A DNA stretch of 44,843 bases from a virus. Below the pieces are notes generated by a model. It saw nothing but the letters and a program-made list of their open reading frames with translations. It made no database searches and was not told where the DNA came from. Where the stretch lies: positions 1-44,843 of IMG/VR virus record IMGVR_UViG_3300021478_000053; one strand, 5' to 3'. Each line of letters opens with the position of its first letter. Positions within the stretch are counted from its first letter, which is position 1. Below are positions 1 to 44,843 of this stretch, piece after piece. The translations under genes and the position numbers were made by a program.

Positions 1-13
1 AGACTGTGCAATA

Positions 14-42
14 TTGCTCACTATCCCATAAATTTGGATAAT
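14..42 (+). promoter_or_regulatory. Left-end promoter for the packaging/structural array
   Basis: A -35 box TTGCTC (14-19) and a -10 box GATAAT (37-42) are separated by 17 bp. The spacer contains one copy of the repeated pseudo-palindrome that also occurs in the cI/cro region, so this promoter is probably shut by the phage repressor in the lysogen. It would start about base 49 and read into the small Cys-rich gene and the terminase genes. The call rests on sequence match and on the shared architecture; there is no transcript evidence. Confidence 0.55.
22..40. promoter_or_regulatory. Candidate repressor operator, left end
   Basis: TATCC-N9-GGATA with perfect outer half-sites and an AT core CATAAATTT. 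The core is nearly identical to that of the cro operator (CAAAAATTT). It lies in the spacer of the left-end promoter. Confidence 0.55.
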
Positions 43-89
43 TATCTAGTAGGCCATCGCGATTTAATGAACGAATAGGGAACGGCAGG

Positions 90-242
90 ATGGCTGGATG
101 TTGGGCCTACCCGAATGGCGGTTGTCGCACCTATAAGGATGGCAGTTGCCGGTGCTCAAAAGAGACAAAGGAACCCGAATGGTGGCCCGCTTCAAAAGAG
201 ATAAAGTCAGAGCAAGCTAAAGCACGCTATGGAAGACGCTAA
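90..242 (+). CDS. Small Cys-rich protein (50 aa)
   Basis: Unrecognised 50-residue protein, the first gene after the left-end promoter. Its N-terminal half has four cysteines (Cys4, Cys12, Cys20, Cys22) with Gly/Asn/Arg between them, which could form a small zinc knuckle. The C-terminal half is charged (Lys/Glu/Arg). The start ATG follows a purine-rich stretch, and the 3' end overlaps the next gene by 14 bp, which supports a real translated gene in the same operon. Function unknown; a structural zinc site or small regulator would fit. Confidence 0.5.
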   Translation: MAGCWAYPNGGCRTYKDGSCRCSKETKEPEWWPASKEIKSEQAKARYGRR

Positions 243-564
243 GGACGAACGGTCGCCTATTAGTGGTGTAGCGCCACCCTCCTGGGGCAAGTGGAAGCCT
301 GGTCAATCGGGCAACCCGAGGGGCAGGCCGTCCGAGAAGCCATTCAGAGAGGCGCTTGCCAGGCTTCGTGCTGAGCGCAAGCGAATAGATGACGAGATCG
401 TCGAGGTATTGGCTAGCCGCGCACTGAACGGCGACATGAGCGCGATCAAAGAATGGGCCGATAGGGGCGACGGCAAGGTGCCGGTTGCAATAGGCGGCAC
501 GGACGACCTACCGCCAATAAGGGGCTACAGCTGGATACCGCCGACGCTACCGAGCACGGAATGA
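229..564 (+). CDS. DUF5681-type protein, likely small terminase subunit
   Basis: 111 aa. The N-terminal motif KWKPGQSGNPRGRP (about residues 21-34) is the signature of DUF5681 proteins, which commonly sit just upstream of the large terminase in alphaproteobacterial phages. The rest is a helical, charged region (FREALARLRAERKRIDDEIVEVL) as expected of an oligomerising DNA-recognition subunit. A role in recognising the packaging site is inferred from family and position. It ends in an ATGA overlap with the next small gene. An alternative is a small DNA-binding protein unrelated to packaging. Confidence 0.7.
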   Translation: MEDAKDERSPISGVAPPSWGKWKPGQSGNPRGRPSEKPFREALARLRAERKRIDDEIVEVLASRALNGDMSAIKEWADRGDGKVPVAIGGTDDLPPIRGYSWIPPTLPSTE

Positions 565-704
565 CAGTGAGGGCTTGGTTGAAAGATCGCGCCAAACGCT
601 TGAGTATTGAATATGCGGTCCCAAGGCGCAAGAACGGGCTTATGGACCGGCGTACGAAGGCTTATCGGTCATGGCGTAATGGACACCTACCGGGCACAGA
701 ATGA
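561..704 (+). CDS. Small basic protein (47 aa)
   Basis: Starts at the ATGA overlap with the DUF5681 gene and ends one base before the next ATG. The product is strongly basic (many Arg/Lys) with no recognisable motif. Its close packing between the terminase genes supports expression by translational coupling. Function unknown; it could bind DNA or be a packaging accessory. Confidence 0.5.
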   Translation: MTVRAWLKDRAKRLSIEYAVPRRKNGLMDRRTKAYRSWRNGHLPGTE

Positions 705-878
705 ATGTCGCGCGATCATAGCCTAAATGGGTGGGAGCGGGCTGAGATACGTAAGAAGATGGATCTTGAATTGGCGCTCTACGGCCCCGATGGTTGCGGC
801 TTGAAGATACGAATACCGGGGCATGATTTTGATCCCCCGCCCACAAGCGAAGAGCTGGCTCGGTGGAACACGGAATAG
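705..878 (+). CDS. Small hypothetical protein (57 aa)
   Basis: Its ATG follows the upstream TGA with no gap. The 57-aa product is charged at the N-terminus (WERAEIRKKMDLE) and contains a Gly/Pro-rich middle. The family is not recognised. Position between the terminase subunit genes and correct phasing with both neighbours are the only support. Confidence 0.5.
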   Translation: MSRDHSLNGWERAEIRKKMDLELALYGPDGCGLKIRIPGHDFDPPPTSEELARWNTE

Positions 879-884
879 AGAATA

Positions 885-1079
885 ATGTGGATTGAATTGA
901 CCGGGTTGGACGGCGGCCAAATATTGGTGGCGGTTGCTCATATTGTGACGGCCGAGCCGGCAAGTGTCTCACAGCCGAACGCGCGCACCGAGATCACAAC
1001 GATTATTGACGCGTTTTATGTTCAGCAAGATTATGCGATGGTGCGCAAAGTGTTGGGTGAATGTCTGAAGACGGAATAG
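885..1079 (+). CDS. Small conserved-type phage protein (64 aa)
   Basis: A 64-aa protein beginning MWIELTGLDGGQILV, a beta-hairpin-like start seen in many small phage proteins and reminiscent of FlbD-like folds (W/I-x-L-T-x-L-D-G). The rest alternates beta and helix (TEITTIIDAF ... MVRKVLGECL). It overlaps the large terminase gene by 19 bp. Function unknown. Confidence 0.65.
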   Translation: MWIELTGLDGGQILVAVAHIVTAEPASVSQPNARTEITTIIDAFYVQQDYAMVRKVLGECLKTE

Positions 1080-2422
1080 TCATTGTCCCGAATTATCAGC
1101 CCAGATGGTATTTCATGCCGTTCCACGATCGCACGCAGCGTTATGCGTGCATCGTCGCCCATCGTCGAGCTGGTAAGACCGTTGCCTGTATTCATGACCT
1201 ACAACGAGCGGCAGCTACAAGCGACTCTGATCGGCCGCACTACGCATATATCGCACCAACATACAGCCAGGCCAAGACAACGGCATGGGATTATCTGACC
1301 GAAGCAGCGGCGCCGTTCCACCCTTATGGGCTCAAGATTAATCAGTCGGAACTAAAAGTCACATATCCGAATGGCGCAGAAATCCGACTGTTCGGGTCTG
1401 ATAACCCTAACGCCCTGCGCGGTTTGTCCCTATCCGGTTGCGTGCTGGACGAATACGCTGATATTGATCCACGGGCTTACCCGTCAGTCATCCGGCCTGC
1501 CCTTAGTGACCGCCGCGGGTTTGCGATCTTTATCGGCACACCTAGGGGGCATAACGCCTTTTATGACCTCCATCGGCGATCTCTTGGCTACGATGAAGAC
1601 GGCAAGTTCCAGCAATCCTTGAAAGACGAGTGGTTCTCAAGCGTTCTAAAGGCGTCCGAGCTGGTGCCGGTCAACGATCGGGAGCCAAACGCCAAGGAGC
1701 GGCGCCTTCTCACGTCTGACGAGCTGGACAAGGCTCGCAAGGATATGACCGAGGAGCTGTATAGGCAGGAATATGAATGCGACTTCGAAGCCGCCATTGT
1801 CGGTGCATATTACGGCAAGTACATTAGCGAGGCTGAACGAGACGGCCGCATTGGAGTGGTTGGCTTTGACCCCGCTCACCAGGTTTACACCAGTTGGGAC
1901 ATCGGCGGCGACCGTGACGCGACTGCAATCTGGTTTGTGCAACTTATTGGCCGCCAGATTTGCGTTATCGATTATCACGAAGGGGTTGGAGCAGATAGTG
2001 CGCCGTACGCGAAGATGGTTACAGAAAAACCCTACTCATACGCTGGCCATTTTCTCCCTCACGACGCTGGTCCTAATCGTACTGGTATTGATAAAAACTA
2101 TCGGGATTTTCTGACCGACCATGGATTGCGCAATATCACTATCCTGCCTTCTGGCAATGTTCAGCACGGTATCAACCTCACTCGGCTACTTCTGCCTCGC
2201 TGCCATTTTGATCAGTCTCATTGTCATCTTGGGATCGAGGCACTCAAGATGTATCGGTCTAAGTACGACGAGAAGAATAAGACGCTTGGAGCCTCACCGA
2301 TCCACGACTGGTCGTCCCACGGAGCCGACGCATTTAGATACTTGGCGGTAGGGCTGGACCAGCATATTACGCCGTCGAATTTCAATCGCAAGATCATTTA
2401 TCCCAAATTTGGAATGGCATAA
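1061..2422 (+). CDS. terL: Terminase large subunit
   Basis: 453 aa, normal length for the family. It is the ATP-driven motor and nuclease that cuts concatemeric phage DNA and pumps it through the portal. Visible motifs: Walker A AHRRAGKT (33-40), Walker B VLDEYAD (128-134, Asp130/Glu131), and an RNase H-like nuclease domain with SWDIGGD (Asp280) and the late IHDWSSHGADAFRY segment with Asp416 and a further Asp. The start overlaps the preceding gene, and the portal gene follows 20 bp downstream. Confidence 0.95.
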   Translation: MSEDGIVIVPNYQPRWYFMPFHDRTQRYACIVAHRRAGKTVACIHDLQRAAATSDSDRPHYAYIAPTYSQAKTTAWDYLTEAAAPFHPYGLKINQSELKVTYPNGAEIRLFGSDNPNALRGLSLSGCVLDEYADIDPRAYPSVIRPALSDRRGFAIFIGTPRGHNAFYDLHRRSLGYDEDGKFQQSLKDEWFSSVLKASELVPVNDREPNAKERRLLTSDELDKARKDMTEELYRQEYECDFEAAIVGAYYGKYISEAERDGRIGVVGFDPAHQVYTSWDIGGDRDATAIWFVQLIGRQICVIDYHEGVGADSAPYAKMVTEKPYSYAGHFLPHDAGPNRTGIDKNYRDFLTDHGLRNITILPSGNVQHGINLTRLLLPRCHFDQSHCHLGIEALKMYRSKYDEKNKTLGASPIHDWSSHGADAFRYLAVGLDQHITPSNFNRKIIYPKFGMA

Positions 2423-2442
2423 ATAGCATAGGCAGATAATAA

Positions 2443-4998
2443 TTGGCCTCATCCGCGTCACCCGACGACGCTCCGGACTCACCGGCGCGCGTAGAAAGCG
2501 ACTATAGGGCCGAGACCACACCGAAACGCCGCATGTCCGATGGAGAGCTAAAGGCACTCCTTGACGCTGAGAAAGTCAGCGCCCTCGCCGCCATGCAGTC
2601 GTCCAAGCTATCATCGGAGCGCGACGACGCGCTCATGTACTACATGAACGACATGTCAAAAGACATGCCCGCGCAGGACGGACGCAGCTCGGCAGTATCA
2701 AGCGACGTAGCCGACACCATCGAGGGCATGCTGCCCTACTTGATGGACATATTTGCTGGTAGCGAGGACGTAGTGCGGTTCAATCCGGTGGGGCCGGAAG
2801 ACGTACAGGCGGCAGAGCAAGAGACCGACTATATCAACCACGTCTTTATGAATCAGAATCCGGGCTTTCTGGTTCTGTACTCGTTTATCAAGGACTCGCT
2901 ATTATCAAAAGTCGGTATAGTCAAGTGCTGGTGGGAACAACGCACCGAGGACGAGCGTGAGACCTATTACGACCTGACCGATGATGAGTTTGGCGTACTG
3001 GTCCACGACAATGACGTAGAGATCACCAAGCACACGGCAAAGCCCGTGGAAGACCCAATGCTGTTGCAGGCGCTGGCGCCGCAGGGAGGCATGCCGCAAC
3101 AGCCGGGGGCGGCTCAACCCCCCTCTGGGCCGCCCCCACAATCTACGGTACCGGCGATGGGTTTGGCAGGAGCGAGCGCTGGGGCACCGGAACAGGGGAT
3201 GGGGATCGCTCCTGGCGCCCAATCTACACCCCCACAGCTCCACGACGTGGAAGTCGTCAAACGCAAGGATTATGCCGAGGCGAAAGTATTGGGGGTGCCG
3301 CCCGAGGAATTTGGTATTGAGAAGACGGCGCGGTCGCTACGCGACTGCAACTATTGCTTCCATCGCACCATCATCACACAGGCGAAACTCCTCGAGCAAG
3401 GATACGATCCTGACCAGATCAGAAGTCTCCCTACATATCTTGCCATTACCAACGCCGAGGAAATTAATCGAGATACAGTTGCAGAGCATCAGAATGTGGG
3501 AGAAGAGCATAATCCCGCTTCTCGAAGAATCCAAATTATTGAACACTACATCCGAATGGATTATGAAGGAACTGGAGCAGCAAAGCTCTATAAAGTCACT
3601 ACTGGAGCAGAGCAGGGCGAACTCCTTTACCGTAACGGTAAACTTGACCTAGAGGAATTCGACCTACTCCCGTTTGCGGCTATGACGCCGGTGATTATTA
3701 CGCACCGGTTCTTTGGCCGGTCCCTTGCCGATCTGGTAATGGATATTCAGCGTATTAAAACAAGCCTGCTTCGCTCTTTGCTCGACAACGCTTATTTGGC
3801 GAACAATCCGCGAGTGGAGGTCGCTGAGACTTTTGCCTCAGAAAACACATTAGATGACCTATTGATAAGCCGCCAAGGCGGGATTGTACGAACCAAGCAG
3901 CCCGGCGGCCTTAATTGGCAAGAAGTACCCACTATCGGGGCACATCTCTACCCACTTCTTGAGTACCAAGACGCCACCAGGGAGCAACGCACAGGCGTTT
4001 CCCGGACCGGGCAGGCATTGGACCCCAAGGCGCTACAGAACACGCCAGCGGACGCCGCTAGCCAGATGTTCACCATGGCGCAAGCCAGAATGAAGCTGGT
4101 GGCGCGCATCTTTGCCGAGACCGGCATTAAGGACCTGTTCGTTCTATTACACGGCATTATTCGCAAGCATGGCGAAGAGGCCCGTACGGTGCGCCTGCGC
4201 AATCAATGGGTGAACGTAGATCCGCGCGATTGGAAGAAGCGTAACGACATGACCGTGGAAGTCGGTCTAGGGACTGGCGGCAAGGCCGAGCAGATGGCAA
4301 TGGTCAACTTGATCATTGGCATGCAGGAAAAGGCGCTTATGGGCGGAATGACCAACCTGGTCACGCCGCAGAACCTCTACAACTCAGCCAAGCAGCTTAC
4401 CCGCATTGCCGGACACAAGGACGTGGACGCCTTCTTTAGCGATCCGCAGGGGCAGCCCCCACCGCAGCCGGCGCCCGACCCCAAGTTGCAGATCGAAATG
4501 ATGAAGGCGCAAAGCGCCCAGGAGCTGCAGCAGCAGAAGCAGCAGACCGAAGCGATCCATGAGCGGGCCAAGCTTCAGGCGGACGCCGCGCTAGAGCAAC
4601 AGAAGTTCGAGCACGAGAAGGAAATTGCGCTGCTAGAGTTCGGCCTCAAGCACGAGGAAATGAAGCACAAGATGGCGGTGGATAGCCATAAGGCGCAGAT
4701 CGACACGCATATGGCGCAGCAGAAGATGCAAATGGACGGCCAGGCCCATGAGCATCAGATCCAGCTCGCCAACGTGCAGACCGCACAGTCGCAACAGCAA
4801 GCTGAGCATAAGATGTCGGTGGACCGGCACAAGGCCACCACAAGCGTCGAGAAGCAGCCGAAACAGGACACCGCCGTACATGACGCCCTGGCGCAGCATA
4901 CGGCCACCCTGGCGGCAGCCATTGAGCACCTGAACGCTCCGCGCAAGATCATCCGTGGTAAGGACGGCAAGGCGTCCGGTGTTGAGATTGGCAAGTAA
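2443..4998 (+). CDS. Portal protein (TTG start)
   Basis: 851 aa. Forms the dodecameric ring at the capsid vertex through which DNA passes. The region around DVADTIEGMLPYLMDIFAGSEDVVRF (residues ~90-115) and the IKDSLLSKVGIVKCWW segment are typical of large podovirus portals. Residues ~205-255 are a Pro/Gly/Gln-rich insert. The last ~170 residues form a Gln/His/Lys-rich coiled coil, as in portals with a barrel extension. The start is TTG at 2443; no in-frame ATG precedes the conserved part. The stop overlaps the next ATG. Confidence 0.9.
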   Translation: MASSASPDDAPDSPARVESDYRAETTPKRRMSDGELKALLDAEKVSALAAMQSSKLSSERDDALMYYMNDMSKDMPAQDGRSSAVSSDVADTIEGMLPYLMDIFAGSEDVVRFNPVGPEDVQAAEQETDYINHVFMNQNPGFLVLYSFIKDSLLSKVGIVKCWWEQRTEDERETYYDLTDDEFGVLVHDNDVEITKHTAKPVEDPMLLQALAPQGGMPQQPGAAQPPSGPPPQSTVPAMGLAGASAGAPEQGMGIAPGAQSTPPQLHDVEVVKRKDYAEAKVLGVPPEEFGIEKTARSLRDCNYCFHRTIITQAKLLEQGYDPDQIRSLPTYLAITNAEEINRDTVAEHQNVGEEHNPASRRIQIIEHYIRMDYEGTGAAKLYKVTTGAEQGELLYRNGKLDLEEFDLLPFAAMTPVIITHRFFGRSLADLVMDIQRIKTSLLRSLLDNAYLANNPRVEVAETFASENTLDDLLISRQGGIVRTKQPGGLNWQEVPTIGAHLYPLLEYQDATREQRTGVSRTGQALDPKALQNTPADAASQMFTMAQARMKLVARIFAETGIKDLFVLLHGIIRKHGEEARTVRLRNQWVNVDPRDWKKRNDMTVEVGLGTGGKAEQMAMVNLIIGMQEKALMGGMTNLVTPQNLYNSAKQLTRIAGHKDVDAFFSDPQGQPPPQPAPDPKLQIEMMKAQSAQELQQQKQQTEAIHERAKLQADAALEQQKFEHEKEIALLEFGLKHEEMKHKMAVDSHKAQIDTHMAQQKMQMDGQAHEHQIQLANVQTAQSQQQAEHKMSVDRHKATTSVEKQPKQDTAVHDALAQHTATLAAAIEHLNAPRKIIRGKDGKASGVEIGK

Positions 4999-6854
4999 TG
5001 CCGATTACCCATGCCTTTGTCTCGGGCATTGCCGACGATCCAGCGGCCGTAGCAGCGGGCGAGGTACTGCCGTCCCATTGGAATGCCGCTCATATCCTTA
5101 CCGGCGTTAAGAGTGTTCTATCCGCCAATACGACTTACCATGTAGCGACTTCTGGCTCGGACAGCACCGGGGACGGTTCCGCGGGTAAGCCCTGGGCCAC
5201 GATCCAGCATGCAATCTTTTATCTATCGGGGAATATCGACGGCGGCGGCAACTTTATCACCCTAAGCGTGGGTGCTGGTACATTCGTCGGGGCAGGTATG
5301 GCGCCGATTACCGGCATTGCCGGATTGTTTATTTATGGGGCCGGTTCGGGTTCGACAACAATCAACAATGGCCCGAACGACGGAGTATATAATCAGGGCG
5401 AATGTATTTCTTGTTTGTACGACATTCCCATGCTCGCGATCAATGCCGTAAACCTGACTAATAGCCTTACAAATACTGATATAGTCTCGATGGAGGCAGG
5501 CCAACTACTCGCTCTCGGGGATTGGATCAACTACACATCCGACATCATATTCACCCAATCGGGAACCAACTCCGGTGGGGTTTCCTTATACGCCGAAGTC
5601 ACTGTCGAGCTGATACCAGGGCTGTATACCTTCAATGTCACCGTCGCCAACACCAACTGGTTCTTTGCGTCGCAAAGCCAAGCGGCCACTTTTAGGGGCT
5701 TCGTATCTACAATAAACGTCACGGTGACGGGCACATTTAGTTTCACCTACGGCTTTGTTCTATTAAACGATTTCTCATCGTTCGACGTTCGCGACTCTGG
5801 AATGTCTATAAATTGGTCGGGGGCAACGCCGACTGGCTTTTCTTATACTATGATAGGCGGTGGGGCGTGGTTCGGCGGCGCGACCTTCCCGGCGCCTCTC
5901 ACCCCGCAGATACTGCTCGGCACTTCATTTGTTGAGGGGCAGGTACAGATCCCCGCCGGGGGCAAGGTCTTTTACGGCGGCTCGCAGATCATTCAGGCAC
6001 AAATCAGTCTGAATAATTACTATGAAGGCGGCGCCGGCAATCTGACTGGAACCGGCGACCACAATCTGGCTACAGGGTCGGGTGCTCTTGCCGCGGTCAC
6101 AAGTGGCAAAAACAATACTGCAGTCGGCGCCGGTGCATTGGGTTCCCTTACCAGTGGGGATCATAATTTTGGCTTTGGTGCGCTTTCCCTGAATTCCCTG
6201 GATGTCGGGCAATTCAATGTCGCTTTGGGCGTTGGCGCCATGCAGTTTTCCACAGGAGCAGGATGCCACGATAATCTGGCTATTGGCGCCGTTACAATGG
6301 CTAATTGTACGGGAAATACCAATACGGCAATCGGTTCTTCTGCTTTGAATTCCATCACGTCTGGATCTAATAATATTGGTATTGGCAGCCTGGCGGGGAA
6401 GTCCATTACCACACACAACAATAATATTGCAATTGGCTCCGGGAATATGCCCAACGCCGATGCGGCCAGCAATATTTGCATCGGTGCGAATACAGGCGCC
6501 AACCTGACATCCGGGGATAGCAATTGTTTTGTTGGGGTGTTTGCGGGGTTCGGGATCACGACGGGGCGGGGAAACGCAATCCTCGGCGGCGCCGGCAATC
6601 TTGTAACTCTAGCTGCCGGCCTGACCAACAATGCAATCATATCCGATGGCGACGGGCATGTGTTTTTGACTCAGAATTCCGGCGGCACATTTACTAATAC
6701 CGGCGCTACCTTTATTCTGCGCACCCAAGTCTCTCTGATCAACAACGCGGCGGCGCAGGCGGGGACGTTGACCAACGCTCCCAGCGCGGGCAACCCGAGC
6801 AAATGGGTCGCTTATGACGATAACGGCACAACCCGCTATATACCGATGTGGTGA
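4998..6854 (+). CDS. Tail spike/fibre-like protein with beta-helix and YadA-head-like repeats
   Basis: 618 aa, probably receptor-binding. The N-terminal part has SGSDSTGDGSAGKPWATIQ, the usual opening of right-handed beta-helix (pectate-lyase-like) domains. Residues ~350-530 are repeats of the G-x-N-T-A-I-G-x-x-A type (GSGALAAVTSGKNNTAVGAG and so on), resembling the YadA/Hia head of trimeric adhesins. The end, NPSKWVAYDDNGTTRYIPMW, is a common C-terminus of phage fibres. Its position between portal and scaffold is unusual for a fibre. Start by ATG at the TAATG overlap. Confidence 0.75.
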   Translation: MPITHAFVSGIADDPAAVAAGEVLPSHWNAAHILTGVKSVLSANTTYHVATSGSDSTGDGSAGKPWATIQHAIFYLSGNIDGGGNFITLSVGAGTFVGAGMAPITGIAGLFIYGAGSGSTTINNGPNDGVYNQGECISCLYDIPMLAINAVNLTNSLTNTDIVSMEAGQLLALGDWINYTSDIIFTQSGTNSGGVSLYAEVTVELIPGLYTFNVTVANTNWFFASQSQAATFRGFVSTINVTVTGTFSFTYGFVLLNDFSSFDVRDSGMSINWSGATPTGFSYTMIGGGAWFGGATFPAPLTPQILLGTSFVEGQVQIPAGGKVFYGGSQIIQAQISLNNYYEGGAGNLTGTGDHNLATGSGALAAVTSGKNNTAVGAGALGSLTSGDHNFGFGALSLNSLDVGQFNVALGVGAMQFSTGAGCHDNLAIGAVTMANCTGNTNTAIGSSALNSITSGSNNIGIGSLAGKSITTHNNNIAIGSGNMPNADAASNICIGANTGANLTSGDSNCFVGVFAGFGITTGRGNAILGGAGNLVTLAAGLTNNAIISDGDGHVFLTQNSGGTFTNTGATFILRTQVSLINNAAAQAGTLTNAPSAGNPSKWVAYDDNGTTRYIPMW

Positions 6855-6857
6855 TGG

Positions 6858-7181
6858 ATGGCGACATTCGCTCAGATTGCGCAAATCGTAACCAATCAGC
6901 CGCTTGAGTTTCAATCCCGCGTTAATTACGCAATGTGCGTCGCCGCGATCAATGTTTACAGCGAGGGAACCGGTGTTACGGGCCACGCGGCCCGCGCGGC
7001 TTTCGCCGTCAGGGTACTCTCGGGAAATTATAATATAGCCGCCGTTTGTTTTGGCGTCATGACCAATCCCACCATTGCGGGCGAAGCGGTCTATCAGCAG
7101 CCGGCAAACGGCAATGGCGTCCCCGATACGGACATCCAATTTGCCGTTAATTCAATCTGGAACGCCCTGGCGGGGGCCTAA
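6858..7181 (+). CDS. Hypothetical virion-region protein (107 aa)
   Basis: 107 aa, moderately hydrophobic and Ala-rich, with no recognised motif. It is 3 bp downstream of the fibre gene and overlaps the next ATG by one base (TAATG). It may be a fibre accessory or head-region protein; nothing in the sequence decides. Confidence 0.6.
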   Translation: MATFAQIAQIVTNQPLEFQSRVNYAMCVAAINVYSEGTGVTGHAARAAFAVRVLSGNYNIAAVCFGVMTNPTIAGEAVYQQPANGNGVPDTDIQFAVNSIWNALAGA

Positions 7182-7336
7182 TGGAATTCACCCAGCAGGA
7201 ACTGCTTCAGCTCCGGGAATTTATTGACGTGGCGGTACGGGCGCGCGGGCTTGAAGTAGCGGAAGCGGCAGTAAGGCTTGCCCGCAAGCTTGTTCTCCTG
7301 CAGCGCACCGCCGCTAAGGCTCCAGAAGGCACCTAA
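7181..7336 (+). CDS. Small helical protein (51 aa)
   Basis: Begins at the TAATG overlap and ends immediately before the next GTG start. The 51-aa product is a single predicted amphipathic helix (QQELLQLREFIDVAVRARGL ... RLARKLVLLQR) with a polar tail. Function unknown; the tight junctions on both sides support it. Confidence 0.5.
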   Translation: MEFTQQELLQLREFIDVAVRARGLEVAEAAVRLARKLVLLQRTAAKAPEGT

Positions 7337-7774
7337 GTGGCCGCCGTTACGATAACGGCGTTTCAAAAGAATGCCTTTCAGAATAATGCGTTCCAGATTG
7401 CCACCAAAAAGAAGGTGGGCTGGGGTTTCCGGCATACTAAGGAAGAATTAGAGGAAAGGTTCCGCCAGCAACGGAATCAAGGCCTTAGCCGCCGGTGGTT
7501 CGACGACTTTCTTGAAGCCCTGGAAGCACTATCTGAGCGGGCCGAGAAGCTTACCGACAAGCAGCGAGCGATAGTTCAGCAGGCCGTAGCCGAAGCCAGT
7601 GACGCCCTTGCCGAGGCCCTTCAGGACGGCAGGGAAGTCCATCTTACTCCGTTGCTGTTGGCCGCCGCGTTTGCCACGCGCGTCACCGCAGTGCTAAAGC
7701 ACTCCAGGACGATCATTGACGCCGCGCGTTACGACGACGACGAGGAAGACATAGAAATGTTGCTGTTACATTAA
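7337..7774 (+). CDS. Hypothetical protein (145 aa, GTG start)
   Basis: GTG start directly abutting the previous stop; the TAA overlaps the next ATG by one base. The N-terminus is Asn/Phe/Lys-rich with a repeated FQxNAFQ pattern (KNAFQNNAFQ). The middle and C-terminus are helical and acidic (RAEKLTDKQRAIVQQAVAEA; DDDEEDIEML). Located just before the scaffold and capsid genes, so possibly a head-morphogenesis or minor capsid protein. Family not recognised. Confidence 0.6.
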   Translation: MAAVTITAFQKNAFQNNAFQIATKKKVGWGFRHTKEELEERFRQQRNQGLSRRWFDDFLEALEALSERAEKLTDKQRAIVQQAVAEASDALAEALQDGREVHLTPLLLAAAFATRVTAVLKHSRTIIDAARYDDDEEDIEMLLLH

Positions 7775-8046
7775 TGGACGAATACGAACTAGGGCGCCAG
7801 CAGCAACGTGGCGTCAAAGCGCAAGAATTACTAAATAGCGACATTCTCAAAGAGGCGTTCACCTATCTTAATGACGAGTATCTGAGGGCCTGGCGCAATA
7901 CCCGCGTCAAGGACACCGAGGCTAGAGAAAAGCTCTGGCAGGCCATTCACATCGTCCAATTGGTGCACGACCACTTGAATAAGTGGGCCATAGACGGCCG
8001 CATTGCTACCAAAGACCTTGCTTCAATCAAATATCTTAAACGGTGA
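7774..8046 (+). CDS. Small helical hypothetical protein (90 aa)
   Basis: 90 aa, almost entirely helical and charged. The segment EAREKLWQAIHIVQLVHDHLNKW resembles small phage head-region proteins that lie upstream of scaffold genes. It starts at the TAATG overlap with the preceding gene. A gap of 149 bp follows before the scaffold start, the first real break in the structural array. Function unknown. Confidence 0.6.
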   Translation: MDEYELGRQQQRGVKAQELLNSDILKEAFTYLNDEYLRAWRNTRVKDTEAREKLWQAIHIVQLVHDHLNKWAIDGRIATKDLASIKYLKR

Positions 8047-8195
8047 TTGCGCGGCAATCCTCTTAGAAAGGTCGCCAGCCCCCCGGACTATAACGGGATT
8101 AAGTTGCCCGCTCTGGTCACAGCGCCCCTGCTATCGGGGATAACTATGCAGGGTTGGAGCGTAGAGCGTTCCACCGCGCAAGCAAACAGGAAAAT

Positions 8196-9278
8196 ATGTC
8201 AGAACCGCAATCGATCGAAAACCTAACCGATAAAGTCATCACCCTAAACGACGGCGAAAGCCCGATGTCCCTGCGACAGGCAGCCAATGCCTTGGCGCAG
8301 CATCGGTATAAGGATGATGCACAAGAACAACGGGCAGCCCCACCAGTGGCGCCAGAGCCAACATCGGCCGAGACATCGGCCACACCGGAATCCGCCGCCC
8401 CTCCACAAGAGGCTACCGGCGAAGAAGTGACCGCAACGATCGACCAGCCGGAAACGGCTCCACTCGATTTGCCAAGGTCTTGGGCGAAAGACAGAGCCGA
8501 ATCGTGGGCAAAGCTCGACCGTGATACTCAGCAATATTTGCTGGATCATGACAGCAAAGCCTCGACAGAAGTTCGTCGGACGCAAAACGAAACTGCTGAA
8601 CAGCGCAAGGCCTTAGACGCCGAGCGCCAGCAATTGGAACAGGTACGAACCCAATACGAGCAGGCACTTCCGCTATTCCTACAATCTTTGCAGGAGCAGC
8701 AACAGGGCCAATTCGCCGACATCAAGACTATGGCCGATGTCGAGCGCATGGCTCGCGATGATTGGCCCAGATACGCGCTGTGGGACGCCCACCAGAAGAA
8801 GGTGGCGGCTGTCAACGCGGAATTGCAGGCTAGTCAGCAACGCCAGCAGCAGGAATATCAGTCGCAGTGGTCCAAATTCGCTCAAGAGCAGGACGCTAAG
8901 TTCGCGGAAGCTGTTCCCGAGATGAAAGACCCGGCCAAGGCGACCAAGCTTGGCAATTCTGGCAGAGAACTGCTCAACGACCTGGGTTTCACGCAATCCG
9001 AATTGGATAAGCTATGGAGCGGCGAGAACAGTGTCAGCTTACGCGACGCTCGCATTCAACGCTTGATAGTTGATGCCATTCGCTATCGTGAAGCGAAAGC
9101 TGCGGTTCCCAAAGCAGCCGCCAAAACTGTTCCCCATGTTCAGCGACCGGGCAGCCCTGCGCTTCATGCGCGGGATACGGACACTGCAATTGCCGCCCGT
9201 GACAAGGCCTTTAATAACAAACCCGATTGGCGCAATGCCGCAGAGCTTCTTATAGCACAGCGCGCTGCAAAGAGATGA
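8196..9278 (+). CDS. Scaffolding protein-like (360 aa)
   Basis: Acidic, Gln/Ala/Glu-rich, largely coiled-coil protein (long stretch from ERQQLEQVRTQYEQA to QQQEYQSQWSKFAQEQDAKF) located just before the capsid gene, as expected of a scaffold that guides procapsid assembly and is then lost. The C-terminal ~40 residues are basic, as in scaffolds that dock on the coat protein. The ATG at 8196 is preferred because it follows CAGGAAAAT; an upstream in-frame TTG at 8154 has no such site. The stop codon lies in a tandem hairpin repeat. Confidence 0.75.
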   Translation: MSEPQSIENLTDKVITLNDGESPMSLRQAANALAQHRYKDDAQEQRAAPPVAPEPTSAETSATPESAAPPQEATGEEVTATIDQPETAPLDLPRSWAKDRAESWAKLDRDTQQYLLDHDSKASTEVRRTQNETAEQRKALDAERQQLEQVRTQYEQALPLFLQSLQEQQQGQFADIKTMADVERMARDDWPRYALWDAHQKKVAAVNAELQASQQRQQQEYQSQWSKFAQEQDAKFAEAVPEMKDPAKATKLGNSGRELLNDLGFTQSELDKLWSGENSVSLRDARIQRLIVDAIRYREAKAAVPKAAAKTVPHVQRPGSPALHARDTDTAIAARDKAFNNKPDWRNAAELLIAQRAAKR

Positions 9279-9314
9279 AGCGCAAGCTTCGCTTATGAAG
9301 CCCAAGCTTCGCTT
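9275..9314 (+). repeat. Two tandem copies of the ATGAAGCG hairpin repeat
   Basis: Units ATGAAGCGCAAGCTTCGCTT (9275-9294) and ATGAAGCCCAAGCTTCGCTT (9295-9314), followed by ATGAGG. Each contains the inverted repeat GAAGC...GCTTC. The first ATGA contains the scaffold stop codon. Same family as the copies at 23565, 25150, 35011 and 38171. Confidence 0.8.
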
Positions 9315-9330
9315 ATGAGGATTTCAAACT

Positions 9331-10296
9331 ATGTCGCTACCCACCAATGCCCTAGCCTCTTACGAGGCGATCGGCAACCGCGAAGATCTCGCGGACGTTA
9401 TCTATCGAATCGATCCCACCGAAACCCCGTTCATGAGCGGCATCGAGAAGGCAAAAGCCTCCGCGGTGAAGCATGAATGGCAAACCCAGGCTCTCGCTAC
9501 CGCACTAACTACTAACGCGGTTGTTGAAGGCGATGATGTGTCGGCAGACGCTACAACCGTAACTGTACGTCTTAGCAACATTGCACAGATAAGTAGAAAA
9601 GTGCCACAAGTGACCGGAACCCAGCAGGCTGTAGATCATGCCGGGAGAGGGAACGAAATGGCCTATCAGGAGATGTTGAAGGGCCTTGAGCTCAAGCGCG
9701 ATATGGAAGGCTCATTGATTGCCTCCACGTCGGGTTCGACTAGCGGCTCCGATACCAACGTCAGGCGTTTAGGCTCGGTGCTTTCCTGGCTCCGCACCAA
9801 CACGAACAGCTCGACTGGCGCCACTACCGGCGTTGACCCGACCGGCTCTGACGGCTCGGGCGTGCGCACCAACGGCACTCAGCGGGCGTTCACCGAAGTG
9901 CAGCTCAAGAGCGTGCTGCAGTCGGCGTGGGTCAGTGGCGGCAAGCCCGACCTGATCATGACCGGCTCGTTCAATAAGCAGGTGTTCTCGACCTTCACTG
10001 GCCGCAGCTCGCCCATCGAGCAGGCTGCCTCAAAGAAGATCGTGGCTGCGGTTGACGCCTACGAAAGCGACTTCGGCGTTCTCAAAGTCGTTCCCAACCG
10101 CTTCCAGCGGCAGCGTGACGTGTTCGCCTTCCAGATGGACCTGTGGGCGGCTGCGTACATCAACGGCCGGCGCATGGTGTCGGTGCCGATCGCCCAGACC
10201 GGCGACTCGGTGCGGCGCATGATCCTGTCAGAGTACACGCTCGAAAGCCGTAACGAAAAGGCAAGCGCCCTCGTTACCGATCTCACCACTTCGTAA
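9331..10296 (+). CDS. Major capsid protein (DUF5309/SU10-like, HK97 fold)
   Basis: 321 aa. Recognised by the N-terminal pattern NREDLADVIYRIDPTETPFMSGIEKAKA and the HEWQTQAL segment, typical of DUF5309/SU10-type coat proteins. The central N-arm/E-loop and the C-terminal MVSVPIAQTGDSVRRMILSEYTLESRNEKA segment also fit. It builds the icosahedral shell. It is preceded by the scaffold gene and followed 14 bp downstream by a possible decoration protein. Confidence 0.9.
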   Translation: MSLPTNALASYEAIGNREDLADVIYRIDPTETPFMSGIEKAKASAVKHEWQTQALATALTTNAVVEGDDVSADATTVTVRLSNIAQISRKVPQVTGTQQAVDHAGRGNEMAYQEMLKGLELKRDMEGSLIASTSGSTSGSDTNVRRLGSVLSWLRTNTNSSTGATTGVDPTGSDGSGVRTNGTQRAFTEVQLKSVLQSAWVSGGKPDLIMTGSFNKQVFSTFTGRSSPIEQAASKKIVAAVDAYESDFGVLKVVPNRFQRQRDVFAFQMDLWAAAYINGRRMVSVPIAQTGDSVRRMILSEYTLESRNEKASALVTDLTTS

Positions 10297-10310
10297 TAAC
10301 GGGGAAAACA

Positions 10311-10853
10311 ATGTCTTTTTATACGAAGTTCGCTGACGTTGAGTCGCTGCTCACCGCCACTTCCACGACGGTACTGAACTCGACCGATAGCATCCTGGTG
10401 TTCTCCGGTACTGACGGCAGAATGCACCAGACCACTGTTGGCAATATCTACGGCGGTGGGGCTCCCACCGTTGCAACCACCAACACCACAGCCACGACCA
10501 TCTCCAACAACGGATTGACCTTGCTCAAGTCCACGGGCGGGTCGTCGGTATCGTGGCTATTGGCCGATCCGACCGCGGCCGGTCAGGTCAAGACGCTGGT
10601 CTTTGCCAGCTCGACGACCTCGACCTTGTATGCGGTGGCCCCGGTTTCGGCAAGCATCCAGTCGAGCGCAAGCTTTTCTGGCGTGCTCATTAACTTTGCC
10701 AGCACCGGTACGGGCTCGATGCTGAATTCGGGTAACGCCGTTACCCTGATTTCGCTTTCAAGCACCGCCTGGCTGGTCATGGGCAGGAACATGAACGCCA
10801 CGCAGGTGTCGTCGTTCACGTTCGCGGTAGGCTTCGGGCCTACCTTCACCTAA
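10311..10853 (+). CDS. Ser/Thr-rich virion protein, possible head decoration (180 aa)
   Basis: 180 aa, beta-rich, with many Thr/Ser/Ala and no charged helices. It lies immediately after the capsid gene with a GGGGAAAACA site before its ATG. Short beta-rich proteins in this position are often capsid decoration or head-fibre proteins. No specific family is recognised, so this is an inference from composition and position. Confidence 0.6.
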   Translation: MSFYTKFADVESLLTATSTTVLNSTDSILVFSGTDGRMHQTTVGNIYGGGAPTVATTNTTATTISNNGLTLLKSTGGSSVSWLLADPTAAGQVKTLVFASSTTSTLYAVAPVSASIQSSASFSGVLINFASTGTGSMLNSGNAVTLISLSSTAWLVMGRNMNATQVSSFTFAVGFGPTFT

Positions 10854-10868
10854 CAGAAGGAACAAATT

Positions 10869-11645
10869 GTGCAGGATGCCGAACCAGGCGATGATATTGG
10901 CAGCAATCTCCCAGATGAGAGGCCCCCACAGAAGCCTATGAGCGAAGCTCCGCTTATCCGCAAGATAGCCGTCTGTGGCTCTGCTGTCTCATCTGCCCAG
11001 CTAGCACCGTTCCATGACCCCGAATGGGAAATCTGGTCGTGCTCGCCGGCAAACAAGCACATGCCTCGTGTTGATGTCTGGTTCGAACTGCACAACCCCG
11101 ATGTAAAGGCCCAGGAAGGCCTAGGCGAGTGGATGGACTGGCTAAAAACTAAGCCAGTCGTCTACATGCAACGGGCCTATGAAGGCTATCCTGGAGCGCG
11201 GCAATACCCGCTTTCGGCGATCGTCCAGAAGTGGGGTCCATTTTGGTGGACCTCACAACTGGCGTTCATGCTGGCGCTCGCCATTGAGCAGAACCCCACT
11301 CATATCGGGTTGTTCGGCGTCGATATGGCGGCCAACTCCGAATACAACCAGCAGCGCCTTGCCTGCCAGTATTTCCTGCAGCACATCGTCAATCGCGACG
11401 ATATGCAGCTCATGGTGCCGCCCGAGTCCGACATCATGGAGCCGGCGCCCATGTATGGCTACTGTGAGTCGTCCCGGCAATGGCGCAAGTACTATGCGCG
11501 CAAGAACGAGCTAAACAATAGAGTCGGCGCTCTAAGAGCAGAAGCGGAGGCCAAATCAAGAGAGGCTGCGCATCTGGTCGGGGCGCTCGACGACATGGAA
11601 TACCAACTCGCCCATTGGGCTAACCGGACCGACTTTTCCGAATAA
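10869..11645 (+). CDS. Rossmann-like protein resembling DUF115/GT42 glycosyltransferases
   Basis: 258 aa. The N-terminus IRKIAVCGSAVSS looks like a nucleotide-binding beta-alpha start. Residues ~128-155 (WTSQLAFMLALAIEQN... IGLFGVDMA) match the pattern TSxxxM..A(I/L)A... I.L.G(V/I)D seen in DUF115 proteins and CstII-type sialyltransferases (GT42). The C-terminus is a coiled coil (LNNRVGALRAEAEAKSREAAHL), unusual for those enzymes. It starts at GTG 10869; an ATG at 10938 is an alternative. Proteins of this type occur in other phage head operons with unknown role, so enzymatic activity is unproven. Confidence 0.5.
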   Translation: MQDAEPGDDIGSNLPDERPPQKPMSEAPLIRKIAVCGSAVSSAQLAPFHDPEWEIWSCSPANKHMPRVDVWFELHNPDVKAQEGLGEWMDWLKTKPVVYMQRAYEGYPGARQYPLSAIVQKWGPFWWTSQLAFMLALAIEQNPTHIGLFGVDMAANSEYNQQRLACQYFLQHIVNRDDMQLMVPPESDIMEPAPMYGYCESSRQWRKYYARKNELNNRVGALRAEAEAKSREAAHLVGALDDMEYQLAHWANRTDFSE

Positions 11646-11739
11646 GCGAAGCTACGCTTTATAGCCCCAAAGCAAAACGCAATCACCGCCCGGGAATAAA
11701 AGGGCAACTTAACCAATAACGCCCAGGGAGGGCGCCGCT

Positions 11740-12111
11740 ATGTCTTATCCTTATATTCCGCAGTTTCGTTTCCGTCATTATGTCAGCGCAACAACGACCA
11801 CTTCCGGCGCCCCGGTCGCTACATCCATCGTGGTCTCCCGCTGTAAATATATCGGCGGCTGGTTCGCTCCTAACAATGCCGGCACGTCTACCAACGTTAC
11901 TGGCTTTGACGTGTTTGCCTTTCTGGGCGGCGCAACCTCAGCCACGGTCATCAGCTCTGGTACTAGCGTGACCACCACCACCGGGACACTTGCCTCGCCG
12001 GTCAATATCACGGCAACCTCGGTTGTCTATATGAACTCTGGTGACATCATTGTCACGGCAGGATCGACCTGTCAGGCCGGCTTCGTCACCCACATCGTTC
12101 AGGAGTTCTAA
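11740..12111 (+). CDS. Beta-rich virion protein (123 aa)
   Basis: 123 aa, Thr/Ser/Val-rich with alternating hydrophobic strands and no helices, as in small decoration or tail-accessory proteins. It begins after a 94-bp gap that contains a palindrome around 11643-11663, and has a good GGGAGG site upstream. The next gene follows after 2 bp. Function unknown. Confidence 0.6.
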   Translation: MSYPYIPQFRFRHYVSATTTTSGAPVATSIVVSRCKYIGGWFAPNNAGTSTNVTGFDVFAFLGGATSATVISSGTSVTTTTGTLASPVNITATSVVYMNSGDIIVTAGSTCQAGFVTHIVQEF

Positions 12112-12113
12112 TC

Positions 12114-12449
12114 ATGGGCGCTGGATTTGACAAACAGCCCGCTAGTCGCTTCAACAAATACCAGACCCTTTCCTACAGCGGCGGCGCCAGCGGGGGCGCC
12201 ACCGTCATTTCAACGTTCTTTGCTAATAGTACCCAGCACATCCGAGTGATTTCATCTCTCGCTGGGTACGTCAGCATAGACCAATCTACCTCGTCCACCA
12301 TCGTAACCTCGGCCAACATGCCGTCCGGGGCGCTACTGCCCGCCAGCACGGTCGGCGGGGAGTATTTCATCGTCACGCCAGGCCAGTTCCTATCGTACTG
12401 CAGCACCAGCACTTCCAGCGGGAACCTATCAGTGACGGAGATGGCGTGA
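12114..12449 (+). CDS. Beta-rich virion protein (111 aa)
   Basis: 111 aa, rich in Ser/Thr/Gly. The segment HIRVISSLAGYVSIDQSTSSTIVTSANMPSG... resembles small beta-sandwich phage proteins (head decoration or neck). It overlaps the following GTG start by 4 bp. Similar in character to the preceding gene but without clear sequence identity. Function unknown. Confidence 0.6.
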   Translation: MGAGFDKQPASRFNKYQTLSYSGGASGGATVISTFFANSTQHIRVISSLAGYVSIDQSTSSTIVTSANMPSGALLPASTVGGEYFIVTPGQFLSYCSTSTSSGNLSVTEMA

Positions 12450-12769
12450 GCGACGTCGAAACGCATCTGGCCCTTGAGGGCGACGACCTGATCGTTAATC
12501 GCGTTCAGGATGTCGAGCCCATCATCGATTGGGCGAAGATGCTGGCCGAGCAGCCACAGCACGGCAAAGACTTCCATCATAAGTGGAGCCTGCCGGCGGT
12601 CATGGTCGAGAAGTTTTACAACGAATATTGCGGCGCCGAACACAAGCCCATGAACCAGGAGTTCTGGGAGTGGGTGCATAAGAAGATGAAAGACCCGCAA
12701 TATAAGAAGTTCTGGACCTATGACACGGCAAATCCCTTTCATGTAGGGTACGGCGATGGCGCTCAATAA
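12446..12769 (+). CDS. Conserved podovirus small protein (107 aa, GTG start)
   Basis: 107 aa, helical with many aromatic and His residues. The segment HGKDFHHKWSLPAVMVEKFYNEY is a pattern I associate with small proteins encoded before the adaptor in podovirus neck regions. GTG start in a GTGA overlap with the previous stop; its own 3' end overlaps the adaptor gene by 14 bp. Exact role unknown. Confidence 0.6.
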   Translation: MSDVETHLALEGDDLIVNRVQDVEPIIDWAKMLAEQPQHGKDFHHKWSLPAVMVEKFYNEYCGAEHKPMNQEFWEWVHKKMKDPQYKKFWTYDTANPFHVGYGDGAQ

Positions 12770-13619
12770 TTACGCCAACTTTCAAACCGCCATAGCTGAC
12801 CAGCTTGCCCGCACCGACCTGACCACGCAGATTGTTGATTGCATTACGCTATTTGAGGCGGAGGCGTCTTATGAACTCTTCCGCATGCGCCCCGAAGACA
12901 AAGTTACCATTCTGGTGCCTACTGCTCCGTCTGCTATTAACGTCACTGGTGCTGCTAATAATGGCGCGGGTCTTATTCGCATTACACTTACCGGTACTTC
13001 TACCCTAGCCACCAATAATGAAGTATCGGTTGCCGGGGTGCAGGGCACCGTAGAAGCCAACGGGTCTTGGATCATTACCGTTATCGACGGGTTCAACGTC
13101 GATCTGCAAAGCTCGGCCTTCGTGAACACCTACACTACCGGCGGCACGCTGCAACTGCCACAGGGCACTTGCCAGCTGCCAAGCGACTATATGGGTTGGC
13201 GCCGCGTTACTTGGACGGGCTCCCCGAATAGCGATCTTGAGTATGTCCACCCGGCGACCCTGAGCGTGGAATTCCCTACGTTTCTGCCCGTGGTCGAGAT
13301 TTCCATGCCGCGGGTGTTCACCATTGAGGGCACCACCCTACTGGTGTCCCCGGTAGACACGACCCCGCTTGAGTTTGAGTACTTCGCCAAAACGGCCGCA
13401 CTTTCCGGCAGCCTGAATTGGCTGTTCACCAATCGAGTGGATGCTTACTGGAACGGCACCCTTGAGCAAATCTATAAATATATCAAGGATTATGAGCAGG
13501 CCGCCGTTTACAAGGGATACAAGGAAGAAATCTTTGCCGAGATCAAGAAGCAGCGGTTCCGGGAAGACGGCACGCTGACAATTAGGGTGTTCGGCTCCAG
13601 CTATGGGGCGACGCCGTGA
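12756..13619 (+). CDS. Head-tail adaptor protein (podovirus neck)
   Basis: 287 aa. The N-terminal NYANFQTAIADQLARTDLT...IVDCITLFEAEASYELFRMRPE and the C-terminal FTNRVDAYWNGTLEQIYKYIKDYEQAAVYKGYKEEIFAEIKK are typical of phage adaptor proteins (gp4-like/DUF6682 type) that ring the portal and receive the tail nozzle. Residues ~45-130 form a beta-rich insertion (GTSTLATNNEVSVAGVQGTVE...). It is followed, as expected, by the nozzle gene. Confidence 0.8.
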   Translation: MALNNYANFQTAIADQLARTDLTTQIVDCITLFEAEASYELFRMRPEDKVTILVPTAPSAINVTGAANNGAGLIRITLTGTSTLATNNEVSVAGVQGTVEANGSWIITVIDGFNVDLQSSAFVNTYTTGGTLQLPQGTCQLPSDYMGWRRVTWTGSPNSDLEYVHPATLSVEFPTFLPVVEISMPRVFTIEGTTLLVSPVDTTPLEFEYFAKTAALSGSLNWLFTNRVDAYWNGTLEQIYKYIKDYEQAAVYKGYKEEIFAEIKKQRFREDGTLTIRVFGSSYGATP

Positions 13620-13717
13620 TGCTTTCTCTATTGATTTTTTGCAGCGTGCTTCTTGGTTTCGTCCTTGGGATCGCATTAGTATATCAAGCATCCAAATATG
13701 TTGGGCCGATGTTCTAA
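13619..13717 (+). CDS. Single-pass membrane micropeptide (32 aa)
   Basis: Starts at a TGATG overlap with the adaptor stop and ends in a TAATG overlap with the nozzle gene, so it is phased with both neighbours. The 32-aa product is one hydrophobic helix (MLSLLIFCSVLLGFVLGIAL) followed by a short polar tail. Function unknown; an inner-membrane or ejection-related role would be speculation. Confidence 0.5.
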   Translation: MLSLLIFCSVLLGFVLGIALVYQASKYVGPMF

Positions 13718-15501
13718 TGGCCCTCATTCCCTTCGGCGAGTATCGCCCGGATGTAGCGGATTACGAAGGACAGCATACCCATACGGCCACCAATGTCGTG
13801 CCGCAGGGTGATGGCTATGGGCCGTTTCTTTCGTTCGTGGCGTTCAGCTCAGCGCTGGCGGCCCCCTGCCGCGGGATTTTCTACGCTATCAACAATGACG
13901 GCAGCACTTCGGTCTTCGCCGCCACCGTCACCAAAATCTATGAACTGAACAACACCAATCAAACCTGGACCGATGTTTCGGCCGGCGGCGGCACCTATAG
14001 CGGACCTTCGATCGACAAGAATTGGAGCTTTGCGCAGTTTAATAACTTCGTATTCGCCACTAACAAGAACGACGCGCCCCAGGTCTTCGATCTTACCTCG
14101 TCCAGTGCGTTTGCGGCCCTAGGGGGTTCACCACCACAGGCCGACTTTATTGCCGTCATCAATCGCTTCGTGGTGCTGTCCGGGATTGCTTCTCCGAACG
14201 TATACCGCGTGCAATGGTCCGGCCTCAACGCCACCACGACCTGGACATCGGGAGTAAGCCAATCAGACTTTCAGGATCTGGCTGACGGCGGTATCGTTCG
14301 CGGCGTTACCGGTGGTGAAATTGGTTATATCTTTCAGGACCGCTCCATCAGGCGTATGACCTTCCAGCCCGGATCGGACATCATCTTTGGCATTGACCGT
14401 ATTTCTGCCAATGACGGGTTGCTGGCGCCCTATTCGCTGGTCAACGCCAGTGATCGCATTTTCTTCTACTCGCCGCAGGGCTTCAAGATGTTCGACGGCC
14501 TTTCCTTGACGCCGATCGGCAAGGAACGCGTAGATCGGACATTTGCCAATGATATTGATAGCAGCAATCTGCAATTACTTATCGGCGCGGTAGACCCGGC
14601 AAAGCAACGGGTCTATTGGGCCTATAAATCGGTTAACGGCACGACCGGCCAATTCGACAAAATCCTGGTTTATGACTGGATCTTGGACCGCTGGGGCACC
14701 CTAAAAATCGCCGGTGAATATATTGCCGCCCTCGTGCCAGCGGGATCGAGCTCCGGCGGCCTTACGCTCGAACAAGTGGACGCCGCCTATGATACGGCGG
14801 CTCCGGTGGCGCTCACGTCATTGGCCACCTCTACGTCCGCGTCCTCGCCCACGACCTTTACGCTTGCGGCCCATGGCCTGACGGCAGGGCGAGGCATCCT
14901 GCTGGTGGCTACCAGCGGGTCGTTCCCAGCCCCGCTGGCTGCCGCCACGCCCTATTATATCAAGGCCACGGGGCTCACGAGCAACACATTTCAGATCTCG
15001 GCCGGTGGTGGCGTTGGAGCTCTTGAGGGCGCTGCGGTCATTACCACATCGAGTGCCACTAGCACCGCAACATTGTCCTATTCATATATTCTGTCCAACC
15101 TCGACACGCTATCAATCAATACGCTCGACAGCGTTACCATTGCCGCCGAAGCCAGCCTCGGGGCCGTGGGCACAACCAACAAAATGGGGTTCTTTACCGG
15201 CCCTACATTGGAAGCCACGATTGAAAGCGCAGAGCATGGCTCACAGAGCCTACGGCGCATCTTTCTCCGCGGCTACCGCCCCATTACCGACGCCGCGGGC
15301 GTTCTTGGTAAGACCTCCGTACGAGAGAATCAGCAGGCATCGGTAAGTTTCACGACCGAACAGGTTGTCACTGCGCAGGGCTGGATCCCGCAGCGCATTT
15401 CTACTCGCTATGCTAGGGCGCATATTAGGATCACTGCCGGTACTACCTGGACCTTCGCCGCCGGGATCGAGCCGGATAGCGCTCTTGAGGGGCAGCGGTG
15501 A
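13717..15501 (+). CDS. Tail nozzle / tail tubular protein B-like
   Basis: 594 aa from the ATG at 13717, which is preferred because translation then begins MALIPFGEYRPDVADYEG, the usual opening of these proteins. A longer in-frame start at 13603 would run through the adaptor 3' end. Large beta-propeller-like repeats occur (FNNFVFATNKNDAPQVF; VIYxx strands; GIDRISANDGLLAPYSLV; FFYSPQGFKMFDG). It forms the distal tail tube of podoviruses. Residues ~365-460 are a Thr/Ser/Ala-rich insertion (TSASSPTTFTLAAHGLTAG), perhaps a surface-exposed domain. Confidence 0.8.
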   Translation: MALIPFGEYRPDVADYEGQHTHTATNVVPQGDGYGPFLSFVAFSSALAAPCRGIFYAINNDGSTSVFAATVTKIYELNNTNQTWTDVSAGGGTYSGPSIDKNWSFAQFNNFVFATNKNDAPQVFDLTSSSAFAALGGSPPQADFIAVINRFVVLSGIASPNVYRVQWSGLNATTTWTSGVSQSDFQDLADGGIVRGVTGGEIGYIFQDRSIRRMTFQPGSDIIFGIDRISANDGLLAPYSLVNASDRIFFYSPQGFKMFDGLSLTPIGKERVDRTFANDIDSSNLQLLIGAVDPAKQRVYWAYKSVNGTTGQFDKILVYDWILDRWGTLKIAGEYIAALVPAGSSSGGLTLEQVDAAYDTAAPVALTSLATSTSASSPTTFTLAAHGLTAGRGILLVATSGSFPAPLAAATPYYIKATGLTSNTFQISAGGGVGALEGAAVITTSSATSTATLSYSYILSNLDTLSINTLDSVTIAAEASLGAVGTTNKMGFFTGPTLEATIESAEHGSQSLRRIFLRGYRPITDAAGVLGKTSVRENQQASVSFTTEQVVTAQGWIPQRISTRYARAHIRITAGTTWTFAAGIEPDSALEGQR

Positions 15502-15896
15502 CCGGCCTTATTAATTCGCGGAAGATCTATCTAAACCCGCACGAGAAAGACCCGATCCAGCAGAACGCCGTCATTCGCCAGCTGGCGCAAGTTGCGGCCA
15601 ACCCGCAGCACAGCCCAGCGACGATAACGACGACGTACACGATGCTCGCCACCGACGACGCCCTGATCTTTAATGGCGGGGCGACCATCAGCGTTACTCT
15701 ATTGAGCGCCGCCAACTATCCAGGCCGCTCTGTTCTGCTCAAGACCGTTGCTGCGCAAGCGGTGATTAGCGCAGCAGTCAACATTATCGCTTTGGCCAGC
15801 ACTACTGCCAGCTCGGCCATTCTATCCGCCAGTGCCGGCAAGTGGGCCAACCTGCGCAGTGACGCGGTCAATTGGGTCATTATGGCCGCCAATTAA
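15498..15896 (+). CDS. Small beta-rich tail-region protein (132 aa, GTG start)
   Basis: 132 aa with a GTGA overlap start. After a polar N-terminus it has a repetitive beta-type C-terminus (DDALIFNGGATISVTLLSAANYPGRSVLLK...). This pattern, with a conserved GxTISVTLP-like strand and Lys near RSVLLK, is seen in small phage fibre or tail-tip accessory proteins. It ends directly before the next ATG. Function not known. Confidence 0.6.
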   Translation: MTGLINSRKIYLNPHEKDPIQQNAVIRQLAQVAANPQHSPATITTTYTMLATDDALIFNGGATISVTLLSAANYPGRSVLLKTVAAQAVISAAVNIIALASTTASSAILSASAGKWANLRSDAVNWVIMAAN

Positions 15897-16280
15897 ATGC
15901 AGGCAATTTGTGTAGACCCGAATAGGGTCGCCGAGATTTGGCCGCATGTCGCACCGCTCGTTAAGAAGGCCATAGACCGTGGGTTCTCCGATTTCTCTGC
16001 CATCGAGGCCAATGTTTTTGACGGCCTACATCTGGTTTGGCTGGCCTGTGACGGCGAGAAGATCGTGGGGGTTGCCGTCACTAGCCTGGTCGGCGACGCC
16101 TGCGAAATCATCGCCGCAGCGGGAGCGGACGTGCGCTCCTGGATTCACTTCATAGGACCGATCGAGGACTATGCCCTGGCCGAGGGGCGCAAACGAATGA
16201 GAATAATCGGCCGACAGGGATGGAAGCGGCTGTTGCCGGATTACAAGCAACAGGCCGTCGTCTTGGAAAGAAAGCTATAG
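15897..16280 (+). CDS. GNAT-fold-like virion protein (127 aa)
   Basis: 127 aa. Predicted order helix-helix-strand-strand with GLHLVWLACDGEKIVGVAVTSLV, then CEIIAAAGAD and a C-terminal GRQGWKRLLPDYKQ, resembling the GNAT-like small proteins (T7 gp13-like) that precede ejection-protein genes in podoviruses. The acetyl-CoA-binding Q/RxxGxG/A loop is not evident, so it is more likely structural than catalytic. The stop overlaps the next GTG. Confidence 0.6.
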   Translation: MQAICVDPNRVAEIWPHVAPLVKKAIDRGFSDFSAIEANVFDGLHLVWLACDGEKIVGVAVTSLVGDACEIIAAAGADVRSWIHFIGPIEDYALAEGRKRMRIIGRQGWKRLLPDYKQQAVVLERKL

Positions 16281-17179
16281 TGGCTACTGGATCACAAAAT
16301 ACTTCACAGCAGCAGCAATCGCAGTCGCAGTCTGCGCCGTGGCAACCCACGCAGCAAAGTTTGCAGAGCATTATTGCTAGCCTTCAGGGCTATAATACCA
16401 CGCCATCAAAACTGCAGACCGGGGCCGTCAACAGTCTGGTTAAAGGCGCTGGCGGGCTGCCAAATTTCGGCGGCACTGCTACCAACGCCGTCAATACATT
16501 GACTGGCGCTATTCCCGGCATGCTGCAGAATAACCAGAACACCGTTAATAATGCCCTGGCGCCGCAGTTATCGGCCAACTTCACCAACCCGTTCACCAAT
16601 CCGGCCACCCAGCAAATGCTGGACACGATCAATCAGCAGATTACTAATCAGGTGAATGGGGAATTCGCCGGCGCGGGGCGCGATCTCTCTGGGGCAAACA
16701 CCAAGACCTTAGGCATGGGGCTTGGGATGGGCGAGGCCACCCCGCTATTCAACGAATACAATAGCCTGCTTAGCGCACAGAACAACGCGGCCAGCACAAT
16801 TGGCAATCTCGGCTTAGGCACCGCGGGCGCTGAGGGCAATAGCATTAATGCGGGGCTGGGCGCTGCGGGTGCGCAACCCGGCCTGGCGCTTGGGCCAGCA
16901 TTGGCGCAACTGCAGGCCGCCATGACCAAGAAGAACCTGCCGCTATCGAACCTCTCTGGCGTCGAAAACATGCTGCTGCCAATCGCCGGCCTGGGCGGAC
17001 AGACGAGCGGTACTGCATCGGGACAAAGCAACACACAGACCAATCTTTCTCCATTCGCAATGGGCCTGGGGGCAGCCGGCCTATTTGGCGGCAGTAATTC
17101 TGCGGCCAGCAACATAGGCGGCGGCATCCAGGGCATTCTCGGCAAGCTATTTGGCCCCAGCATGAGTTGGGGAGGCTAA
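16280..17179 (+). CDS. Internal virion/ejection-type protein (299 aa, GTG start)
   Basis: 299 aa from the GTG at 16280, which overlaps the previous TAG by one base; a longer ATG start at 16220 would overlap that gene by 60 bp. Very rich in Asn, Gln, Gly, Ala and Leu, starting ATGSQNTSQQQQSQSQSAPW, with low complexity and helical segments throughout. This composition and position fit podovirus ejection proteins released into the host with the DNA. No catalytic motif is seen. Confidence 0.65.
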   Translation: MATGSQNTSQQQQSQSQSAPWQPTQQSLQSIIASLQGYNTTPSKLQTGAVNSLVKGAGGLPNFGGTATNAVNTLTGAIPGMLQNNQNTVNNALAPQLSANFTNPFTNPATQQMLDTINQQITNQVNGEFAGAGRDLSGANTKTLGMGLGMGEATPLFNEYNSLLSAQNNAASTIGNLGLGTAGAEGNSINAGLGAAGAQPGLALGPALAQLQAAMTKKNLPLSNLSGVENMLLPIAGLGGQTSGTASGQSNTQTNLSPFAMGLGAAGLFGGSNSAASNIGGGIQGILGKLFGPSMSWGG

Positions 17180-17181
17180 TT

Positions 17182-18462
17182 ATGCCCGGGCTTTTTGGTG
17201 ACGGTCCTAATCCTCTTTCTGAACTTGGCGGCCTTTTTGGAGCCTTTGCGGAGGGCGCAAGCCCCGCCAGAGCCCAGCAGGCTTACACGCAGCGTCTTTT
17301 AGCGGCGCAATTGCAAAGTCTTGCCCAAATGCCTGAGTTTCAGGGACCGGGCGGGATAGCCAAGGCACTCGCGACAATCCAAAATCCCGAACTGCAGAAA
17401 TATCAGTTCCAGCAATTGCCGCAGCAGCACCAGTTAGAAGAAACACTAAAGCCCACATTCGGCCCGCAGGGCGCAGCCCTTGGTTCACAACAGCCTGCCT
17501 TGCTCGGCCCGCTATTCAAGCCGGAAAAGCTAGAACCGGGCGGCAGCTTGGTTAGCCCAATGCAGTTTCCCGGCATGGGCGGCGGTGGTAATGGTGCTCC
17601 TTCAATTGCGGGCGCCGATGCGGCTCTCGCGACGGGTGCGGGCGGCGGCACGCCTGCTCCGCCTAGTGGCGCGTCTGGCGGCCCCCATATCCTCGCCGAG
17701 AACAATAAGGGCATTATTGGCGATGAACCCGCCGAGAACGCCGTTGCTCAACGCTTAATAGGCGACAAATCCGCATATGACCAAATGGGCTCGGGCATGG
17801 GACCGCTCGGTAAGCTCAATTTACAAAAACTCAAGGCTATTGAAGCCCAGCGCATGAAGGAACAGGGCATCACGCCTGGCATGCTCGCGGAGCGCACCGC
17901 CAAATTCCCGGCATTCGCCGAAGCTGTCAAAAAGCGCACCGACCAAGGCAGCAATATGGGCCAGGCGGCCATGGAGTTTCAGGACATTTGGCCGAAATTC
18001 ATGGATGCGCTCAAGAGGGTCAATAGCAGTCAATTTCCCACCTTCAATGCGCTTGAGCAATTCGTAAAGCAGCATGCTGGCGACCCCAATGTGGCGGAGC
18101 TGAGCCAATACATCGACAATACGCTGCCCAGCATCTACGGGCGCGCCATCAGTGGGACGACACAACGTCCCCTGCTTGATGACAAGAGAGCCATCCGCGA
18201 AGGTTTGAATAAATTCTGGAATACGGGGCAGATGCAGGCAGCCGGGGTAGCATTGGACAACGAATTCAGGGCGGCCCGCGAAGCCAATGCCAAGCAAATC
18301 AACGTCCACAAGTCTCAGTTCGGAATGGGCGATCCTATTCCAGCAGAGATACAAGCACAGATCCAGCAAGCCATGGCAGCTAACAAGCCCCTTAGTAAAC
18401 TGATCGAACGCCTGCAAGAGCACGGCTACGACACCAGGGCGCTTGAGCGCGGGCTAAAATAA
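17182..18462 (+). CDS. Internal virion/ejection-type protein (426 aa)
   Basis: 426 aa from the ATG at 17182; an in-frame TTG at 17167 lies within the preceding gene and is less likely. The N-terminal 200 residues are Gly/Pro/Gln-rich and probably disordered. The C-terminal half is helical (KRVNSSQFPTFNALEQFVKQHAG...; AQIQQAMAANKPLSKLIERLQEHGYD). It shares its stop with the next ATG (TAATG). Likely a component of the DNA-ejection apparatus by position. Confidence 0.65.
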   Translation: MPGLFGDGPNPLSELGGLFGAFAEGASPARAQQAYTQRLLAAQLQSLAQMPEFQGPGGIAKALATIQNPELQKYQFQQLPQQHQLEETLKPTFGPQGAALGSQQPALLGPLFKPEKLEPGGSLVSPMQFPGMGGGGNGAPSIAGADAALATGAGGGTPAPPSGASGGPHILAENNKGIIGDEPAENAVAQRLIGDKSAYDQMGSGMGPLGKLNLQKLKAIEAQRMKEQGITPGMLAERTAKFPAFAEAVKKRTDQGSNMGQAAMEFQDIWPKFMDALKRVNSSQFPTFNALEQFVKQHAGDPNVAELSQYIDNTLPSIYGRAISGTTQRPLLDDKRAIREGLNKFWNTGQMQAAGVALDNEFRAAREANAKQINVHKSQFGMGDPIPAEIQAQIQQAMAANKPLSKLIERLQEHGYDTRALERGLK

Positions 18463-20111
18463 TGCCGTCGATCTTTGATGACATTGCCTCTGCTGGACCT
18501 ACCGGCGCACGCGCTGCCCCTAAGGGGATATTCGATGATATTCTGGCACCGGGGAGCATCGACCAGCTCGCGCCCAAGCGCCCGCTACAGCAAGAACAGG
18601 AGATCGGCCGCCGCACAATCTTCCGCGGCCTGCAGGATATTCCAGAGGGGGCGGCACAGCTCGGCACGCATGGCCTTGAGGAGTTAACCGGAAGCGGCGC
18701 CGGCGCCGGAACGGTAGACAAATATATTGCCGACCAAGAGGCGGCATATAACAAGGGCTTTCCTTCTGGTCATGCCCCATCGTTCGATGCCGGTCGCGCA
18801 ATTGGCAATATGGTTGCCGGTGCACCATTCGCTTTGGCCCCGGAAATCTTTGGCAGCCGTTTAGCCGCCGGGGCTTTAAGCGGCGCGCTTTCCGGTGCTT
18901 TGCAGCCAGCAACCCCCGGTGCTGATTTTTGGACCCAGAAAGGGGAGCAAACACTCGGTGGACTCGCCGGTGGCGTAGGAGGCTCGGCGGCGACCGGCGC
19001 GGTAGCCCGTACAATCGGCGGCGCGGCCAATCCCGACGTTAAATTGCTAATGTCCGAAGGCGTTCGCCCGACACCGGGACAAATCTCCGGTGGTTTTGGT
19101 AACGCCATAGAAGAAAAACTCAGTAGCATTCCCGGCGTGGGCGATATGATCGCCAATGCGCGGCGTCGCGCTGTGGGGCAGTTTAATAGCGCCGCCACGA
19201 ACCGCGCTTTGGGAAATATCGGCGAATCAGTAAGCGCCGCGCCAGGCCGCGATGCCATGAGCGAAATGCACGACAAGATTAGCAAGGCATATGATGCGTT
19301 GTTACCCAAGCTGACGTGGCAGGCCGACCCGCAATTTGTCGGGAATATGACAAATATCGTTCAGAACGCCAATCTGCTGCCCGACAAACAAAAACAGCTC
19401 ATGGATATTCTACGCCAGCAGTTCGGAAAAACCTCCCAGGGTATGATGTCGGGACAGACATTCAAGGAGGTTGATAGTAAGCTTGGAAAAATTGCCCGGG
19501 ACTATAAGGGGGCGCAAGATCCAGACCAGCGAAATCTTGGTGACGCATTCCAGGCCGTGCAAACGGAATTACGGTCCGCGCTCGAGCGATCAAATCCCAA
19601 CCATGCGCCAGAGCTTAAAAGCATTAACGCCGCTTATGCAGATGCCCTCAGAGTACAGGGTGCCGCAGGCCGGCAGGGTTCTGAAGGCGGCATGTTTAGC
19701 CCCGCAGCTCTGTCAGGTTCTGTTCGGCAGCTCGACCCCACCTTGCGCAAGGGCGCATTCGCCAGGGGCGAAGCTAGGATGCAGGATTTATCGGATGCCG
19801 GCAGGGCGGTGCTGGGTAATAAGGTGCCCGATAGCGGTACCCCTGGGCGGGCTTTAATGGCCGCCATGGCCCTTGGTGGGCTCGGGGGGGAGGGGCATCA
19901 TATTCCCATAATCGGGCATTACACGCCGGCTCTTGCTGCCGCTGGGGCGGCTGGCATGGGTCTATATACGGCCCCCGGGCAAACCCTTATGGCGCACCTT
20001 CTTGCCTCTCGTCCGGCCGCGGCGGCGCCAATAGCGTCTGTTGTGCGAAGGGCCGGTCCGCTGGCTGCGACAGGCGTGGGCGGGCTTTTGGCCCAGCAAT
20101 TCGGTCCATAG
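18462..20111 (+). CDS. Large internal virion protein with hydrophobic C-terminus (549 aa)
   Basis: 549 aa. The N-terminus repeats a FDDI motif (PSIFDDIAS ... KGIFDDILAPGS). Gly/Ala-rich hydrophobic stretches occur at ~105-185 (FALAPEIFGSRLAAGALSGA...). The middle is helical and the C-terminus (residues ~470-549) is again Gly/Ala-rich and hydrophobic. Such proteins are typical internal or ejection proteins that insert in the host envelope. It is followed by a 301-bp gap before the transglycosylase gene. Confidence 0.65.
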   Translation: MPSIFDDIASAGPTGARAAPKGIFDDILAPGSIDQLAPKRPLQQEQEIGRRTIFRGLQDIPEGAAQLGTHGLEELTGSGAGAGTVDKYIADQEAAYNKGFPSGHAPSFDAGRAIGNMVAGAPFALAPEIFGSRLAAGALSGALSGALQPATPGADFWTQKGEQTLGGLAGGVGGSAATGAVARTIGGAANPDVKLLMSEGVRPTPGQISGGFGNAIEEKLSSIPGVGDMIANARRRAVGQFNSAATNRALGNIGESVSAAPGRDAMSEMHDKISKAYDALLPKLTWQADPQFVGNMTNIVQNANLLPDKQKQLMDILRQQFGKTSQGMMSGQTFKEVDSKLGKIARDYKGAQDPDQRNLGDAFQAVQTELRSALERSNPNHAPELKSINAAYADALRVQGAAGRQGSEGGMFSPAALSGSVRQLDPTLRKGAFARGEARMQDLSDAGRAVLGNKVPDSGTPGRALMAAMALGGLGGEGHHIPIIGHYTPALAAAGAAGMGLYTAPGQTLMAHLLASRPAAAAPIASVVRRAGPLAATGVGGLLAQQFGP

Positions 20112-20211
20112 CTTTTTTGCAGAGATAAACAGCCCCCCGGAAAGCAAGGGCGACCACAGCCGCGCCTGCGGCAACCACGGCATATTGCCAGGAAGGAGAG
20201 CCAGGAGCCAT
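19987..20211 (-). CDS. Possible minus-strand membrane protein (74 aa)
   Basis: An open frame on the opposite strand, starting in the 20.1-20.4 kb gap and running 125 bp into the 3' end of the preceding gene. The product starts MAPGSPSWQYAVVAAGAAVVAL, one plausible transmembrane helix, followed by a basic segment (LCKKAMDRIAGPKARPR). The hydrophobic part lies mostly in the otherwise empty gap. There is only a weak AGGCGG site before the ATG, and the rest of the region is rightward. Could be a chance frame. Confidence 0.25.
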   Translation of the reverse strand: MAPGSPSWQYAVVAAGAAVVALAFRGAVYLCKKAMDRIAGPKARPRLSQPADRPFAQQTLLAPPRPDERQEGAP

Positions 20212-20412
20212 GCCAGTCGAACCGCCTAGGATACCGCCCCCCAGGTGGACAGCCCCCTACTTCGCAAGTATCGGTAAGTTCGTATTTCGCGATATTGTTG
20301 GTATAGATAGCGTATCGCATGATTTCGCGAGCGTGCCCGCCATCCATGGCCGCCACCACACATCTTTTGTGATTTAAGCATCCAGCGCCCGCATCTAAGG
20401 CAACGTTTTAGC
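20112..20412. other. Intergenic gap between ejection and transglycosylase genes
   Basis: The longest gap in the structural array. It holds the start of the minus-strand frame above and a plus-strand 55-codon frame (20210-20377) preceded by CCAGGAGCC; neither is convincing. A promoter for the downstream genes would fit here, but no good -35/-10 pair is visible. Confidence 0.5.
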
Positions 20413-21147
20413 ATGGATTTTGCAGCTCCGATTATCGGCCTTGAGAGCGGCGGCCATCCTAACGCTAAGAATCCGCGCTCGTCTGCCACAGGTCCAGGGC
20501 AGTTCATCGACGGCACTTGGCTCGATATGATCCACAAGTACCGGCCCGATCTTGAGCAAGGCCGGTCCAGAGGGGAAATTCTCGGGCTGCGCTCCGACCC
20601 CGACCTCTCCAAGGACATGACCAACAACTACGCGCAAGAGAATCAAGCCTTCCTGCAGAGCAAGGGACTGCCGGTCACGCCGGGGACGACCTATCTAGGC
20701 CACTTCCTTGGACCGCAGGGCGCCGCGAAGGTTCTTGGCGCCCCTCCCGATGCGTCTGCACGGGATATTCTAGGCGATAGCGTGGTCGCTGCCAACCCCT
20801 TTCTGGGGCGCATGACGGCCGGCGATTTGCGGCAATGGGCCGAGGGCAAAATGCAGGCCCAGCCATTACCGGCTGCCACTGACGTACCTAACGCTCCACC
20901 AATTGCCGGCCCAGCACCAACCAACCCTGGAGCGCAATCGCCATCTCTAGGCGCCGCGCCGTCGCAGACTCAGCAATTAGTCGGCGCAGGCGGCAATGGC
21001 GGTGCTCCACAGGCTCCTCCTGTTAATGGCCCGCAGGCACCACAGCTTCAATTAAGGCAAGCGCAGCAATTTAGACCGCAGGTCAACATGCAATATCTGC
21101 AACAGGCAATGCAAAATTTCCCCGCCATCTTGCGCGGCTTCCTCTAG
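20413..21147 (+). CDS. Virion-associated lytic transglycosylase
   Basis: 244 aa. The N-terminal ~150 residues are a lysozyme-like transglycosylase domain: IGLESGG with catalytic Glu11, then ATGPGQFIDGTW (25-36) and YLGHFLGPQGAAKVL. It opens the peptidoglycan locally during DNA entry. The C-terminal ~90 residues are Pro/Gln/Ala-rich and probably a flexible tether (QLQLRQAQQFRPQVNMQYLQQAM). The position between ejection proteins and fibre fits a virion enzyme rather than the lysis endolysin. Confidence 0.85.
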   Translation: MDFAAPIIGLESGGHPNAKNPRSSATGPGQFIDGTWLDMIHKYRPDLEQGRSRGEILGLRSDPDLSKDMTNNYAQENQAFLQSKGLPVTPGTTYLGHFLGPQGAAKVLGAPPDASARDILGDSVVAANPFLGRMTAGDLRQWAEGKMQAQPLPAATDVPNAPPIAGPAPTNPGAQSPSLGAAPSQTQQLVGAGGNGGAPQAPPVNGPQAPQLQLRQAQQFRPQVNMQYLQQAMQNFPAILRGFL

Positions 21148-21158
21148 GGATTTCATAA

Positions 21159-22244
21159 ATGGCTACTGGAGTTGTTAGCTGGTCGCAAACCGCGGCCTCG
21201 AACGCTAATTCTGATAGCACAATCAATTGGGCCGAGGGCATGGCGGCGTCGCAAGTGGACGACAGCGCCCGTGCCATGATGGCGTCAGTCGCCAAATACC
21301 GCGACGACATTGCCGGGTCATTGGTAGCGGGCGGCAGCAGCACAGCCTATACGGTGACAAGCAACCAGGGGTTTGCCAATTTTGCACAACTGGACGGCCA
21401 GCGCCTAACCATCCGTTTCAATGCGACAAACACCATCGGATCACCAACATTGAATGTTGATGGGTTGGGAGCCAGATCCATCAACGTCAGCACAACCCAG
21501 GGAGTCGTGGCGGGAGCCGTCCAGATCAATTCCGTCAGAGACTTGACCTACGTCGATGCTAGCGGGTGTTTCATCCTGCATGATCGGCCACTCAGCATGG
21601 CCAATCACACCTTTACCACCAGCGGCACCTATACTCCGGGTGCCGGCATGGCCTTTGTTCTTGTCAGGCTCATCGGTGGTGGCGGTGGTGGTGGCGGCGC
21701 TGCGGCCTCTCCCAGCGGCGTTTCCAGCGGCGGCGGCGGCGACGCCGGCGGTTATGCCGAAGCCATCCTGACGGCGGCACAAGTAGGGGCAAGCCAGACT
21801 GTCACCATAGGTGCTGGCGGTACCGGTGGTGTAACTGGCAACAATCAAGGCGGCACCGGGGGCACGACTTCATTAGGGACTCTTGTCCGCGCCACCGGCG
21901 GCACCGGCGGGACTGGCGCCGCCGCCAATCAGACAGGTCAGACCGGAGGCACACCGGGGTCGGGCAACATTGGCGACATTCAACTTATCGGCAGCGCCGG
22001 TAGTGCCGGAATGGCGTGCGGCATCACCTCAGTAAGAGGCCCTTCGGGCACCGGCGGCGCTGCCGCTCTGCTTAGCGGCACAACGCCTGGCGTTGTCTCC
22101 GGTGCAGCCGCTGCGACCAACGGCAATGGCGCCAGCTCATTTGGTGCCGGCGGTGCCGGCGGCCAGGTTAACGGCTCGGCCAGCACCGCAGCCGGCGGTG
22201 TTGGTGGCCAAGGCTATCTTACCATTATCGAGTTCACTGCCTGA
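21159..22244 (+). CDS. Tail fibre with glycine-rich adhesin domain
   Basis: 361 aa. The N-terminal ~150 residues (INWAEGMAASQVDDSARAMMASVAKYRDDIAG and following) are a common phage fibre attachment and shaft domain. From ~residue 165 on the protein is extremely Gly-rich with runs such as GGGGGGGGAAASPSG and repeated GGTGGT, ending in GYLTIIEFTA. Gly-rich C-termini of this type form polyglycine-helix sandwiches in some phage adhesins. Host recognition is inferred. Confidence 0.8.
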   Translation: MATGVVSWSQTAASNANSDSTINWAEGMAASQVDDSARAMMASVAKYRDDIAGSLVAGGSSTAYTVTSNQGFANFAQLDGQRLTIRFNATNTIGSPTLNVDGLGARSINVSTTQGVVAGAVQINSVRDLTYVDASGCFILHDRPLSMANHTFTTSGTYTPGAGMAFVLVRLIGGGGGGGGAAASPSGVSSGGGGDAGGYAEAILTAAQVGASQTVTIGAGGTGGVTGNNQGGTGGTTSLGTLVRATGGTGGTGAAANQTGQTGGTPGSGNIGDIQLIGSAGSAGMACGITSVRGPSGTGGAAALLSGTTPGVVSGAAAATNGNGASSFGAGGAGGQVNGSASTAAGGVGGQGYLTIIEFTA

Positions 22245-22281
22245 CTTTTATTTGTTTGGTGGACAATGGGGAAATCAGATC

Positions 22282-22485
22282 ATGGGACTTGCAGAGATAA
22301 TGTTGATTATTACGATCATAATGCCTGGCAAGGAGCCTATACACCATAGCGTTCCGATGCCTGACATCGTGACATGCTTGAAGGAAGCCGAAGAGTTTCT
22401 GAACCATGATTTCCCGGACACCCTGAACGCAGCAACAGTGGGGGCGACATGCAAAGGCGATATACCGCAGCGGCAGCCATCCTGA
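22282..22485 (+). CDS. Small secreted or membrane-anchored protein (67 aa)
   Basis: 67 aa. A hydrophobic N-terminus (MGLAEIMLIITIIM) could be a signal or anchor, followed by PIHHSVPMPDIVTCLKEAEEFL and a second Cys near the end. Small proteins with this two-Cys layout are frequent in the lysis-proximal part of alphaproteobacterial phages; their role is unknown. Start at 22282 chosen because it places the hydrophobic stretch at the N-terminus; GGGGAAA lies upstream. It overlaps the next gene by 37 bp. Confidence 0.55.
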   Translation: MGLAEIMLIITIIMPGKEPIHHSVPMPDIVTCLKEAEEFLNHDFPDTLNAATVGATCKGDIPQRQPS

Positions 22486-22826
22486 TAGCGGCGTTTCTGT
22501 GCGGCGGCGTTGCCGCCCACGACTATGCACGCCCCGAGCTTAAATCATGGTTCATGGGGCTGCATAATCAGCGGGGCACCCCATGCTGCGACGGTGACGA
22601 TGCAGTCCACGTTGAAGATCAGGATTGGCAGATCTTTTGCGAGGCCGGAACGGGGCAATGCCATTACCAGGTCAAGCTGGATGGCAAGTGGTACACGGTG
22701 CCAGACGAGTCGGTCATTCTGACGCCCAATAAAACCGGGACGGCCCTTGTATGGCCGGTCAAGACTTGGGGGGCTGCCAACGGTGATTATGCAATCCGCT
22801 GCTTCATGCCGGGGGCTGGGATATGA
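22449..22826 (+). CDS. Secreted Cys-rich protein with signal peptide (125 aa)
   Basis: 125 aa. Residues 1-23 form a clear Sec signal peptide (basic MQRR, then AAAAILIAAFLCGGVAA with an A-x-A-like cleavage site before HDYARPE). The mature part has paired cysteines in GTPCCDGDDAV plus three more Cys, indicating a disulfide-bonded periplasmic protein. Family function is unknown to me; similar proteins lie near lysis genes of rhizobial phages. ATGA overlap with the next gene. Confidence 0.7.
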   Translation: MQRRYTAAAAILIAAFLCGGVAAHDYARPELKSWFMGLHNQRGTPCCDGDDAVHVEDQDWQIFCEAGTGQCHYQVKLDGKWYTVPDESVILTPNKTGTALVWPVKTWGAANGDYAIRCFMPGAGI

Positions 22827-22993
22827 GCATTATCCGCGGCGCGATCTGGGCATTGCTTGTGGTGGGGTGCGCTCTTGCACTTTATCAAAATTTGCACTGG
22901 ACCTGCCGCCTACCGGGCGGCGGTGAGATGATGAGGGATGGATATCATCCATTCAAAAATTGCAACTCACGTTTCCCGTGGGGCGGGTTGTAA
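22823..22993 (+). CDS. Small membrane or lipoprotein-like protein (56 aa)
   Basis: Starts at an ATGA overlap. The N-terminus MSIIRGAIWALLVVGCALAL is one hydrophobic segment containing VVGC, which fits a lipobox, so the protein may be a lipoprotein anchored through Cys15. The 40-residue remainder has two further Cys and is polar. By location between secreted protein and endolysin it could be a lysis accessory (outer-membrane spanin-like), but there is no direct evidence. Confidence 0.5.
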   Translation: MSIIRGAIWALLVVGCALALYQNLHWTCRLPGGGEMMRDGYHPFKNCNSRFPWGGL

Positions 22994-22998
22994 AAATA

Positions 22999-23568
22999 AT
23001 GAACATTGACAAACTCAAAGCCGCCAACGCTGCCCGCTGGCACGCCATGCATACCGATTCGGCGCTCGGCCGCACCCTGGACCACTTCGCGGAAAAGCTT
23101 ACGGACGAACTCGCCAGGGGGCGCTATCAGACCGTCAGCGAAAGAACGCACGTTCCCTGGTGGGTGATTGCGGTTATCCACCTGCGGGAGGCGTCGCAAA
23201 GCTGGGCTGCGAATTTGGCGCAGGGCGACCCGTGGGACAAGGTTTCAATCCATGTGCCGGCACACCGTGGGCCGTTTCATTCATGGGAGGATGCAGCGAT
23301 CGATGCCCTCGTTAATTGCGCTCCCCATGCCTCCAAATGGGCCGACTGGTCTATCGGCGGCACGCTTACGCTTCTGGAAATGTACAACGGTCTCGGTTAC
23401 GCCATGCATGGCATGGCTTCACCGTACGTATGGGCCGGGACTGATCAATATCATCGAGGCAAGTATGTCGCGGACGGGCATTTCGATGCTCACGCCGTAG
23501 ACCATCAGCTTGGTTGCGCCGCCCTGCTCGCGCGAATGCGCCTCATGGACAAGAGCATAGATCTATGA
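22999..23568 (+). CDS. Putative endolysin (lysozyme-like family)
   Basis: 189 aa from the ATG at 22999; an upstream in-frame TTG would cut into the previous gene. The sequence ERTHVPWWVIAVIHLREASQSWAANLAQGDPW, then HVPAHRGPF-SWEDAAIDAL, GGTLTLLEMYNGLGY and KYVADGHFDAHAVDHQLGCAALL follows a lysozyme-fold family found in phages and cyanobacteria (V-I-H-x-R-E-x-S, NGFGY, GKFVADG). Glu64 is the probable catalytic residue. It lacks a signal peptide, so a holin would be needed for release. Confidence 0.75.
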   Translation: MNIDKLKAANAARWHAMHTDSALGRTLDHFAEKLTDELARGRYQTVSERTHVPWWVIAVIHLREASQSWAANLAQGDPWDKVSIHVPAHRGPFHSWEDAAIDALVNCAPHASKWADWSIGGTLTLLEMYNGLGYAMHGMASPYVWAGTDQYHRGKYVADGHFDAHAVDHQLGCAALLARMRLMDKSIDL

Positions 23569-23584
23569 AGTGGGAGCTTCGCTC
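23565..23584 (+). repeat. Hairpin repeat unit before the hydrolase gene
   Basis: ATGAAGTGGGAGCTTCGCTC, one copy of the dispersed 20-bp repeat. Its first ATGA contains the endolysin stop, and the base after it begins the ATG of the hydrolase gene. Confidence 0.8.
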
Positions 23585-24127
23585 ATGACCCTCGTGCGCT
23601 ATGCCTGCCACGGTCTTGGTGTTGTTCAGCCTATAGACATATTGGCCGCTGATCTAAGCAGGCTGCAACCCGATAAGCCGCCGTTTAAGATTGTCGGCGG
23701 TATGGACCCGCAGCTTGAGCAGTTCCAGATCGAAGAGGGTATGAGCCCGCACGATTCATTCGTATGGATCGGGCACTCCAAGGGCGCTGCGCTCGGCTAC
23801 TACATTCCGCAATATCATATGGCGCTGCATTTCAAGCTTATCATAACGGTGGATCCGATGTGCTGGGCCTCCAACATAAAATGTTCTGAGTGGGATATCG
23901 CGCCGCCCCTGCCTGGGCAATGGCACGCATCGGGCAACTACGATCGCTGGATAAATATCAGAACGTCAACGTATCCCGGCGGGGGAGTATGCATCACCAA
24001 GGATCACCGCGTCGAGGACCACCACTTCCCCGACTGCGATCATATCGGCGTCATTGCCGACCAGCGGGTGCGGAAGATCATCTTTGGTGCCTTCGAGGCG
24101 CAATTCATGGGAGGATGCAGCAAGTGA
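23585..24127 (+). CDS. Alpha/beta-hydrolase (esterase/lipase-like) in the lysis cassette
   Basis: 180 aa. Starts at the ATG following a hairpin repeat. WIGHSKGAALGYY (61-73) is a nucleophile elbow G-x-S-x-G with Ser65. Asp90 (IITVDPM) and His153 (CDHIGVI) are the likely acid and base. The sequence IVGGMD.. to the elbow fits a compact hydrolase of the thioesterase/lipase type. Adjacent to the endolysin it recalls LysB esterases of mycobacteriophages, but the host here is probably Gram-negative, so the substrate is open: outer-membrane lipid, acylated cell-wall component or a capsule ester. Confidence 0.6.
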   Translation: MTLVRYACHGLGVVQPIDILAADLSRLQPDKPPFKIVGGMDPQLEQFQIEEGMSPHDSFVWIGHSKGAALGYYIPQYHMALHFKLIITVDPMCWASNIKCSEWDIAPPLPGQWHASGNYDRWINIRTSTYPGGGVCITKDHRVEDHHFPDCDHIGVIADQRVRKIIFGAFEAQFMGGCSK

Positions 24128-24378
24128 TCAAGTGGGCCATCTGGCTACTCCTGTTGGTAGCCAGTTTTGCCGCCATGGAGGCTTGGTCGCTATATCACGA
24201 TACCTCTACGCTCTCGCGTTTCGTGTGGACCGTCACCTACTATTTTCCGCCAACCCCGTTTATCGCCGGCTTCGTTGCCGGCTTTCTCTGCTGTCATTTC
24301 TGGTGGGGCGGGATCGTTTCATTCCGAAAAGTCAAACAGGATTACACAAATGGAACCAAATTCCGAAACTTCCGATAG
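24124..24378 (+). CDS. Membrane protein with two TM helices (84 aa, GTG start)
   Basis: 84 aa, GTGA overlap start. TM1 is IKWAIWLLLLVASFAAMEAW. After a polar loop, TM2 is FIAGFVAGFLCCHFWW, followed by a basic tail. The HFWW ending of TM2 recurs in small membrane proteins of lysis regions. It overlaps the next gene by 29 bp. Could be a holin partner, an antiholin or an inner-membrane spanin-like protein; not decidable here. Confidence 0.6.
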   Translation: MIKWAIWLLLLVASFAAMEAWSLYHDTSTLSRFVWTVTYYFPPTPFIAGFVAGFLCCHFWWGGIVSFRKVKQDYTNGTKFRNFR

Positions 24379-24559
24379 GATCGTAAGCTGGCTTGTGCAT
24401 CGCCTGCGCGAGCCGACAACGTATGCGGGTCTGGGCGTGCTTCTCGCGGGCTTCGGACTCAGGGATTCGGCTTCGTGGGCGAACGCAATCACCACGACCG
24501 CAATGGGAATTGCCGGCATTGCCGCAATGGTAATGGCGGAAAAGGGCGTTAAAGGCTAA
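24350..24559 (+). CDS. Holin-like protein (69 aa)
   Basis: 69 aa with a charged N-terminus (MEPNSETSDRIVSWLVHRLREP), one hydrophobic segment AGLGVLLAGFGL and a second ANAITTTAMGIAGIAAMVMA, ending in basic KGVKG. Size, two short TM segments and position after the endolysin fit a small holin. Start ATG 24350 lies inside the preceding gene. Confidence 0.6.
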   Translation: MEPNSETSDRIVSWLVHRLREPTTYAGLGVLLAGFGLRDSASWANAITTTAMGIAGIAAMVMAEKGVKG

Positions 24560-24572
24560 ACAGGAGAATGAA

Positions 24573-24857
24573 ATGGCTTTAGATATTGCAGGCAGCCTCA
24601 CTAACCTACTTCCGAGCACCAATAGTTTGATTACCGATCTGATCGCCGGCGCGGCCGGCACGGTCGTTATTTCTGGGCTCAAGAGCGGGAGTGGCCAGGA
24701 CGCGCTCGACCCGATGCACTGGTTCCATCACCCTGAGTCCAATACCACGGGCGTGGTCCAGGGCAGCAACGTCATCCAGATGTCGAAGTTCATGGCGCTG
24801 ACGCCGGACCAGCAGAAGATGTTCCAGGCGCTCAATTATACCGTCATCCCAGGCTAA
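24573..24857 (+). CDS. Small hypothetical protein of the lysis region (94 aa)
   Basis: 94 aa with a good CAGGAG site before the ATG. An N-terminal weakly hydrophobic part (SLITDLIAGAAGTVVISGL) is followed by a polar segment rich in His/Pro and a helical end (ALTPDQQKMFQALNYTVIPG). No family recognised. Its stop overlaps the next ATG by one base. Confidence 0.6.
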   Translation: MALDIAGSLTNLLPSTNSLITDLIAGAAGTVVISGLKSGSGQDALDPMHWFHHPESNTTGVVQGSNVIQMSKFMALTPDQQKMFQALNYTVIPG

Positions 24858-25153
24858 TGGGTGCCCTGCTAGGGCTCGCTGGGGCGGTGCTGATAGGCCA
24901 TATAGCCTTCGGCACCGCCATAGGTGCGCTCACCGTTCCCGCATGGGTGGAGCTTGGAGGGGGCGTGGTGAGCGTGATTCAGCTTGACGCTAAACTATTG
25001 AAGGCGCTTGCGACTCGTGCTAAGCATCAAAAGGTTGGCTACGACAAGTCGGGAAGCAAGATAGTCGTGCATGGGCGGACGGGGGAGACAACCCCCGCCG
25101 CCCTCTGCTTTCGCGGCGCGCCCTCTGCCCAAGCCGCACGATTCTGCCCATGA
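24857..25153 (+). CDS. Hydrophobic small protein (98 aa)
   Basis: 98 aa. The N-terminal half is hydrophobic and Gly-rich (LLGLAGAVLIGHIAFGTAIGALTV) and probably membrane-inserted; the C-terminal half is basic and polar. The last ~20 residues look unconstrained, and the stop falls in the first ATGA of a triple hairpin repeat, so the 3' end may have been remodelled by repeat insertion. Function unknown. Confidence 0.55.
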   Translation: MGALLGLAGAVLIGHIAFGTAIGALTVPAWVELGGGVVSVIQLDAKLLKALATRAKHQKVGYDKSGSKIVVHGRTGETTPAALCFRGAPSAQAARFCP

Positions 25154-25210
25154 AGCGTAGCTCTCGCTACATGAAGCGGGGGCTTCGCTCATGAAGCGCG
25201 AGCTTCGCTC
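25150..25210 (+). repeat. Three tandem hairpin repeat units before the holin gene
   Basis: Units at 25150-25170 (21 bp, variant with CTCTCGCTAC), 25171-25190 and 25191-25210, each starting ATGAAGCG and the last two ending GCTTCGCTC. The ATG after the third unit (25211) is the holin start; the stop of the preceding gene is in the first ATGA. Confidence 0.85.
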
Positions 25211-25396
25211 ATGAGCACCAATACCCCCCTCAACGTTTGCGCGGATGTCCTAGCGGGAGGAGCCGTGGTGGGAACGTTGACGGGCTATTTTCCCCTAATT
25301 GCCGCAATCGCCGCCTTCCTGGCGAGCCTGTGGTATTGCGTCCAGCTCTGGGACTGGTGGCAGCAACGCAGGAATAAGAATGACGCAGGCACCTAG
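25211..25396 (+). CDS. Holin
   Basis: 61 aa. A short polar start is followed by a weak hydrophobic segment (VLAGGAVVGTLTGYF) and a strong one (PLIAAIAAFLASLWYCVQLWDWW), then a charged tail QQRRNKNDAG. This is the usual layout of small phage holins with the aromatic-rich end (W-Y-x-x-Q-x-W-D/E-W). It would time lysis by forming the membrane hole for the endolysin. Start set by the repeat-borne ATG. Confidence 0.7.
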   Translation: MSTNTPLNVCADVLAGGAVVGTLTGYFPLIAAIAAFLASLWYCVQLWDWWQQRRNKNDAGT

Positions 25397-26123
25397 TGCC
25401 CCGCGTATTGCTTACCTCGACATCGAAACCGCCCCCATCCTTGCCAACGTCTGGACCCTGCACGAAGCCAATGCCATCTGGGTAGAGCGGGATACCTATA
25501 TCCTTTGCTTCGCGGTGATGTGGGAAGGGGGCAAGACCGTCAAGACCTTCGCCCTGCCTGATTACAAGACCTATCAAAAAGATAGACATAATGATAGGGA
25601 GTTAATCGGCGATCTTTGGCGCATTCTCGATGGCGCCGACATTATTGTCGCTCATAACGGCGATGCGTTTGACATAAAGAAGATTAATGCTCGACTGGTG
25701 GTCCACGGTTTCAAACCCCCGTCGCCATTCAAAACGATAGACACGCTGAAGCTTGCCCGCAAGACCTTCAAATTCGACAGTAATAAGCTGGATAATATCG
25801 GACGCTACCTCGGCTGCGGACGCAAGATCCGCCACGGCGGTATGCACCTCTGGCGAGAATGCATCGAGGGCAATATCAAATCTTGGATCGTCATGCGTAA
25901 ATATAATGCGCAAGACGTTCGCCTCCTGCAGTCCGTTTATCAACGCTTGAAGCCTTGGGCTAACGGGCATGATCTGCGCGTCTATTCCGGTGCTCATGGC
26001 TGCCCTACCTGTCTATCCTCAAATGTCCAACGCCGCGGCATATCCATCGCCCGTTCCCGCAGGCATCAACGCTATCATTGCCAGGGCTGCGGCGCCTGGT
26101 TCTCTGGCGAGCTCATTAAATGA
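25380..26123 (+). CDS. DEDD-type exonuclease with C-terminal zinc finger
   Basis: 247 aa from the ATG at 25380, which overlaps the holin end. RNase H-fold 3'-5' exonuclease motifs: YLDIETAP (Asp14, Glu16), IIVAHNGDAFDIKKIN, and YNAQDVRLL near residue 180. This matches YprB/DnaQ-like phage exonucleases. The C-terminus carries a CPTC...CQGC zinc ribbon (about residues 208-240) that may bind nucleic acid. The position at the end of the lysis module is unusual for a DNA enzyme. A role in host DNA degradation or genome processing is inference. Confidence 0.75.
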   Translation: MTQAPSAPRIAYLDIETAPILANVWTLHEANAIWVERDTYILCFAVMWEGGKTVKTFALPDYKTYQKDRHNDRELIGDLWRILDGADIIVAHNGDAFDIKKINARLVVHGFKPPSPFKTIDTLKLARKTFKFDSNKLDNIGRYLGCGRKIRHGGMHLWRECIEGNIKSWIVMRKYNAQDVRLLQSVYQRLKPWANGHDLRVYSGAHGCPTCLSSNVQRRGISIARSRRHQRYHCQGCGAWFSGELIK

Positions 26124-26509
26124 AACACCTTCCCCTAGTCTATATCGAGTGGGACGATCATAATTTCGCAAGCCACTGGCAGGCGGTTGGCGAGGTAGAT
26201 AATAAGCCAGCCAAATGTTATAGCGTAGGATGGCTTATCAAAGAAGATGGGACCGGCATAACCCTCATTGGCACGATTACCGACGATGAAGATGTCGGGA
26301 ACGCGCAATATATTCTCAAGAATTGCATCACCAAGCGCAAGTCGCCAAAAAGGACTACCAATGACAGAGCAGAAGCCCATGGATCTTCCGGTAGTCGCAT
26401 TAAGGCCAGGGACCGTAGACGGGTTCCCAGGGGAGCTGATCCTGGGCGACCGGAACCATGCTCAGGTGATTCTGCTGCGTCCAAAGCAGATCAAGAATCT
26501 CGCTCTTGA
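26120..26509 (+). CDS. Small phage protein with overlapping C-terminal extension (129 aa)
   Basis: The first ~75 residues (MKHLPLVYIEWDDH... VGWLIKEDGTGITLIGTITDDE... LKNCITKRKSP) look like a known type of ~75-80 aa phage protein with a beta fold and a K/R end. The last ~50 residues are Arg/Ser/Gly-rich and unlike a folded domain, because this frame continues over the next gene by 149 bp. The extension may be a by-product of a lost stop codon. ATGA-type overlap with the exonuclease. Confidence 0.6.
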   Translation: MKHLPLVYIEWDDHNFASHWQAVGEVDNKPAKCYSVGWLIKEDGTGITLIGTITDDEDVGNAQYILKNCITKRKSPKRTTNDRAEAHGSSGSRIKARDRRRVPRGADPGRPEPCSGDSAASKADQESRS

Positions 26510-26534
26510 CGCGGTAAATATGACGCTGCGTTAA
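26361..26534 (+). CDS. Small hypothetical protein (57 aa)
   Basis: 57 aa in a frame overlapping the end of the previous gene. Reasonable protein-like sequence (MDLPVVALRPGTVDGFPGELILGD; QVILLRPKQIKNLALDAV), with AGGACTACCA before the ATG. It is the last rightward gene before the convergent region. Function unknown. Confidence 0.55.
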   Translation: MTEQKPMDLPVVALRPGTVDGFPGELILGDRNHAQVILLRPKQIKNLALDAVNMTLR

Positions 26535-26777
26535 GCATCCACCCCGCTCCTTTTACGCCTCCACAATTAGCCGTCAATTAGCCGGCGAACTTGATGGCCA
26601 TTGATTTCATTGCACTTTTGCCCCAATTATTGTTAACACGAAGATAATGTACAGGTCGTTTTCGTGCCATTTCATGTCATTGGCTAATTGGCTTTTCTCT
26701 CTATTTGACAGCCGTTAAGCGGTTAAATACCATTAACACCAGTTCCAGCCAATTTCAAGTGCATCGTTAGCTGGGCG
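26535..26777. other. Convergent intergenic region between late and early-left operons
   Basis: No gene seen. It is more AT-rich than its surroundings and has short repeated words: TTAGCCG twice near 26570-26586, TTAGCCGGC again at 26778-26786, and several copies of GTTAA/TTAAC. Such a site beside an AlpA-type gene could be an attachment site, but no integrase or tRNA-like sequence is visible, and no clear stem-plus-T-run terminator is seen. Confidence 0.4.
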
Positions 26778-26984
26778 TTAGCCGGCTTTATATTCCTGTC
26801 TCGGAAGCGCCTCGACCCAAGCCTGCACTTCCCCGCTGTCCCATCGTATTGGGCTGTTCTCCCACGGCCCGATGCGGCGAGGAAGTGGAAACCTTCCCAG
26901 GCGCATCATGCGCCATATCGTCGGATAGCTGAGGTTCACCATCTGCAAAACCTCGGGGCGCGAAAGCAGGCGTGTTTCGGTCAT
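26778..26984 (-). CDS. AlpA-family DNA-binding protein
   Basis: 68 aa. Opens with LLSRPEVLQMVNLSYPTIWRMMRLGRFPLPRRIG, the helix-turn-helix and wing of AlpA/excisionase-type proteins, then a W-x-SGEVQAWVE helix. These act as small transcription regulators or recombination directionality factors. It is the last gene of the leftward operon and borders the convergent region, a position that fits an excisionase, but no partner integrase is found. Confidence 0.75.
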   Translation of the reverse strand: MTETRLLSRPEVLQMVNLSYPTIWRMMRLGRFPLPRRIGPWENSPIRWDSGEVQAWVEALPRQEYKAG

Positions 26985-26986
26985 TC

Positions 26987-27235
26987 TCAGTCCCGCTCAG
27001 TAGAGGTTAATGCGGCACGCAGCAGTTTTATGCGCCGCCAAGCTTCATCTTTGGTGCATTCTCGTATCAGATAGAGGAAGCTATCACATACAGCTGCGGC
27101 CAGCATCCGGTCATCGGCTATAGTCCCCCGAGCGGGTTCTGGTCGTTGATAGCGAAGTTGCCATAGCCAATCGTCAATCGGGATCGTCATAGCGGCGCCG
27201 TCGCCAACATCAACATCCATAACGCGATCAATCAT
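26987..27235 (-). CDS. Hypothetical early protein (82 aa)
   Basis: 82 aa, mostly helical after residue 25 (DRMLAAAVCDSFLYLIRECTKDEAWRRIKLLRAAL). The acidic start (MIDRVMDVDVGDG) and IPIDDWLWQLRYQ segment are not recognised. Located 2 bp upstream of the AlpA gene and 3 bp after the preceding stop, so clearly in the operon. Function unknown. Confidence 0.6.
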   Translation of the reverse strand: MIDRVMDVDVGDGAAMTIPIDDWLWQLRYQRPEPARGTIADDRMLAAAVCDSFLYLIRECTKDEAWRRIKLLRAALTSTERD

Positions 27236-27238
27236 CTT

Positions 27239-27403
27239 CTACTCATCCTTAGGAAGTAAAATCTCGACAGTTTTTCGAGCGCGGAACAAAGCAAGATGCC
27301 AAACCAGCGCCGTTCGTTCGCCGGGTAATAGATGATGGTCTGCGAATGCTTCATCAAAAGTTCGCAATCCTGGTTCCGTTCCTGGTGCTTTGCTTGGTGG
27401 CAT
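27239..27403 (-). CDS. Small hypothetical protein (54 aa)
   Basis: 54 aa, beginning MPPSKAPGTEPGLRTFDEAFADHHLL and ending in EILLPKDE. Preceded by a TAGGAC ribosome-site-like sequence and followed after 3 bp by the next gene. It fills the otherwise empty stretch between 27.24 and 27.40 kb, and the protein-like sequence makes it a likely real gene. Function unknown. Confidence 0.6.
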   Translation of the reverse strand: MPPSKAPGTEPGLRTFDEAFADHHLLPGERTALVWHLALFRARKTVEILLPKDE

Positions 27404-27426
27404 TTGTCAGTCCTATTGTGAGCGCG

Positions 27427-27621
27427 TTAACTGGATAGGTCGGTTTCGTCTAGTCGGTATAAAGCTTCACGAAGCTTTATTATCGGCGCCCGACGCGAAG
27501 ACGAGGTTGACCCCATTCTGTCATGCTCCTGAACGACACATCTTGCAGCCTGGATGACCAATGCAATTTCTTCCAGCGCAGCCCGCAGCCTCTTCTCGGC
27601 GGCGGCCTCGGTCATTCCCAT
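27427..27621 (-). CDS. Small helical protein (64 aa)
   Basis: 64 aa, predominantly helical (AAAEKRLRAALEEIALVIQAARCVVQEHDRM; IIKLREALYRLDE). It overlaps the 3' end of the HNH gene by 10 bp. A small coiled coil is likely. Function unknown. Confidence 0.6.
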   Translation of the reverse strand: MGMTEAAAEKRLRAALEEIALVIQAARCVVQEHDRMGSTSSSRRAPIIKLREALYRLDETDLSS

Positions 27622-27950
27622 CGCTCCACCTTTCCGCTCATTCTCTTCCTAATGCCAGAGGCTCTTGATCCGGGGATAGGTCGCGAATTTCCGCGTCCAT
27701 ATCCGAAATGTTTAGCTCGCACACGTCGAGCCTTAGCAAGCACTGGCGCACGTCTTTTGCTAATTGCGCCATGACAATTACGACAAAGAACCAGAAGATT
27801 ACCAAGACTATTACCGCCGCCATGAGCGCATTCGATGATGTGATGATATTCGACATTGCCTGGTCCTAACTTGTTTCCGCAGCTCTCGCACTTGCCGCCG
27901 GATCGCTCGAATGCCTGTGCTTTGGTGCGCTTGCTGAATTCCTGCCTCAA
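27612..27950 (-). CDS. HNH endonuclease-type protein
   Basis: 112 aa. Zinc pairs Cys21/Cys24 and Cys56/Cys59 frame the beta-beta-alpha metal motif with YHHIIECAHGG (His36-His37), Asn47 or Asn51, and CHG (His60). The C-terminal RPIPGSRASGIRKRMSGKVERW is a tail I associate with a widespread HNH group in rhizobial prophages. Possible roles are DNA nicking during recombination or packaging. It overlaps both neighbours slightly in the leftward operon. A second open frame lies inside it. Confidence 0.8.
   Translation of the reverse strand: MRQEFSKRTKAQAFERSGGKCESCGNKLGPGNVEYHHIIECAHGGGNSLGNLLVLCRNCHGAISKRRAPVLAKARRVRAKHFGYGRGNSRPIPGSRASGIRKRMSGKVERWE
27638..27856 (-). CDS. Possible overprinted membrane protein inside the HNH gene (72 aa)
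   Basis: Same strand, different frame from the HNH gene. The 72-aa product has a strong transmembrane helix (LMAAVIVLVIFWFFVVIVMAQLA, residues ~11-33) and an acidic soluble tail. The start has TTAGGACC about 8 nt upstream. Because the HNH frame is constrained, this may be a chance by-product, yet the hydrophobic run is long and clean. Confidence 0.3.
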   Translation of the reverse strand: MSNIITSSNALMAAVIVLVIFWFFVVIVMAQLAKDVRQCLLRLDVCELNISDMDAEIRDLSPDQEPLALGRE

Positions 27951-28282
27951 CGCACTCTCTCTGCTGCCCGTGCATTGGCGTTCTCGGTTCGCCAGATCTC
28001 GATAGTAGCGTCCGCGCCGATGGCCCGTCGCTTTTCGTTGAACACTTTGAATGCAGCCTCAGCCTCAATATATTGAAGATCGCCGTACTCATTGTCGCAT
28101 TCTATTATCGCCTCACAGCGAGCCACGGCCAGCTTGGGAGGCATATTGTTCATAAGCTCAGCGCGGCGGCCGGCCGTCGCTATCTTGGCCTTGGCATATT
28201 CCCATTCTGCCCAGGCCAAGGGATGTGGATCGGCGGCCAAGTAAGCCAGGGCCGCCTCCACGTGGGTTTCGGTGACGATCAT
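27947..28282 (-). CDS. Conserved-type rhizobial phage protein (111 aa)
   Basis: 111 aa, helical throughout. Opening VTETHVEAALAYLAADPHPLAWAEWEY and closing IEIWRTENANARAAERVR follow a pattern I recall from a family found beside recombination genes in rhizobial prophages, function unknown. The middle, EAIIECDNEYGDLQYIEAEAAFKVFNEKRRA, is likely a coiled coil. Start and stop overlap neighbouring genes by 4 bp each, indicating coupled translation. Confidence 0.65.
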   Translation of the reverse strand: MIVTETHVEAALAYLAADPHPLAWAEWEYAKAKIATAGRRAELMNNMPPKLAVARCEAIIECDNEYGDLQYIEAEAAFKVFNEKRRAIGADATIEIWRTENANARAAERVR

Positions 28283-28608
28283 AAAAGGACACCAAATAGG
28301 TCATTTTGCGTTGGTGGCTGCGGTTCAGGCTCGGGTTCCGGCGGCAACAATCTATATTTGAACAATCCCCCCGTTATATATTCGCGCTCGACAACGTGAT
28401 TCCCATATTTCTTTTTGCGAAGATCACGGAGTCGCGCGCTTACTGCCGCCTCGCTGCCGCCTTCAATACAAGTGACGATTCTTCCCAGGGTGCGCCACTT
28501 ACCATCGATCATAAGATTGTAAACCCTGGCAAGCTGCCCAGATAATCGAATACAATCCCGCTCAGGATTATAAGTCGCGCCGTCAAAGGCTCTTTCAGGC
28601 CGCAGCAT
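28279..28608 (-). CDS. Winged-helix DNA-binding protein (109 aa)
   Basis: 109 aa. RVYNLMIDGKWRTLGRIVTCIEGGSEAAVSARLRDLRKKKYGNHVVERE is a typical winged-helix pattern of phage regulators (W-R-T-L-x-x-I ... S-A-R-L-R-D-L-R-K). The C-terminus is a Pro/Glu repeat (PPEPEPEPQPP). Probably regulates early or recombination genes. ATGA overlap with the following gene. Confidence 0.7.
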   Translation of the reverse strand: MLRPERAFDGATYNPERDCIRLSGQLARVYNLMIDGKWRTLGRIVTCIEGGSEAAVSARLRDLRKKKYGNHVVEREYITGGLFKYRLLPPEPEPEPQPPTQNDLFGVLL

Positions 28609-28621
28609 CGCCCGTCCTCTT

Positions 28622-28777
28622 TTATCGCGACAGCCCGACGCTAAACATTTTTTGTCTGACCGCGCCTTCGGTTCGCTTCATCTGTTTGGCGATCTTCCGC
28701 ACCGGCAGCCGGGTTTTGTTCAGGCGCTTGAGTTCCTTGACCAGATCTTGGGTCCAGGGCTTATGCTTGGGGTTCAT
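28622..28777 (-). CDS. Small HTH-like protein (51 aa)
   Basis: 51 aa, very basic. KPWTQDLVKELKRLNKTRLPVRKIAKQMKRTEGAVRQKMFSVGL is a complete three-helix SANT/GcrA-like pattern (W-T ... L ... I-A-x-x-M-x-R-T-x-G-A-V). AAGGAGC lies upstream. It overlaps the zinc-ribbon gene by 4 bp. A small DNA-binding regulator is likely. Confidence 0.65.
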   Translation of the reverse strand: MNPKHKPWTQDLVKELKRLNKTRLPVRKIAKQMKRTEGAVRQKMFSVGLSR

Positions 28778-28896
28778 GATTGGTGCTCCTTATATGCCTC
28801 GCATCCGGGGCATAATCTTGATGGGGTGTCGGCGTAGTAGATCCTGCATTCGCTGCACTTTGGCGGGCGCCTTGGTTTGGGTTTAGCGGGGTTCAT
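28774..28896 (-). CDS. Zinc-ribbon micropeptide (40 aa)
   Basis: 40 aa with two CxxC pairs (KCSEC and LCPGC) separated by 13 residues and a very basic start (NPAKPKPRRPPK), forming a likely zinc ribbon. AAAGGAG precedes the ATG by 7 nt, and the stop is in an ATGA overlap. Nucleic-acid or protein binding is expected. Confidence 0.65.
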   Translation of the reverse strand: MNPAKPKPRRPPKCSECRIYYADTPSRLCPGCEAYKEHQS

Positions 28897-28911
28897 GATA
28901 CTTCTCCTTTG

Positions 28912-29403
28912 TTAAAACGTGTCTTCGACCTGCTCGACTGGCGCCGTCGCCAGCCACTCCACATAATCCTTCTCGCCCAAGTGGACGGCGATTAGTGATT
29001 TGAAGTGCAGATGGCGGGCGAAGTGCTCGTATCTGGCGCCAGTGAAGTTGTCGCTTTGCGCCGCGAGAATGGGTCCGAGATGGTTTGCATAGGCCAGGGC
29101 GGCGATGCGCAACTCGCGGTCGATTCCGTGGCCGTTGCCGTTAGGGGGCGGCCGGTTATGGCCGACAGGACTCGGTTGGCTCGCGGCCGGCGGCGGCGGG
29201 GAGGTCTGACCATTGATGAGCTGTTGCAAGAAATAGTCTTTTTCGACCTTGACCCAGCCGATATGATAGCTGCCCTTCCACTCAAGAAGGCCTTTCATGG
29301 TGGGTGGAATTTTCACCCATTGTTCGCCAATACCAGGTAGGTCGGTCTTGAATGCGGTTCCGTCTTTACGAAGAGAAAGAACGGTTATCTGAGCCTCTTG
29401 CAT
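28912..29403 (-). CDS. Hypothetical recombination-region protein (163 aa)
   Basis: 163 aa. The N-terminal ~65 residues are beta-rich (EAQITVLSLRKDGTAFKTDLPGIGEQWVKI ... WKGSYHIGWVKVEKDYFLQ), a small OB- or PH-like fold. A Pro/Ser/Asn-rich linker follows (residues ~66-92), then a helical C-terminal domain. The layout is compatible with a single-strand DNA-binding protein working with the adjacent RecB-type nuclease, but no family is recognised. Confidence 0.55.
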   Translation of the reverse strand: MQEAQITVLSLRKDGTAFKTDLPGIGEQWVKIPPTMKGLLEWKGSYHIGWVKVEKDYFLQQLINGQTSPPPPAASQPSPVGHNRPPPNGNGHGIDRELRIAALAYANHLGPILAAQSDNFTGARYEHFARHLHFKSLIAVHLGEKDYVEWLATAPVEQVEDTF

Positions 29404-29423
29404 GTTTGCCTCCTATATTGCCG

Positions 29424-30092
29424 CTATGCTGCTCGCTTCTTTAGTTCCTTGTCGATTTCGTAGGCTTCGCGAAAGAGCAGGAATTGCCGCCAGGCGTTGT
29501 CGAGGTCGGCGAAATAATGGTGACCAAAGTCGCCAAACTCCTTTGCGAAGCGGAGTAGGTGAAACCCACCCGTAAGAGGACGTTCAGGAAAATTCTCCTC
29601 CCATAGATTTTTATAGGCAGCAAGCTGCACAAGATAATCGGTATATATGCCATTGGAGGTTTTCCAATCTAACAGAACGAGTTGATTTCCGATCATCCCC
29701 ACCGCATCGGGCGTCCCGCCATAGCGATGTTGTTCGGAAACAAGCTGGATTTCCTGGGAGACAATCTCGACCCGGAAATTGGATTGCCATTGTTTGTAGG
29801 CATTGAAGGCCGACATAGCTCTGGGTTCCGCCCCCGGCGGGAGTGTTCTGGCGAGCTGCTGGCACTCGGCCTCACTTTTGCCGTTGATGAACGCCTCCAC
29901 CATCGCGTGGGCAATCGTGCCAATCTCTGCGGCCTTCTCTGCCTCATCGTAAAGACGCAATGCCCCAGATTGGCCCTGCTTGAACGCCCATTGCATAAGG
30001 CCGCCCGACTCCTTGAACCGCTGGATGATGGTGGTGGTTCCCGGCACGCGGCTGCCGTCTTTGAGGTAGTAGCCCTGTTTCGGAGTGGGCAT
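29424..30092 (-). CDS. PD-(D/E)XK exonuclease (RecB/Cas4-like)
   Basis: 222 aa. Motifs in order: GTIAHAMVE (His62), GGTPDAVGMI (Asp129), LLDWKTSNG (Asp142-x-Lys144), and YLVQLAAY (Gln156, Tyr160). This is the full signature of RecB-family single-domain nucleases used in phage recombination. It probably resects DNA ends for single-strand annealing or repair. The neighbour downstream could be its single-strand-binding partner. Length and motifs are intact. Confidence 0.85.
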   Translation of the reverse strand: MPTPKQGYYLKDGSRVPGTTTIIQRFKESGGLMQWAFKQGQSGALRLYDEAEKAAEIGTIAHAMVEAFINGKSEAECQQLARTLPPGAEPRAMSAFNAYKQWQSNFRVEIVSQEIQLVSEQHRYGGTPDAVGMIGNQLVLLDWKTSNGIYTDYLVQLAAYKNLWEENFPERPLTGGFHLLRFAKEFGDFGHHYFADLDNAWRQFLLFREAYEIDKELKKRAA

Positions 30093-30101
30093 TTTCGAGC
30101 C

Positions 30102-30284
30102 TTATCTTTCATCGTGAATTGAGTGGGCGTATGCGGATATACGAGACCAATAGGAGCAAATGAAAAGCCGGAGAGCCACGGGATCAATATGCCCCTCGTG
30201 ATAGCCCAACTGGCGTTCGATCAGACGGGCAAGGCTGCGGGCGTCTTCTTCGGGGTTTGTGATTTTATTTTCACACATTTTCAT
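30102..30284 (-). CDS. Small early protein (60 aa)
   Basis: 60 aa, helical (EEDARSLARLIERQLGYH; ALRLFICSYWSRISAYAHSIHDE). Overlaps the next gene upstream in the operon by 4 bp. No motif recognised. Function unknown. Confidence 0.55.
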   Translation of the reverse strand: MKMCENKITNPEEDARSLARLIERQLGYHEGHIDPVALRLFICSYWSRISAYAHSIHDER

Positions 30285-30514
30285 GAGACTATTCGCCGAT
30301 GCAGCGAGCTGTTGTAGTGAGCCAGGGCCTCGGAAAGTTTGAGAAAGTCTATAATCGTCTTCACAAGCAGCTCTTCCGCAAGCGCCAACACGGGCATTCC
30401 GTTGCGATAAAAAACCTCGTCTTCTATAGCACTGAGGCGGCTGGCGATTTCGTGAAGATCGCGACCGATAGTGGTTGCCTGTTCATCCTGATAGAAAGCA
30501 TCGAGCGTTGTCAT
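30281..30514 (-). CDS. Small early helical protein (77 aa)
   Basis: 77 aa, helical and amphipathic (GRDLHEIASRLSAIEDEVF; LAEELLVKTIIDFLKLSEALAHYNSSL), probably a helical bundle or oligomeriser. Coupled by 4-bp overlaps to both neighbours. Function unknown. Confidence 0.6.
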   Translation of the reverse strand: MTTLDAFYQDEQATTIGRDLHEIASRLSAIEDEVFYRNGMPVLALAEELLVKTIIDFLKLSEALAHYNSSLHRRIVS

Positions 30515-30594
30515 CTCAGTACTCCGAGCATAATAAGGATGGCGCAGAGCAGCGTCAGTGCGACGAGGGCTCTTGCCGCTGTGATGGCGAGCAT
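30511..30594 (-). CDS. Membrane micropeptide (27 aa)
   Basis: 27 aa, a single hydrophobic helix (ARALVALTLLCAILIMLGVL). It starts at a TGATG junction with the upstream gene and ends in an ATGA junction with the downstream gene, so it sits exactly in phase within the coupled operon. Function unknown. Confidence 0.45.
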   Translation of the reverse strand: MLAITAARALVALTLLCAILIMLGVLR

Positions 30595-30800
30595 CAGTGC
30601 GTCAGCTGGTGAATGGCGTCGTCAATGCGATCGCCAACCGCCACGCCTTCGTGTTCGAACTTTTGGGCGCCGTACCATTCGAGCGCCGCCTTGGCCTGAA
30701 CCAGAGCCGTGTGAGCTTGGCTAAGAGCCTGAACCTGTGACTCCATGATCTTGTTTGCGGCATCGAGGCGTTCTTGCAGGAAGTTGATGTGCCAGTTCAT
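30594..30800 (-). CDS. Small coiled-coil protein (68 aa)
   Basis: 68 aa from the ATG at 30800, which follows CGGAG; a longer frame starting at 30920 would overlap the upstream gene heavily. FLQERLDAANKIMESQVQALSQAHTALVQAKAALEW is a clear coiled coil, with a charged tail GDRIDDAIHQLTH. Probably oligomeric. Function unknown. Confidence 0.6.
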   Translation of the reverse strand: MNWHINFLQERLDAANKIMESQVQALSQAHTALVQAKAALEWYGAQKFEHEGVAVGDRIDDAIHQLTH

Positions 30801-30804
30801 TGCT

Positions 30805-31002
30805 TTATACTCCGCTATCCGTTGGCGTATTCGCTTGATGGCTCGGCGGTTCTCGCGGCGGACACACAGCCGAATTAGCCATCCCATCCGCATTGCTCTG
30901 TTTGCATTTGTGCCGCACACTGATCGGGTAGATACCGCATGCTTTGCACATCTTTAACCCGACCGGAGGCTTAAAGCGTCGCGCGTGATCGCTGGAGTTC
31001 AT
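30805..31002 (-). CDS. Small Cys-containing protein (65 aa)
   Basis: 65 aa from the ATG at 31002 with GGGAGGA about 8 nt upstream. LKMCKACGIYPISVRHKCKQ resembles half a zinc ribbon (CxxC plus a later Cys). The C-terminus is Pro/Ser-rich. It overlaps the preceding gene by 4 bp. Function unknown. Confidence 0.55.
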   Translation of the reverse strand: MNSSDHARRFKPPVGLKMCKACGIYPISVRHKCKQSNADGMANSAVCPPREPPSHQANTPTDSGV

Positions 31003-31280
31003 TGTCGGTCCTCCCATCCGCATTGTTCGTCAGGACCGGCACCGCAGACCATGCACACACCAGAGAAGGTCTCATGCTTGCAGGGCGGATCGTCGTCGAT
31101 AAGCGTAGCTTCGCTAATCTGCTCGTCTTGGGGGTTGGTGAAGGCCAAGGGAATAAAGGGAACGGACATGACTGTTTCCCGCCCGGTTTGAGGATAGCGG
31201 CCCAGGCTAGGGGCTTGTTCGGGGAGCCTACCTGAGCCGCCAGTTCTCACCCATCCACGTCGAGTGCGAACAAGGCTCAT
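30999..31280 (-). CDS. First early-left gene, Cys/His-containing protein (93 aa)
   Basis: 93 aa if started at 31280. The C-terminal CKHETFSGVCMVCGAGPDEQCGWED has a likely zinc-binding cluster. The start is uncertain: an ATG at 31280 follows GGGAGTAGT, but the best promoter for this operon would initiate near 31272, inside the gene. In that case the ATG at 31169 (MSVPFIPLAFTN..., 56 aa) would be used. The N-terminal 37 residues look unstructured, which also favours the shorter form. Confidence 0.55.
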   Translation of the reverse strand: MSLVRTRRGWVRTGGSGRLPEQAPSLGRYPQTGRETVMSVPFIPLAFTNPQDEQISEATLIDDDPPCKHETFSGVCMVCGAGPDEQCGWEDRQ

Positions 31281-31306
31281 ACTACTCCCAATTTTTTGGA
31301 TTGCAA
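31279..31306 (-). promoter_or_regulatory. Early-left promoter with operator in the spacer
   Basis: On the minus strand, TTGCAA (31306-31301), a 16-bp spacer and TAGTAT (31284-31279). The spacer holds a TATCC-N9-GGATA-type site (31284-31302). It would drive the leftward operon and be closed by the repressor. Confidence 0.5.
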
Positions 31307-31313
31307 CAGGGGG

Positions 31314-31332
31314 TATGAAAATATTTTGGATT
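31314..31332. promoter_or_regulatory. Second candidate operator at the early-left promoter
   Basis: TATGA-N9-GGATT with core AAATATTTT, 11 bp upstream of the first operator. The left half-site is degenerate (3 of 5). It may be an auxiliary repressor site. Confidence 0.35.
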
Positions 31333-31445
31333 TTTCTAGAACGGAACCGGAACACAATACGTCAGTTTAATTGCAGAATGACGGCGAGGTGACTACAGTA
31401 AATACGCTATGGGGTGGGGGACAACCTTGAGGGAGGCATAAAACA

Positions 31446-31673
31446 ATGTCAAATCAACAGATTAGGCATACCGCATTGAGTTTAGCAGCCCTATTACCGA
31501 TAAATTACAAGGAGGCGTTGGCGGTGCTGGCGGAGCTCCGCGCCCTCGTAGAGTGGCAGGCGGGGCATCCAATGGTGGCCTTGCAAGTCGTAGAGGGCCT
31601 TCAGGCGCCCCTAGGAGACCCGCCGGCGCGCTTGGACAAACTCAATGGCGCCTGTGCGGGATCCCCATCGTAA
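31446..31673 (+). CDS. Small protein converging on the repressor gene (75 aa)
   Basis: 75 aa with GGGAGG about 9 nt before the ATG. The first 45 residues are a clean helical sequence (IRHTALSLAALLPINYKEALAVLAELRALVEWQAG); the end is Pro/Ala-rich and overlaps the cI-like gene antisense by 73 bp. TTGCAG and TACAGT 17 bp apart around 31370-31400 could be its promoter, without an operator, so it may be expressed in the lysogen. Function unknown. Confidence 0.6.
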   Translation: MSNQQIRHTALSLAALLPINYKEALAVLAELRALVEWQAGHPMVALQVVEGLQAPLGDPPARLDKLNGACAGSPS

Positions 31674-31867
31674 AGCCACGCTATAGTCACTTCTGGGCAT
31701 TTACGGCATATGCGCTCGGCCATGTAGGCCGGGAGCGGGTGCCCGTTTTCCCAATTATTATAGCGTTTGTACTTTATTCCCAGGAACTTGGCGAAGGCTG
31801 TGCCGGTGTCATAGCCCTTTGCCATGCGCAAGGCCTTTAGCCGCCGAGGGATGCCACGCTGGTCCAT
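31601..31867 (-). CDS. cI: XRE-family repressor, cI-like
   Basis: 88 aa. Helix-turn-helix region IPRRLKALRMAKGYDTGTAFAKFLGIKYKRYNNWENGHPLP, then a helical end (AERICRKCPEVTIAWLYDGDP). The small size, without a cleavage domain, is common in rhizobial phages. It is divergent from the cro-like gene. An in-frame ATG at 31909 gives 14 more residues, but the ATG at 31867 is preferred because TTGACC-N17-AACCAT ends 6 nt before it. This would give a leaderless mRNA, as for lambda cI. Confidence 0.75.
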   Translation of the reverse strand: MDQRGIPRRLKALRMAKGYDTGTAFAKFLGIKYKRYNNWENGHPLPAYMAERICRKCPEVTIAWLYDGDPAQAPLSLSKRAGGSPRGA

Positions 31868-31873
31868 CCGGTA

Positions 31874-31902
31874 ATGGTTCCATTTTAATTGGATGGGGTC
31901 AA
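31874..31902 (-). promoter_or_regulatory. Repressor promoter with operator in the spacer
   Basis: Minus strand: -35 TTGACC (31902-31897), 17-bp spacer, weak -10 AACCAT (31879-31874), then 6 nt to the ATG at 31867. The operator-like GTTCC-N9-GGATG (31877-31895) overlaps the spacer and -10, allowing autoregulation. Confidence 0.45.
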
Positions 31903-31921
31903 GTTCCATAGAAATACCCGG

Positions 31922-31949
31922 TTGACTACGCCAAAAATTTGGATATCTA
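31922..31949 (+). promoter_or_regulatory. cro promoter with operator in the spacer
   Basis: TTGACT (31922-31927), 16-bp spacer and TATCTA (31944-31949), then 6 nt to the cro ATG. The operator TACGC-N9-GGATA (31927-31945, core CAAAAATTT) fills the spacer. Predicted leaderless transcript. Confidence 0.6.
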
Positions 31950-31955
31950 TGGCGT

Positions 31956-32162
31956 ATGGCTGAACGCAAAACTACCGAGGCGGTGATTAGTTCGCTCGGC
32001 GGGTTGAGTGCCGTTGCCGAACTGACCCGCACGACGCCCAAGTCTGTTTGGAACTGGAAAAAGTCGGGCCGGTTCCCCGCAAAAACCTACCTCGCGCTGA
32101 TCAGCGCCCTCGTTCACCGCGGCGATACCGCGCCGAACAATCTCTGGAACATGGTCAAATGA
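31956..32162 (+). CDS. cro: Cro-like HTH regulator
   Basis: 68 aa. LGGLSAVAELTRTTPKSVWNWKKSGRFPAKTYLALISALVHRG is a Cro/YdaS-type helix-turn-helix. First gene of the rightward early operon and divergent from the XRE repressor, the standard lysis-lysogeny arrangement. It should repress the cI promoter and commit to lytic growth. No Shine-Dalgarno sequence is seen; the promoter places the transcript start at or next to the ATG. Confidence 0.8.
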   Translation: MAERKTTEAVISSLGGLSAVAELTRTTPKSVWNWKKSGRFPAKTYLALISALVHRGDTAPNNLWNMVK

Positions 32163-32184
32163 TCGGCAGATTGATGGGGCGGCG

Positions 32185-32673
32185 ATGAGCGAATTGGCAC
32201 CGATTATCGAAATGGACCTTGAGCGCGATAAGAGGGAATTTCTTGTTGCCATTCGACGAAACGAAACATCCCTACGCGAGATTGCGGATTGGTGTGCCAC
32301 ATTTGGCGACAAACATAAATGGACCAACGCCGAGATATGCAAATTTGCCGGCAAGGGCGAACGATGGTCACAGCGGCTAAGAAAGTGGCGGGCGGCCGGG
32401 TTTGTCGGCGACATTTGGCAATCTGGTCATACGAATAGCGCGTCGGTACCGACGCCAAATCCGTTGAAATCAAAAGATAATTCCGAACGATCCAGCGGTT
32501 CCACCGCCGTTAACAGCAACAAGGAAGAAATCCCCTCTGAAGAAGAGGCGGAAGAGAGCCACCAGCAGGCTCTATACGACCAGGCGTGCCTGTTCCTGGA
32601 ACGAATGACAGGTGAAACCCGGCAAAGATTTTTTGCCCATCTCAGGAGAAAGTACAATGGCGGTCATCAATAA
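32185..32673 (+). CDS. Early protein with possible HTH (162 aa)
   Basis: 162 aa. The N-terminal ~75 residues include SLREIADWCATFGDKHKWTNAEICKFAGKGERWSQRLRKWRAAGFVG, compatible with a winged or HTH DNA-binding domain. Residues ~80-128 are Ser/Asn/Glu-rich (disordered), and the end is helical (QALYDQACLFLERMTGETRQRFFAHLRRKY). Second gene of the early-right operon; possibly a replication or regulatory protein. It overlaps the next gene by 17 bp. Confidence 0.55.
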   Translation: MSELAPIIEMDLERDKREFLVAIRRNETSLREIADWCATFGDKHKWTNAEICKFAGKGERWSQRLRKWRAAGFVGDIWQSGHTNSASVPTPNPLKSKDNSERSSGSTAVNSNKEEIPSEEEAEESHQQALYDQACLFLERMTGETRQRFFAHLRRKYNGGHQ

Positions 32674-33142
32674 AATACCAAAGGCGGGATCTAAGGGGTT
32701 CGGCATGGCCGTTACCCCAGATCGAGATCATCTCGACGTTGCCATCACCGCCAACGGGCAATGCAAGCCTAAGGATTGCTGGCATCGGGTCGCTATTGCT
32801 TCGATTCTTTCTGCGTGGGGCGCAACCAGCCGCGAACTAGCTTCTATTAAAGTTGATGCGGGACACATCAAACTCCAATTCGGGGGATGGCGGTACACTG
32901 CCGATACGCCCAGCCATGTTAAGCGGTCATTGATGTTATTCGACTCGAGACATTATTCCGACCTTCGCATCCGTGAATATAATCTGCGTTTTCGTCGAGC
33001 GAGAAAAATTCAAACCGCCTCCCTGGAGCGGAAGAAGAAAGTACGCCTCAACAATCGGGCATGGCGGAAAAACAATCCCGACTATATGCCGCCTCCAGCG
33101 TCATTGCGTAGTCGCATCGAGGGACACTCAAGCATCGTGTGA
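32657..33142 (+). CDS. Early protein of unknown function (161 aa)
   Basis: 161 aa from the ATG at 32657 with AGGAG upstream. The N-terminal two thirds are mixed alpha/beta (HRVAIASILSAWGATSRELASIKVDAGHIKLQFGGWRY). The end is strongly basic (FRRARKIQTASLERKKKVRLNNRAWRKNNP), suggesting nucleic-acid binding. Family not recognised. Confidence 0.6.
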   Translation: MAVINKIPKAGSKGFGMAVTPDRDHLDVAITANGQCKPKDCWHRVAIASILSAWGATSRELASIKVDAGHIKLQFGGWRYTADTPSHVKRSLMLFDSRHYSDLRIREYNLRFRRARKIQTASLERKKKVRLNNRAWRKNNPDYMPPPASLRSRIEGHSSIV

Positions 33143-33172
33143 GTCCGCTGCCGGCGGTCACCGGCACCCGCT

Positions 33173-33541
33173 GTGAGGGTGGGGGCTTTGAGAAAAGAAG
33201 AATACGAGCTGCAGAAGGCTGTCGTGCTCCATGTGCGCCGCCGAGCGCCGGGGCTGCTCTATTGGCACACCCCGAACCAAGGGGCGCGGTCACTCAAGAC
33301 GGTCATGGCCCTGCGCGCGATGGGCTTCAAAAAGGGCATCCCCGACCTATTCTTTTTTAAGAAGGGGACGTTGTTCGGCCTTGAGCTAAAAATACTCGAC
33401 GGCTCCGCGACCAGCGACCAGCTCGAAGTCGTTGACCAGATAAAAGCCGAGGGCGGGAAGGCCGAAATTACTTACGGCCTCGATCATGCGCTCGCGACCC
33501 TGGAGGCATGGGGCCTCATCCGCGCGGAGGTAAAGGTATGA
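33173..33541 (+). CDS. VRR-NUC domain nuclease
   Basis: 122 aa, a stand-alone VRR-NUC (PD-(D/E)XK superfamily) nuclease. Catalytic set: GIPDLFFF (Asp58), GLELKI (Glu71-Leu-Lys73) and SDQLEVVD (Gln83). Conserved N-terminal helix EYELQKAVVLHVRRRAPGLLYWHTPN. Such proteins act in phage replication or recombination as structure-specific nucleases. The start is non-ATG: GTG at 33173 or 33179, or TTG at 33188 after GGGTGGGGG. Coupled to the next gene by an ATGA overlap. Confidence 0.85.
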   Translation: MRVGALRKEEYELQKAVVLHVRRRAPGLLYWHTPNQGARSLKTVMALRAMGFKKGIPDLFFFKKGTLFGLELKILDGSATSDQLEVVDQIKAEGGKAEITYGLDHALATLEAWGLIRAEVKV

Positions 33542-34038
33542 ACGAACTAGGACTGGCTTACATTCGCGGCGCCAAGGGGCCGATCGGGCTCAAACAGGAA
33601 AGCGAAATGCTGCATTTGCGCAAGCGGGTGCAGGAATTGGAAGGGCTACTTCAAGAGGCGAAAGAAGGTACCTCCAACAATACGCTTTTCCCGTGGCCGT
33701 TCCTCGCCCCGCCCGTCGCCTATCTTCCGCCTGATGAGGCGATGCGCCCGACCAAGGACAAAATAACCGATGTAGTGAGACGATTCTATAAGCTCTCGCT
33801 CCGGGAGATAATGAGCGAACGAAGGCATCAGGAAGTAACCTTCCCCCGCCAGGTGGCGATGTATTTATGTTGCGAGCACACACTCTGGTCGCTGACTAGT
33901 ATCGGCAAATACTTTGGCGGCAAAGACCACACCACAGTCCTACATTCTCAAAGAAAAATCCAAGGTCTTATCGGGACAAACGCTGAAATCACCCAACAAA
34001 TAAATGAGATTGAACGGCTTTTGCGGGTGGACTCATGA
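33538..34038 (+). CDS. DnaA domain IV-like DNA-binding protein
   Basis: 166 aa. Residues ~73-140 match the C-terminal DNA-binding domain of DnaA: KITDVVRRFYKLSLREIMSERR, FPRQVAMYL, and the signature GGKDHTTVLHSQRK (127-140), which reads DnaA boxes. The AAA+ ATPase domain is absent; instead there is an N-terminal coiled coil (LHLRKRVQELEGLLQEA) and a linker. It could bind DnaA boxes as an origin or regulatory factor, or titrate or mimic host DnaA. Confidence 0.8.
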   Translation: MNELGLAYIRGAKGPIGLKQESEMLHLRKRVQELEGLLQEAKEGTSNNTLFPWPFLAPPVAYLPPDEAMRPTKDKITDVVRRFYKLSLREIMSERRHQEVTFPRQVAMYLCCEHTLWSLTSIGKYFGGKDHTTVLHSQRKIQGLIGTNAEITQQINEIERLLRVDS

Positions 34039-34280
34039 GCAGCAGGGCATGGACAAATCACGAGGTCAAGAAGCTAAAAGAGCTTCATGCCACCGGCATG
34101 AGCAACTATGAAATCGGCCAGAATCTCAATCGGACAAAGGGCTCGATAGAATGCCAATGTATTTCGCTGATGGCTAACGACCTCCTCCCCCGCCGCACCC
34201 GCATGCAGCGGATAAAGATAAATCAAAGAGCGAGGGCGCGCAGTGACGCAGAGCGATACCGTCAGGTATGTGCTCCATGA
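34035..34280 (+). CDS. GcrA/SANT-like HTH protein (81 aa)
   Basis: 81 aa. RAWTNHEVKKLKELHATGMSNYEIGQNLNRTKGSIECQCISL is a three-helix Myb/SANT- or GcrA-type DNA-binding domain; the basic C-terminus ends RYRQVCAP. The last codons lie within a 17-bp direct repeat that is also the end of the methyltransferase gene. Probably a transcription regulator acting in the early operon. Confidence 0.7.
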   Translation: MSSRAWTNHEVKKLKELHATGMSNYEIGQNLNRTKGSIECQCISLMANDLLPRRTRMQRIKINQRARARSDAERYRQVCAP

Positions 34281-34283
34281 GCG
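34267..34283 (+). repeat. Direct repeat, copy 1 (17 bp)
   Basis: TATGTGCTCCATGAGCG, containing the stop of the HTH gene and the ATG of the methyltransferase gene. Identical copy at 34875-34891. Confidence 0.85.
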
Positions 34284-34888
34284 ATCCTTTCGAGGGGCTG
34301 CCGCGCGGGCATTTCGGGGCGATCCTTGCCGATCCACCGTGGGGCTTTCGATGTTGGTCGGGGCCGGAAAAGAAGGTCGCCAGTCGTGGCACTGTCGCGC
34401 CTTATCGTACAATGGAAATGGATGAGATTGGTTCCCTGCCAGTCAGTGAGCTAGCCGCGCCTAATTGCACTCTATTTATGTGGTTTGTTTGGCCGACATT
34501 ACCGCAAGCCCTCGGCCTCGTTTCCGCGTGGGGATTTGAATACAAAACATGCGGGTTCTGTTGGATGAAGGCCGATCAATACCGCCTCTTTGCGCTGCAA
34601 GAAGATGTGCGGATGGGGTTGGGCTATTGGACTCGGTCAAACACGGAAGCCTGTTTGCTTGCTACACGCGGCAACCCCAAGCGCGTTGATAATAGTATTC
34701 GCCAGGGCATCCTTGAACCAATCCGCGAGCACAGCCGCAAGCCGGACTGCGTACACGAGCGCATCGAGCGGCTGGTGGCGGGGCCATATCTCGAACTTTT
34801 CGCGCGCCAGTCGCGCCCAGGCTGGATGACATGGGGCAATGAAACAACCAAATTCGACCGACCGGATATTTCGCTATGTGCTCCATGA
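34277..34888 (+). CDS. MT-A70 family adenine methyltransferase
   Basis: 203 aa from the ATG at 34277. Catalytic DPPW motif (residues 19-22) after GHFGAILA, followed by TLFMWFVWPTLPQALGLVSAWGFEYKT and HSRKPDCVHERIERLVAGPYLELFARQ, typical of MT-A70 enzymes that make N6-methyladenine. No partner restriction enzyme is visible, so this is likely an orphan enzyme for self-protection from host restriction or for regulation. The gene is bounded by the 17-bp repeats, suggesting acquisition as a cassette. Confidence 0.85.
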   Translation: MSDPFEGLPRGHFGAILADPPWGFRCWSGPEKKVASRGTVAPYRTMEMDEIGSLPVSELAAPNCTLFMWFVWPTLPQALGLVSAWGFEYKTCGFCWMKADQYRLFALQEDVRMGLGYWTRSNTEACLLATRGNPKRVDNSIRQGILEPIREHSRKPDCVHERIERLVAGPYLELFARQSRPGWMTWGNETTKFDRPDISLCAP

Positions 34889-35021
34889 GCGGGTCAGGGA
34901 CTACGAGCGGTTGGGGTGGATGGTGGTAGCTGAGCTGGGGCCAGTACACGGCGAGTGGAGTGTTCTAGCTGAGTTTATTTGCAGTTGTGGGCGGGCGTGC
35001 GTCGAACCGCATAAAGCGTAG
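34839..35021 (+). CDS. Small phage protein with rebuilt 5' end (60 aa)
   Basis: 60 aa. RYVLHERVRDYERLGWMVVAELGP...WSVLAEFICSCG is the core of a small protein type I recall in rhizobial phages. The first ~11 residues are encoded by the tail of the methyltransferase gene. An apparently original 5' end (MTQSDTVRYVLHER) survives upstream at 34243-34283, ahead of the methyltransferase. So this gene seems to have been split by the cassette and re-started from an ATG inside it. Function unknown. Confidence 0.6.
   Translation: MKQPNSTDRIFRYVLHERVRDYERLGWMVVAELGPVHGEWSVLAEFICSCGRACVEPHKA
34875..34891 (+). repeat. Direct repeat, copy 2 (17 bp)
   Basis: Identical to 34267-34283; contains the methyltransferase stop codon. 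Spacing between copies is 608 bp. Confidence 0.85.
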
Positions 35022-35047
35022 CTTTGCTACATGAAGCGAGGGGCTGA
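35011..35047 (+). repeat. Degenerate hairpin repeat pair before the replication gene
   Basis: ATAAAGCGTAGCTTTGCTAC (35011-35030) followed by a decayed ATGAAGCGAGGGGCTGA (35031-35047); then the ATG at 35048. Member of the dispersed 20-bp family. Confidence 0.65.
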
Positions 35048-36145
35048 ATGAAAGTCTTCGGAAGAATCGCGAGGCGCCTAGTGGACGCCGGGGTGCCCAT
35101 TGAAGAGGTGGGCGAGTTAATCGCTGAGGCGACGCTGGAACTCAGCGCCACGACGCGCAGCACCGGAGCCATCCGCCAGGAGCGTTACAGGCGTAACAAA
35201 GCGTCACAAAGCGTAACAAGCGTAACAAGCGACGGGCAAGAAAGAAAGGGTTCCGTACCTCCTAAAGAAAGAATACTTCCTTCTTCGGATACTTCGTATC
35301 CTCAGTCGGAAGTCGCGCGCGACCTTGGAAAACGGGTAGGCGAGGCTCTCCGGTCTCTCGGCCCCCTACCCGACGAGGCCAAAAGTTTCCACGACGCTTG
35401 CGAGGCCTCGCTTCGGAAAGCCGGGTTCGTGGTCTTCCGAGAATGGGAAATTGACCTGGGGGCTGGCCGCCACGGGTATATCGACCTGGTGGTGATGGAG
35501 GAGGACCGCGGGGTCGCGATTGAGCTTGATCGGAGGCTTCCGCGCGCCAAATCCCTTAAAAAACTATCAAAATTTGATGGCTACCGGATTTGCGTGACCC
35601 GGACAGCCAATTCTTCACGGGAATTCGAGGGGATGGTGGACGAGGTTATCGCGGTCCCCGTTCTTCCCTCGGAAAACCCGAAGTTTCAGGAATTTTGGAA
35701 GGTTTTCCCGGCGCGCAAGGGGTCGAATCCAAAATATCCTGCTCGGCAGAAATTTGATGAGCTTGTGAGGCAGGGGATTGACCCCGATGCAATTATTGGC
35801 GGCGCCAGAGGGTATGCCGCCGCGGCGGGGAAGGATGCGAATACGGAATTTATTTGCACGGCCGTCGTCTTTCTGAACCAGCGGCGATGGGAGGACTACG
35901 CGCCCAAATACACCCCGGAGCAGATCGAAGAATATGCGCGCCAGCGGCGGGAGAGGACTGCGATTGAGGCCTTGGCGCCGTCGGCAGCCCCGCCATACAC
36001 GCCTAGCCCAGAGGAAGTCGAACGGGGCCGGGAGTGGTATGCGCGTCGGCGAATGGGGAAGTCGGGGATAGGAATGCGGGCAGCTGGCGATGCTGTGGTG
36101 CACCTGGTGACCAAAATGGAAGAACAAAAAAGGCAGGCATCATGA
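35048..36145 (+). CDS. Replication-type protein with internal nuclease-like domain
   Basis: 365 aa. The N-terminal ~50 residues are helical and basic. Residues 48-61 are encoded by iteron-like repeats. Residues ~108-205 resemble a PD-(D/E)XK fold (GRHGYIDLVVMEEDRGVAIELDRRLPRAKSLKKL; Asp146, Glu159, Asp161). Residues ~212-290 (FWKVFPARKGSNPKYPARQKF... FICTAVVFLNQRRWEDY) resemble the C-terminal part of phage replisome-organiser proteins. The charged tail is Arg-rich. An origin-binding and helicase-loading role like lambda O is inferred. Confidence 0.55.
   Translation: MKVFGRIARRLVDAGVPIEEVGELIAEATLELSATTRSTGAIRQERYRRNKASQSVTSVTSDGQERKGSVPPKERILPSSDTSYPQSEVARDLGKRVGEALRSLGPLPDEAKSFHDACEASLRKAGFVVFREWEIDLGAGRHGYIDLVVMEEDRGVAIELDRRLPRAKSLKKLSKFDGYRICVTRTANSSREFEGMVDEVIAVPVLPSENPKFQEFWKVFPARKGSNPKYPARQKFDELVRQGIDPDAIIGGARGYAAAAGKDANTEFICTAVVFLNQRRWEDYAPKYTPEQIEEYARQRRERTAIEALAPSAAPPYTPSPEEVERGREWYARRRMGKSGIGMRAAGDAVVHLVTKMEEQKRQAS
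35182..35231 (+). repeat. Iteron-like tandem repeats, candidate replication origin
   Basis: GCGTAACAAA, GCGTCACAAA, GCGTAACAA, GCGTAACAA in tandem (35191-35228), preceded by an inverted-like GCGTTACAG and followed by a partial GCGAC. Downstream lie A/G-rich tracts and the hairpin GGATACTTCGTATCC (35287-35301). Located inside the replication gene, as in lambda. Confidence 0.55.
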
Positions 36146-36648
36146 CCCCCACGGCCCGCTATCCCGAACCAAACGTGATCAGGTTTGTGCGGCGGTTTTT
36201 CCCGAAGCCGGGACGTGTGCTCGACATTGGCAGCGGCTCGGGGAACCATGCGCGGTTCTTTGAGGATGAGGGGTGGGATGTTACGGCAATTGATCCCGGG
36301 GATGTTCGAGCGCATTCGCATCTCGGTATTCGAGCGTGGCTGCGGCTGAGCAGGGATTATGAAAAATATGACCTAGTTCTAGACCACAACACGCTTTGCC
36401 ATATCGAAAACCCACCCTACCAACAAATACACGAGGCGCTAGCCTACGCCGGAGCGTTTCTTTGCGTCCATCCAACAGATGAAACATGGCCGGGTGTGGG
36501 CATCGGCAAATCCTACACCCGGTTTGCTTCCGAGCACGAGCTGCGGGAGAGCCTGAAGCCGTTCCGCGATGTTAGAATCTGGCGCTCGTCTTATCCCGAC
36601 TTTGGGGACCACGAAATCAGCAGTTGGGTAGCATGGGGGTGGAAGTGA
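36142..36648 (+). CDS. Class I SAM-dependent methyltransferase
   Basis: 168 aa from the ATG at 36142 (ATGA overlap). Motif I LDIGSGSGNHARFF (residues ~27-40), then DVTAIDPGD (acidic residue for SAM ribose) and YDLVLDHNTLCHIENPP (motif IV region). The substrate is unknown. As first gene of the sugar block it may methylate a sugar, but small-molecule or nucleic-acid substrates are possible. Length is short but complete for the fold. Confidence 0.75.
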   Translation: MTPTARYPEPNVIRFVRRFFPKPGRVLDIGSGSGNHARFFEDEGWDVTAIDPGDVRAHSHLGIRAWLRLSRDYEKYDLVLDHNTLCHIENPPYQQIHEALAYAGAFLCVHPTDETWPGVGIGKSYTRFASEHELRESLKPFRDVRIWRSSYPDFGDHEISSWVAWGWK

Positions 36649-36728
36649 GCGTGCTTGATTGGTTCATAATAATCGAATTGATCATGCTCGTGGTAATCAT
36701 TTGGCTAACGCGGGGGATGCTTCTGTGA
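36645..36728 (+). CDS. Membrane micropeptide (27 aa, GTG start)
   Basis: 27 aa consisting of one hydrophobic helix (FIIIELIMLVVIIWL) flanked by Asp and Arg. It starts at a GTGA overlap with the methyltransferase stop and ends at a GTGA overlap with the WbqC gene, so it is exactly phased. Function unknown. Confidence 0.5.
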   Translation: MSVLDWFIIIELIMLVVIIWLTRGMLL

Positions 36729-37405
36729 TCCTTTCCGGCCATCAGCCCGTCTACCTTCCTGGCATTATCGTGCTGACAAAGATCGCGCTGTCGGACGCTT
36801 TCATGTTCGTGGGGCATTGCCAATTCCAGAATAAGAGTTGGCATTCACGCAACTACATTCGCGGTCCTAACGGCCCTCTATTGCTGACGGTGCCGGTTGA
36901 AAAGCACATAGGGCAATCAATCGACCAGACCAAGCTCCTCGCCGGCAATTGGCGGCGCAAGCATCTGGCCTCGATCGAGCATGCCTACCGCAAGCGGCCC
37001 TTTTTTGATAAATATTTCCCGTCGATAGAAAGAACCATCATGGCCGACTTTGGTTCGCTCGGCTGTTTGAACGCTTGTCTGATTGCAAAATTCTGTGAAT
37101 GGCTGGGGATAGAGACAGCATATTGTTTGAATATCGGTGTGGAAGGCCATAAGACAGATATGCTCATCAGCATGTGTAAGTCCACGGGTGCAAATCGGTA
37201 TCTATCGAGCCAGGGCGAGACCTACGTTGACCGGAAGCAGATGAAAGACGCGGGGATTAGCCATCATTTTCTGAAGTTCACCCACCCGGTCTACGACCAG
37301 GGCCACAAAGACTTTATCGAAAATCTGTCGGTGATTGATTTGTTGCTCAATGTCGGGCCGGAAGCTGGGAAGATGGTCAGGGAGGCTGGGCATGTTCTGG
37401 ATTAG
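36725..37405 (+). CDS. WbqC-like family protein
   Basis: 226 aa, GTG start at 36725. Begins with ILSGHQPVYLPGIIVLTKIALSDAFMFVGHCQFQNKSWHSRNYIRGPNG, the WbqC signature (HQP-x-Y-x-P, D-x-F-x-x-x-D/H-x-x-Q). WbqC-like proteins occur in O-antigen, capsule and nonulosonic-acid gene clusters; their biochemical reaction is not well defined. First of the sugar genes proper. Length agrees with the family (~230 aa). Confidence 0.8.
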   Translation: MILSGHQPVYLPGIIVLTKIALSDAFMFVGHCQFQNKSWHSRNYIRGPNGPLLLTVPVEKHIGQSIDQTKLLAGNWRRKHLASIEHAYRKRPFFDKYFPSIERTIMADFGSLGCLNACLIAKFCEWLGIETAYCLNIGVEGHKTDMLISMCKSTGANRYLSSQGETYVDRKQMKDAGISHHFLKFTHPVYDQGHKDFIENLSVIDLLLNVGPEAGKMVREAGHVLD

Positions 37406-38192
37406 CAAACCGACCATCGAGGCCAAGATAGCGCGGGCCTTCGGCTATGAGTATTGCACGCTATTTGATTCGGCGCGGTCGGCTATTGCGACATGGAAGA
37501 ACACGACATGGTGGTATTTGCGCCGCATACCGTCGAATGTTTGTCCGGTGCTTTGGGAGACGATGCTAGGGCGCCCGCAGATCGTCGCGGTAGATCCCGA
37601 GACGGGGTTGGCCGGCGTCGGAGTGAATTTGTACGGGTATAGGGATCTTAACCCGACGCGGTTTTATGAAATTGACCCGCTGATGATTGGCTATCTGCGT
37701 GAGCCCCGCGCTAAGGAAATGGTTATCAGCTTCGGCCGCAAGAAGATGCTGGATATAGGGGCGGGCGGGGCGCTCCTGAGCAACACCAAGCCGTGGTTTG
37801 GCTATTTCCCTGAGGGACTACGGGATGAGCTGGAATATCAGTACGGCATTTTTAATCGGCAGCTCGGGGAAAGGTGGAAGCGCGTCGATTGGTGGGACCG
37901 CTATTTGGGCGATAGCTGTGTCCGCATTCCGCAAGAGCAGCTTATGCCGTGGCGGATCATTCGCCGCATTCCAGGCAAGCGCGATGAGGTCGTGAAGGCG
38001 CTACGCGAAGCTGGGCATCCGGTAGGCACCAATTATCCGCCGTTGCCGGGGGTAACTGACGCGGGGGCGGTCCAATGGGGAAGGGAAGTCATTAACTTTT
38101 TTATACACAAAGACATCGAGCAATACGAAATCCACAAGATGTGCGAGATCATCAAGAGGACAATCGGCCAACAAGCGGAGCTTCGCTCATGA
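37392..38192 (+). CDS. Short DegT/DnrJ-like aminotransferase
   Basis: 266 aa from the ATG at 37392 (overlap with WbqC). SFGRKKMLDIGAGGALLSN is the PLP-lysine segment of sugar aminotransferases (Lys in FGxxKxLxxGxGGxLL). FGYEYCTLFDSARSAIATW is the N-terminal cofactor region, and the end EAGHPVGTNYPPLPGV resembles the usual C-terminal domain. It is ~100 residues shorter than typical family members, so it is a reduced version. The C-terminal AELRS is encoded by a hairpin repeat. It may aminate a keto-sugar. Confidence 0.65.
   Translation: MFWISKPTIEAKIARAFGYEYCTLFDSARSAIATWKNTTWWYLRRIPSNVCPVLWETMLGRPQIVAVDPETGLAGVGVNLYGYRDLNPTRFYEIDPLMIGYLREPRAKEMVISFGRKKMLDIGAGGALLSNTKPWFGYFPEGLRDELEYQYGIFNRQLGERWKRVDWWDRYLGDSCVRIPQEQLMPWRIIRRIPGKRDEVVKALREAGHPVGTNYPPLPGVTDAGAVQWGREVINFFIHKDIEQYEIHKMCEIIKRTIGQQAELRS
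38171..38188 (+). repeat. Partial hairpin repeat before the NeuB gene
   Basis: ACAAGCGGAGCTTCGCTC then ATG. A degenerate member of the dispersed 20-bp family at the aminotransferase/NeuB junction. Confidence 0.6.
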
Positions 38193-38872
38193 CAATGATC
38201 ATTGCTGAAATATCAGGCAACCATGGCGGCAGTCTTGAGAAAGCATGCGATCTGATTGCTGCCGCCGCCAGGTGTGGCTGCGATGCGGTCAAGTTCCAGC
38301 TCTACAAGCCAAAAGATCTGAACGATCCGGCCAATAACGAGGACTATGAGAAATATCATGTGCCATTAGCATGGCTTGCTGATATGTTTCAGGACGCGAA
38401 GTTTCATGAAATAGATTTATTTGCAAGTGTATTTGCTACCTGGGCTGTTGATGCGCTCAGTCTTTATCATCCGTTCGCATACAAGATAGCCTCGCCCGAG
38501 AGCACGCGGCTATCTAGCCGAATATATAGGGAACTTGCCAAAGTAATTCGGCAGACAGACTCCGAGTTGTATGTTTCCAGCGGGCGCGTTGATTTGGAAA
38601 TGATGGTAGCGCTTGACCCCGATGTCTTGTTCTACTGCAAGACGGGTTATCCGGCGTACCTGACGGGGTGGGATCTTCAATTGATGCGAAGGCTGCGGGG
38701 CGGATTTTCAGATCATAGCTCGGGCGTGGAATGGCCGCTGGCGATGATCGCGGCGGGGGCGACGCACATCGAAAAGCACTTCAAGCTGGACGACGATTGT
38801 GTGGACGCTGCGTTTTCGCTCAATCCCGAGCAGATGAAGCTTTTATGCGATCTGGCACATCACTGCTCATAA
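38189..38872 (+). CDS. NeuB/PseI-family nonulosonic acid synthase, short form
   Basis: 227 aa. TIM-barrel motifs: MIIAEISGNHGGSLEKA (start), CDAVKFQLYKP, YKIASPEST, GGFSDHSSGVEWPLAMIAAGATHIEKHFKLDDD and DAAFSLNPEQMK. NeuB enzymes condense PEP with an N-acyl hexosamine to sialic, legionaminic or pseudaminic acid. The C-terminal antifreeze-like (SAF) domain is missing (normal length ~340), so activity is uncertain. Starts directly after a repeat-borne sequence and overlaps the next gene by 28 bp. Confidence 0.8.
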   Translation: MTMIIAEISGNHGGSLEKACDLIAAAARCGCDAVKFQLYKPKDLNDPANNEDYEKYHVPLAWLADMFQDAKFHEIDLFASVFATWAVDALSLYHPFAYKIASPESTRLSSRIYRELAKVIRQTDSELYVSSGRVDLEMMVALDPDVLFYCKTGYPAYLTGWDLQLMRRLRGGFSDHSSGVEWPLAMIAAGATHIEKHFKLDDDCVDAAFSLNPEQMKLLCDLAHHCS

Positions 38873-39687
38873 CGGGGGGCACTGGCTCGTTTGGCCTAGC
38901 ATTTACGGAACGGCTGCTATCGGATGGGCTGGCAACCCGCATTTGCATCTACTCACGAGGTGAACATGCTCAAGCTGCCATGCGACTTAGATTCCGCAGT
39001 GACGAGCGTCTTCGTTTTTTTGTGGGGGATGTGCGCGATCGTTGGCGGCTTACTCGTGCTATGGATGGTTGTTCCGTGGTTATACATGCTGCTGCCTTAA
39101 AGCGCATTGAGGTTGGCTATTACAATCCATCGGAGATGGTGCAGACAAACGTCTTAGGAGCCATGAATGTCATTGAAGCGGCGCGCGATGCCAAAGTTAA
39201 GAAAGTTGTGGCCCTATCGACCGACAAGGCCTGTGAGCCTGTTAGCCCGTATGGCTACAGCAAGGCAATGGCGGAAGCATTATTCCTGGCTGCTGACGCA
39301 GCCGCTAGAGCGGCACCCCGTTTTGCTATCACTCGATATGGCAACGTATGGCGCTCAGCAGGTTCCGTGGTTCCTACCTGGGAACAACAAATGGAAGATG
39401 TTGAGGAAGTTGTGAGGATCACCGATCCTGACTGCACGCGGTTCTTCATGGGAATGGACGAGGCGATAGATTTGGTTATGGAAACAATCGACACCATGAA
39501 GGGCGGGGAAATCAACGTGCCTGAGCTCCCGGCGTATCGGCTTGGGGATCTAGCCGAGGCGATGGGGGCAAAGACCGTGGAGATAGGCTTGCCCGAGTGG
39601 GAGAAGAGACATGAAAGCATGTTGCCTGGTAGGTCGAGCGATCGGGCGCGACGAATGACCATCGATGAACTGAGGGCGGCGCTATGA
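38845..39687 (+). CDS. PseB-like UDP-GlcNAc 4,6-dehydratase (extended SDR)
   Basis: 280 aa from the ATG at 38845. NAD-binding GGTGSFG (11-17), FFVGDVRD, AALKRIEVGYYNPSEMVQTNVLGAMNVIEAA, then ALSTDKACEPVSPYG with catalytic Tyr136-x-x-x-Lys140. The NP(S/M)E.. TNVLGA..VI and STDKA segments are typical of PseB/CapD dehydratases, the first step to pseudaminic and related acids. The family is usually ~330 aa, so the C-terminus is shortened. Confidence 0.8.
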   Translation: MRSGTSLLITGGTGSFGLAFTERLLSDGLATRICIYSRGEHAQAAMRLRFRSDERLRFFVGDVRDRWRLTRAMDGCSVVIHAAALKRIEVGYYNPSEMVQTNVLGAMNVIEAARDAKVKKVVALSTDKACEPVSPYGYSKAMAEALFLAADAAARAAPRFAITRYGNVWRSAGSVVPTWEQQMEDVEEVVRITDPDCTRFFMGMDEAIDLVMETIDTMKGGEINVPELPAYRLGDLAEAMGAKTVEIGLPEWEKRHESMLPGRSSDRARRMTIDELRAAL

Positions 39688-39857
39688 GAACATCGCGCGA
39701 GATATGGGAAAAAGGCATTGAATATAAATACCGCTCTGGTCACGTAGCCAGCTACGGCGAATTAGCGGAGATATTTCAGATTCTCTCTGAGTTGATGGAG
39801 CGCATTAAAAAACTTGAGAATCCCGAGCAGATGGCTAAAGGGAAGGGCTGGCTATGA
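39684..39857 (+). CDS. Small hypothetical protein in sugar block (57 aa)
   Basis: 57 aa, ATGA overlaps at both ends. Charged N-terminus, then a helical segment YGELAEIFQILSELMERIKKLEN likely to form a coiled coil. May be an accessory subunit of a neighbouring enzyme. Function unknown. Confidence 0.55.
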   Translation: MRTSREIWEKGIEYKYRSGHVASYGELAEIFQILSELMERIKKLENPEQMAKGKGWL

Positions 39858-40486
39858 GCAATCCCTACGACGTGATAGCGGCATTTGAAAAGGACTTATG
39901 CGCCTATACAGGCGCGGTCTTCGCCGTAGCGGTTGACAGTTGCACGAACGCATTGATGCTCTGTTGCGAGTATCTGAAAGTCAAAACCGTATCAATCCCG
40001 AGGTATACCTATGTATCAGTCCCGCAGGCTATCAAACGTGGTGGTGGTTGGGTTCTCTTTGATGATCGTAAGTGGAGCGGCGTGTATAGCCTTGATCCTT
40101 ACCCTATTATTGACTCCGCCCGACGGTTTCGGGCGCAAATGTGTGACGAATTGCCAAGTGCGCATTATGTATGCACGTCATTTCATTACACCAAAATACT
40201 GCAAGGGGATTCCGGGGGTGCCATACTGCACAACGATCGAGCCGCGGATTCGTGGTTTCGACGAGCTCGGCACGACGGCCGTACAGACGGGCTGACGGTG
40301 CACGAGGACGAATTCCCGATGATTGGGCACCGCTGCACCATGATGCCAGGAACGGCGGCGATGCTGCGGTCGCGGCTGGCTGTGTTGCCAAGATATAACC
40401 CCGATTTGATTGTTGACGCGGGTCACTACCGGGATCTGAGCGAAATAGACTGGAACGGGATTTATGACCGACAACGAAACCGCTAA
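39854..40486 (+). CDS. Second short DegT/PseC-like aminotransferase
   Basis: 210 aa. N-terminal FEKDLCAYTGAVFAVAVDSCTNALMLCCEYLKV is the PLP-phosphate region typical of DegT enzymes (T-G-A-x-x-A-V-x-V-x-S-C-T-x-A-L). SFHYTKILQGDSGGAILHND holds the likely Schiff-base lysine. The C-terminal domain is very reduced compared with ~380-aa relatives. It differs clearly from the first DegT gene, so it is a second lineage rather than a tandem copy. Confidence 0.65.
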   Translation: MSNPYDVIAAFEKDLCAYTGAVFAVAVDSCTNALMLCCEYLKVKTVSIPRYTYVSVPQAIKRGGGWVLFDDRKWSGVYSLDPYPIIDSARRFRAQMCDELPSAHYVCTSFHYTKILQGDSGGAILHNDRAADSWFRRARHDGRTDGLTVHEDEFPMIGHRCTMMPGTAAMLRSRLAVLPRYNPDLIVDAGHYRDLSEIDWNGIYDRQRNR

Positions 40487-40691
40487 GCTGCTCGATGAAA
40501 TTGCAGAGCTGCGTGCTCTCAATAGGGGCATGTATACGACACTGGAATATTTATACAGCGGAGCTGATAAAACCATGGATCTGCTGAGGCGCGTATATGC
40601 AGTAGATCCAGAAAAAGCCAAAGCTTGGCACCGACTTGTTCTCGAGAACGACCTCAAAGTTTTGGAGGCAACGAAAAAGCTATGCGAATAA
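40464..40691 (+). CDS. Small coiled-coil protein (75 aa)
   Basis: 75 aa, helical throughout (TAKLLDEIAELRALNRGMYTTLEYL; WHRLVLENDLKVLEATKKL). It overlaps both neighbours by 10-23 bp. Possibly a scaffold or regulatory subunit; no family recognised. Confidence 0.6.
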   Translation: MTDNETAKLLDEIAELRALNRGMYTTLEYLYSGADKTMDLLRRVYAVDPEKAKAWHRLVLENDLKVLEATKKLCE

Positions 40692-40897
40692 ATCAAGCTC
40701 CTTATGAGTGGACGATTCGTAAGTTACTCAATCATGCCCACACGGGCCCGCACGCCGAATGTTCGGATGGGCAATATGAGCCTGCCCGTCCCTATGGGAT
40801 GTTCAGTCTTAGAAGCCGTCTGCGTCTTGCGTGGATGGTGTTCAAGGGCGAGGCAGATGCTCTACGCTGGCCGCACCAGAATCCGAAGGGCTATTAA
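40682..40897 (+). CDS. Small hypothetical protein (71 aa)
   Basis: 71 aa from the ATG at 40682. YEWTIRKLLNHAHTGPHAECSDGQYEPARPYGMFSLRSRLRLAWMVFKGEADALRWP; the second half (RLAWMVFKGEADAL-WP-Q) resembles small phage membrane-proximal proteins. Ends directly before the nucleotidyltransferase gene. Function unknown. Confidence 0.6.
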   Translation: MRINQAPYEWTIRKLLNHAHTGPHAECSDGQYEPARPYGMFSLRSRLRLAWMVFKGEADALRWPHQNPKGY

Positions 40898-41554
40898 ATG
40901 CGAATAGGCTGCATCATCCAGGCGCGGACAAGGTCGGCCCGCCTTCCCAATAAGGTAGATATGGACATTGGCGGCTGGCCCATGTGGCGGCATGTCATGG
41001 AGCGCACCAAGGAATTTGGACCCATCATGGCATGGGCTGGGGAATACCCGGAACTAAACGAAAACGATGTTCTCGGTAGGTATGCCCTTTGTGCCCGTAT
41101 GAACTCCCTGGATGCGGTTATGCGGGTGACCAGTGATTGCCCCCTTATCGCGCCGGAGGCGTGCCGGCGGGTCTTAGAACGGTTCCTGGTGGGGGGCTAT
41201 CATCTGGCTGGGGGCTACGATTATGTGGCGAACGATCTAGCGCAGACCTACCCTGACGGGCTCGGGTGCGAGATCATGACCCGTGAGGCACTGGAATACA
41301 TGCATCGCCATGCCGACAAGGCGTATGATCGGGAGCATGTAACCCCCTTTATCCGACGGTCCAAGGATTTCATGAAGTTTAATGTCCGCTGCCCCTTCGT
41401 CGGCATAGAGGCGCTAAAGCTTTCGGTGGATACGGCAGAAGACCTTGATTTTGTGAGGAAAATAGACGCGGAATTGCGTGACGGGGCGGACAAATATAGC
41501 TTGGAATCGACTTTGGGGGCGGTTGAACGTGTCAAGACCAAAGCAGCCGCTTGA
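40898..41554 (+). CDS. SpsF/PseF-like cytidylyltransferase
   Basis: 218 aa. The N-terminal GCIIQARTRSARLPNKVDMDIGGWPMWRHVMER is the nucleotide-binding loop of CMP-sugar synthases (I-x-A-R-x-x-S-x-R-L-P-x-K). VTSDCPLIAPE is the metal-binding region, and EHVTPFIRR and LSVDTAEDLDFVR close the fold. It would activate a nonulosonic acid with CTP. The middle (GPIMAWAGEYPELNENDVLGRY) is shortened compared with typical family members. Completes the set PseB-like, DegT, NeuB and PseF-like. Confidence 0.8.
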   Translation: MRIGCIIQARTRSARLPNKVDMDIGGWPMWRHVMERTKEFGPIMAWAGEYPELNENDVLGRYALCARMNSLDAVMRVTSDCPLIAPEACRRVLERFLVGGYHLAGGYDYVANDLAQTYPDGLGCEIMTREALEYMHRHADKAYDREHVTPFIRRSKDFMKFNVRCPFVGIEALKLSVDTAEDLDFVRKIDAELRDGADKYSLESTLGAVERVKTKAAA

Positions 41555-42074
41555 GTTCCAGCCGGACGGGCGTCTGCTGGACGAGCGCGGCCCGACTACT
41601 GAGCGCATGCGCAGGGCCGAGTTCGACGTGGGGGATACCGGGACGATCACTCTACGGCAATCGCCGGTGGAAAGAGCGGTACGTCGGGGGACGCTGACGA
41701 AGCTGCAGGGCAAAGCTGCGGAGAAATTTTACAGCCATTGGTATCAGGCGGGCCTTGCCGGCAGCACTGGCTCCGCGGACCCGTTGAAGGTATTCGGCAC
41801 TGGTTTGGACTTCTCGCGCCTCTTTTCGAGTGAGCGTGCGGAGGCTCATGCTTGGGCTATACGTAAGGTAATAAGGGCGATACGGGAACGGCAGGGGTTT
41901 GCCGGACATCGGGGGGACCATGGGGTGCGGATCCTTTGGCTGGTGGTTTGCCAGGAAATACCTCTTGGTAATGCTGGAGAGGCGGTGGGGTTCCGGGGGA
42001 CTGCGGCAGAAGTTATGGCGCGCACGATCCTGCGCTCGGCGCTGAATATCCTTATTGACGAGTGGGGGTTATAA
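41529..42074 (+). CDS. Possible late-gene regulator (DUF6456-like, 181 aa)
   Basis: 181 aa with a GTG start at 41529 overlapping the previous gene. Basic N-terminus, a helical core LTKLQGKAAEKFYSHWYQAGLAG, and a C-terminal part (HGVRILWLVVCQEIPLGNAGEAVGFRGTAAEVMARTILRSALNILIDEWG) resembling the HTH-like region of alphaproteobacterial DUF6456 phage regulators. Located as the second-last gene before a promoter-terminator pair, the place of lambda Q. The assignment is tentative. Confidence 0.45.
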   Translation: MSRPKQPLEFQPDGRLLDERGPTTERMRRAEFDVGDTGTITLRQSPVERAVRRGTLTKLQGKAAEKFYSHWYQAGLAGSTGSADPLKVFGTGLDFSRLFSSERAEAHAWAIRKVIRAIRERQGFAGHRGDHGVRILWLVVCQEIPLGNAGEAVGFRGTAAEVMARTILRSALNILIDEWGL

Positions 42075-42075
42075 A

Positions 42076-42420
42076 ATGCGCGTTTTGGTCTGCGGTGGGC
42101 GGAACTTTCGGAGTCCGGCTCAAGTGTCAAATGCACTGGATGCGATTCACGCCGAAACGCCGATCACGCATCTAATTCAGGGCGGCGCGGATGGGGTTGA
42201 CAAGTTTGCAGAGGGGTGGGCGGCATTTAAGCCCGGGATAGTAAGATATGTGTGTCATGCTGAGTGGGATAAATACGGGAGAATGGCGGGGCCGATTAGG
42301 AACCGCAGAATGTTGGAATGGAAGCCCGACCTGGTTGTGGCATTCCCTGGTGGCGCCGGCACGGCAAACATGGTGAAACAGGCGGAGGCTGCAGGCGTAA
42401 AAATAAGGTTCGTGACATAG
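42076..42420 (+). CDS. SLOG-domain (DUF2493/YAcAr) protein
   Basis: 114 aa from the ATG at 42076. MRVLVCGGRNF (Rossmann start), ITHLIQGGADGVDKFAEGWA (the GGAxGxDxxA motif), PIRNRRMLEWKPDLVVAFPGG (R-N-x-x-M and FPGG) are the hallmarks of YAcAr/DUF2493 SLOG proteins, which bind nucleotides or ADP-ribose-type ligands. Frequent in phages; function unknown. Last gene before the late promoter. Confidence 0.85.
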   Translation: MRVLVCGGRNFRSPAQVSNALDAIHAETPITHLIQGGADGVDKFAEGWAAFKPGIVRYVCHAEWDKYGRMAGPIRNRRMLEWKPDLVVAFPGGAGTANMVKQAEAAGVKIRFVT

Positions 42421-42436
42421 CGTTCTCTTTTCGTTC

Positions 42437-42465
42437 TTGACAGCCTGCGGGCTGTGTGGTACTTT
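42437..42465 (+). promoter_or_regulatory. Strong late promoter (pR'-like)
   Basis: TTGACA (42437-42442), 17-bp spacer, extended TGG and -10 TACTTT (42460-42465). The best sigma70-type match in the window, and without a repressor operator. Start expected near 42472. It is followed within 60 bp by an intrinsic terminator. Confidence 0.75.
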
Positions 42466-42503
42466 ATAACTAGGATAGGAAAAAAAGGTACTTGCATCTT
42501 TCT

Positions 42504-42525
42504 GCCGCCGCGAGGCGGCTTTTTT
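42504..42525 (+). terminator. Intrinsic terminator close to the late promoter (tR'-like)
   Basis: Perfect 6-bp stem GCCGCC/GGCGGC with a GCGA tetraloop, then six T residues. With the upstream promoter it would yield a ~55-nt RNA unless transcription is antiterminated into the late genes. Confidence 0.85.
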
Positions 42526-42536
42526 ATTGGGGCTCT

Positions 42537-42704
42537 ATGGTCAAGGTTATTGATATTCCTGACGAAAATGAATTTGAACTATTTTGCGAGAAGTACGATA
42601 TTCCAGTCATGGACCGTTCCGAACTGTTCGATATTTTCGAGCAAAGCGGGCGTGGGTACGCATTGCGTGAGTGGCGGAAGATGCAACGGGAGTGTATGAG
42701 CTAA
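42537..42704 (+). CDS. Small acidic protein (55 aa)
   Basis: 55 aa, first gene after the terminator. Acidic start (VKVIDIPDENEFELFCEKYDI) and helical rest; no motif. Followed after one base by the phosphatase gene. Function unknown. Confidence 0.6.
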   Translation: MVKVIDIPDENEFELFCEKYDIPVMDRSELFDIFEQSGRGYALREWRKMQRECMS

Positions 42705-42705
42705 A

Positions 42706-43308
42706 ATGCCTATGCGGATGGTGGTGCTCATCCGTCACGGCGCGACTGCGCTTAATAAGGGCAAAAAGGGTGACCGAATTCGCGGTTGGCTCAATGTAGC
42801 TCTCTCCGATGTTGGTATCGAGGAATCGAAGAAGACCGGCGCTAAGCTCGCTAAGGACCCGAACAAGCCCGATCTCCTGGTCTCAAGCGACCTCACCAGG
42901 TCCTGGCAGACGGCCAATATTGTAAGCAAGCTTGCTAAGATCCAGCTGGCACCGCCGACCATGGCTCTAAGGCCATGGGACCTGGGTGAATTTGCCGGCC
43001 AGGAATCCGAGAAGGTCGTGCCGCAGATCATCAAATATGTGACAGAGAAGCCGGACAAGGCGGTTCCCGGCGGGGAGTCCTTTAATAAATTCAGGAATAG
43101 AGCCTTAGGCGGCATTGCGCAGATCCTTGCAGCGGTTCCGGACGAGCTTATCGGGCTTGTGACCCATCATCGGGTAGAGCGGCTTATCGAGGCCTGGCGC
43201 GTGGCTGGGTTCCCGCCTGACGGGCACATTGACCTGGCTACATTTACCAAGCACGGCGAGAACACGGGCGCTATACAGGAAATACAGTTCCCCGTTAGCG
43301 GGAAATAA
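42706..43308 (+). CDS. Histidine phosphatase (phosphoglycerate mutase-like)
   Basis: 200 aa. Catalytic LIRHGATALN (Arg10-His11-Gly12), LVSSDLTRSWQTANIV (second Arg), PWDLGEFAGQ, and GLVTHHRVERL with the second catalytic His. Proteins of this family are occasionally found in phages; the substrate is unknown (sugar phosphates, nucleotides or phosphoproteins). In the late block, so it may act during virion production, possibly linked to sugar or nucleotide metabolism. Confidence 0.8.
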   Translation: MPMRMVVLIRHGATALNKGKKGDRIRGWLNVALSDVGIEESKKTGAKLAKDPNKPDLLVSSDLTRSWQTANIVSKLAKIQLAPPTMALRPWDLGEFAGQESEKVVPQIIKYVTEKPDKAVPGGESFNKFRNRALGGIAQILAAVPDELIGLVTHHRVERLIEAWRVAGFPPDGHIDLATFTKHGENTGAIQEIQFPVSGK

Positions 43309-43317
43309 GGAATTCAT

Positions 43318-43563
43318 ATGGCTAAGGGCTTCTACCCGAACAAAGCTAAACTCGGCGGCAATCCGGCCACCCTTCACGACACGATGAAGGGTGACCGCCA
43401 CAAGGATAAGCCATTCGGCGAGTACAAGGCCGTGTCAAAGGCTAGCGCACCCTTCGCCGGTGTGTTCGGAGGGGAAGGCGGGGGTGTGACCCAGCCGGCA
43501 TTTCGCAAGCCCTTGAGCCATAGCCATGGTTCTACGCCGAACAAAGCCAAGGTGAGGGGCTGA
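43318..43563 (+). CDS. Small basic Gly-rich late protein (81 aa)
   Basis: 81 aa, Lys/Gly-rich with two PNKAK motifs (YPNKAKLGG near the N-terminus, TPNKAKVRG at the end), suggesting an internal repeat. Preceded by AAGGAATTC. Ends in a TGATG overlap with the next gene. Function unknown; basic small late proteins may be virion-associated DNA-binding. Confidence 0.6.
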   Translation: MAKGFYPNKAKLGGNPATLHDTMKGDRHKDKPFGEYKAVSKASAPFAGVFGGEGGGVTQPAFRKPLSHSHGSTPNKAKVRG

Positions 43564-43736
43564 TGCCGTCCAAATCGCCAGCGCAAGCTAGGCTGATGGC
43601 GGCTGCTGCACATACGCCCGGAGGTTACGGCGGTGTGCCGCAGTCGGTCGGCAAGGAATTCAATCAGGCGGACAAGGGCGGCGGGCTTCTCTCGCGAGCT
43701 CTAAGACGCAAACCCAAGGGGAAAAAGCGAAAATGA
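43563..43736 (+). CDS. Small late protein of the AQARLMAAAAH type (57 aa)
   Basis: 57 aa. SKSPAQARLMAAAAHTPGGYGGVPQSVGKEFNQADKGG follows a pattern well known in phage late regions (K-A-Q-x-R-x-M-x-A-x-A-H-x-P ... V-P-x-x-V-x-x-E-F), usually encoded near packaging genes; role unknown. Very basic tail. Overlaps both neighbours by 1-4 bp. Confidence 0.7.
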   Translation: MPSKSPAQARLMAAAAHTPGGYGGVPQSVGKEFNQADKGGGLLSRALRRKPKGKKRK

Positions 43737-43876
43737 GCGACAATGTGAAACCCGGCCGAGGTATCGACGGCAATAAGGACGTGGGCTATCAGGTCAAGGG
43801 TCTTGACCGCGCAGCGCAGCGCAAAATGTTCGGCGGCAAAAATTATGCCCCGACCAGCGGTTCCGAGGCGAGCTAA
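43733..43876 (+). CDS. Small late protein (47 aa)
   Basis: 47 aa (MSDNVKPGRGIDGNKDVGYQ...KMFGGKNYAPTSGSEAS), Gly/Lys-rich. ATGA overlap upstream and TAATG overlap downstream. Not recognised; coupled to its neighbours. Confidence 0.55.
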   Translation: MSDNVKPGRGIDGNKDVGYQVKGLDRAAQRKMFGGKNYAPTSGSEAS

Positions 43877-44172
43877 TGTCTCGTCATAACGACGAGTTCG
43901 GGTGGAAACGTGGTGTAGGCGCCTATTCGGGCGATTACGCCAAGTTCGACCGGCCGGAAGACAAGAAGAGCATTCGCAGCCTTGATAGCGCACTGATGTC
44001 GGGCCAGAACACCTTCAAGACGGGTCCGGTATCGGAGCGGTCCGGAGGCGGTGGAAAGCCAATTGTAAAGGCGAATATTCTAGCTCCGGACAAGATTGGC
44101 GGTGCGAAACAGGGCGGCGGTCCGCCCCGGTATCGCCCCAAGACCGGGCCGATCACCAACGGGGCAAATTAG
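43876..44172 (+). CDS. Gly/Lys-rich late protein (98 aa)
   Basis: 98 aa, probably largely disordered (GGGGKPIVKANILAPDKIGGAKQGGGPPRYRPKTG). Last rightward gene before a convergent minus-strand gene 9 bp away. No terminator is visible between them. Function unknown. Confidence 0.6.
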   Translation: MSRHNDEFGWKRGVGAYSGDYAKFDRPEDKKSIRSLDSALMSGQNTFKTGPVSERSGGGGKPIVKANILAPDKIGGAKQGGGPPRYRPKTGPITNGAN

Positions 44173-44181
44173 TGGCCGGTA

Positions 44182-44343
44182 TTAGAAGTTCCAGGGCTGC
44201 GCGCCCCGCTCGGCCGCGATCTTGCGGGCTTCACGCTTGCCGCTCACGGTGAGTTCGGCGAAAGGCTTAACGCTGCGGTCGAAACTGTTGGAGAGGTAGA
44301 GAACCCATCCGCCGCCGCGAGCTTTGTACAGATGTGCGTACAT
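44182..44343 (-). CDS. Small protein under a repressor-type promoter (53 aa)
   Basis: 53 aa from the ATG at 44343 with GGGAG 6 nt upstream (an ATG at 44349 is too close to it). MYAHLYKARGGGWVLYLSNSFDRSVKPFAELTVSGKREARKIAAERGAQPWNF: two beta strands and a helix, a compact small fold. Its promoter carries an operator copy. Function unknown; it could be a lytic-phase host-takeover protein. Confidence 0.55.
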   Translation of the reverse strand: MYAHLYKARGGGWVLYLSNSFDRSVKPFAELTVSGKREARKIAAERGAQPWNF

Positions 44344-44369
44344 GTCCATCTCCCGTTCTCTATGACCAG

Positions 44370-44399
44370 AGTATAATCCAAATTAATTGGATATGTCTA
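44370..44399 (-). promoter_or_regulatory. Minus-strand promoter with operator in the spacer
   Basis: Minus strand: TAGACA (44399-44394), 18-bp spacer, TATACT (44375-44370). The operator AATCC-N9-GGATA (44375-44393, core AAATTAATT) fills the spacer. Same arrangement as at cro and at the left end. Confidence 0.55.
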
Positions 44400-44421
44400 A
44401 TGCCAATGCCGCATAGCAGCT

Positions 44422-44580
44422 ATGCAAGCTAAGACGAGCAAGCAGGAAGTGGACTATCGCGATGGCTCGGCAACGGTACGATGCTCGCAATGCACCATGT
44501 GGCGTCCGCCATCGAGCTGCAGTGCGGTTACGGGGACGATTAAGCCATCCGGTCTTTGCGACCTATTTCAGCGCCGATAG
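44422..44580 (+). CDS. Cys-rich small phage protein (52 aa)
   Basis: 52 aa. VRCSQCTMWRPPSSCSAVTGTIKPSGLCDLFQRR follows the pattern CxxCxxF/W-x-P-x-x-C-x-x-V-x-G-x-I-x-x-x-G-x-C-x-L of small iron-sulfur/HiPIP-like or zinc proteins found in alphaproteobacterial phages. The stop is included in a perfect 18-bp tandem duplication. Longer frames in this region are out of phase with this pattern and are rejected. Confidence 0.65.
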   Translation: MQAKTSKQEVDYRDGSATVRCSQCTMWRPPSSCSAVTGTIKPSGLCDLFQRR

Positions 44581-44598
44581 CTATTTCAGCGCCGATAG
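44563..44598 (+). repeat. Perfect 18-bp tandem duplication at a gene end
   Basis: CTATTTCAGCGCCGATAG twice without a gap (44563-44580 and 44581-44598). The first copy encodes the last five residues and the stop of the Cys-rich protein; the second copy repeats them downstream. Confidence 0.9.
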
Positions 44599-44624
44599 GG
44601 AACTTGAGGACTGGATGGTGGGCG

Positions 44625-44807
44625 CTACTTCCGATCAGGTGGCGCCTTCGCAGTAATATCGGTAAGCCGATCGCCAGAGAACCATGCGGCTTGCATCCAG
44701 TGCTTTGCCAGCAATAAGAAGGACGCCCTATCCTCCTCCGAGCTGGTTTGTTCAGCCCATTTATAGCATTCTCGGGCAAAACTACGATATTCGTCTGGGG
44801 TTAGCAT
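44625..44807 (-). CDS. Small Rhizobiales-type protein (60 aa)
   Basis: 60 aa. MLTPDEYRSFARECYKWAEQTSSEEDRASFLLLAKHWMQAA resembles a large set of small helical proteins in Bradyrhizobium and relatives (L-x-x-x-E-Y-R-x-x-A-x-E-C-x-x-x-A). GGGAGG precedes the ATG by 5 nt. The promoter region at the window end contains a possible operator. Function unknown. Confidence 0.7.
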   Translation of the reverse strand: MLTPDEYRSFARECYKWAEQTSSEEDRASFLLLAKHWMQAAWFSGDRLTDITAKAPPDRK

Positions 44808-44828
44808 GCGGACCTCCCATCCCTGGAG

Positions 44829-44843
44829 TATCCAAGATATTGG
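44829..44843. promoter_or_regulatory. Possible operator at the right end (cut by window)
   Basis: TATCCAAGATATTGG resembles one half and the core of the repressor site, but the window ends before the second half-site. The CC-to-GG spacing looks one base shorter than in the other copies. Confidence 0.3.

Follow-up and report, generated by a model that had tools for sequence, protein, structure and literature searches.

Genome context and layout of the locus

The window, by which we mean the whole stretch of DNA analysed, is a virus record of 44,843 bases from a freshwater phage. Its make-up is podophage-like, with a terminase, portal, scaffold, major head protein, and SU10-type adaptor. A near-identical contig (L002/L173) spans the end of the window and then continues into its start, so we regard the genome as nearly complete, with circular permutation.

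Between a replication gene and the terminase lie seven co-directional, overlapping enzyme genes (36142-41554, all on the plus strand), in the order SAM methyltransferase, WbqC, DegT-1, NeuB, PseB, DegT-2, and cytidylyltransferase. The original prediction, made from the sequence alone, had named these seven enzymes, and the set was borne out by Pfam and NCBIfam profiles and, for DegT-1, by profile–profile comparison. The overlapping junctions it described are also real, with start/stop overlaps at 36645/36648, 36725/36728, 37392/37405, 38189/38192, and 38845/38872, and further ones at 39684/39687, 39854/39857, 40464/40486, and 40682/40691. What it had missed are four short ORFs, encoding 27, 57, 75, and 71 aa, which close the apparent gaps between the enzyme genes.

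These ORFs also lie on the plus strand. The first (36645..36728) encodes a very hydrophobic 27-aa peptide (VSVLDWFIIIELIMLVVIIWLTRGMLL) and overlaps both of its neighbours; in L002 its DNA is unchanged, and L011, a diverged relative, has no such ORF. The 57-aa ORF (39684..39857) fills the gap between PseB and DegT-2. No function was assigned to the 75-aa ORF (40464..40691), which has a partial match at the same place in L011 (45 per cent identity over 38 aa), or to the 71-aa ORF (40682..40897), which is identical in L002 and whose start is an internal ATG of the ORF at 40625-40897. We recognised no glycosyltransferase or flippase among the window ORFs scanned, and a scan for sigma-70 promoters over 34900-42200 found none.

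Directly upstream is a replication-initiation-like gene (35048..36145, plus strand; phrog_270/1347). Directly downstream is a conserved flanking gene to which no function was assigned (41478..42074, plus strand), with 52 per cent identity to its counterpart at the same place in L011. Genes of the YspA/SLOG family (42055-42420) and the histidine phosphatase family (42706-43308, identical in L002) also lie just downstream of the cassette. Identity to L002 shifts sharply at about position 35870: the portion of the replication gene compared upstream of this point has 72 per cent protein identity, and from about 35873 onward the DNA is 98 per cent identical up to the end of the window, a pattern like that left by recombination.

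Near the end of the window, the minus strand encodes an orphan protein of 59 aa (44625-44807). Weak relatives of this protein were found in 7/61 genomes from the family of Bradyrhizobium neotropicale, and in 0/58 and 0/56 genomes from two classes. This gives only a hint to the host.

Enzymes encoded by the cassette

The SAM-dependent methyltransferase (168 aa; 36142..36648, plus strand) matches PF13489 (E = 1e-12). It has an orthologue with 44 per cent identity at the same place in L011, and its omega relative to L002 is 0.29. The WbqC-like protein follows (36725..37405, plus strand; PF08889, 3.7e-55), with a GTG start set by alignment to its L011 counterpart (47 per cent identity). It shows no amino acid changes from L002 in the compared codons, and a literature search on WbqC found no functional paper.

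PseB is the clearest of the cassette proteins (280 aa; 38845..39687, plus strand). The TIGR03589 model spans 265 of its residues (8e-88), the FlaA1 structure 2gn4 is matched at 6e-65, and the FlaA1 residues GGTGSFG, T-D-K (126-128), Y136, and K140 are all retained. These features place it among the inverting UDP-GlcNAc 4,6-dehydratases of the PseB/FlaA1 type, though its TIGR03589 score of 294 bits falls below the equivalog cut-off of 408.

The NeuB protein (227 aa; 38189..38872, plus strand) is a NeuB/PseI-type synthase without a SAF domain (PF03102, 9e-32; TIGR03586 PseI, 7.7e-38). PseI is its best match both among NCBIfam models and among PDB entries (8h2c, 2.6e-25), which assigns it to the PseI synthases with a score below the equivalog cut-off. 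The catalytic residues E7, K35, Q37, K99, S102, H176, H197, and D206, whose roles we take to be those of the N. meningitidis enzyme, are all kept, and these eight are nearly invariant across eighty-seven viral relatives. In NeuB, an arginine of the SAF domain contacts the hexose. This arginine is absent from the window protein, which counts against a pseudaminic-type reading. A shorter homologue has been solved, with a chain of 290 residues (6ncs).

The last gene of the cassette (40898..41554, plus strand) encodes a CTP:sugar-acid cytidylyltransferase of the SpsF/PseF type (218 aa; PF02348, 7.8e-16; PDB 6oew, 3.5e-17). About nineteen residues of the usual central region are missing, a deletion shared with L011, and the nucleotide-binding and metal motifs are kept (R10, R15, K19, D80, D178). 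It has 63 per cent identity to the L011 protein and an omega of 0.05 relative to L002. For PseB and the cytidylyltransferase, the conservation counts span more than one subfamily, and we drew no family statistics from them. No cassette protein in the window passed an equivalog cut-off, so the substrate names used here are by analogy.

Two short predicted aminotransferases

DegT-1 (266 aa; 37392..38192, plus strand) had no Pfam match and no meaningful PDB sequence match. An hhalign comparison with full-length DegT, using a DegT-1 profile built from three sequences, aligned the two end to end (Prob 95.4%, E = 1.8e-8, 256 columns; shuffled controls about 2% or less) and set Lys118 on the PLP lysine. 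On this profile evidence DegT-1 is probably still a DegT protein, a reduced PLP aminotransferase with Lys118 as its putative PLP lysine. An AF2 model, also from three sequences, had a pLDDT of 35 and was not used. We found DegT-1 only in this phage lineage, and a search for relatives in cellular genomes found none.

DegT-2 (210 aa; 39854..40486, plus strand; PF01041, 2.9e-16) belongs to the DegT/DnrJ/EryC1/StrS family of fold-type I enzymes and has both the PLP lysine (Lys114) and the aspartate (Asp87), which are present in 86/86 relatives. Its AF2 model, built from thirty-six sequences, is a compact PLP fold with a pLDDT of 94. This model aligned to full sugar aminotransferases with a VIA-align Z of 19.8 over 206/210 residues, and to PseC (2fnu) with a Z of 17.8; other sugar aminotransferases scored equal to or above PseC. 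Profile scores for PseC and LegC were about equal. DegT-2 likely takes the PseC role in the cassette.

The original prediction had remarked that several enzymes are shortened. This is correct for NeuB and the DegT proteins. Viral NeuB proteins are typically about 280 aa, compared with about 340 in cells at the sampled loci, and the SAF-less form is usual among the viral relatives sampled. Viral relatives of DegT-2 cluster at 195-227 aa, compared with mostly 346 aa or more for cellular DegT proteins near NeuB at the sampled loci; the viral set was picked through the short family, so these lengths are not a census. Since such forms are usual among the sampled viral relatives, and DegT-2 has a confidently modelled PLP fold, we do not take shortness as decay.

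The short DegT family (window 39854-40486, L090-L169) has a near-invariant Y-x-D-L ending and is very common on viral contigs. It is virus-rich, with at least 579 IMG/VR candidates, and NeuB patterns gave at least 528 viral candidates. We searched 142 genomes from a single class for the short DegT, with no positive control, and found none at E = 1e-15. If the assignment is right, this family of about 200 aa would mark how far a PLP sugar aminotransferase can be reduced in size.

Conservation and selection

Compared with L002, a phage with 98 per cent identity, the seven genes have 94.5 synonymous and 36.5 non-synonymous changes, for a pooled omega of about 0.11. The cassette is under purifying selection. 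DegT-1 has no non-synonymous changes in the compared codons. A comparison of gene clusters, which the original prediction had proposed as a check, found the same gene order in L011, with enzymes of 44-63 per cent identity and the same flanking genes; L011 also has an HNH-like insertion, an ORF lying between DegT-1 and NeuB. A third relative, L174, starts at the end of the same cytidylyltransferase and continues into the same flank. The cassette was not seen in the stretches examined from more distant terminase relatives, the annotation of Bradyrhizobium prophage ppBeUSDA76-2 (the nearest cultured relative by portal) lists no such genes, and a DNA-level search of INPHARED with the cassette gave no match.

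Proteins shorter than their cellular counterparts and the lack of PseH and PseG are what might be expected of a decaying piece of a host polysaccharide locus that the phage had picked up and that has no present function. Against this stand the omega of 0.11 over the cassette, the shared order in L011 at 44-63 per cent identity, the kept catalytic residues, and short forms that are usual among viral relatives. Decay is scarcely credible on this evidence, and we rejected both decay and chance because of the selection, synteny, and motif results.

Pathway type

Profile searches of every frame of the window found no match to PseG or PseH, as the original prediction had anticipated, so that two of the six canonical pathway enzymes are missing from the cassette. 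These gaps count against the host-dependent explanation proposed below, in which a host would have to complement both steps. We also considered whether WbqC, DegT-1, or the methyltransferase might contain a concealed form of either enzyme, and rejected this with hhalign probabilities of 0.4% or less. Among fifty viral records carrying NeuB, PseG was found in none (0/50), PF02350 epimerases in only five, and PseH-like proteins, weakly, in eight; such records are short and often fragments, unmatched in size to the whole genomes they are compared with. The absence of PseG from both the window and these records suggests that the hydrolase is supplied by the host, or that another route is used. One such route would be a virus-evolved minimal pathway free of PseG, formed by the cassette and its kin, in which phage enzymes including DegT-1 and WbqC skip or replace acetylation and UDP release and yield a nonulosonate unknown from bacteria. 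We think this quite unlikely.

In the NeuB tree, the window protein groups with L011 (0.997) and L012 (0.96), within a clade of twenty-two members, of which fifteen are cellular (support 0.957). PseG scored over 100 bits in 9/11 tested genomes of this clade and in 4/32 outside it, a threshold chosen afterwards and applied to genomes that are not independent. In several genomes (L258, L281, L299), NeuB and PseG share a contig and are no more than about 2 kb apart.

The original prediction left the product as a CMP-pseudaminic or legionaminic-type acid. The type of pathway stood up to our analysis, and the pseudaminic side is now favoured, by PseB (294 bits for the PseB model and 81 for LegB) and by the association of the NeuB clade with PseG. 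A legionaminic- or neuraminic-type nonulosonate, or a novel acidic sugar, would fit the failure of any protein to reach the PseB, PseI, or PseC equivalog cut-offs, the near-equal PseC and LegC scores of DegT-2, and the presence of WbqC and two aminotransferases, which fall outside the canonical pathway. Those same PseB scores and NeuB clade point the other way, as do the best PDB matches (PseI and FlaA1/PseB), a pseudaminic-associated methylase in the sister cassette of L012, and the failure to find a NeuC/LegG-type epimerase in the window relatives L010-L012. We hold another product to be possible but unlikely.

Comparison with known systems

Phage genes that alter nonulosonates are already known, and the minimal cassette looks like a new form of such genes. 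In Acinetobacter baumannii, the prophage enzymes EpaA and EpaB turn the host's capsule pseudaminic acid into the 8-epimer and require psa genes of the host (PMC12053666). By analogy, the cassette may resemble them in being phage-borne, acting on a nonulosonic acid, and drawing the rest of the pathway from the host; they differ in being two epimerising enzymes rather than a biosynthetic set. Phage O-acetyltransferases also alter nonulosonates on the host surface (PMC6586298).

With the PseB-C-H-G-I-F pathway of Campylobacter and Helicobacter, the cassette shares a single operon carrying PseB- and PseI-type enzymes and putative PseC- and PseF-type ones. It differs in being phage-borne, in lacking PseH and PseG, in its minimal DegT, SAF-less NeuB, and shortened cytidylyltransferase, and in adding a methyltransferase, WbqC, and a second DegT. 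In E. coli, the six Caulobacter pathway enzymes together with FlmG modified flagellin (PMC7591256). Homologues of PseB and PseC occur in Shewanella, where clear orthologues of PseH, PseG, PseI, or PseF are lacking and the flagellin is still modified (PMC3765264), a caution that missing genes need not mean a missing sugar.

The same short DegT occurs in sugar gene clusters of Flavobacterium immuto phages (36-39 per cent identity) and of Synechococcus phage S-SCSM2R (about 31 per cent identity). Unlike the cassette, these clusters include several glycosyltransferases, and no gene in the stretches viewed is annotated as NeuB. Marine virus AG-345-L05 (Kyanoviridae) resembles the window phage in carrying consecutive genes for a cytidylyltransferase, a DegT protein, and a SAF-less NeuB, but its DegT is full-length (378 aa), it carries many other sugar genes, and its NeuB is 27-29 per cent identical.

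Proposed function

Because documented phage nonulosonate genes act on the host surface, we propose that this is a host-dependent cassette for a pseudaminic-type CMP-nonulosonate that alters host surface glycans, and we consider this explanation somewhat probable. The analysis shows the gene content and order, the intact motifs, the conservation, and the missing PseG and PseH; what the enzymes act on and make, the part played by the host, the acceptor, and the advantage to the phage are inferred.

In this scheme, PseB would dehydrate UDP-GlcNAc, and DegT-2, in the PseC role, would add the 4-amino group. A host PseH-like enzyme would then acetylate the sugar and a host PseG-like enzyme would release the free hexose. 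The phage synthase would join this hexose to phosphoenolpyruvate, and the CMP-sugar would then be made by the SpsF/PseF-type enzyme of the phage. The methyltransferase, WbqC, and DegT-1 would probably tailor this sugar to a phage-specific variant, though the roles given to WbqC and DegT-1 are guesses. Host glycosyltransferases would place the product on flagellin, LPS, or capsule, and the changed surface would lower re-adsorption by the phage or its rivals. The phage would presumably gain by keeping rivals out or by being freed from sugar receptors.

The sugar might instead be used on phage particles, as virion glycosylation, or on phage DNA. We recognised no glycosyltransferase for host glycans, and many genes in the virion region of the window have no known function, both of which would suit such a use. 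Known nonulosonates, however, occur as glycans on surfaces or proteins, we saw no pair of base-modifying enzymes next to the cassette, and the phage nonulosonate genes documented so far work on the capsule of the host. Use on the virion or DNA is very unlikely in our judgement. If the proposed action on host glycans is right, a small phage devotes about 12 per cent of its genome to a sialic-acid-like sugar, and the cassette offers a direct, testable route for phages to rewrite host surface glycans during infection.

Variant cassettes at the same locus

At the equivalent locus, between replication-like and small-terminase-like genes, L012 carries a larger pseudaminic-like cassette (L012:1661-9323). 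The set comprises a WbuX/PseA-type amidotransferase (above cut-off), a HisF2-like protein, PseB, and a cytidylyltransferase, together with a GNAT protein (a weak family match), a short DegT, NeuB, and the pseudaminic-associated methylase (TIGR03587, 130.7 bits, cut-off 112), and also a second methyltransferase-like ORF, a hexapeptide acetyltransferase, and a radical SAM protein. It includes a predicted acetamidino module.

A different set is found in L181, whose terminase is 44 per cent identical to that of the window. Given the L012 and L181 sets at one locus, the site seems to accommodate sugar cassettes that can replace one another, and if so, related phages exchange them there. The L181 genes (L181:1528-6261) encode a GHMP kinase, transketolase halves, a nucleotidyltransferase, a SIS-domain isomerase, and an epimerase, and may form a nucleotide-heptose pathway with its own source of sedoheptulose.
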